This document shows, one piece after another, positions 1-37,612 of a DNA stretch of 37,612 nt (position 1 is its first letter; every line of letters begins with the position of its first letter). The notes under the pieces are model-generated. The model made no database searches and was not told the origin of the DNA. It saw only the letters and a program-made list of their open reading frames with translations. The stretch is from Balneolaceae bacterium (GTDB lineage: Bacteria > Bacteroidota > Rhodothermia > Balneolales > Balneolaceae). The translations under genes were made by a program, and so were the position numbers. The stretch lies in the NCBI GenBank assembly GCA_007694095.1, contig RECI01000221.1, positions 1 to 37,612 of the forward strand, in the 5' to 3' direction.

Positions 1-7
1 CTGAAAA

Positions 8-142
8 ATGAACGAACATACCAACCAAATGATCAAACAACCCTGGATCACCCCGAAAATCGAAATCCTGCCGGTAAAGGCTACCCTGCAGGAAAACGGC
101 CCCCTCGACCCACCGGATTTTGGAAATCAGGAGCTATCTTAA
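8..142 (+). CDS. Small RiPP precursor-like peptide (paeninodin-type lasso leader pattern)
   Basis: A 44-codon ORF with an in-frame TGA at 2-4 directly upstream, so the start must be ATG at 8 or ATG at 29. The peptide has the spacing of paeninodin-type lasso precursor leaders (W-x-x-P-x-L-E-V-L-x-V-x-x-T-M): WITPKIEILPVKATL, with Thr ten residues after Pro. In that family the Thr is position -2 of the core. The core would then be about 17 residues, rich in Pro, Asp and Gly, starting at Gln and ending in Ser. Asp at core position 7 could close a macrolactam; a C-terminal Ser also occurs in paeninodin, where it is phosphorylated. An N-terminal Gln would be atypical, so the cleavage site is uncertain. 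No lasso cyclase, protease or recognition-element gene lies in the window; they would have to be to the left. Alternative: an unrelated small peptide. Confidence 0.5.
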   Translation: MNEHTNQMIKQPWITPKIEILPVKATLQENGPLDPPDFGNQELS

Positions 143-163
143 TCAGTCGCCAATCCAAAAAAG

Positions 164-197
164 AAAACCCCGGAACGTAAATCGAACCGGGGTTTTT
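164..197. terminator. Intrinsic terminator between the small ORF and pckG
   Basis: AAAACCCCGG (164-173) pairs perfectly with CCGGGGTTTT (187-196) around a 13-base loop and is followed by T on the plus strand; the A run on the left arm gives a T run on the minus strand. It lies 21 bp after the small ORF stop and 28 bp after the pckG stop, so it can end transcription from both convergent genes. Confidence 0.85.
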
Positions 198-224
198 GAG
201 ATGTTGTATTATGAATGTGAATGG

Positions 225-2069
225 TTAAATAACAGGCCTTTCAGCAGCCAATTCCCAATGTTCGGGAGATCTCCAAAGGCTTGAGTGCAGCAATTCGCGC
301 ATAAAGAGGAATTCTTTCGGCAGCTTGTCATAAAGCTTGCTGAAAAGTTCTTCATGGCTAAGTACTTCTTTCTTCCACGCCTCGCGATCTACAGACATCA
401 GTTTTAGGAAGTCTTCACGCTTGAAGTTATCCATGCCAGTCCAGTCCATATCTTCGTAGCGCGGCATCCAGCCCAGCGGGCTTTCAACAGCGAAAGCTTT
501 TCCGTTAACACGTTCAACAACCCACTTTAATACCCGCATATTTTGTCCAAATCCCGGCCAGATGAATTTTCCGTTCTCATCTTTACGGAACCAGTTTACT
601 GAGAAAATACGTGGAGCATTAGGCAGGGTACGGCCTAACTGCAGCCAGTGGTTGAAATAGTCGGCCATGTGATAGCCGGAGAAAGGCAGCATCGCAAATG
701 GATCGCGGCGAACAGCACCGAGATCACCAAAAGCGGCAGCCGTCATTTCAGAACCCATTGTAGCAGCGGCATATACACCGAAGTTCCAGTTAAAGGTCTG
801 GTAAACCAAAGGTACAGTAGTGCTTCTGCGGCCTCCGAAAATAAAGGCTTTGATGGGTACTCCTGCAGGGTCTTCCCATTTTTCGTCAATTGACGGGCAG
901 TTGGCAGCCGGCGCGGTAAATCGTGCGTTCGGGTGTGCAACTTTGTCACCTGATGCGGGATCGTGTACTTTACGTTTCCAGTTTATGGTGCCTTCCGGGC
1001 AGTCATGGCCAATATCTTCCCACCAAACATCGCCATCAGGGGTTACACCCACGTTGGTGAAGATAGTATCTTTCTCGATACTTACCATTGCGTTTGGATT
1101 GGTATCATAATTGGTTCCCGGTGCAACTCCAAAATAACCTGATTCAGGGTTGATGGCGTTTAATTGACCCTTTTCGTCTTTCTTGATCCAGGCAATGTCA
1201 TCTCCAACGGTAGTAATTGTCCATCCGTCGATTCCTTTAGGTGGAATCATCATCGCAAAATTGGTCTTGCCACAGGCACTTGGGAAAGCAGCTGCAACAT
1301 AGGTTTTTTCTTTCTTGGGTGATTCAACGCCAAGAATAAGCATGTGCTCGGCAAGCCAGCCTTCATCCCTTGCCATGGTTGATGCAATACGCAGGGCAAG
1401 ACATTTCTTGCCAAGCAGGGCGTTTCCGCCATAACCCGATCCGTAAGAGATTATGGATCTTTCTTCTGGAAAATGGCAGATATACTTGGTATCAGGATTG
1501 CATGGCCATGGAACATCTTCCTGTCCCGGCTCAAGCGGTGCTCCCAATGTATGCAGGCACTTAATGAACTCACCTTTTCCGAGTACATCCAGTACGGATT
1601 GTCCCATCCTGGTCATTATTCTCATGTTAACCACAACATAAGCTGAATCGGTGATTTCAATTCCAACTTTAGCTATAGGAGAGCCAAGCGGGCCCATGCT
1701 GAATGGAATTACATACATGGTGCGGCCTTTCATGGAACCGTCAAAAAGCTTTTTGAGCTTTTTCTTCATCACTTTTGGGTCTTCCCAGTTGTTGGTTGGT
1801 CCCGCATCACTTTTACGCAAGCTGTTGATAAACGTTTTATCTTCAACTCTTGCAACGTCAGAGGGGTCAGAGAAGGCCGCAAAACTGTTTGGACGTTTTT
1901 CTGGATTTAACCGGATAAATGTACCCGCATCTACCATTTCCTGGCAAAGCCGGTCATATTCTTCTTGTGACCCGTCGCACCAAACGACTTTTTCCGGTTT
2001 TGTGAGTTCAGCAGTTTCCTGAACCCACTTGATTAGTTCTTTATTTTTAGTGGGTGCTGTATTTTTCAT
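225..2069 (-). CDS. pckG: Phosphoenolpyruvate carboxykinase (GTP)
   Basis: Converts oxaloacetate and GTP to phosphoenolpyruvate, GDP and CO2 (EC 4.1.1.32) in the cytoplasm, the entry step of gluconeogenesis. The 614-residue length is normal for the GTP-dependent family. The nucleotide-binding P-loop with the family's reactive cysteine is visible as FPSACGKTN (Cys266). GDDIAW fits the metal-binding kinase-2 motif, and [12 protein letters not shown] and the C-terminal [10 protein letters not shown] segment are also family-typical. This is distinct from the ATP-type enzyme (PckA) used by many Bacteroides. It is monocistronic: convergent with the small ORF at its 3' end and followed by a shared terminator. 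Upstream, TATCTTTT on the minus strand (2119-2126) is one base off the Bacteroidota -7 element, without a clear -33 partner. Confidence 0.97.
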
Positions 2070-2084
2070 GATTCGTGTTTTTTT

Positions 2085-2099
2085 AGTTATTTGATAACT
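2085..2099. promoter_or_regulatory. Short inverted repeat in the pckG leader
   Basis: AGTTAT (2085-2090) and ATAACT (2094-2099) form a perfect 6-bp inverted repeat around TTG, 15 bp upstream of the pckG start codon. It could be a leader hairpin or a small operator. The 275-bp gap to the next gene holds no convincing ORF. Confidence 0.25.
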
Positions 2100-2344
2100 C
2101 TCTGTGTATCCTTTAATAAAAAGATAGAAGGTTTAGGATAATTTTACCTTAAAATCGGTAATTTTTGAGCATAAATCGTGGGAAACGCTTCCAGTGAATC
2201 TTGCTCTATCGTATGGAATCTCCGGAGAGAGGACCCATATTTTAATTATCACACTAATGTCGGAAAATAATATTTTTAATGGTATAGTGAAAACCCTGAT
2301 TCTTTATAAATTAATGTTTTCTTAACACTAAGACATTCTAAAAA

Positions 2345-5300
2345 CTAAATTTGCCCTGCTTTTACTTTGAGTGGAAATTTTATTATAAAGACAGCACCTT
2401 TGCCATTATCCGAATTAGATGCCTGAATGCTGCCACCCATTTCAGCAATATAGTTTGCACTGCTGTGCAGCCCAAAACCGTGGCCGTTCTTTTTGGTGGT
2501 GAAACCCTGCGAAAATATTTTTTTAAGCGATTCTTGTTTTAAACCTGGGCCATTATCAGCAATAGATAAATAAACAGATTCATGGTCTTGCCAGGTTTTA
2601 ATAAATAATTTCTTCTCTTCAGGAGGCAGCTCAGCCATTGCTTCTTTGGCATTTTTAAAAATGTTCACCAAAACATGAATCAATTTTGAACGATGTGCCA
2701 TAATCGGGGATGTTGCCTTGAGGTTTTTTTTAACGATAAGCCCATGGCGTTCAATACTGCCGGCCTGAAGCGACAACGATTTCTCAATCATTTCATCCAA
2801 ACTGGTTTGGCTGGTTTTCATACTTGCACCGGCATAAGTTTGCTGAGCAGAAATCACCTCTTTGATCAGGTTAATTTTATCTTCCAACCGGTCTGTCTGC
2901 GATAAAATTTCTTCACGTTCTTTTTTCAGCGGATCCTCAAGCATTAAATAATAATTCATCAATTCTTTGCCTTTTGGATTTTCGTTTATGAACTGCTCTA
3001 TTTGATCAATATGTTGCCTTAGAAGTTCATTGGCTTTAAATATTCCCTCAATTTTTGATTGATGAATAGAATTACGAATGAGAGCTGATGACGTATTCAC
3101 ACTATTCAAAATATTGCCAACATTGTGCAGAACACCGGAGGCAATCTCAGCCATACCGGCCAAATGTGCTTTTTCCACTAATTCATCTTTTATTGCTTCA
3201 AGTTCATTTAAAGCTTGGATCAGATCTTGATTTTTAATCCTTAACTCGTCTGTTCGGTCAGCAACCTGCATTTCAAGCTCTCTGTTGTGTTCTCGTATTC
3301 TTCGCACTCTTAAACTGAAAATAGTTGTAATGCAGAAACCGATTATTAAGATGGTTAACAGATAAAACCAGGTAGTTTGCCAAAACGGCGGTTTGATGAT
3401 TAATGCAAGAGAAACACCTTCTTCATTCCAAACACCATCGTTGTTGGCAGCTTTTACACGAAATGTATAATTGCCCGGCGAAAGGTTAGTATAGGTTGCA
3501 TTGCGCTGTGTACCAACATAATTCCATTGGTTTTCAAAGCCTTCAACCATGTATGCATACTGGTTGAACTCGGGTTGCGTATAATTGAGTGCAATAAACT
3601 CGAAAGTAATAACATTTTGATGATATGGCAGAACAAGCCTATCCGTAACAGAAATGTGGGTTTTTAAAGGAGAATCGGGGTCTTTAAGGTCAACAGACTT
3701 GTTAAAAAGCCTTAAATCAGTAAGAAATACAGGGGGAGAATGAGGATTTGAATACAAATCTTCAGGTTTAAAGAGATTAAAGCCATTTATACCGCCAAAC
3801 AGAAGTTCTCCATTTTGGGTTTTAAGAACGGAGTAGCGGGAAAATTCTTCACCTTGAAGTCCGTGACTCTGGTTGTAATTCGTAAATGTATTTTTATCTG
3901 GCTCGAATCTTGAAATACCCCTCAAAGTACCGATCCATAAAATGCCGTTATCATCTTCAATAATGGAATTCACTTCATCCGAGGGTAACCCGTCTGATTG
4001 GTAATAATTAAGGAATTGATCTTTTTCAGGAATATACTTTGAAAGCCCGCCCTCTGTGGCAATCCAAATATTTTGTTGTTGATCTTCAAAAATCTGTCTG
4101 ATTGTAGAATGTGCAATGCTATTGGGATATTCATGTGAATGTAAATAACGTTGGAAAGTTCCATTATCTTTATTTTCAGCTGTAATCTTATTTAGCCCCG
4201 ATTGTGTGCCAATCCAAAGGTTTTCTTGTGAATCCTCAAATATTCTAATTATAAAATTTGTTGAAATTGAAGAAGGGTTTGAAGGGTCATGATTAAATCT
4301 CTGAAAGTTTCCGCTGGATAAATCAACCTTGAATAAACCTTCTTCAAATGCAGCTAACCAGACGTAATCACCATCAAAATGTATATCAAAAATGTGGCGC
4401 AACGGATATTCATTGATGGTAAACCTGGTGAATATTCCGTTTTCTTTATCTGTTAGAATATTGGGCCCGCCACCCCATGTGCCAGCCCACAGGTTGCCCT
4501 GGTTATCTTTATTCAGGCTGATGACTGCATCAGACCTAAGAGAGCCGGGTTGCCCTGAATCATACTTAAAGAACCGGAAAGTACCTTTATCTCTTTCATA
4601 AAGGTTTATTCCGCCCCCATCGGTTGCAATCCAGATACTGCCATCGTCATTTTCATAAAAATCCCTGACCAGATTATTATTCAGGCTGTTTGGATTAAAC
4701 GGATCACTGAAATAATGGAGAAAATTTGTGCCCTGCGTGTCGGCCATATTGATGCCGGTCCATGCGGTTCCGATCCAGTATCTCTGCAGGTTGTCCTGAA
4801 AAACAGCTTCAATAGAATTATGAGATAGGCTGAATGGATCCTGTGAATTGCTATCGTAGTGAAAAAATGAACCGGTGGTTTTATTATACAGGTGTAAGCC
4901 GCCATTCCTGTTGCCTATCCAAACATCATCTTTATTATCTACATATATAGTTATGACTTCATTGTTATTCAAACTGAAAGGATCGTTGGGGTCATGAACA
5001 TAACGGTGAAAAATTGAATCACTATTGTTAATCTCCAATCTGTTGAGGCCCCAACCGTTGGTACCTGCCCATAAATTGCCATCATTATCCAATTGAACTT
5101 CATTCACAGAATTCGAAGAAATTGAATACGGGTCGGATGGTTCATGCGAAAAAAATTGAGTTTCTCCCGTTTGCGTATTGAGTTTAATTACCCCGATTTC
5201 GGTGGTAGCAAACCATAAGACATGATCTTTGCCACCTGTCATTGAATTAATGGAATATTCACTAAAGTCTTTAAAGGGAATAAACTGTTTATTTTTTTCG

Positions 5301-5851
5301 TCGAAATAATATAAGCCCGATCCCCCTCCAGCGAGCCAAATCCTGCCGTTTTCGTCCTCGAGAATGGTATTTATCCAAAAGTTTTCTTCAGCTTCTAACG
5401 GAAGTTTATATCTCGTAAAATCATCTGTTTCTGTGTTGTATCTTGCCACACCACCACCCGTTCCAACCCAAAATCGTTTTTTACTGTCTTCATAAATCGA
5501 ATAAATGTGATTGTTGTTGATACTGGTTGAATCAGGTCCGGATGTGTATATTTTGAATTGAATACCATCAAATCGGTGCAGCCCCCTGGTTGTGCCAGCC
5601 CAGATAAATCCCCTGCTGTCTTGATGAATGGCTGTAACCCAACTGCCATTTAACCCTTCATGAATTCTCTGAAACTTTAAGTCCGGTTTTTGGCTGATGG
5701 CCTGTGCATTGATTTGAATGCTGATTAGTATTAACCCAAGCAGGGAAAAAATTGCCCTTAAACAGATTTCTTTTCGATTGTTCTGCCCAGAAAAGGAGTG
5801 ATTAGAGCTATAAGCACTTAAATCTGCTGGTTTCATTACAAATTGTCTCAT
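2345..5851 (-). CDS. Membrane sensor histidine kinase with Reg_prop and Y_Y_Y domains
   Basis: A 1168-residue two-component sensor. An N-terminal hydrophobic segment (about 30-50) exports a large periplasmic region made of repeated Reg_prop units (W-x-G-T/N-x-x-G-L-x-x-y), the double beta-propeller sensor of Bacteroidota glycan sensors. A Y_Y_Y domain follows (about 750-815), then one transmembrane helix (TWFYLLTILIIGFCITTIF, about 825-845), a coiled coil and the kinase core. The phosphoacceptor is His909 in the variant H-box SGVLHNVGNILNS. The ATPase shows an N-box (NIFKNAKEAM), ADNGPGL and the FTTKKNGHGFGL lid. Unlike a classical HTCS it has no receiver or AraC domain. It is the second gene of an operon, 8 bp after the hybrid kinase, which probably takes its phosphate. 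The ligand is unknown; a carbohydrate is likely by family. Confidence 0.93.
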   Translation of the reverse strand: MRQFVMKPADLSAYSSNHSFSGQNNRKEICLRAIFSLLGLILISIQINAQAISQKPDLKFQRIHEGLNGSWVTAIHQDSRGFIWAGTTRGLHRFDGIQFKIYTSGPDSTSINNNHIYSIYEDSKKRFWVGTGGGVARYNTETDDFTRYKLPLEAEENFWINTILEDENGRIWLAGGGSGLYYFDEKNKQFIPFKDFSEYSINSMTGGKDHVLWFATTEIGVIKLNTQTGETQFFSHEPSDPYSISSNSVNEVQLDNDGNLWAGTNGWGLNRLEINNSDSIFHRYVHDPNDPFSLNNNEVITIYVDNKDDVWIGNRNGGLHLYNKTTGSFFHYDSNSQDPFSLSHNSIEAVFQDNLQRYWIGTAWTGINMADTQGTNFLHYFSDPFNPNSLNNNLVRDFYENDDGSIWIATDGGGINLYERDKGTFRFFKYDSGQPGSLRSDAVISLNKDNQGNLWAGTWGGGPNILTDKENGIFTRFTINEYPLRHIFDIHFDGDYVWLAAFEEGLFKVDLSSGNFQRFNHDPSNPSSISTNFIIRIFEDSQENLWIGTQSGLNKITAENKDNGTFQRYLHSHEYPNSIAHSTIRQIFEDQQQNIWIATEGGLSKYIPEKDQFLNYYQSDGLPSDEVNSIIEDDNGILWIGTLRGISRFEPDKNTFTNYNQSHGLQGEEFSRYSVLKTQNGELLFGGINGFNLFKPEDLYSNPHSPPVFLTDLRLFNKSVDLKDPDSPLKTHISVTDRLVLPYHQNVITFEFIALNYTQPEFNQYAYMVEGFENQWNYVGTQRNATYTNLSPGNYTFRVKAANNDGVWNEEGVSLALIIKPPFWQTTWFYLLTILIIGFCITTIFSLRVRRIREHNRELEMQVADRTDELRIKNQDLIQALNELEAIKDELVEKAHLAGMAEIASGVLHNVGNILNSVNTSSALIRNSIHQSKIEGIFKANELLRQHIDQIEQFINENPKGKELMNYYLMLEDPLKKEREEILSQTDRLEDKINLIKEVISAQQTYAGASMKTSQTSLDEMIEKSLSLQAGSIERHGLIVKKNLKATSPIMAHRSKLIHVLVNIFKNAKEAMAELPPEEKKLFIKTWQDHESVYLSIADNGPGLKQESLKKIFSQGFTTKKNGHGFGLHSSANYIAEMGGSIQASNSDNGKGAVFIIKFPLKVKAGQI

Positions 5852-5859
5852 AACTATTG

Positions 5860-7623
5860 TTAAGTAAGGTTGTTATTGAGCTCGGGAATGGCTGAATTCA
5901 ACGCTTTTATAAGTGTAAACCTGTTTACTGGTTTCGCAACATATTCATCCATTCCTGAAAGAATGCATAATTCACGGTCAACATCCATTGCGGATGCCGT
6001 CAGTGCAATAATTGGCAGATGTCGGCCGGATTGCTTTTCCATTTCGCGAATTTTTTTAGTTGCCTCATACCCATCCATTTCCGGCATTTGAATGTCCATT
6101 AAAACAAAGGCATAGTTGGTTTTCTGAACGGCTTCTACTGCCTCAACTCCATTTTCGGATATATCAACCTCAAATCCTTCTTTTTCAAGTAATTTTTTCG
6201 CAACAAGCTGGTTTATCAAATTATCCTCAACAACCAATACTTTGTTATTATTTGCTGAAAATTCCTTAAAAGCCGAACTACTGTGATCGGGCAGCTCCTC
6301 AAGCTTCTGTACTTGTTCAGGAACATTCAATGATACGGTAAACCAAAACTCGGAGCCTTCGCCCAATTTACTTGTAACTCCCACATTGCCATCCATCAAT
6401 TCAGCAATCTGCCGGCAAATAGCCAGTCCGAGTCCAGTTCCTCCGTATCTCCTTGTAGTTGATGAATCACCTTGGGTAAATGCATCAAAAATTCCTGATT
6501 GTTTTTCTTTTGGAATTCCGGGGCCGGTATCAATCACAGAAAATTTAACTGTACTTCTGTCATCTTCAGATGACAATAATTCTGCTTTAAAGTGGGCACT
6601 TCCTTTTTTAGTAAACTTTACAGCATTGCTGCCATAGTTCAATAAAATCTGGCGTAATCTTGTGGGATCGCCAAGTAAGCGTTCAGGAATTTCAGGATCG
6701 ATTGTATAATTAATTTCAATGTCTTTTTTGTTTGAAGAAAAATCGATGATTTGCACTACTTCTTTCACTAATTTTTGCACATGGAAGGGTACATATTCAA
6801 TATCCATTTTGCCGGCTTCCATTTTAGAAAAGTCGAGGATGTCATTGATTACCTTTAATAAATTTTTGGCACTGCTTTTAACCAGTTCAGACAATTCACG
6901 CTGTTCGTCTGTAAGGTCGGTTTCCAATAAAAGGTCGTTCATGCCCATAACACCGTTCATGGGTGTTCTGATTTCGTGACTCATGTTAGCCAGAAATGAA
7001 CTTTTAATTGCCGATGCATTTTCGGCCTTATCCATCATTTTTTTGTACTCATTTAATAAATGCTCAAGCTCGTTTGTTCTCTCCTTTACTTTTTTTTCAA
7101 GGTTTTGAGTATAAGAAATGGCTTCTTGCTGAAGCTGCCATTTGGTAGTGAGTGTGAGGGCGGTCTGTTTTAATGAAGTAGCATCAAAAGGCTTTTTCAT
7201 AAAAAGAAGTTTATCCGAATAACCAAGGTTTTGAATAATTTGACTCCATGAGTAATCGGAATAAGCCGTACAAATCACAATTTCGGTATAAGGATGTTTT
7301 TCGCGGATTTTTTTCGTAGTCTGAATTCCATCCATTCCGGGAGGCATTCGCACGTCCATAAAAATCAATGAGTATGGTTTTCCGTCTGCTTCAGCTTGAT
7401 CAACCAGTTGTATGGCATCTTTACCCTGGTAGGCATGATCTATTTCGTAGTCAATATTTTCCGTTAAATCATTCAAACTCCGATCATTGGCGCCGAATAG
7501 TTTTTCTTCAATGGATTGAAGCTTAGGATTCGTATTTTCCCGATGGCTTGTCAAAATAGAAGTGATGTCTTCATGTATCGCTTCGTTATCATCAACCAAC
7601 AATATTCGATTCTTTTTCCCCAT
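5860..7623 (-). CDS. Soluble hybrid histidine kinase, REC-HisKA-HATPase-REC
   Basis: A 587-residue cytoplasmic phosphorelay protein without transmembrane segments. The N-terminal receiver (about 1-150) has VDDNE and the phosphoacceptor Asp90 in FMDVRMPP. A coiled coil leads to a HisKA domain with His216 in [11 protein letters not shown], then a HATPase_c domain ([20 protein letters not shown]). A C-terminal receiver has Asp510 in [11 protein letters not shown], followed by IIALTASA and the conserved Lys in VAKPVN. It is the promoter-proximal gene of an operon with the Reg_prop kinase, so the two probably act in one relay. There is no DNA-binding, HPt or enzymatic output domain, so the final regulator must lie elsewhere. 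The ATG at 7623 gives a complete receiver. Confidence 0.93.
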
Positions 7624-7806
7624 ACGAATTCATATTCTATTAAGAATATACTTAAATAACATTTAGCCGTTCATTTACTTCCCCACTTGATTAATATCAA
7701 ATTAAGCTAACATTAATACTTTTAAGATACAGTAAATGATTTTTTAAAAATAAAAATTTTCTAATATTCAAATCTAAAATTGCCTGAGCTTTGATTTCAG
7801 TATTTT

Positions 7807-7832
7807 CAGATTATTTAATCTTAAATAATCTG
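7807..7832. promoter_or_regulatory. Perfect 26-bp inverted repeat upstream of the M48 protease
   Basis: CAGATTATTTA (7807-7817) and TAAATAATCTG (7822-7832) are exact reverse complements around ATCT. The repeat sits 29 bp before the protease ATG in the AT-rich divergent intergenic region 7624-7861. The position fits an operator or leader hairpin; the lack of a T run argues against a terminator. Confidence 0.4.
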
Positions 7833-7861
7833 CCGTATAAAAATTTTTAAAGATATAATCT

Positions 7862-9097
7862 ATGAACATATTCACAGTTATCATTCTGGCTGCCATAATG
7901 ATTGATTTTTTGCTTGAAATCGTATCAAACAGGCTGAACCTGAAAGCACTCTCGAAAGAACTTCCCAGCGAATTTGAAAATGTATATGATGAAGATACTT
8001 ATGCCAAATCGCAGGAGTACACAAGGGTTAATACCAGGTTTGGTTTTGTTACCGGTACATTCGACCTGGCTTTGCTGCTGGTTTTTTGGTTTGCCGGCGG
8101 ATTCAACTGGCTTGATCAGTGGGCACGCGGGTTTGATTTTGGTGTGATTGGCACAGGATTAATTTTTATTGGTGTTCTTGTTCTTGCCAAAATTATTATT
8201 TCACTTCCATTCAGCATTTATTCTACGTTTGTGATTGAGGAACGCTTCGGTTTTAACAAAACCGATGCCAAAACTTTTATTACAGACAGAATCAAGGGAC
8301 TTGCACTATCCTTGTTGATCGGTGGTCCGCTTCTGGCTGGAATTATCGCATTTTTTGAATACGGGGGATCCTGGGCTTGGCTATACGCATGGCTGGCTGT
8401 GACGGCATTCTCGCTTGTGATGCAATACATTGCCCCAACCTGGATAATGCCATTATTCAATAAATTTGATCCGCTTGAAGATGGTGAACTCAGGTATGCT
8501 ATCGAACAGTACGCAGAAAAAGTAGATTTTCCGCTTCAGGGAATCTATGTAATGGATGGATCGAAACGCTCATCCAAATCCAACGCATTTTTTACCGGCT
8601 TTGGTAAAAACAAACGGATCGCCCTTTTTGATACCCTTATCGCAAAGCACTCCACCGAAGAACTTGTAGCCGTACTTGCGCACGAAATTGGCCATTACAA
8701 AAAAAAGCACATCGTAAAAAATATGTCCATCAGTATTTTACATACCGGTATAATGTTTGGGCTTCTCTCAATTTTTTTACAGGTACCCTCACTGTTTGAC
8801 GCCTTTTTTATGGAAGAAATGAGCATATATGCCGGCCTGCTCTTTTTCGGCCTGCTCTACTCGCCCGTTGAAACCATCCTGGGCATCGGGATGCAAATAC
8901 TCAGCCGAAAACATGAGTATGAAGCTGATGAATTTGCAGTAAAAACGATCAAAGAAAAAGAGGAGATGGTGAATGTACTTAAAAATCTATCAAAGGATAA
9001 CCTTAGCAACCTCACACCTCATCCGTTTTACGTGTTTTTGAACTACTCTCATCCGCCTGCACTTAAAAGAATAGAAAGAATTCGTGAATTGACGTAA
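7862..9097 (+). CDS. M48 family metalloprotease, Ste24/CAAX prenyl protease 1-like
   Basis: A 411-residue integral membrane zinc protease. Several hydrophobic helices precede the catalytic site. The HEXXH motif is HEIGH at 274-278 within AVLAHEIGHYKKKH, and the third zinc ligand is supplied by the downstream EYEADEFA motif. The N-terminal region (ERFGFNKTDAKTFITD) is typical of Ste24-type enzymes rather than the shorter HtpX. Bacterial homologues have no prenylated substrates; they are thought to act in membrane protein quality control, which is an inference here. The gene is monocistronic on the plus strand, divergent from the phosphorelay operon, with an inverted repeat just upstream. Confidence 0.93.
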   Translation: MNIFTVIILAAIMIDFLLEIVSNRLNLKALSKELPSEFENVYDEDTYAKSQEYTRVNTRFGFVTGTFDLALLLVFWFAGGFNWLDQWARGFDFGVIGTGLIFIGVLVLAKIIISLPFSIYSTFVIEERFGFNKTDAKTFITDRIKGLALSLLIGGPLLAGIIAFFEYGGSWAWLYAWLAVTAFSLVMQYIAPTWIMPLFNKFDPLEDGELRYAIEQYAEKVDFPLQGIYVMDGSKRSSKSNAFFTGFGKNKRIALFDTLIAKHSTEELVAVLAHEIGHYKKKHIVKNMSISILHTGIMFGLLSIFLQVPSLFDAFFMEEMSIYAGLLFFGLLYSPVETILGIGMQILSRKHEYEADEFAVKTIKEKEEMVNVLKNLSKDNLSNLTPHPFYVFLNYSHPPALKRIERIRELT

Positions 9098-9129
9098 ATC
9101 TTGTCTCTTTTTTGAATTGTGTGGATAGA

Positions 9130-9254
9130 GGATGCTGGATGCGGGATACTGGATGCTGGATCGCACACCGCACATCAAAGATCGTGTATCGCAGATCAAG
9201 ATCAACCAGGCTGATGTACGATACACGATGTGCGTTCTGTGATGTGCGATGTGG
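9130..9254. repeat. Degenerate heptamer array with inverted halves
   Basis: From 9130 the sequence reads in 7-base steps: GGATGCT, GGATGCG, GGATACT, GGATGCT, GGATCGC, ACACCGC, ACATCAA, AGATCGT, GTATCGC, AGATCAA. From 9213 it again reads in heptamers: GATGTAC, GATACAC, GATGTGC, GTTCTGT, GATGTGC, GATGTGG. The second block is approximately the reverse complement of the 9162-9200 part of the first, once a one-unit length difference is allowed, so a long imperfect hairpin is possible. Confidence 0.75.
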
Positions 9255-9300
9255 TTGGACAAGGAAACGGTAATGGAATAAGTAAAAACACCATCCTATA

Positions 9301-9369
9301 AACCAGAGGTTTTGGGCTAAAGCCCGAGTGGTTTTTCGTGGCGTTAACTCCGTCAGCTAAAACAGACGG
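9301..9369. repeat. Paired hairpin element with GCTAAA cores
   Basis: GGGCT-AA-AGCCC (9314-9325) is a tight hairpin flanked by AACCA (9301-9305) and TGGTT (9329-9333). A second hairpin follows, with CCGTC (9350-9354) and GACGG (9365-9369) around a loop containing GCTAAA. Two consecutive hairpins with the same loop word suggest a dispersed non-coding repeat rather than a terminator; there is no T run after either. Confidence 0.45.
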
Positions 9370-9583
9370 TAATTGGGGGGCAACCGGGATACTGGATCCA
9401 CTGTCCATCCCTACCATACCCTGAACACGTTACCCTTATAATTCGACACAGCCAATTTTATAGTTTTCGTCTCGTTCTTAATCTTCAAGTCTTTGGTAAA
9501 ATACTTTTCTGACAATAATTGAGATAACAAGTCAAGAACAAAGTCTGCCCAAAGGGTGAACCTAATGAGCATGAGAGATCTTG

Positions 9584-11119
9584 ATGAAGCGATTCCTGAT
9601 TTTACTATTGGTTGTTTTAGCGGCTGTTTTTTTGTCTGCGTTTATCTTTTTCCATTTTTATTTAAATGCAGAACGAATCGGGAAGTATGCAAATGAATTG
9701 GCCGGAGAGAAATATCAGGTACACATTGAAGGGGTTTCGTTTAAGCCATTTTCGCGAACGGTTGAGCTCCGGGTCATTTCCATTCAAACCACTGACAAAC
9801 AGGATTTATTTACTGCAAATCTGATCCTGTTCGAAGGGATAGGTGTTATCGAAGCAATCAGGGGGAATGTTTGGGTACAGAGAGTTTTTGTAAATGAGTT
9901 TTTTCTGAATCAGAAATTATTTCCGGAAGAAGAAGGAGCCGTTCCAGATGAAGAGAATAAGTTCTCCCTTTTTCTGGGAGGAGTTGATCTGCAAAATGGT
10001 GAGGTATCTTTTAAAACGGGAGAGGACGGTACAGGAGACGTTCTTGGATTGAATGTAAATCTCGGTTTTGTTACAAAAAAGTTCGGTTGTCCCGATTGTG
10101 AAGATAAATTTGAAATCGGGAATATTGGCGTTGAAGTGGATGAAATCAATTATAAATTTTGGGAAAACCGGTATGAGCTGGGTATTCGAAACGTCACCAT
10201 AAACGAGGTTGATTCTTTAGCAGAGTTGGGCAGAATTTCGCTTAAATCCACACTAACAACGGAAGATTTTTTTGAGTCGCTGAGTTATCGGACAGATCAT
10301 TTTTTTGCAGATCTGTCAGGTTTACAAATTCAAAAACTCGATTTATCCAAAATCAAAAAAGGCGAACGTTTTTCAAGCTCCTATATATCCGTTGATTCCC
10401 TTGATTTACACGTGACGTTGGACAAACGGGTTCCCAGAGACCCGGACAGGAAAAACCCGACTATGCCACTGGAAGCGCTTGGTAATACACCGATTCCAAT
10501 ATTTATTGACAGCGTGCTTGTAAACCACGCCGATATCCGTTATTCGGAAATTGATGAAGAGGGCGCGCGGCCGGGTACAATCACGTTTGCAAGAACCAGT
10601 TTAAACATTTCACCGGTTTACTCCGATTTGTCAGAAACGGTTGTCGTAACCGCCCGGAGTTTTCTTGAAAATGACGGAGAAATTAATTCTGAATTCCGGT
10701 TTTTTATGGAAGATGGTGTATCAGTAACCCGGATAAATGGATCAGTTGGCCGGTTTAATATCACACTATTGAATAATATTTTAGAAGACCTGGAAGGTAT
10801 AAGGATCAAAGATGGTACCATCTACCGTTCCGATTTTATATACACGATGAGAGGCAGTAATGCAAGCGGATTCTTTTTTGTACACTACGATGAACTGAGT
10901 ATTGAGCAAATAAACAGAGTAGATCACAGTCGGGGATTCAGGAACCGGTTCACAAGTTTTCTTATGGACCGGATTGCCATACGATCATCGAGCCATAATA
11001 ATGGTGAGGATTTCAGAAGAGGGGAGATAGAGGAAGAACAGGAGCCGGAGAACGGTTTCTTTAACTTCGTTTGGATCAGTTTACGTAGTGGAATGATGGA
11101 TGCGGTTAGCCGTTTGTAA
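9584..11119 (+). CDS. AsmA/DUF748-like envelope protein
   Basis: About 511 residues. ATG at 9584 is preferred over the TTG one codon upstream. A single N-terminal transmembrane anchor (about residues 2-25) is followed by a large beta-rich, probably periplasmic region. The start of that region (AERIGKYANELAGEKYQVHIEGVSF, then ANLILFEGIGVIEAIRGNVWVQRVFV) resembles the N-terminus of AsmA-like/DUF748 proteins: anchor, short amphipathic stretch, then beta repeats. That family is linked to lipid transport or outer-membrane homeostasis. No catalytic motif is visible, apart from a Cys pair (CPDC, about 166-169). It stands alone between two large intergenic gaps. Assignment rests on overall architecture, so the role is uncertain. 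Confidence 0.7.
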   Translation: MKRFLILLLVVLAAVFLSAFIFFHFYLNAERIGKYANELAGEKYQVHIEGVSFKPFSRTVELRVISIQTTDKQDLFTANLILFEGIGVIEAIRGNVWVQRVFVNEFFLNQKLFPEEEGAVPDEENKFSLFLGGVDLQNGEVSFKTGEDGTGDVLGLNVNLGFVTKKFGCPDCEDKFEIGNIGVEVDEINYKFWENRYELGIRNVTINEVDSLAELGRISLKSTLTTEDFFESLSYRTDHFFADLSGLQIQKLDLSKIKKGERFSSSYISVDSLDLHVTLDKRVPRDPDRKNPTMPLEALGNTPIPIFIDSVLVNHADIRYSEIDEEGARPGTITFARTSLNISPVYSDLSETVVVTARSFLENDGEINSEFRFFMEDGVSVTRINGSVGRFNITLLNNILEDLEGIRIKDGTIYRSDFIYTMRGSNASGFFFVHYDELSIEQINRVDHSRGFRNRFTSFLMDRIAIRSSSHNNGEDFRRGEIEEEQEPENGFFNFVWISLRSGMMDAVSRL

Positions 11120-11321
11120 AAGGGTAGTTTTTATACCGGTGTAAAGATTAATTAACCCGCTGCTGGTGTTTCCCGATTTCCCGAAGGCCACTCATTTTGT
11201 CCCAATAAGCTTGCTACACGAAGAGGGATGGGGTGAATAATTAGGCTCGCGTGACCACAACATTTGTACACCTTCGAGCCTTGTTGGCTTTGTGGCAAAA
11301 AACCACACAACAGGTGCCGCC

Positions 11322-11349
11322 GGGACTGTCGCTTCCACTCCAGCTTGTC
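11322..11349. repeat. Dispersed 28-bp repeat, copy 1
   Basis: Starts with GGGACTGTCGCT and continues with CTCCAGCTT. It matches 37399-37426 at 24 of 28 positions by eye. Both copies are intergenic. Confidence 0.5.
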
Positions 11350-11780
11350 TATCAAAAACCTGTGAATTGTGTAAAACTTCACTTTTTAGATGTAAGGTGC
11401 ATTATCTGCTATTTGATATCTTTCTTTACTTACACACGTAGCTGATATAATAGAAATCTCAAAATTTAAACAGGAAGAAAAAAAAACGAGAAGGGAAGAG
11501 AGAATACTAAAATTGAGAGATAAAGTTGTTCATTAGTACGTCTTAATAAATTGACAGTTTTTCTTAAAAAAAGTGAAGAAGGCGTCACTCGTTGGAACTC
11601 AATGTGAATATATCAAATGATTCCGTCATAAATGATTTGAACCTGGACTTCGATTGGAGTGATATAGAATTGTGGCCGTTACAAAAAGCGCCAATTAGAA
11701 GGTGCATCATTTTAATTGAGTTCAAAGGCCTTACTCATCGCAGCTAAGAGAATCATTTTAGCCAAGAGTGCAAAACTCGG

Positions 11781-11808
11781 TTGATTACACAGCAACAGAG
11801 AATAAAAT
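11781..11808 (+). promoter_or_regulatory. Possible promoter of the glycan-utilisation operon
   Basis: TTGATT (11781-11786) and TAAAAT (11803-11808) are separated by 16 bp, 16 bp before the first GH144-like gene. The elements resemble a primary sigma -35/-10 pair but not the Bacteroidota TAnnTTTG type, so support is weak. Confidence 0.3.
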
Positions 11809-11824
11809 AGCGAAGTTTTGATTT

Positions 11825-13318
11825 ATGAGGAATTTTCATTTTAACAATTGTATCAGTAATACTAAGATTTTGATAGCCGCACTTTGTTTTATGGTATCGG
11901 TTAATCATGCTGAAGCTTTTCAATTGTATACCACCGGTACGGCCAATTCAATTTATCTGGAATCTGATCAAGACTATTCAAAACCTGATATCAGGCAGGA
12001 GATTGATCATGAAGAAATGTATTATGGCGTGCCTGCCCAATTTGTTGAAGAACTTAAGGAAAGAACGTTTACCTATTTTTGGGAAGTGGTTGATTCAACA
12101 ACCTGGCAGACGGATGACCGCTACCCTTCCAAAAATTTTACAAGTATAGCTGCCACCGGTTTTGCACTTCCGGCTTATATCATCGGTATTCAAAATGATT
12201 ATATAACAAGAGAAGAAGGATCCGAACGTGTGCTGAATGTTTTGCAGTGGATGTGGGATTCTCCACAGGGTGAAGCCCCCGAAGGGGTAGCCGGTTATCG
12301 CGGATTTTACTACCATTTTTTGAATTATGAAACGGGTACAAGATTTCAGCAGGTTGAGCTTTCAACGATCGATACCGCACTGTTAATGGCCGGTGTTCTG
12401 ACAGCCCAAAGTTATTTTGATGGTTCGAATCAAACCGAAGAGATAATCAGGGATTTAGCAGACGAACTCTACAAACGGGTTGAATGGAACTGGGCGATGG
12501 ATGGCAATCCAACCATGTCTATGGGATGGTATCCGGAAACCGGCTTTATAGAGTCTCAATGGGAAGGCTATGATGAATCAATGATATTAATGATTCTCGC
12601 ACTTGGCTCACCGGAATATGCAATACCCGATAACTCCTGGGATGTATGGACTTCAACCAATAACTGGGCAAATTTTTATGGGTATGAGCATGTAAATTTC
12701 GGGCCGCTTTTTGGCCATCAATATTCCCACATGTTTATAGATTTTAAGGGGATACAGGACGATTACATAAAGGAGAGAGGTATCGACTATTTTGAAAATT
12801 CCCGACGGGCTACTCTTTCAAACCGTGCCTATTGTATCGATAACCCACGAAATTTTAAGGGGTATGGTGAAAATATTTGGGGATTAACAGCCAGTGATGG
12901 CCCCGCAAATGAAACCAAAACCATCGGCAATCAAACCATAGAATTCAGAACATACTATGCGCGGGGCGCAGCAGCCGGCTACATCGTTGATGACGGTACA
13001 ATTGTGCCAACAGCCGCAGGTGGATCAATTCCGTTTGCACCTGAAGAAACATTGAGTGCTTTGTACACAATGAAGGAGAAATTTGGTGATCAACTATATA
13101 CAGAATACGGTTTTTTGGATTCGTTCAATCTCACCTACAAAGAAGGTGGTTGGTTTAATCCCGATTACATAGGAATTGACCAGGGACCCATACTCATACA
13201 GCTCGAAAATCTTGAGACAGGTCTGATTTGGGACATTTTAAAGAAAAATGAATACATCAGGGATGGATTGAAGAAGGCAGGATTTACAGGTGGATGGCTT
13301 AAGAAATCAGATAAATAA
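11825..13318 (+). CDS. GH144-type (Glycoamylase domain) glucanase-like protein
   Basis: A 497-residue exported protein; a signal peptide is visible (hydrophobic core LIAALCFMVSV, likely cleavage after AEA near residue 31). The rest is one Glycoamylase domain (PF10091 type, alpha/alpha barrel): FTYFWEVVD, the segment around YIIGIQNDYITREEG, WEGYDESMILMILALGS, FGPLFGHQYSHMFID, IWGLTASDGP and IDQGPILIQLENLETGLIWD all correspond to blocks in the lipoprotein homologue at 19356-21377. Characterised GH144 members are endo-beta-1,2-glucanases, but other substrates are possible for this divergent copy. It is the first gene of the SusCD operon, 17 bp before susC, so it likely works in the periplasm or outside on the imported glycan. 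Catalytic residues were not mapped. Confidence 0.88.
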   Translation: MRNFHFNNCISNTKILIAALCFMVSVNHAEAFQLYTTGTANSIYLESDQDYSKPDIRQEIDHEEMYYGVPAQFVEELKERTFTYFWEVVDSTTWQTDDRYPSKNFTSIAATGFALPAYIIGIQNDYITREEGSERVLNVLQWMWDSPQGEAPEGVAGYRGFYYHFLNYETGTRFQQVELSTIDTALLMAGVLTAQSYFDGSNQTEEIIRDLADELYKRVEWNWAMDGNPTMSMGWYPETGFIESQWEGYDESMILMILALGSPEYAIPDNSWDVWTSTNNWANFYGYEHVNFGPLFGHQYSHMFIDFKGIQDDYIKERGIDYFENSRRATLSNRAYCIDNPRNFKGYGENIWGLTASDGPANETKTIGNQTIEFRTYYARGAAAGYIVDDGTIVPTAAGGSIPFAPEETLSALYTMKEKFGDQLYTEYGFLDSFNLTYKEGGWFNPDYIGIDQGPILIQLENLETGLIWDILKKNEYIRDGLKKAGFTGGWLKKSDK

Positions 13319-13335
13319 CAAGAACAGGAATATCT

Positions 13336-16300
13336 ATGAAACGATCCATGTACAATAATTTCCGGTGGATGTCTAAGACAGCAGCCCAAGGCAAACCTTT
13401 TATACTGGTGTTTGCCATAATATTGACAGGCGTTATTTATAACCAGGATGCAAACGCGCAGCAGCAAGTAACGGGAACTGTGGTAGATGCCCGAACCGGT
13501 GAAACACTGCCCGGAGTAAACATACGGGTAAAGGGGAGTGATACCCGAGGTACAGTTACAGATTTTGATGGGAATTTCAGTTTCAATTTACAGGCGGATG
13601 AGTTCATACTTGTGTTTTCGTACGTCGGTTACAATTCGCTGGAAATTATTGTAGAGGGACGGGAAGAGCTTTTTGTTGAGTTGGTGCAACGTGTCGGCGT
13701 GATGGATGAATTAGTGGTTATTGGGTACGGAGCTGTGAGAAAGCGAGATGTAACAGGTTCGGTAAGCCAGATACCGGCAGCAGATATTGGCAAAATTACG
13801 AGTATGAATGCCGAACAATCACTGCAGGGCCGGGTGAGTGGTGTGCAGGTAACCACAACATCCGGTGCGCCGGGTGCAGCAGCTTCTGTGAGAATTCGTG
13901 GTGTAGGGACTTTCAATAACTCATCTCCAATTTATGTGGTTGATGGGGTTATTCTGGATGATATATCATTTTTAAACCCGTCAGATATTCAATCAATGGA
14001 GATTTTGAAGGATGCATCCGCTACAGCTATTTACGGATCAAGAGGAGCAAATGGTGTTATCCTCGTGCAAACGAAAACCGGTGCAGGGCTTGCAGATGGA
14101 GCATTGGTTTCGGTTTCAGTTGAGCGTGGATTTCAACAGCTTGAGCGGAGTATTGATCTGTTGAACGGCCGTGAATTTGCGACGATAGCCAACGAAATCA
14201 GGCCCGGTTCTTACAACAACGTAAATGCAGTTCCAAACGTCGATTGGCAGGATCAGATCTTTAGAATAGCCCCAATACAGAATCATCAAATATCAGTGAG
14301 CGGTGCTTCAGAAAATACAGATTACTATGTAAGCCTGGGATATTTCCAACAATCAGGAATCATTGAAAAATCGAATTTTGAGCGTCTGAACCTGAAAATA
14401 AATAATAACTATCAAATCAGTGACCAGGTTAAACTGGGAAATAATATTACGATTTCTCCATATAAACAGAGGGTTGCACCAAATGTAACGTTTGCCGCTT
14501 ATCGCGCTCAACCACTATTGGAGCCATTTTATGAAGATGGAAGTTTTGGAGTAGTGCACAATGTAGGTAACCCGCTTGCTGATCTTGAAAACTCAAACAA
14601 TTTCAACAGGGGAGTTCGAATAGTCGGTAATGTATTTGGTGAGCTTACAATAGCGGATGACTTTCTGTTACGAACCAGTTTCGGTACCGATGCAGCAATA
14701 AACCGGAGTGAAAATTTCACACCTTCATTTACAGTTTTCAATCCTGATGGGTCTGCATCACAGCAAAACAATGAATTCAGTGACCTGTTTAAAGGGGAGG
14801 GTATTAATTATAACATCCTGTGGGAAAATACAGTCAATTATATCAAAGAATTTCGTGACAGGCACCAGGTAAATGCTGTTGCTGGTTTAACCATGCAGCA
14901 GATCAGGTCGGAAATGATTCAGCTGTCGGGACAAAATGTAATCAGGGACGGAAGTGATTTTTGGTATATGCAGCCCTCATACATTATTGATGAAGCGAAT
15001 AACATCAATATGTTGTCATCCATTTTTAATGGTGTTGATCCCAACCAATACTATAATATGATTTCGTACCTGGGGCGTGTGGTCTATTCATTCAACGATA
15101 AGTATATCACAACATTAACCCTGCGGCATGACGGGTCGTCAAAATTTTCTGAAGATAATCGCTGGGGAACATTCCCATCCGTTGCATTTGGCTGGAATAT
15201 CGACAGGGAAGCATTTATGCAAGATGTAACCTTGATTGATAACCTGAAACTGCGGGGAAGCTGGGGGATTATTGGCAATGAGAAAATATCGTACTACGAT
15301 CGCTTTGCGCGGGTAAATGCAAACCTGTTGGCTGTTTTTGGTAATCCGGATGCTGCTTTTATTGCAGCTACTTACGGTAAATCAGGAAATCCCGATTTAA
15401 AATGGGAGACAACCACACAGATTGATATTGGTATTGAAATAGGCATGCTTAACCATCGGCTGACCGGTGAATTTGATTTCTATAATCGGGTAACCGATGA
15501 CATTCTTATTGAACTGTCCACACCCGGGCATCTTGGAAACGGGCAGGGACAGCGTATTCGTTTTAATGCTGCATCTATCCTGAACCGTGGTATTGAATTC
15601 AGAGTGAACTGGCGGGATTACATTGGCGACGATCTTTCCTATGGTATAACAATTCTTGGTAATACCATTCACAACGAAGTCCTGGCTATTGGCGGCACCA
15701 GCGGAGTAGATTCGGAGCTTATTGGAGGATTCCTTGCAAATGGCCAGCCGGTTACAAGATCCATTATTGGGAAGCCAATCGGGGCATTTTTTGGATACGA
15801 AACGGATGGAATATTCCAAAATCAAAGCGAATTGGATAGTTACCCCAGTATGTCGCTTGCAGGAGTAGGAGATCTCCGGTTCGTGGATACGAACAACGAT
15901 GGCCAAATAAGCGGCGATGACAGAACATATCTCGGATCACCTATCCCCAGGTTTGTTTACGGTTTTTCGTTTGATCTTGATTATAAAAACTGGGATCTGT
16001 CTCTTGGATTTCAGGGACAGCATGGCAATAAAATATTTAATGGAAAAAATGTGGTTCGTCCCGACCCATATAATTTCGAACAACATGTTTGGAACAGATG
16101 GACAGGTGAAGGTACGAGCAATTCAGAACCGCGGCCATCGTATGGAGGGTATAACTTTTTACCCTCTGACAGATTTATTCATGATGGTTCTTATCTGCGC
16201 CTGAGAAGTCTGAATTTTGGGTATAGCCTGCCATTATCATTAACCGGGCGTTTGAACATGAATCAGGCCAGGATTTATGTAAAAGCAACCAATCTTTTTA

Positions 16301-16425
16301 CCTGGACCGGTTACAGTGGCTACACGCCTGAAATAGGGAGTGGGGATGTGCTTTCCAGCGGGATCGACACGGGGATTTATCCCATTCCGAGAGTTGTCTC
16401 CATTGGAGTTAATACAACATTTTGA
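13336..16425 (+). CDS. SusC/RagA family TonB-linked outer membrane protein
   Basis: A 1029-residue TonB-dependent transporter that imports oligosaccharide across the outer membrane with its SusD partner. A signal peptide ends near ANAQQQ (about residue 42). A carboxypeptidase-regulatory-like domain follows (VTGTVVDARTGETLPGVNI, to about 115). Next are the TonB-box region (DELVVIGYGAVRKRDVTGSV) and the plug with the family's hallmark IYVVDG and DASATAIYGSRGANGVI motifs. The remainder is a beta-barrel ending in aromatic Phe (GVNTTF). The ATG at 13336 is 17 bp after the glucanase stop, and susD starts 10 bp downstream. Which sugar it carries cannot be read from the sequence. Confidence 0.96.
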   Translation: MKRSMYNNFRWMSKTAAQGKPFILVFAIILTGVIYNQDANAQQQVTGTVVDARTGETLPGVNIRVKGSDTRGTVTDFDGNFSFNLQADEFILVFSYVGYNSLEIIVEGREELFVELVQRVGVMDELVVIGYGAVRKRDVTGSVSQIPAADIGKITSMNAEQSLQGRVSGVQVTTTSGAPGAAASVRIRGVGTFNNSSPIYVVDGVILDDISFLNPSDIQSMEILKDASATAIYGSRGANGVILVQTKTGAGLADGALVSVSVERGFQQLERSIDLLNGREFATIANEIRPGSYNNVNAVPNVDWQDQIFRIAPIQNHQISVSGASENTDYYVSLGYFQQSGIIEKSNFERLNLKINNNYQISDQVKLGNNITISPYKQRVAPNVTFAAYRAQPLLEPFYEDGSFGVVHNVGNPLADLENSNNFNRGVRIVGNVFGELTIADDFLLRTSFGTDAAINRSENFTPSFTVFNPDGSASQQNNEFSDLFKGEGINYNILWENTVNYIKEFRDRHQVNAVAGLTMQQIRSEMIQLSGQNVIRDGSDFWYMQPSYIIDEANNINMLSSIFNGVDPNQYYNMISYLGRVVYSFNDKYITTLTLRHDGSSKFSEDNRWGTFPSVAFGWNIDREAFMQDVTLIDNLKLRGSWGIIGNEKISYYDRFARVNANLLAVFGNPDAAFIAATYGKSGNPDLKWETTTQIDIGIEIGMLNHRLTGEFDFYNRVTDDILIELSTPGHLGNGQGQRIRFNAASILNRGIEFRVNWRDYIGDDLSYGITILGNTIHNEVLAIGGTSGVDSELIGGFLANGQPVTRSIIGKPIGAFFGYETDGIFQNQSELDSYPSMSLAGVGDLRFVDTNNDGQISGDDRTYLGSPIPRFVYGFSFDLDYKNWDLSLGFQGQHGNKIFNGKNVVRPDPYNFEQHVWNRWTGEGTSNSEPRPSYGGYNFLPSDRFIHDGSYLRLRSLNFGYSLPLSLTGRLNMNQARIYVKATNLFTWTGYSGYTPEIGSGDVLSSGIDTGIYPIPRVVSIGVNTTF

Positions 16426-16435
16426 GGTCATTATT

Positions 16436-17911
16436 ATGAAAATGAATAGAATATTATCCCTGACAATTTTACTGATTGCATTTACCGGGTGCGATGACTT
16501 TTTGAGTGTAAACCCACAAAGTGAACTCACACAAGAGGCGTTTCCAGCCACACAGGAAGATGCTTTACAGGCTACGAATGCAGTCTATTCTACACTCAGG
16601 GATTGGCACTATCACAGCGGTGGTTTCCCAATTCTTGATTTTATGTCGGATGATGCCCATAAAGGGAGTAATCCAAATGATGGTGCAAACACACAAGGCC
16701 CCTACGAGAATTTTACACATACCCCAACACAGGATGGCCTCGATCGGTGGTGGAATGCTTTATACCAGGGAATTCGAAGAGCTAATATTGTACTTGAAAG
16801 GGTAGAGCCGCTGGACATAAATGCTCAACTTAAGAGCAGATTTCTTGGTGAAGCCAGCTTTTTGCGTGCACTCTATTACTTTGATTTAGTAAGGGCGTAT
16901 GGTGGTGTTCCATTAGTTACCTCAGTAGAGGCTGAACTTGACCTGCCACGATCTTCAACGGATCAGATTTACACTCAGATTGAACAGGATTTACTCTTCG
17001 CAATCGATAATTTACCCTTGAAAAGCTCCTATGGGCCAAATGATCTTGGGCGGGCTGCTAAAGGTTCGGCTCAGGCACTGCTCGCTAAAGTGTTTCTGTT
17101 TCAGCAGGATTTTACCAAAGCCGAAGTGTATGCAATGGAGGTTATTGCGTCAGGTGAGTATGATCTGGAAGTGAATTTTGTTGATGCGAATGGTCCGGAT
17201 GGTGAGCATGGCGTGGAATCTGTATTTGAGATCGGTGCTGTAACAACTGCCGGTGCCGGAGGAAACCAATATGCCAATACACAGGGCGTTCGCGGAACAC
17301 CCAACAGGGGCTGGGGCTTTAACCGGCCATCTATCAGTCTGAGGGATGCTTTTGAACCCAATGATCCGCGACGCCAGGGTACGATTATTGAGTTGGGAGA
17401 TGTAATAGACGGGATCGTAATCGTTGGAGATGGAACAACCCCTGATGTTACAACCGATGAAAACGGCAATGTAATTGAGATTGAGAGCTACAACCGGAAA
17501 GTATGGATTCCGGGGACTTCAACGGATTCACAATTTGGCCACAACAGGCGGATTTTACGTTATTCAGACGTTCTGTTAATGGCCGCTGAAGCGTTAAATG
17601 AAAATAATAAACCGGGAGATGCCTTGACCTATCTGAACCGGGTTAGAGAGAGAGCCCGGCATGGTGACGAATTTATTCTGCCCGATGTTACAGAAACAAA
17701 TAAAGAGGCATTGAGAAATATCATCATGGAAGAACGAAGAGTAGAACTTGCGCTTGAAGGACACCGTTTCTGGGATCTTGTACGGACCGGAAAAGCCCCT
17801 GCAGAGCTGGGGCCGGCCGGATTTATCGTCGGCAAACACGAACGTCTTCCAATCCCACAAAGTGAGATTGACCTGTCGCAAGGCACACTTTCACAAAATG
17901 AAAATTGGTAA
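16436..17911 (+). CDS. SusD/RagB family surface glycan-binding lipoprotein
   Basis: A 491-residue partner of the upstream SusC. The ATG at 16436 is chosen because it gives a clean lipoprotein signal (LLIAFTGC, lipid Cys19); longer in-frame starts would overlap susC by up to 86 bp. Cys is followed by DDF, acidic residues consistent with surface export. SusD signatures include SFLRALYYFDLVRAYGGVPL (SusD-like TPR helices) and, near the C-terminus, the segment around LNRVRERA, IIMEERRVELALEGHRFWDLVRTG and the closing RLPIPQSEI. It caps the SusC barrel and binds glycan outside the cell. Confidence 0.96.
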   Translation: MKMNRILSLTILLIAFTGCDDFLSVNPQSELTQEAFPATQEDALQATNAVYSTLRDWHYHSGGFPILDFMSDDAHKGSNPNDGANTQGPYENFTHTPTQDGLDRWWNALYQGIRRANIVLERVEPLDINAQLKSRFLGEASFLRALYYFDLVRAYGGVPLVTSVEAELDLPRSSTDQIYTQIEQDLLFAIDNLPLKSSYGPNDLGRAAKGSAQALLAKVFLFQQDFTKAEVYAMEVIASGEYDLEVNFVDANGPDGEHGVESVFEIGAVTTAGAGGNQYANTQGVRGTPNRGWGFNRPSISLRDAFEPNDPRRQGTIIELGDVIDGIVIVGDGTTPDVTTDENGNVIEIESYNRKVWIPGTSTDSQFGHNRRILRYSDVLLMAAEALNENNKPGDALTYLNRVRERARHGDEFILPDVTETNKEALRNIIMEERRVELALEGHRFWDLVRTGKAPAELGPAGFIVGKHERLPIPQSEIDLSQGTLSQNENW

Positions 17912-17960
17912 ACGAAATACAAATCAAATCAACCCAACCCCAAAACAAAAAACGTTAATT

Positions 17961-19226
17961 ATGAAAACAAGAAAGATAACAATAATACTAATGTCAGCTA
18001 TGCTCACGATAGCTGTTCTGTTCCAGTCATGCGGAACGGATAGTGAACCACAGGATCTGAATATAGAATCAATAATGGCGAGTGGCATTGACTTAAACAC
18101 TGCTACCCCTCCCGAAAATGTACCAGTTGACGCTACCATTGTAGTTTCATTCAATTCCAATATTAAAGCGGAAACTGCTACTGCCAATAATATTTTATTG
18201 ATTCAGGATTTTGACAAAGCAAATATTCCACTTCAGATTTCAGCAAGTGGAAATACACTGACCATACAGCCGCAAGAAAATCTTGGATCCGGAGCTCTTT
18301 ACCAGCTTGAACTGAAAAGCGGGCTTCTTAATACAGATGACCAGTCCCTTGCAAACACTACCCGTTCATTTAAAACAGAAGGTACGTTTAGCCCGGCGGG
18401 AATACTTGCACACTGGACGTTTGAAGGTAATGCCAACGATGTTGTCGGTAATTACAATGCTTCTGCAGAAATTGATATCACATACACAGCCGGCCGGAAT
18501 GATGAAGCAGGTTTAGCAGCTACCTTTAATGGGAATACAAGCATTATTGAAATTCCAAATGGAGATGCGCTTATAAATACATCAGATTTTACCCTTAGTT
18601 TTTGGGTAAAAACAAATTCGGCAGGTCATGTAAATGAGAACAATGATCCGGCAGGCCATTTTGTAATCGGATTAGGTGCTTTTTGGGGAATTCAGTATGA
18701 AATTTCAGCAAACTACGAATCTGCCAAATTTGCAATTCAATTCGAAACAGCCGATGGAACAGCCGTGGGAGAAGATATGTGGTTTCCTGCTGAAGCTACC
18801 GATATGAATAGCGGAGGATGGCAAGGATGGGATTATGCCAGAAGCCTGAGTGCTCAACAGATGGTGGCCCTATTAAAGGATAACTGGCTTCATGTAACAC
18901 TAACTTACCATGGGGCTGATCGCAAAGCACGGCTCTATTATAACGGCGAATTGATGAAAAGCTTCGACTTTGATTTGTGGCCGCAAGATGCCATTCAAAG
19001 AACCGTTACAGGTATAAAATATGCAGGAAATGCACCGGAAGTGGTTAATGAACTTGCATTGGGTTTTATACAATCAAGGGCAGGTACATTATGGAATAAT
19101 GAACCATGGGGCGGCTATGATTTTCCAACAGCGAATCATTTTAAAGGCCAGCTTGATGACATTAAAATTTATCATAAAGTACTTACTGCTGGTGAAATAA
19201 AGCTAATGTACGAATCAGAAAAATAA
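17961..19226 (+). CDS. LamG-domain lipoprotein (SusE/F-position glycan-binding candidate)
   Basis: About 421 residues. The ATG at 17961 is preferred to an in-frame start inside susD because it gives a lipoprotein signal (VLFQSC, Cys24). An SbsA/Big_5-like Ig domain (about 45-140: PPENVPVDATIVVSFN, then NTLTIQPQENLGSGALYQLEL) is followed by a laminin G / concanavalin-like domain (about 150-420: LAHWTFEGNANDVVGNY, FTLSFWVKTN, WLHVTLTYHGADRKARLYYNG, GQLDDIKIYHKVLTAGEI). Both the domains and the position after susD suggest an extracellular glycan-binding protein, with binding rather than cleavage likely. No catalytic motif is recognised. The 49-bp spacing fits the same operon. Confidence 0.88.
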   Translation: MKTRKITIILMSAMLTIAVLFQSCGTDSEPQDLNIESIMASGIDLNTATPPENVPVDATIVVSFNSNIKAETATANNILLIQDFDKANIPLQISASGNTLTIQPQENLGSGALYQLELKSGLLNTDDQSLANTTRSFKTEGTFSPAGILAHWTFEGNANDVVGNYNASAEIDITYTAGRNDEAGLAATFNGNTSIIEIPNGDALINTSDFTLSFWVKTNSAGHVNENNDPAGHFVIGLGAFWGIQYEISANYESAKFAIQFETADGTAVGEDMWFPAEATDMNSGGWQGWDYARSLSAQQMVALLKDNWLHVTLTYHGADRKARLYYNGELMKSFDFDLWPQDAIQRTVTGIKYAGNAPEVVNELALGFIQSRAGTLWNNEPWGGYDFPTANHFKGQLDDIKIYHKVLTAGEIKLMYESEK

Positions 19227-19277
19227 TTTCTGATTTGTGGTTATAAATACATAAAGTTGTAAACCATTTCATAAATA

Positions 19278-19320
19278 TCCCGGTACTCTGTCTCTGGTAT
19301 CCAGAAAACAAGAGTACCGG
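19278..19320 (+). terminator. Intercistronic hairpin before the second GH144-like gene
   Basis: CCCGGTACTCT (19278-19288) and AGAGTACCGGG (19310-19320) form an 11-bp perfect stem with a 21-base loop, followed by an AT-rich but not T-only tail. It could be a leaky terminator, or an RNA-stabilising structure protecting the upstream susCD mRNA from 3' decay. Confidence 0.5.
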
Positions 19321-19355
19321 GATTTATTATAATCAATACCTATTACAGAAATTGT

Positions 19356-21377
19356 ATGAAACCGCAGTATAAGTGTATCACATTTCTCAATTTTCGTACT
19401 CCCTTTGTTCGATTGATAGCACACTTGATGATTTTTGGTCTTTTTATTGCAACAGGATGCAGCGATAAAAGTACCGAACAACAGACAGATATATTTCAGT
19501 TACTTAAAGCATCCGCTGATGATATTACACTTTCAGGCAGTCAATCCATTTCAGGCATTTCTGTTACAGCGATGTTTACTATCGATTTTTCAGTTTCAGT
19601 TGACCAGGAAACGGCTCAAAAAAGCATTCGAATAATACAAGCAGATGATGAATCCAGCATACCGATAAATATTTTTTTTGAAAACCAGGCAAAAACTGTA
19701 TCTGTAAAACCCGGGCAGCCTTTGGATTGGAAAACAACTTACCGGCTTGATATCTCAGATGAATTAGAATCTTTTCAGGGGGCAGGCTTCCCCGGTATTG
19801 AGTATTTTTTTGAAACAGTAAATGGCAAGGGAGAATTAATTGCCGTTACAATCAATAATACAGAATTACCTTCGCTGTCGATCATTCGGGAGATACCTTA
19901 TCATGAGGTAAGCCTCCAATTTGTTTTTTCTGAATCTTTAAGTAGTCAGGATTTTCACAGGCATATCAGGGTCACACCAAAGTTCGAGGCCAACTATACA
20001 ATCTCTGAGGATGGGCGAACAGTGACTCTTAACAATACAGCAGATCTCGATTATTACCGCCACCATTTTATAAATGTCAGTGGTGATTTGACATTCGATA
20101 ACGGGTTTGAATTCGATCCATTTAATACCAGGTTTCAAACCGGACTTAATCCCGAATTTAAATTTCCGGAGATATCTGATGAAGCACTTCTTGACGAAAT
20201 TCAGGAAGCAACATTCAGATATTTCTGGGATTTTGCCCACCCGGTAAGTGGAATGGCCAGAGAGAGAAATACGTCCGGTGATCTGGTAACAACCGGAGGC
20301 AGTGGTTTTGGTCTGAAAGCAATTTTAGTGGGTGTTCACCGCGGATATATTACACGAAATGAAGGAATTGGGCGACTTGGTAAAATTGTGAATTTTTTGA
20401 CGTCTGCCGATCGTTTTCACGGGGTTTGGCCGCACTGGATGAATGGTATTACAGGGGAAACAATTGCATTCAGTGAATTTGACGATGGCGGAGACCTTGT
20501 GGAAACGGCATTTATGGCGCAGGGACTTATTACAATCCGTGAATTTCTTGATGAGAATAATCAGGATGAAAACGAATTGATTGAGAACATTAACGGTTTG
20601 CTTGATACGATTGAATGGGATTGGTACACCCGCGACGGACAAAATGTGTTATACTGGCATTGGTCTGAAAATCATAGCTGGCGTATGAATATGCCAATCA
20701 GGGGATATAACGAGGCATTAATTGTGTATTTATTGGCGGCTTCATCGGAAAACTATGGAATTAATCCCGAAGTCTATCACCAGGGATGGGCGCAATCGGG
20801 AAACATTGTAAACGGGAACTCATTTTATGGTATCCATTTACCTGTTGGGTTTGATTATGGAGGGCCGCTTTTCTTTGCACACTACTCGTTTCTTGGGCTC
20901 GATCCCCGGCAGTTATCAGATAAATACGCCGATTACTGGCTGCAAAACCGGAATCACACATTGATAAATCGAGAACATGCCATAGTGAACCCAAATCATT
21001 TTATTGGGTACAGTTCAGAAAGCTGGGGGCTTACAGCAAGCGATAATTTTGAGGGATACCTGGCACACGAGCCCGTACGTGATAATGGTACCCTTACACC
21101 AACTGCTGCCATTTCATCCATTCCATATACACCGGAAGAATCGATGGAGGCAATCCGGCATTTCTACTACATATTGGGAGATAAACTGTGGGGTGAATAC
21201 GGATTTTATGATGCATTTAATCCTACGGAGGGCTGGTGGGCAGACTCCTACCTGGCAATTGATCAGGGGCCGATCATCATAATGATTGAAAATTACAGAT
21301 CAGGACTTTTGTGGAACCTGTTTATGGAAGCTCCTGAAATTCAGACGGCATTGGAAAAATTAGATTTTACATACTAG
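19356..21377 (+). CDS. GH144-type beta-glucanase-like lipoprotein with N-terminal Ig-like domain
   Basis: 673 residues. A lipoprotein signal is present (FGLFIATGC, Cys35, followed by SDK), so it is probably anchored in the outer membrane, perhaps at the surface. Ig-like beta domains occupy about 50-255. The C-terminal Glycoamylase/GH144 domain (about 275-673) shows ATFRYFWDFAHPVSGM, GGSGFGLKAILVGVHRGYIT, RGYNEALIVYLLAASS, YGGPLFFAHYSFLGLDPR, SSESWGLTASD, a PTAAISSIPYTPEE segment and AIDQGPIIIMIENYRSGLLW. It looks closer to canonical GH144 endo-beta-1,2-glucanases than the 11825 gene. It probably makes the first extracellular cut, with SusCD importing products and the other enzyme acting later. 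The division of labour is inferred. Confidence 0.9.
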   Translation: MKPQYKCITFLNFRTPFVRLIAHLMIFGLFIATGCSDKSTEQQTDIFQLLKASADDITLSGSQSISGISVTAMFTIDFSVSVDQETAQKSIRIIQADDESSIPINIFFENQAKTVSVKPGQPLDWKTTYRLDISDELESFQGAGFPGIEYFFETVNGKGELIAVTINNTELPSLSIIREIPYHEVSLQFVFSESLSSQDFHRHIRVTPKFEANYTISEDGRTVTLNNTADLDYYRHHFINVSGDLTFDNGFEFDPFNTRFQTGLNPEFKFPEISDEALLDEIQEATFRYFWDFAHPVSGMARERNTSGDLVTTGGSGFGLKAILVGVHRGYITRNEGIGRLGKIVNFLTSADRFHGVWPHWMNGITGETIAFSEFDDGGDLVETAFMAQGLITIREFLDENNQDENELIENINGLLDTIEWDWYTRDGQNVLYWHWSENHSWRMNMPIRGYNEALIVYLLAASSENYGINPEVYHQGWAQSGNIVNGNSFYGIHLPVGFDYGGPLFFAHYSFLGLDPRQLSDKYADYWLQNRNHTLINREHAIVNPNHFIGYSSESWGLTASDNFEGYLAHEPVRDNGTLTPTAAISSIPYTPEESMEAIRHFYYILGDKLWGEYGFYDAFNPTEGWWADSYLAIDQGPIIIMIENYRSGLLWNLFMEAPEIQTALEKLDFTY

Positions 21378-21669
21378 AATAAAAAATGTAGTGTCTATAA
21401 ATTTAGATTCTGACCAAAATTGGCAAAAAATGAGCTGTTTTATTTGGGTTAGGCAGGACACTTTTTTGTGATGAAGAAAAAGATTCGAAAAAAATTGAGA
21501 AGCCTTTGGGCTGGAGAACTATGTTCTGCAGTAGTTTTCTTTATTATCTGGTACAGGCTCAGCTATGGAAAATTTTGGTTGAATCCCATTCCATTGATAA
21601 CAAAACCCATACAGTATTCCAGCCTTCGGAAGTATTTTTTAGCTGATTCTTATCAGAAAGAATGATGAG
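21378..21669. other. Intergenic gap with a possible IS scar and a doubtful 64-codon ORF
   Basis: AGTGTC (21390-21395) and GACACT (21457-21462) form a short terminal-type inverted repeat around 73 bp, flanked by A and T runs, as in an insertion-sequence or MITE remnant. An ORF from ATG 21471 to 21665 encodes a basic start and one hydrophobic stretch (SAVVFFIIWYRL), with no recognisable family and no transposase motif. I do not call it as a gene. Confidence 0.3.
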
Positions 21670-22401
21670 CTATATCTGTTTATTTAAAAACTCATTCACC
21701 CGTTTAAAGTGTTCATCACTTTCCCAAAACCGGCTAAAAGGCTCAATTTCGTCTAATGTGTGCTGAAATTTATGATTTTTGAGATAAGTGATGAAATCCC
21801 GGTCATTAAGAATGAGATGTTCTTTTAGTATTTCGAGTTTTTTGTGGTACAGAAGTTCATCAAAATACTCCTGGATGAACCCGGATTCACGTGCTTCTTT
21901 TGCATTTATTACCTTTTGACTTCCAAGCCAGAAAAGTGCACGGCTTCTACCTACTGTGTCAGTTAATTTTTTAATACCACCCCAGCCCGGTGGCAGATAG
22001 AATTTGCCCTGTGTGAACCCGATGTTTGCAGATGAGGAAGCAACCCGGAAATCAAAAGCCAATACCATTTCCCAGCCTCCGCCATAAGCATCCCCGTTGA
22101 TGGCAGCGAGAGTCCAGAATGGGAGGTTTTCTATTCGGTTGAGGATTTGAATCATTCGCCGGGTCATCTCTTTAGCCCCCGTGGCATCTTTTATCTGATG
22201 AAATTCCTTCAGGTCGCCACCGGATATAAAACTTTTCCCGGTGCCGGTGAATACAAACAGACGCAGTTCCTTGTCCTGTTCAAGCTCATCAAGTAAAGAC
22301 TCAAGACGCTCCATAACATCAAAATTGACGGCATTCATTGCCGCTGGCCTGTTGATTGTGGCCGTTACTATGAAAGGTTCGCTGGATACGGTAATGCTCA
22401 T
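21670..22401 (-). CDS. Enoyl-CoA hydratase/isomerase (crotonase) family protein
   Basis: A 243-residue crotonase-fold protein acting on acyl-CoA thioesters in the cytoplasm. Oxyanion-hole segments are visible: GKSFISGGDLKEF (about 56-67) and NGDAYGGGWEMVLAFDFRVA (102-121). The first crotonase glutamate is present (Glu111), but the second, normally in a PE motif about 20 residues later, falls at Lys133 (FTQGKFYLPPGWGG). That argues against a canonical hydratase and fits decarboxylase/isomerase-like subgroups with a PGWGG motif; the exact reaction is unknown. The ATG overlaps the cutA stop in ATGA, so the two are translationally coupled on the minus strand. Confidence 0.88.
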   Translation of the reverse strand: MSITVSSEPFIVTATINRPAAMNAVNFDVMERLESLLDELEQDKELRLFVFTGTGKSFISGGDLKEFHQIKDATGAKEMTRRMIQILNRIENLPFWTLAAINGDAYGGGWEMVLAFDFRVASSSANIGFTQGKFYLPPGWGGIKKLTDTVGRSRALFWLGSQKVINAKEARESGFIQEYFDELLYHKKLEILKEHLILNDRDFITYLKNHKFQHTLDEIEPFSRFWESDEHFKRVNEFLNKQI

Positions 22402-22766
22402 CTGTCGTCAGGCGAGAAATCGGAATCAGCAGAGATCGGACGCCGGGCTGATTGAATAATCCATTCAAGATAATCCTCATTGCCTTCCTGTTCTGCGAGG
22501 TTGATGCTGATGATACAGGGAACTTCGTACGAATGCAGCGCTTTAACCCTTTCTGATAGCCTGGAAACATTCGAGTAGGTTGTTTTAAAAATGAGGACAC
22601 ACTCGCTGGCGGTTTCAATTTCACCTTTCCATTGGTAGATGGATTCCATCCCATCAATGATATTCGCACACGCAGCTAATTTTTCTTCTACAATTACACG
22701 GCCGATTTTACGGGCCTCTTCCTTGCTGGTTGTGGTTACATAAACAAATCTGAGATTTCTAAACAT
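22398..22766 (-). CDS. cutA: Divalent-cation tolerance protein CutA
   Basis: A 122-residue CutA1 family protein forming a small trimeric ferredoxin-like fold. Signatures seen are VYVTTTSKEEARKIGRVIVE near the N-terminus, EKLAACANI, the segment around YQWKGEIE, and HSYEVPCIISI with the conserved P in the metal/ligand region. The family was named for copper tolerance, but its molecular role remains unclear. First gene of a two-gene minus-strand operon; it overlaps the crotonase-like gene by 4 bp. Confidence 0.95.
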   Translation of the reverse strand: MFRNLRFVYVTTTSKEEARKIGRVIVEEKLAACANIIDGMESIYQWKGEIETASECVLIFKTTYSNVSRLSERVKALHSYEVPCIISINLAEQEGNEDYLEWIIQSARRPISADSDFSPDDR

Positions 22767-22891
22767 AAATAACAGTTAGTTGAATTTTTCTTCAAACTAC
22801 AAAAAAAGAGAAATGCATTGAAAGAAATTCTGCATACCCGGCAAATAATACTATGTAAGTGTATGCCAAGTAAATGTTAAAATGCAACAGG

Positions 22892-22913
22892 TTGTGATTT
22901 TTTAAAATCACAA
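22892..22913. promoter_or_regulatory. AT-rich inverted repeat upstream of cutA
   Basis: TTGTGATTTT (22892-22901) and AAAATCACAA (22904-22913) are perfect reverse complements around TT. It lies 125 bp upstream of cutA and about 90 bp upstream of the tRNA promoter. The half-sites TGTGA/TCACA recall CRP-family sites, but the 10-bp centre is too long for the usual 6-bp spacing. Confidence 0.3.
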
Positions 22914-23004
22914 AACAGTTGTAACCGGCGGAGCTAGTTTGAAGGAATGAATCACTGGTGACAGGTTTCCAAAATCATGGGGTAACTTCTCTGTGTTATG
23001 ATGG

Positions 23005-23033
23005 TTGAATTCACAATGGAAAAGCAGTATTTT
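23005..23033 (+). promoter_or_regulatory. Promoter candidate for tRNA-Leu and tig
   Basis: TTGAAT (23005-23010) and TATTTT (23028-23033) are spaced by exactly 17 bp, which would start RNA near 23040, about 30 bp before the mature tRNA end. No other good promoter is seen in the 42 bp between the tRNA and tig, so it may serve both. Confidence 0.5.
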
Positions 23034-23070
23034 ATTAGGCTCTGATCCAAACCGGTTACCGGTTATCAGC

Positions 23071-23157
<87 letters not shown>

Positions 23158-23199
23158 AACCATTCTAATAATTGTTGTAATTAAAATAAAGGAAAAATA

Positions 23200-24501
23200 G
23201 TGAACATTACCGTTCAGGAGCTAACCTCCGTAGATAAAGAGATAAAAGTTGAAGCCAGCCGTGATGACCTCACGCCTAAATTTGAGAAAGCTTTCAGAAA
23301 ATACCGCGGCAAGATAAATATGCCGGGTTTCAGGCCGGGAAAAACCCCGCTTGGGATCATTAGAAAGCGATTTGGGAAAGAGATCGAACTTGAAGAGATC
23401 AACACCTATATCCAGGAAGTATACGAGAATCAGATTGTGCCGGAATATGAACCCATTGGTGAAACCCAGATGGTAGATATGAGCTGGAAAGATGACAAGC
23501 TCGAGGTTGTGTTCAAGGTAGGGGCAAAACCCGAGTTTGAACTGAATATACTCGAAGAGGTTACAATTGATAAAATGGTTCACGATGTTACCGAAGAAGA
23601 AGTAGACGAGGAAATTGGACGCACTCTCGAACGCAAAGGCAACTGGGAGGAGATAGATGGGGAAATTACCGAAGATTGCAGGGTTACCGTTGACGCGATC
23701 AGCCTAGATGAAGAGGGAAACCCCATAGAAGGTGAGAAAGATGAAAACCAGAAGCTGGACCTTCGTCAGGAAGCTGCGAAAGAATTCCGTGAAAAACTGG
23801 TTGGAAAAAAAGCAGGGGATGTGGTAAAAATGGAGTTGAAAGAGGATGATGATACCGACAGATTCGAAATGCGTATCAAAAAAGTTGAAGTGATGCAAAA
23901 GGCTGAGCTTACCGATGAGCTTGCAAAGGAGCAATCCAATGGCAAGGCCAAAAATGTAGATGAACTCAGGAGTTTCATTAAAAGCCAGATGCAGCAATAC
24001 TATGATCAATCATCTGAAGATATGTTCAGGCAGTTTGCAATTGATGAACTTACCAGGATCCATGAGTTTGAAATTCCAGTGGTTATGAAAGACCAGATCT
24101 TGAATTCTTACGTGGAATATGCGAAGAATCAAAGCGGTGGTACTCTGCCCGATAATTTTGATGTGGAGGGATACAAGTCGAAAATGAATGACCAGGCAGT
24201 TCGTGAAGTAAAGTGGGCTTTCATCAGTCAAAAACTCCAGGATAAATTTGATGATATCGAAATATTGCCGGAAGACATCGATGAATTTCTTAACGCTGAG
24301 GCCGCAAGGTATGGAACCACGCTGGATCAGCTTCGTGGCTACTATGCTCAAAACCCGTCGCAACTGGAAAGCCTGAGAACATCCATACGCGAAAATAAAG
24401 TATTTGATAAATTGGCAGAAGTGGTTAAAGTAAATGAACTTTCGAAAGAAGAATTTCGTAAGAAGAGAGAAAAAGAAAATGAAACCAAAAATTCAAAGTA
24501 A
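23200..24501 (+). CDS. tig: Trigger factor
   Basis: A 433-residue ribosome-associated chaperone that shields nascent chains at the exit tunnel. The N-terminal ribosome-binding domain contains the conserved signature as MPGFRPGKTPLGIIRKRFG (about 41-59). The central FKBP-like region (about 150-235) is recognisable by position only and looks divergent. A long helical C-terminal domain follows and ends in a Lys/Glu-rich tail. The start is GTG at 23200, with AAAGGAAA a few bases upstream as a possible ribosome binding site. It is the first protein gene of tig-clpP-clpX, with clpP starting 6 bp downstream and tRNA-Leu ending 42 bp upstream. Confidence 0.96.
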   Translation: MNITVQELTSVDKEIKVEASRDDLTPKFEKAFRKYRGKINMPGFRPGKTPLGIIRKRFGKEIELEEINTYIQEVYENQIVPEYEPIGETQMVDMSWKDDKLEVVFKVGAKPEFELNILEEVTIDKMVHDVTEEEVDEEIGRTLERKGNWEEIDGEITEDCRVTVDAISLDEEGNPIEGEKDENQKLDLRQEAAKEFREKLVGKKAGDVVKMELKEDDDTDRFEMRIKKVEVMQKAELTDELAKEQSNGKAKNVDELRSFIKSQMQQYYDQSSEDMFRQFAIDELTRIHEFEIPVVMKDQILNSYVEYAKNQSGGTLPDNFDVEGYKSKMNDQAVREVKWAFISQKLQDKFDDIEILPEDIDEFLNAEAARYGTTLDQLRGYYAQNPSQLESLRTSIRENKVFDKLAEVVKVNELSKEEFRKKREKENETKNSK

Positions 24502-24507
24502 ACGGTT

Positions 24508-25164
24508 ATGAACTTCAAACAACCCATTTTTGAAATCCCGGGTTTGCAGCAAATTGAGCAAATGCAAAACAGCCTTATACCCATGGTTGTGGAAACAACA
24601 AACAGGGGAGAACGTGCCTATGATATTTATTCAAGGCTTTTAAAAGACAGAATTATTATTCTCGGAACTCCCATAAATGATGCGGTTGCAAGTTCCATAG
24701 TGGCACAGCTGCTGTTTCTTGAATCGCAGGATGCCGAAAAAGATATTAACCTGTACATTAACAGTCCGGGCGGGGTTGTTTCTTCCGGTATGGCCATTTA
24801 CGATACCATGCAATATGTTAAATGTGATATTGCCACCACTTGTGTTGGTATGGCTGCTTCGATGGGAGCTGTGCTGCTTGCGGCTGGAACAAGCGGTAAA
24901 CGTCATTCACTGCCGCATTCCCGCGTTATGATTCATCAGCCACTTGGTGGTGTGCAAGGCCAGGCCAGCGACATTGAAATTGAAGCAGCTGAAATTTTAC
25001 GTTTAAAACGTGAATTGAGCAGGATACTTGCCGAACACACAGGTAAAGATGTCAAACAGATTGTCAATGATTCAGATCGAAACAAATGGATGACTGCTGA
25101 TGAAGCCCTTGAATATGGCCTTATCGACCGTGTAATGAGGCGTGAAAAAAAGGAAGGCAAGTGA
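24508..25164 (+). CDS. clpP: ATP-dependent Clp protease proteolytic subunit
   Basis: A 218-residue serine peptidase that forms the double-heptamer proteolytic chamber. The catalytic triad is visible: Ser118 in [11 protein letters not shown], His143 in [10 protein letters not shown] and Asp190 in SDRNKWM. The N-terminal extension of about 20 residues before LIPMVVE may be processed. It starts 6 bp after tig and is followed directly by an intrinsic terminator, then clpX, its unfoldase partner. Confidence 0.98.
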
Positions 25165-25188
25165 TCCGGTAAAAAACCGGACTTTTTT
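25165..25188 (+). terminator. Intrinsic terminator between clpP and clpX
   Basis: TCCGGT (25165-25170) and ACCGGA (25176-25181) form a stem with an A5 loop, followed by C and T6. It begins at the base after the clpP stop codon. Confidence 0.85.
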
Positions 25189-25251
25189 CAGGTTAAAATA
25201 TTCTGAAAAGTTTCTGAGATTGTCTAATTTAAGCATCAAAGTGAATTACTG

Positions 25252-26508
25252 ATGAGCAGAAAGAAAAACAACGACTCGGTTTTTTGTTCCTTTTGCGGAC
25301 GTTCAAGCCAGGATGTGAATTCGATGGTGGCGGGGCCAGATGTATACATCTGTAATCACTGCGTTGAAGATGCATCGAGCATTATACAGAGCGACCTCTC
25401 TTCTCTTGCAAGGCGCAGAGAAAAACAATACAAGCCAATCCTGAAGCCGGTTGAAATCAAAAATAAACTTGATGAATATGTGATTGGGCAGGATGAGGCG
25501 AAAAAAGCTCTCTCTGTTTCGGTTTATAACCATTACAAACGCATTTCAAGCGTATTATCAGAAATCAATATTGATGATACAAGAATAGAAAAAAGCAATA
25601 TCATGTTGCTGGGTCCTACCGGATCCGGTAAAACATTGCTGGCACGTACTCTTGCCAATGTAATTGATGTGCCATTTACAATTGCCGATGCTACAGTACT
25701 TACCGAAGCCGGCTACGTTGGAGAAGATGTTGAAAGTATTCTAAGCAACCTGCTGCAAGCCGCTGATTATGATGTTGACAGGGCTAAACGCGGTATCGTT
25801 TACATCGATGAAATCGACAAAGTATCGCGCAAAAGTGACAATCCATCTATCACACGGGATGTATCCGGAGAGGGGGTTCAACAAGCCCTGTTGAAGATTC
25901 TTGAAGGCACTACTGCAAATATACCGCCTAAAGGGGGAAGAAAACATCCTGAGCAGAGCTTTATCCAGCTTGATACAACGGATATTCTTTTCATTTGCGG
26001 CGGGGCATTTAGTGGGCTCGAAGAACTGATTTCGAGAAGATTATCCAGCAGTTCGATGGGGTTCCACTCTGATGAACAGGTTAAGTTTGATAAAAACGAC
26101 CCGAAAATATTCACGCATGTTGAGCCTGAAGACCTCCAGAAATATGGCCTCATCCCCGAGTTAATCGGCCGGCTGCCTATTATTTGCGGCCTCGAAGAAC
26201 TTTCGGATGAAGCGATGATCGAGATACTTCTGAAACCCAAAAATGCCATTACCAAGCAGTATAAAAAGCTTTTTGCGATGGAAGATGTTGAACTTGAGTT
26301 CGAGGAAGATGCATTAATCTCAGTTGTGGATAAAGCCCGTGAACGGAAAACCGGCGCGCGTGGTCTCAGGTCAATCCTTGAGGAAGCCATGCTCGACATT
26401 ATGTTCATCATCCCTTCTATGAGTAATGTGAAACGCTGTATCATTACCCGGGAAACAATTTTGAAAAAAGCTCCTCCCCTCTACGAAAAACGCAAAGCTT
26501 CAGCCTGA
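25252..26508 (+). CDS. clpX: ATP-dependent Clp protease ATP-binding subunit ClpX
   Basis: A 418-residue AAA+ unfoldase that recognises tagged substrates and feeds them to ClpP. The N-terminal zinc-binding domain has Cys12, Cys15, Cys34 and Cys37. Walker A is GPTGSGKT at 121-128, and Walker B is IVYIDEIDK. The pore-1 loop segment [13 protein letters not shown] and the IGF-type ClpP-docking segment (here around [10 protein letters not shown]) are in place. It lies 87 bp after clpP, beyond a terminator, so it may have its own promoter or depend on read-through. A hairpin follows at 26546-26581. Confidence 0.98.
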
Positions 26509-26545
26509 TTGCAATAAAGCCAGTGTTTCATAACTTACACAAGTG

Positions 26546-26581
26546 AACGGCCATTCAATGAACATGAATATTGTGGCCGTT
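26546..26581 (+). terminator. Hairpin downstream of clpX
   Basis: AACGGCCA (26546-26553) pairs with TGGCCGTT (26574-26581), with further partial pairing (CAAT/ATTG) inside. Only a short T run follows, so it is a weak intrinsic terminator or mRNA end structure. Confidence 0.45.
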
Positions 26582-26652
26582 TGGCTCGTTAGGTTATATC
26601 TACCAAATACTTGATTTTCGCGGGTATTTGAAATCGAATAAATCCCGGATTA

Positions 26653-27933
26653 ATGAAAACTCTATTTCCATCCAGCCGGATCAAAATTATTCTTGTTCTG
26701 CTGCTTATTGTATTGGCAGGCGCATCATTTGTTTACAACCAGGTTTTGATCAACAAAATAATGGAGCAGGAGCGTAACAGCGTTGAGCTGTGGGCCAAAG
26801 CGTTCGAGCACAATGTTGATCCTGTACACGATCAGATCAGCCGGAACCTGAATTCAGTTGCTAACACTTTGCAAACGTACCCAAATATTCCCGACAGCCT
26901 GGTTCGGTTGATTCGAGAAGCGGAACTCGAAAAGTCGACTGTCAATTTTGTAATGACTGAAATTATTCAGCCAGATCATCTTTTCAATATACCAGTAATT
27001 GTAGTTGATGAATCGGGCTTTGTGCTGCATTACCGGTTTATAGATGGTGATAATCTCAATTCACAGGAATTAATTACGCGGTTTGCAGCACTTCATGACC
27101 CCATAACCATAGCACTGCAAGACCGTGACCGGATTCAGTATCAATATGTATATTATGGTGAGAGTCCTATGATTCAGTATCTGCGGTTTTTCCCATATGT
27201 ACAATTTGGTATTCTGGCATTACTTCTCGGGGTGGGTTACACCACTTATCAAAGCATCACGAGGTCTGAACAATCGAATCTGTGGGTAGGGATGACTAAA
27301 GAGGCTGCTCATCAGCTTGGGACGCCGCTTTCAAGTATTTACGGATGGCTGCAATTGCTAAAAGATAATAACCAGGACGATGATGAAACTCTTTCCATAG
27401 TATTCGAAATTGAAAATGATGTGAGCCGCCTTAAAGGTATTGCTGAGCGTTTCAATAAGATTGGTTCACAGCCCGAGTTGAAACGCCTCAGTCTCGATCC
27501 CATTATTGACGATGTAATGACCTACATGGAGCGTCGACTGCCAAAACTTGGCAATAAAATTGATGTGAGAAAATTGATCCAGCCGGATATCAAAGCTGAT
27601 TTGAATCCTGAACTTTTTCAATGGGCAATTGAAAATCTTATAAAAAATTCGATGGATGCAATCAGGGAGCATGGAAATGATGCATATGTTTCCATAGCAG
27701 CCAGGAAGGAGGGGCAGCATATTATTATTGATATTGAAGATTCGGGTACTGGAATTGATCGCAAATATGTGAAAGAAATTTTTAAACCGGGATTCAGTAC
27801 AAAAAAAAGAGGATGGGGGCTGGGCCTTAGTTTAACCCGAAGGATAATTGAAGATTATCACAAGGGTAAGGTGTTTGTTTACAGTACTGAAGTGAATAAA
27901 GGTACTATATTCAGGATAGTACTTCCCGGTTGA
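26653..27933 (+). CDS. Membrane sensor histidine kinase
   Basis: 426 residues. One transmembrane helix lies near the N-terminus (IKIILVLLLIVLAGASFVY) and a second near 180-200 (FGILALLLGVGYTTY), flanking a periplasmic sensor region of about 150 residues with no recognised fold. The HisKA-type site is His220 in AAHQLGTPLSSIYGW. The ATPase motifs are NLIKNSMDA, DSGTGID and the segment around FSTKKRGWGLGLSLTRRI. No response regulator is adjacent; the next gene is a convergent ECF sigma factor, only 5 bp away tail to tail. The stimulus and partner are therefore unknown. The ATG at 26653 gives a typical positively charged start before the first helix. Confidence 0.92.
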   Translation: MKTLFPSSRIKIILVLLLIVLAGASFVYNQVLINKIMEQERNSVELWAKAFEHNVDPVHDQISRNLNSVANTLQTYPNIPDSLVRLIREAELEKSTVNFVMTEIIQPDHLFNIPVIVVDESGFVLHYRFIDGDNLNSQELITRFAALHDPITIALQDRDRIQYQYVYYGESPMIQYLRFFPYVQFGILALLLGVGYTTYQSITRSEQSNLWVGMTKEAAHQLGTPLSSIYGWLQLLKDNNQDDDETLSIVFEIENDVSRLKGIAERFNKIGSQPELKRLSLDPIIDDVMTYMERRLPKLGNKIDVRKLIQPDIKADLNPELFQWAIENLIKNSMDAIREHGNDAYVSIAARKEGQHIIIDIEDSGTGIDRKYVKEIFKPGFSTKKRGWGLGLSLTRRIIEDYHKGKVFVYSTEVNKGTIFRIVLPG

Positions 27934-27938
27934 TGAAT

Positions 27939-28514
27939 TTAGTCACTGGCATAGCCGCGTTTTGCGGCATATTCCATGAGCTGTACTTTCAGAAGGTTTC
28001 TGCCGCGGTGAAGGCGCGAACGAATTGTGCCGATAGGCACATCCAGCATATTGGCAATCTCTTCGTAGGTAAAGTCTTCAACGTCGCAGAGTAAAACAAC
28101 CGTCCTGAAATCCTCCGGAATACTGTCAAGAGCCCGGGAAAGATCATCATCAATAAGTTCCCGAAACATTTTGTCCTCAAGGTCCGACGTTTCGGTTCTT
28201 TCTGCGCGGACTGTTTCATAAAATGTGGCTACCTCATCATAGTCTACTTCCTGTGGTTTTTTTGACTTTTTGCGATAATTGTTGATGTATGAATTTTTGA
28301 GAATCCGGAATAGCCAGGCCTTGGCATTGGTTCCCTTCTCATAACTGCTGAAAAAACGATATGCTTTAACAATGGTATCCTGCACCAGGTCTTCTGCATC
28401 GTTGGGATCAGAAGTAAGCCTTAAGCCAAAATTATATAGAGCATCCAAATGAGGAATCATCTCCTCATTAAAATCCTGCTGTTTTTTATATTCTTGTTTT
28501 GTGAGTTCTGTCAT
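27939..28514 (-). CDS. ECF-family RNA polymerase sigma factor
   Basis: A 191-residue extracytoplasmic-function sigma factor. Region 2 (about 20-90) includes DAEDLVQDTIVKAYRFF and GTNAKAWLFRILKN. Region 4 (about 125-180) includes DFRTVVLLCDVEDFTYEEIA and the helix-turn-helix DVPIGTIRSRLHRGR. It resembles SigH/RpoE-like stress sigma factors whose anti-sigma gene normally sits just downstream. Here the downstream neighbour is the convergent kinase, so no anti-sigma factor is visible. Control may be by a distant anti-sigma factor, by expression level or through the C-terminal tail. I could not identify a self-regulated promoter in the 182 bp upstream. Confidence 0.93.
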   Translation of the reverse strand: MTELTKQEYKKQQDFNEEMIPHLDALYNFGLRLTSDPNDAEDLVQDTIVKAYRFFSSYEKGTNAKAWLFRILKNSYINNYRKKSKKPQEVDYDEVATFYETVRAERTETSDLEDKMFRELIDDDLSRALDSIPEDFRTVVLLCDVEDFTYEEIANMLDVPIGTIRSRLHRGRNLLKVQLMEYAAKRGYASD

Positions 28515-28696
28515 CCCTTCTTTCTGTAGCGTCAGAACAACGTTTTAATAGGTTTATTGGAACCGCTCTTTCAATTTATTTTTTCAATCAGTCATATATG
28601 AATATAATCCCTGGAGATCAGATTGTCATATTGATAGAATTGATTAAGCTTGTAGATAATAACAAAGAACAATCTTTCAGGAATAGTTCATTTTTA

Positions 28697-29419
28697 TCAG
28701 ATAAATGAAATCACCAGTAAATCATAAATCGCATGAGTCCACGCCGCAATTCCAAATCCTCTGGTAACATAAAGAAGATTTAGTGCTAAGCCAAATAAAA
28801 ACCTGAATAAAAATGAATTAAGTGTAAAAACATCACCAAACTCCCCGATGTAGTGTACAGTACTAAAAATTAGTGCGGCAAGAACTGCGGCGATTATGTA
28901 AGCAGTTAGATTGCTCTTGAAAATTTTATTAAACAGCAATAAAAGAAGACTAACCAATATTACTCTGAAAAATAACTCTTCATACAGGCCTGCACCAAGT
29001 GATAAGGCTATAAGTTGTAATTTGGTGAGCTGATGAAGAGGGGATTCCGCCTGCATATTCAGTATTGAATCCAAAAAAAAGCCAATCAGTGTGCCAATCA
29101 GTAAAGCATAGAGTGCAGATTCGAGCAGCATATACCCGAAATAGTACTTTTTTAAGGATGAAAGTTCATTGCGGCGAATGTAAGTAATAATACCCCCGAT
29201 AATCGCCGCAGCCAGGAAAGTAGCTGAAATGGCATTTGTGCCGAGAAGTTGAAATATGGTTTTAAACCATGCATCCACAGAGATTCGTATGAGTGCATCT
29301 GCCTGGGGTTGTGAAATCCTGATCAGGATTTCATAAAGCAGCAGGAGGGGAACACATATGATATAACTGTAGAGTATTCCACGGGTTTTAACGTGGTAAT
29401 TCCTGAGTTTATGGTTCAA
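28697..29419 (-). CDS. CPBP family intramembrane metalloprotease
   Basis: 240 residues with about seven or eight transmembrane helices (ABI/CAAX-processing and bacteriocin-processing family). Catalytic motifs are visible: EELFFR (Glu147, Glu148, Arg152), the FSTVHYIG motif and, near the C-terminus, WTHAIYDLL with the second His. These set up a glutamate/histidine site inside the membrane. Family roles include protein processing and immunity, but the substrate here is unknown. It follows the LysM gene by 6 bp and is the last gene of the aroC-TPR-LysM-CPBP transcription unit. Confidence 0.9.
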   Translation of the reverse strand: MNHKLRNYHVKTRGILYSYIICVPLLLLYEILIRISQPQADALIRISVDAWFKTIFQLLGTNAISATFLAAAIIGGIITYIRRNELSSLKKYYFGYMLLESALYALLIGTLIGFFLDSILNMQAESPLHQLTKLQLIALSLGAGLYEELFFRVILVSLLLLLFNKIFKSNLTAYIIAAVLAALIFSTVHYIGEFGDVFTLNSFLFRFLFGLALNLLYVTRGFGIAAWTHAIYDLLVISFI

Positions 29420-29425
29420 TGGCTT

Positions 29426-30604
29426 TTAATTTTCAAGATAAATGGTAACCATTGGTTGTTCGATAGTAGTAAAACCAAGTAACTCATATGCTTTTCCGGA
29501 GATTTTTAGCCCGTCACCGGAATGCCGGTCATTAACCCGTACAAAAACACCCCGTTTGTTTGAGGGATTTTCTATGTAGATGATACTGCCTAACTGCATA
29601 TTGGAGTGCGCAGCAGATAGCTGACCCGGACTGTATAGCTCACCGCTTGTTGTTGGTGTTGCACGGTCAGAATCACTATAGCGGGTAACCGGAACCGTTC
29701 CAAGATCTTCAAGATTAGAATCTGACCTGAAGGGATTCCTGAAATTCCGTGTTGGAGGCAACAAAACTGTAACCTGTTGTCCGGACGACAGGTTGTTCAC
29801 GGTTATATCTGGATTTAATGCCTCAAGTTCGCCCATAGTCATTTTGAATCGATTCAGAACTGTCCGGGTATTTTCACCGCTGCGCAGCCTATAAAGTGCA
29901 AATTTTCCCTGTGGGGTTGAATTTTCAGCACCTTCTGCAACTGATGGCGGTGTTTGAATGCGCCGTACAGTCAATCGTTGACCTACCCGCAGAATATCGC
30001 CTTGAATACCGTTTAGTTGTCGGAGTTCGGTTACCGACATGTCGTGCTGGCGGGCTATTTGATACAATGTATCGCCGCTGCGTACGGTATAAGTGCCGCT
30101 GCCGGTTGCCGAATCTTCAGCATTCCTGACCACCGATCTCCGTTCTTGTTCATCCATTCGTTCAACTTGATTAACAGTTGGCGGCAGATCTTCAGTACCG
30201 GTTCCATCCTGCTGATAAATAATAAGCTCTTGCCCTGCATCAAGCGAAGTTCCACTGATATTATTCCATTGCTGGATTTCAGCTATTGTTACGCCATAGC
30301 GGCGAGAGATGGCAAAGAGCGATTCACCGGGAGCAACCCTGTGAATAACTCTTCCTTCGCCGGCGGGTGGCAACAGCCGCAAAACCTGTCCCGGCTGCAA
30401 GTTGTCGCTGCTGAGATTATTCCAGCTTCTGAGTTCACCAACTGTAATGGCATACTCCCTGGAGATACTGAACAGCGTTTCACCTTGTTGCACAACATGT
30501 TCCCTGGGAACATCCTGCGCAAAAAGATCCTGGCTGTTGATTAATTGAAAAGTAATAGTGATGAAAAGAATAGCCGTGAAGTTGAATATTTTTTTAGGAA
30601 CCAT
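29426..30604 (-). CDS. Four-LysM protein with C-terminal RlpA-like double-psi beta-barrel
   Basis: A 392-residue exported peptidoglycan-binding protein. A signal peptide ends near QDLFAQ (about residue 30). Four LysM domains follow: HVVQQGETLFSISREY, HRVAPGESLFAISRRYG, YTVRSGDTLYQIARQHD and the more divergent YRLRSGENTRTVLNRF. The C-terminal segment from about 320 resembles RlpA (GELYSPGQLSAAHSNMQLGS, then VFVRVNDR), but the canonical DRGP and following DLS motifs read DRHSG and LKIS. Lytic transglycosylase activity is therefore doubtful, and a structural or septal binding role is possible. Its start overlaps the end of the TPR gene by 11 bp, and the CPBP gene follows by 6 bp. Confidence 0.88.
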   Translation of the reverse strand: MVPKKIFNFTAILFITITFQLINSQDLFAQDVPREHVVQQGETLFSISREYAITVGELRSWNNLSSDNLQPGQVLRLLPPAGEGRVIHRVAPGESLFAISRRYGVTIAEIQQWNNISGTSLDAGQELIIYQQDGTGTEDLPPTVNQVERMDEQERRSVVRNAEDSATGSGTYTVRSGDTLYQIARQHDMSVTELRQLNGIQGDILRVGQRLTVRRIQTPPSVAEGAENSTPQGKFALYRLRSGENTRTVLNRFKMTMGELEALNPDITVNNLSSGQQVTVLLPPTRNFRNPFRSDSNLEDLGTVPVTRYSDSDRATPTTSGELYSPGQLSAAHSNMQLGSIIYIENPSNKRGVFVRVNDRHSGDGLKISGKAYELLGFTTIEQPMVTIYLEN

Positions 30605-30935
30605 TTTCTGTTTCGATATTTAGAATTTCGAGAGCTTCGGCCAGCTCAAGGCGCGTTTTTTCATTTTTCTGAGTGTGTGCAACTTTTATTCCATCTTCAA
30701 ATATTTTCCTCGCATCATCAAACAAGCCGGTTTGCTGATAAAGTTTTCCCAGATGATAATAAACGCCCAAATAACCGCGATCTTGTTTTAATACGGATTC
30801 AAACAGAATCTGTGCTTTGGATACTTCATTTATTTTAAGCAGTTCCAGGGCAAGAGCAAATTTTGAGAAAATATCGTCAGGATTATCTTTTAGAAATCCG
30901 GCAAGTCTGGAGATATTTTCACTTTTTTGTTTCAT
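30594..30935 (-). CDS. Small TPR-repeat protein
   Basis: About 113 residues. ATG at 30935 is preferred over a TTG at 30959, which would extend the overlap with aroC to 41 bp. Two to three tetratricopeptide repeats are visible (PDDIFSKFALALELLKINEV, then GYLGVYYHLGKLYQQTGLFD), with no signal peptide, so it is probably a cytoplasmic interaction module. It overlaps both neighbours: 17 bp into the aroC end and 11 bp with the LysM start, which points to translational coupling. The partner is unknown. Confidence 0.85.
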   Translation of the reverse strand: MKQKSENISRLAGFLKDNPDDIFSKFALALELLKINEVSKAQILFESVLKQDRGYLGVYYHLGKLYQQTGLFDDARKIFEDGIKVAHTQKNEKTRLELAEALEILNIETENGS

Positions 30936-32112
30936 AAGGGGCAATATTAAAACGCTCAATTATTTCATCGATTGAATCACCTCCAAATTTCTCAAGGATT
31001 GCGTTAGCCAATACAGGGGCGATTACACTTTCGGCAACAACCACAGCACGGGGTAATGCACATACATCCGATCTTTCATAACGCGTTTCCTGTTCCTCTT
31101 TAGTATCAATATCAGCAGTTTTCAGAGGTTTCAGCATCGTCGGGATGGGTTTCATTACACCGCGCAATATAAGTGGCATACCGGTGGTCATGCCGCCTTC
31201 AAGGCCGCCGGCACGATTTGTACGTCTTTTGAATGATCCATCAAAAATAATTTCATCATGAACGTTATGCCCGTGTGTTTTGCCCGCATCAAATCCAAGC
31301 CCTATTTCTACACCCTTCATAGCCTGAGTACTCATAATAGCTTGTGCAAGAAGTCCGTCGAGTTTACGGTCCCAGTGTACATAGCTGCCTAAACCGGCAG
31401 GCAATCCGGTAACAATGATCTCATAAATGCCGCCAAGTGAACTACCTTCTTTCCGGCGAAGCTTAATCTCTTCGCGCATAAGTTTTCCCAGGTTTTTATC
31501 GAGGCAGCGTACATCAGATTTGTCTGATTTTTTGTACACCTGTTCAGCACCATTTAAGATTAGTTCGTCAGTGATATCCCGGATTTCTTCCCATCCGGGA
31601 TAACCGGCAGTTCCAATCTGGATTACATGTCCGCCGATTTCTACTCCCAGGGTTTTCAGGAATTGCCGGGCAACAGTACAGCAGGCCACTCTCATAGCCG
31701 TTTCCCGTGCACTTGATCTTTCGATAACCGGGCGAATATCATCAAAGCGGTATTTCTGAAGGCCTACAAGGTCGGCATGGCCGGGGCGTGGCAGTGTAAT
31801 ACGTTCAATACCCTCCGGGTCGCCTTCCTTGGCCATCACAACGGGCCAGTTGCTTTTATCTTTTTCATAAGCAAGATTTACCATCGTAAGGGCGATCGGA
31901 GCCCCGGTGGTTTTACTGAAACGTACTCCTGATTTGATTATGGCACGGTCTTTTTCGAATGCCATTCGGCCGCCGCGGCCGTAACCCTGCTGGCGCCGTA
32001 CAAGGTGACGTTCAATGTCGTCTTCGGTAAGCTGGAGGCCGGCAGGTACACCTTCAACAATGCCGGTTAATTCGGGACCGTGAGATTCTCCTGCAGTAAA
32101 ATATCGGAACAT
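30919..32112 (-). CDS. aroC: Chorismate synthase
   Basis: Converts 5-enolpyruvylshikimate 3-phosphate to chorismate (EC 4.2.3.5) using reduced FMN, the last shared step of aromatic amino acid synthesis. The 397-residue length fits the longer bacterial form. Signatures present are FRYFTAGESHGPELTGIVEG at the start, the segment around RRQQGYGRGGRM, RPGHADLVG, RSSARETAMRVA and, near the end, the ETRYERSDVCALPRAVVVAE region. It is the promoter-proximal gene of a four-gene minus-strand unit. Confidence 0.98.
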   Translation of the reverse strand: MFRYFTAGESHGPELTGIVEGVPAGLQLTEDDIERHLVRRQQGYGRGGRMAFEKDRAIIKSGVRFSKTTGAPIALTMVNLAYEKDKSNWPVVMAKEGDPEGIERITLPRPGHADLVGLQKYRFDDIRPVIERSSARETAMRVACCTVARQFLKTLGVEIGGHVIQIGTAGYPGWEEIRDITDELILNGAEQVYKKSDKSDVRCLDKNLGKLMREEIKLRRKEGSSLGGIYEIIVTGLPAGLGSYVHWDRKLDGLLAQAIMSTQAMKGVEIGLGFDAGKTHGHNVHDEIIFDGSFKRRTNRAGGLEGGMTTGMPLILRGVMKPIPTMLKPLKTADIDTKEEQETRYERSDVCALPRAVVVAESVIAPVLANAILEKFGGDSIDEIIERFNIAPYETKK

Positions 32113-32151
32113 TCGGTTGCTTTAATTAATACTTGAATTTCATTATTCATG

Positions 32152-32159
32152 CAAAGATA
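32152..32159 (-). promoter_or_regulatory. Bacteroidota-type -7 element upstream of aroC
   Basis: TATCTTTG on the minus strand matches TAnnTTTG exactly and would start RNA about 33 bases before the aroC ATG. A matching TTTG -33 element at the usual 19-21 bp spacing was not found. Confidence 0.45.
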
Positions 32160-32267
32160 AGGGAATTAATTGCGATCTGCTTTTCTAAAGTTTTTTTAAA
32201 GCAGTGAAATTTATTTGATGAATTTTAAGCTATTTCATGAGGATTTTTGATCAACATTGGTAAAAAA

Positions 32268-32351
32268 ACAAATTCCAAGCACCAAGCACCAAGCACCAAG
32301 CACCAAATCTCAAATTCCAAGCACCAAATCTCAATTATCAATCTGACAATT
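32268..32351. repeat. Heptamer array A (CCAAGCA family), 12 units
   Basis: Exactly 84 bp in 7-bp register. Units in order: ACAAATT, CCAAGCA four times, CCAAATC, TCAAATT, CCAAGCA, CCAAATC, TCAATTA, TCAATCT, GACAATT. The internal CTCAAATTCCAA is the reverse complement of TTGGAATTTGAG in the array at 32504-32580. Confidence 0.85.
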
Positions 32352-32393
32352 AGTTTTTATAGTGGTTCTGTCAAATATTAAATGGAAGAAAAA

Positions 32394-32421
32394 GTGAAAA
32401 GTGAAAAGTGAAAAGTGAAAA
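32394..32421. repeat. Heptamer array B (GTGAAAA), 4 units
   Basis: Four perfect tandem copies of GTGAAAA, preceded by an A-rich stretch. The same unit occurs in the opposite orientation at 37455-37489. Confidence 0.85.
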
Positions 32422-32503
32422 AAATGGAGTTGTTAGCGACAGTTCCACTTCCTCCAGTCACGTATGAAAACTTCAACTGAATCTGTATTATTATTTTAAC
32501 TTC

Positions 32504-32580
32504 TGCCAACTGCCAACTGCCAACTGTCTGGAATGAATTCCAGGTTGGAATTTGGAATTTGGAATTTGGAATTTGAGTTT
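32504..32580. repeat. Heptamer array C/D (TGCCAAC and TGGAATT), 11 units with central hairpin
   Basis: 77 bp in one 7-bp register: TGCCAAC three times, TGTCTGG, AATGAAT, TCCAGGT, TGGAATT four times, TGAGTTT. The middle forms a hairpin: CTGGAA (32528-32533) and TTCCAG (32538-32543), extended by CCAAC (32520-32524) and GTTGG (32544-32548) with a 3-base bulge. Two heptamer families are thus joined at a symmetric centre. Confidence 0.8.
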
Positions 32581-32847
32581 TGCCCCGAAGGGATCACATT
32601 GTGGGAAATTCGTTGACACGCCTGTCCCAATATTTCTGTCGGGTTTCCAAAAATGAACCGATGTACCCGGGTTGGGATTATTAATTTGCCCTCCGAATAT
32701 ACAGAGGTTCACATTAACGGATATTTGCCGGAAAAAGTGAGTTCGGTTAATACTCACATTTTGGGAAAAACTTTTGTAATATTGTACGTCTGTAATCATT
32801 TTAAAAAACGATTTGTTTAATCTGTATTTATACAAGGAAGAAACTGC

Positions 32848-33585
32848 ATGCATGCATTTAAGGAATTAGGCAGGTATAGCACACTACTATACCAGGCACT
32901 GCGGTCATCAACGGAGTTTAGTACTTATCGCAAAAATCTCTTTCATGAATTGGTTAAAGTAGGTACTGACTCTGTTCCCATCATTATGTTGGTGGGTATT
33001 TTTACCGGTTCTGTAATGACGCTTCAATCTGCTTATCAGCTTGAGTTTGCGTTTATTCCGCTCTCGACCATTGGTGCCATTGTTTCTGAATCAATCCTGA
33101 TTGAATTGGCTGCCGTAATCTCGGGTTTGGTGCTTGCCGGCAAGGTTGGGGCAAGGGTTGCAACCGAACTTGGCACCATGCGTGTGAGTGAACAAATAGA
33201 TGCACTTGAATCGATGGGATTTAACTCCGTTTCCTTTTTGGTGGTACCGAGGGTTTTAGCTGGTGTCATGATGTTTCCTGTTCTCTACATTGTGGCAAGT
33301 ATTTTCGGGATTGGCGGAGGCCTCGCAGCCGGGTACTTTTCAGGCAGTGTGCCGCCCGCTGATTTTCTGAAGGGGGCAAGGATGTTTTTCTATCCCTGGA
33401 ATGTGGTTTTTGGATTTCTGAAATCCTTTGTATTTGGATTTATTATTACATCAATTGCCTGTTACAAAGGATTTTATGCAAAGGGAGGGGCTGAAGGTGT
33501 TGGAAAAAGTACAACTGACGCCACAGTTCTGGGTTGTATCTTTATATTACTGGCTGATTTTCTGTTAGCAGCTTTATTGTTATGA
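32848..33585 (+). CDS. mlaE: MlaE family lipid ABC transporter permease
   Basis: A 245-residue inner-membrane permease of the MCE/Mla system that moves phospholipids between the inner and outer membranes. It has about five hydrophobic helices and the family's conserved segment around ELAAVISGLVLAGKVGARVA and ELGTMRVSEQIDALESMG. The start is ATG at 32848, after AAGGAAGAAA. It overlaps mlaF by 4 bp (ATGA), and mlaD follows, giving the core permease, ATPase and MCE subunits. No MlaA, MlaB or MlaC gene is present in the window. Confidence 0.95.
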   Translation: MHAFKELGRYSTLLYQALRSSTEFSTYRKNLFHELVKVGTDSVPIIMLVGIFTGSVMTLQSAYQLEFAFIPLSTIGAIVSESILIELAAVISGLVLAGKVGARVATELGTMRVSEQIDALESMGFNSVSFLVVPRVLAGVMMFPVLYIVASIFGIGGGLAAGYFSGSVPPADFLKGARMFFYPWNVVFGFLKSFVFGFIITSIACYKGFYAKGGAEGVGKSTTDATVLGCIFILLADFLLAALLL

Positions 33586-34322
33586 TTGAAATCAAAAACC
33601 TTACCAAAAGTTTTGGCGATGTCCTGGTATGGAAAGATGTGAGTTTCCGTATAGAAAATGGGGAAACGATTGCTGTGATCGGGAGGTCAGGGTGCGGTAA
33701 GTCGGTATTGCTGAAGCATATTAATGCGCTTCTAAGTCCGGATTCCGGACAGGTTCTTATCGACGGAAAAAATATACATGAAATGGAATATGTTGATCAG
33801 CGAAAAATCCGACAAAAATTCGGTATCCTTTTTCAGGGCTCAGCTTTATTCGATTCTATCAATACTTTTGAGAATATTGCTTTTCCACTTCGGTATTTTA
33901 GCAATGATACCGAAAGTGAAATTAAACGGAAGGTAATGCGTTCCCTCGAATATGTGAATCTCGAAAACGCTGCCAATAAAGAAACATCCGAACTCTCAGG
34001 CGGAATGAGAAAAAGGGTGGGACTGGCTCGTGCAATTATCCTTGAACCCGAATACATAATGTATGATGAACCCACATCTGGCCTCGATCCGGAAACAGCA
34101 AACGAAATCAATGAGTTGATTGTCCGCATGGCAGAAACCTTCGACATTACCTCCATCGTTATTACTCATGATATGCACAGTGTACTTAAAGTGGCTGATA
34201 AAGTGGCATTTTTGAATAAACAAAAACTGGGGTGGTTTGGAACTCTCGAGGAAATGAAACAAAGTGATGATCAAGATCTTTTGAATTTTATCACATCCAG
34301 TGAATATCAAATAAAACAATGA
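33582..34322 (+). CDS. mlaF: Mla-type ABC transporter ATP-binding protein
   Basis: A 246-residue ATPase powering MlaE. Walker A is GRSGCGKS at 34-41, the Q-loop is FQGSALFDSINTFENIAFPL, the signature is LSGGMRKRVGLARAI, Walker B is YIMYDEP, followed by TSGLDP, and the switch His is in VITHDMHS. The FQGSALFDS form of the Q-loop is typical of the MlaF subfamily. It overlaps mlaE by 4 bp and precedes mlaD by 8 bp. Confidence 0.96.
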   Translation: MIEIKNLTKSFGDVLVWKDVSFRIENGETIAVIGRSGCGKSVLLKHINALLSPDSGQVLIDGKNIHEMEYVDQRKIRQKFGILFQGSALFDSINTFENIAFPLRYFSNDTESEIKRKVMRSLEYVNLENAANKETSELSGGMRKRVGLARAIILEPEYIMYDEPTSGLDPETANEINELIVRMAETFDITSIVITHDMHSVLKVADKVAFLNKQKLGWFGTLEEMKQSDDQDLLNFITSSEYQIKQ

Positions 34323-34330
34323 GTTAGAAT

Positions 34331-35260
34331 ATGAAGTTCAGCAACGAAGCAAAGGTGGGAATAACTGTATTACTTGCAGTTTTGGTTGCCATTATCGGCT
34401 TCCGTTTTATGAGGGATATCCCGATTTTCAGACAGGCAATGCAGATTTCAGCAGTTTTTGAAAGAGCCGACGGTTTAAGCAACGGCAGCCTTGTTTATAT
34501 CAAAGGCGTACGGGTTGGTTCTGTTAGCAGGATCCAGCTTAGAGAGGATGCCAGGGTAGGTATTCAAATGAGAATCGATTCGGACATTCCCATCCCAAGA
34601 AATTCAACAGCCAATCTAACATCACTGGGTATAGTTGAAGGAAAATCGATTGTGATTGAACTTGGCACTTCAACAGAATACTTACAATATGGTGATGAAC
34701 TTGAAGGAATTTATACCGAAACCATGATGGAGGTTCTCGGACAAAAAGGTGAAGAGCTCGGAGATGATGTTTCAAACACCATTTACGAATTAAACCAGTT
34801 TCTGAGACAGCTGAATGCCACTTTAGATGATGACACGAGGGCAACACTGGATCAAACGCTGCGTAGTACTATGGAGACTACCGGCCGAATTGCTGCCATT
34901 CTGGAGGGGAAACAGGATGAAATTAATATTGCTATTGATGCCGGGAGCAGGATGCTCAGCCAGCTTGATACTCTTGTAACAGACAGCCGGCCCCGTGTAG
35001 ACAGCCTTATGGTTACAGTGGAACAAAGTATCAGGGATCTTGAACAAATACGTCTTGAACTGGAAATTACAACTGCAAGCCTGAATGAGATTCTCGACAA
35101 AATAAATAATGGTGAAGGTACCATAGGCCGCCTGCTGAATGACCCCTCCATGTATGAAAATCTGGAATCCTTAACTTTGGAACTGAATAATCTTGTTAAG
35201 GGGATAAACGAAAATCCCGGCAGGTATTTACGGCACATGAGTATCATTGACATTTTTTAA
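34331..35260 (+). CDS. mlaD: MlaD/MCE domain protein
   Basis: 309 residues. A single N-terminal transmembrane helix (VGITVLLAVLVAIIGFRFM) is followed by an MCE domain (about 38-118: FERADGLSNGSLVYIKGVRV, then LTSLGIVEGKSIVIELG). A long helical, coiled-coil-like region (about 130-300) probably extends across the periplasm. It is expected to form a hexameric ring that binds lipid on the periplasmic side of the MlaE permease. Third gene of the mlaE-mlaF-mlaD operon. Confidence 0.94.
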   Translation: MKFSNEAKVGITVLLAVLVAIIGFRFMRDIPIFRQAMQISAVFERADGLSNGSLVYIKGVRVGSVSRIQLREDARVGIQMRIDSDIPIPRNSTANLTSLGIVEGKSIVIELGTSTEYLQYGDELEGIYTETMMEVLGQKGEELGDDVSNTIYELNQFLRQLNATLDDDTRATLDQTLRSTMETTGRIAAILEGKQDEINIAIDAGSRMLSQLDTLVTDSRPRVDSLMVTVEQSIRDLEQIRLELEITTASLNEILDKINNGEGTIGRLLNDPSMYENLESLTLELNNLVKGINENPGRYLRHMSIIDIF

Positions 35261-35301
35261 AAAATGTAATCGCTCCCTGTGCGTTACTCCCGGTAGCCGC
35301 G

Positions 35302-35332
35302 TTGTTCTTGGTAACGGGAAACCGTATCTTTC
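35302..35332 (+). promoter_or_regulatory. Promoter candidate for the PpiD-like gene
   Basis: TTG (35302-35304) lies 20 bp before TATCTTTC (35325-35332). This is a seven-of-eight match to TAnnTTTG at the usual Bacteroidota spacing and about 50 bp before the start codon. Confidence 0.4.
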
Positions 35333-35388
35333 TTGGCTGTTAAACAAGTTTTTAAAACATTTATTAAAGGAAAAATTGAGGTTTTTTT

Positions 35389-37161
35389 ATGGGTGTAATG
35401 GAGAAAATGAGAAACAGTACGGCATCCATCCTCTGGATACTGATTTTCTCGTTCGGAATATTATGGGTTCTTGCTGATGTAGACTTTTTCAGCGGTGTAA
35501 CCCAGGGACCAACGAACCTGGGTGAAGTGAATGGTGAACCTATCACAATGGAAGAATACAATAACCGGGTTAGTTTTTACACAGAGCAATTCAGTCAGCA
35601 AACCAATCAGCCAATAACCCCTGAAATGCGCTCACTTTATGAAAATCAGGCTTGGGAAGACCTGGTGGCAGCCCGGCTTATTCAGCAAAAAATGAATGAT
35701 ATAGGAATCACAGTTACCGATCAGGAACTAATTGATATGGTAACCGGTCCCAATCCTGATCCGTTTATCCGCCAGCAATTTGCGGATGCAGACGGAAATA
35801 TTGACCGGATTGCACTCCGCGCAGCGATAGATGCTCCTGAAAACAGCCAGGCATGGATCATGATCGAACAGCAGCTTCGCGATAACAGGCGGCAGCAAAA
35901 GATGAGCAATTTTATATCATCCGGTTTAAAAGTCAGTTCTCTTGACATTAAAAACGAATTTATCCGGTCCAATTCATTTGCTGATATCCAGTATCTTCGC
36001 TTTCCTTATTCGGAGATTACTGACGATGAAATTAGTATAAGTGATGACGAACTTCGCACCTATCACCGTGATAATTCATCTCAGTTCCAAAGGAGTGAGA
36101 CGTACCGGTTTCGATATGTAAGCTGGGATAAAACACCAACTTCACAAGATACCCTGCGTGCTGTTTCAGACGTAGAGGCACTTCGTGAAGCTTTCGCAAT
36201 GGCAGAAAATGATTCTTTGTTCCTGCTTCGAAATCAATCTGCCACTCAATACAGGGGAGGGTTTTTTACTGCTGATGAAATCAGGGAAGACTATCTGCCT
36301 GTTGTTGACCTTGAAGTGGGAGAAGTATCCGAAGTGGTGATGATTAACAACGACCCTCACATGTTCAAAAAGATTGAACAAAGAGGCGACCAGTTCCGCT
36401 TTGCAGTTTTCTCTTACAATGTGGTAGCCGATCCGATTGCAACACTCGACAGGCTTGCTGAAAGGGCCGAAGAGTTTGAATTTTATGCCTCATCTGAGGG
36501 GTTTGAGCGTGAAGCAGAGCGCCGAGACCTTGAGATTATGGAGGCTACAGCAACAAAAGATAATCCGTTTATTCCGGGACTTGGCCAGAGTCCGGCCGTA
36601 CTCAATGCTCTGGGTGAATTGCGCACCAACAGGATTTCGAGTCCAATTGAGCTGAATGACCGCTTTATTGTTATTCAATTGCTGCAGAGAACTCCGGAAG
36701 GCACAAGGCCTTTGAATGAAGTGCGAACACAGGTTGAAAATGCCGTTCGCAACCAGAAGCGCAGGGATATTATGTACGACAAAGTGCGCCAGCTTGTAGC
36801 AGATAACGGCAATTTGCAAACTCTTGCCGAAAGGTCTGGGAAAGAGATTCAGGTAGCGGATGGAATTCGGCTTGGAGGAAATACAATACCCGGCGCAGGG
36901 CGGGAACTGGAAGTAATCGGCACTATTTTTGGCATGGAAAGCGGAGAACTATCGGGCCCGGTGAGAGGGGAAAATGCGGTATTTATTATCTACGCAGAAG
37001 ATATCAGCCTTGCTGACCCAACTGCGATCACCTCATCCCAACGGTCAGAAATCCGGAATCGCCTTGAACAGCAGAAATTTTTTACCTTCAATGAAGTTTT
37101 TCTCGACAGGCTAAAAGAGGATGCACGAATTCGTGATAACCGCAGCCGTCTCATACGTTAG
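35389..37161 (+). CDS. PpiD/SurA-like periplasmic folding chaperone
   Basis: 590 residues. One N-terminal transmembrane helix (SILWILIFSFGILWVLADV) anchors it in the inner membrane. A SurA_N/PpiD-like domain (about 45-190: LGEVNGEPITMEEYNNRV, WEDLVAARLIQQKMNDIGI) is followed by a short parvulin-like region (about 225-345) with YRGGFFTADEI and LEVGEVSEVV, then helical and mixed C-terminal segments. The parvulin core lacks the usual ARHIL and histidine motifs, so prolyl isomerase activity is doubtful and chaperone function more likely. It has its own promoter candidate 128 bp after mlaD and a strong terminator after it. Confidence 0.88.
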   Translation: MGVMEKMRNSTASILWILIFSFGILWVLADVDFFSGVTQGPTNLGEVNGEPITMEEYNNRVSFYTEQFSQQTNQPITPEMRSLYENQAWEDLVAARLIQQKMNDIGITVTDQELIDMVTGPNPDPFIRQQFADADGNIDRIALRAAIDAPENSQAWIMIEQQLRDNRRQQKMSNFISSGLKVSSLDIKNEFIRSNSFADIQYLRFPYSEITDDEISISDDELRTYHRDNSSQFQRSETYRFRYVSWDKTPTSQDTLRAVSDVEALREAFAMAENDSLFLLRNQSATQYRGGFFTADEIREDYLPVVDLEVGEVSEVVMINNDPHMFKKIEQRGDQFRFAVFSYNVVADPIATLDRLAERAEEFEFYASSEGFEREAERRDLEIMEATATKDNPFIPGLGQSPAVLNALGELRTNRISSPIELNDRFIVIQLLQRTPEGTRPLNEVRTQVENAVRNQKRRDIMYDKVRQLVADNGNLQTLAERSGKEIQVADGIRLGGNTIPGAGRELEVIGTIFGMESGELSGPVRGENAVFIIYAEDISLADPTAITSSQRSEIRNRLEQQKFFTFNEVFLDRLKEDARIRDNRSRLIR

Positions 37162-37200
37162 TTAATTTAATATCTGCTTCAACCTGGTTTTGCAGATTAC

Positions 37201-37229
37201 AGGGTAGGAATATTCTCTTACCCTTTTTT
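37201..37229 (+). terminator. Intrinsic terminator after the PpiD-like gene
   Basis: AGGGTA (37201-37206) pairs with TACCCT (37219-37224), with extra G-U, G-C and A-T pairs inside, followed by a T6 run. Confidence 0.8.
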
Positions 37230-37360
37230 ATTTTGGTTCTGCCACTGGGTAACAGTTTTGAATAAAACGGGTATATTTGAAGCAGAGTCATGAGATTTGA
37301 TTTGTCATCCCCTAATTCCTGAACCCTGATTCTCGCGCCAGCCCCGAGGGATCGGCATTT

Positions 37361-37431
37361 TCGCTATCGTTCCAACTTTTCATTCCGACAAGCATGTCGG
37401 GACTGTCGCTATCGCTCCAGCTTTTCGCTTC
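37361..37431. repeat. Direct repeat pair around a small hairpin, includes dispersed repeat copy 2
   Basis: The 21 bp at 37361-37381 recurs at 37406-37426 with two mismatches. Between them, CCGACA (37385-37390) and TGTCGG (37395-37400) form a hairpin. The part 37399-37426 matches 11322-11349 at 24 of 28 positions. Confidence 0.55.
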
Positions 37432-37454
37432 GCGGGAATCGCTAACGCTCTGAG

Positions 37455-37496
37455 CACTTTTCACTTTTCACTTTTCACTTTTCACTTTTCACTCAT
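37455..37496. repeat. Heptamer array E (CACTTTT), 5 units plus one variant
   Basis: Five perfect copies of CACTTTT followed by CACTCAT. In a shifted frame the unit is the reverse complement of GTGAAAA at 32394-32421. The array ends 55 bp before the ribD start. Confidence 0.85.
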
Positions 37497-37551
37497 TTAT
37501 CCATTAAATTTGAGAAACAACCTTTATTTTAAAAGGGTAATTACGATTCAA

Positions 37552-37612
37552 ATGGCTGCCAACAAAGATAAAATATGGATGCAGCGGGCGCTGAGCCTTG
37601 CTGAAAAGGGAA
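37552..37612 (+). CDS. ribD: Riboflavin biosynthesis protein RibD, 5' fragment
   Basis: Only 20 codons lie in the window. The start ATG at 37552 begins a peptide whose segment MQRALSLAEKG matches the highly conserved first helix of the RibD deaminase domain (M-x-x-A-L-x-L-A-x-x-G). The bifunctional enzyme deaminates and then reduces the pyrimidine intermediate in riboflavin synthesis. The call rests on this short motif only. Confidence 0.6.
   Translation, partial: MAANKDKIWMQRALSLAEKG

Follow-up and report, generated by a model that had tools for sequence, protein, structure and literature searches.

A candidate lasso-derived RiPP precursor family in Rhodohalobacter, paired with type IX secretion genes

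Described relatives of the precursor

Lasso enzymes are usually regarded as a set whose end product is a ring-closed peptide. The paeninodin system (PadeA, B1, B2, C and K) shares with the peptide family analysed here an aromatic-x-x-P leader, a Thr at position -2, an RRE, a B2 protease, an HprK-like tail kinase and a C-terminal Ser. However, the Rhodohalobacter system differs from paeninodin in being mostly devoid of a cyclase, in the Gln at core position 1, in the lack of a fixed ring acceptor and in cores as short as 9 residues. Its genes are also unlinked, several precursors occur per genome, and the precursors are paired with genes of the type IX secretion system (T9SS). Pseudomycoidin likewise involves a kinase and a nucleotidyltransferase-like protein (PsmK and PsmN) acting on the C-terminal Ser, as is predicted for Rhodohalobacter; pseudomycoidin itself, in contrast, is cyclised and derives from a single gene cluster. 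Bacteroidales lasso clusters (L189-L192) contain the same kinase subfamily as Rhodohalobacter (around 44-47% identical) together with NTP_transf_5, and the fuller loci from Bacteroidales MAGs also encode a cyclase, an RRE, a B2 and a W-x-K-P precursor ending in Ser. Unlike the Rhodohalobacter system, they possess a cyclase, and a ring is clearly compatible with the cores of two of their three precursors (ANLPNGILD... and SGTTSGPE...). The Rhodohalobacter peptides look like relatives of the Bacteroidales-type lasso systems from which the ring-forming step is usually missing. A giant gene beside one Bacteroidales cluster (L191) was considered as a T9SS parallel and dropped, since Pfam shows no sorting tail.

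Cleavage by PadeB1 and PadeB2 is independent of the cyclase (PMC5067487), BsfB1 speeds up the kinase (PMC10368454), and lasso kinases phosphorylate the C-terminal Ser, the addition of a hexose requiring PsmN (PMC9266682). The cyclase-free cleavage and the stimulation of the kinase make a linear, tail-phosphorylated product biochemically reasonable. Our literature searches found no paper containing both lasso peptide and type IX secretion, and none on lasso peptides or RiPPs in Balneolaceae or Rhodohalobacter.

The precursor gene and its family

The window is the entire contig C6 (37,612 bases) of a draft genome (4.56 Mb, 99.3% complete, 324 contigs) whose genus is, by inference from named records with kinase loci resembling those of same-genus genomes, Rhodohalobacter (Balneolaceae). 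It begins at the contig end, and the left flank of the peptide gene is absent. The first-pass annotation had described a 44-codon ORF at this edge, bounded by an upstream in-frame stop and a downstream terminator. The ORF is real (Table 1); an in-frame TGA occupies positions 2-4, the W-x-x-P-x-I-E-I-L-x-V-x-x-T-L spacing is as claimed, and the downstream hairpin is strong and ends in T (-18.6 kcal/mol, z -3.5). A simple terminator scan of the window did not include this hairpin among its predictions, probably because the loop exceeds the length permitted by the scan.

Table 1. Features of the precursor gene and its surroundings at the left edge of the window
Feature	Positions	Strand	Description	Basis
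Precursor peptide gene	8..142	+	44 aa plus stop, MNEHTNQMIKQPWITPKIEILPVKATLQENGPLDPPDFGNQELS	ORF call and family searches
Predicted leader	8..88	+	Residues 1-27, Thr26 at -2	Family alignment; cleavage site inferred from the lasso Thr -2 rule (PMC10368454)
WxxPxI motif	44..61	+	W13-I18, predicted RRE-binding element	W and P invariant in the family; compare YxxPxL (PMC10368454)
Predicted core	89..139	+	QENGPLDPPDFGNQELS; ends with the codon for the invariant Ser, the putative site of phosphorylation	Family comparison
Terminator-like hairpin	163..197	.	Separates the peptide gene from the converging PEPCK gene	Folding
GTP-type PEPCK gene	225..2069	-	Neighbour and synteny marker only, outside the system	Pfam; same order in G012 (L056)

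The peptide belongs to a family. Contig C107 of the same genome carries another copy, 42% identical to the window ORF, and profile searches detected three copies in this genome. Among 28 genomes of the genus, 11 were clearly positive, and G020, which would be the twelfth, gave only a marginal match; none was detected in 64 genomes of 20 other Balneolaceae genera. Removal of duplicates left 35 distinct WxxP copies, all of which end in Ser (35/35). The alignment shows no variation at the Trp or at the motif prolines, and each of the 29 aligned copies has T-x-Q 13-14 residues beyond the Trp. With the Thr set at -2, the predicted cores are Pro-rich, 9-17 residues long, and begin with Gln in 29/29. 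An acidic residue occurs at core positions 7-9 in just 19 of these copies, at varying positions, and two cores have no acid at all. The predicted core of the window copy does open with Gln and have Asp at position 7, as had been proposed; no ring-acceptor position is conserved in the family.

Pooled over 21 comparisons within five groups of closely related copies, pN/pS was 0.26, indicating a coding gene under purifying selection. Together with the motif retained in paralogues and relatives, this value argues that the ORF is more than a chance reading frame. No Pfam model covers the peptide. The paeninodin family model of NCBIfam (NF033524) gave 15.2 bits for the window peptide (E 0.013, mainly in the leader; curated cut-off 27) and no match for three sister copies. 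The leader carries the YxxPxL-like motif of lasso peptides, with Trp in place of Tyr, and the Thr at -2. No signal peptide is evident in the peptide sequence.

Elsewhere in the window, positions 11825-21377 contain two putative glucoamylases (PF10091) and a TonB-dependent receptor, probably a glucan-use locus.

Lasso-type enzymes and T9SS partners

The first-pass annotation had held that an absence of RiPP genes nearby would speak against its reading. No maturation gene was found anywhere in the window; such genes are, however, encoded elsewhere in the genome. B2/RRE matches were obtained on contigs C12, C222 and C232, and none on C6. On C12, the B2 protease scored 91.1 bits with NF033537 (cut-off 33); the same contig gave 68.7 bits with PF05402, above the cut-off, and 72.7 bits with NF033536, below its cut-off of 80. 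The B2 gene and the adjacent PqqD-type RRE are followed by a peptidase-like gene on the other strand and then by an NTP_transf_5 gene, which is cut by the contig end. An HprK-like kinase is encoded on C280. Of the enzymes that had been proposed for maturation, the B2 protease, the PqqD-type RRE and the kinase are thus present (C12 and C280), whereas no lasso cyclase was detected on any contig (E 1e-20); a cyclase could be hidden in a gap of this draft, as the B2/RRE/NTP_transf_5 locus runs into a contig end.

The structural model of the kinase (pLDDT 90) resembles the HprK and PEPCK folds. In the alignment, the P-loop is invariant, as are H97, K118, D135 and D136; the conserved His and Asp-Asp fit the His-Lys-Asp-Asp motif reported for lasso kinases (PMC9266682). 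The kinase on C280, the Thr at -2 and the C-terminal Ser kept throughout the family agree with the earlier view of a paeninodin-like leader and of a tail suited to such a kinase.

Two further matches in this genome were not retained: a PF13471 match on C232, weak and under the cut-off, and a second PqqD-like match on C222, which sits in a different conserved operon. A further PqqD-like gene lies in a conserved operon without nearby lasso genes in G000 (the genome of the window), G010 and G001 (L139, L140 and L141). The peptidase-like gene adjoining B2/RRE on C12 is split by a frameshift (L021:10295-11444), and its counterparts in G017, G012 and G023 are intact.

The distribution of the enzymes was then compared with that of the peptide across the 28 genomes. 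The RRE was found in 11/11 peptide genomes versus 3/17 others, NTP_transf_5 in 11/11 versus 2/17, the HprK-like kinase in 10/11 (the window genome included) versus 1/17, and B2 in 9/11 versus 2/17. The corresponding Fisher p values range from 4e-4 to 4e-6 and serve as guides only, since the genomes of the genus are related and the values overstate significance. The lasso cyclase is not associated with the peptide (2/11 versus 1/17); it occurs only in G011, G022 and G026, the latter two of which carry peptides. It is absent from nine of the 11 peptide genomes, including the near-closed G024 (10 contigs), where the RRE adjoins B2, and G027 (100% complete). The B2 proteases of cyclase-less genomes retain the conserved Cys (CLVQA/CLAQA) and His (AHAWL). 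Peptides occur without B2 in G016 and G019, and without the kinase in G006. Another type of lasso-like cluster (ABC exporter, B2, RRE and a kinase fragment) lies at a contig end in G010 (L048, C37), a genome without the peptide family.

A pairing with T9SS genes adds to what the first-pass annotation had observed. Thirty copies were testable, having 400 nt or more of sequence upstream; 26 of them lie at most 400 nt 3' of a gene ending in the T9SS tail pattern, and one more lies at 418 nt (27/30). Example tails are members of PF18962, and the whole window genome contains just 26 T9SS tails. Three testable copies (L010, L053 and L104) have no T9SS gene on the 5' side. L104 (G023:C61, around 2800-2999) is the only copy located 5', not 3', of a giant secreted-protein gene.

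In G012 (L056), the order is T9SS giant, peptide and converging PEPCK, and the window shows the same peptide and PEPCK arrangement. By this synteny, a T9SS giant gene most likely lies directly left of window position 1, and the contig may have broken there on repeats within such a gene. Joining the window start to the T9SS-tailed contig ends C97, C62, C164 and C81 of the same genome revealed no overlap. Within a 4.5-kb stretch of G012 (C313; L138:6-4469), the gene of an 852-aa T9SS protein has a divergent precursor (EWKDPE...DQGNS) on its 3' side, and beside this precursor lie an RRE and an NTP_transf_5 gene.

Proposed pathway and competing readings

We propose, with a probability of roughly two in three, that the ORF encodes the precursor of a lasso-derived RiPP, made by a pathway that in most genomes does without a cyclase, and that the product is linear, phosphorylated at its C-terminus and perhaps glycosylated. 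The best reading of the data is that the lasso-type enzymes act in trans and that the peptide is genetically paired with T9SS surface proteins. The assignment of these enzymes to this substrate comes from co-occurrence and motif, the maturation genes being unlinked to almost all precursors. The T9SS giant and peptide genes would be co-transcribed, the message ending at the hairpin. The PqqD-type RRE would bind the WxxPxI leader, and the HprK-like kinase, aided by the RRE, would phosphorylate the C-terminal Ser, to whose phosphate the NTP_transf_5 protein may attach a sugar. Where present, B2 would cut after T-x and release a short linear Pro-rich peptide with an N-terminal Gln, perhaps converted to pyroglutamate. 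The weakest part of the proposal is the role of the product, whose most likely partner or target is the paired cell-surface protein. Up to cyclisation, the window peptide would behave as a precursor of the paeninodin type does.

The peptide had been annotated as a lasso or related RiPP precursor. Its lasso-type leader and the co-occurring B2, RRE, NTP_transf_5 and kinase support the RiPP part, and the genome encodes a kinase with the HprK-like motif for a precursor that ends in Ser, as expected of a tail-phosphorylated RiPP. The lasso part is not supported: no cyclase was found here or in eight of the ten other peptide genomes, core residue 1 is Gln in place of the common Gly, Ala, Ser or Cys, and no Asp/Glu acceptor at 7-9 is conserved; we did not file the peptide as a lasso peptide for these reasons. 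Nor do maturation genes cluster with it on C6, which breaks off just left of the peptide gene. A threaded lasso ring is accordingly unlikely.

We consider it quite improbable that the ORF is nonetheless a true lasso precursor. In that case Asp7 would be linked to Gln1 (or, with a different cleavage site, to Gly4), either by a cyclase hidden in unassembled sequence or by some other ATP-dependent enzyme in its place. The leader, the Asp7 of the window copy, the cyclases of G022 and G026 and the truncated C12 locus would fit such a precursor, but the cyclase is lacking in most peptide genomes, G024 and G027 among them, and the cores include acid-free and 9-residue examples. The 27 of 30 copies that follow a T9SS gene could also point to a small non-RiPP protein, co-translated with the giant and serving it, for instance by assisting it in the periplasm or by controlling its synthesis. 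The association with lasso enzymes would then be a coincidence of lineage, and the unlinked genes and the shared ancestry of related genomes, which could inflate co-occurrence, agree with this. However, the leader motif, Thr -2 and C-terminal Ser match lasso precursors, including those of the Bacteroidales clusters with the same kinase subfamily, the C313 module of G012 unites T9SS gene, precursor, RRE and NTP_transf_5, and a signal peptide is not evident; we regard a helper protein as improbable. That the copies are relics of a former lasso system, propagated passively as the 3' ends of T9SS genes were duplicated, is very improbable. The cyclase is gone from most genomes, some enzymes are patchy and one copy (L107) is disrupted after T-x-Q, but purifying selection, the Ser kept in every copy and the preserved B2 active-site residues argue against decay.

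The linear, tail-phosphorylated product that we favour can be extended, tentatively and with more doubt than confidence, to a RiPP pathway that has been taken over for use at the cell surface: T9SS giants would have small precursors of their own, and the linear, RRE-guided, kinase-modified products would bind, anchor, cap or signal for their partner. The role of lasso tailoring enzymes would in that case lie in the biology of surface proteins, not in making a diffusible antibiotic. The RRE, B2, tail kinase and NTP_transf_5 track the precursor family in genomes without a cyclase, and the precursors themselves lie dispersed next to the genes of secreted giant proteins. The proposed pathway, if confirmed, would mean that lasso tailoring enzymes act on linear peptides, and it would tie RiPPs genetically to type IX secretion. 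Unclustered precursors of this kind would be overlooked by cluster-based RiPP mining.

Leader-only ORFs (for example ...KKEWQKPVIISLD-stop) were also observed in G012, G016, G019 and G023, flanked by the genes of the HprK-like kinase and the RRE (L132:6797-6901 and L135:7313-7390; also in L108, L124 and L126). Having no core, they are perhaps a decoy or a regulator of the RRE.
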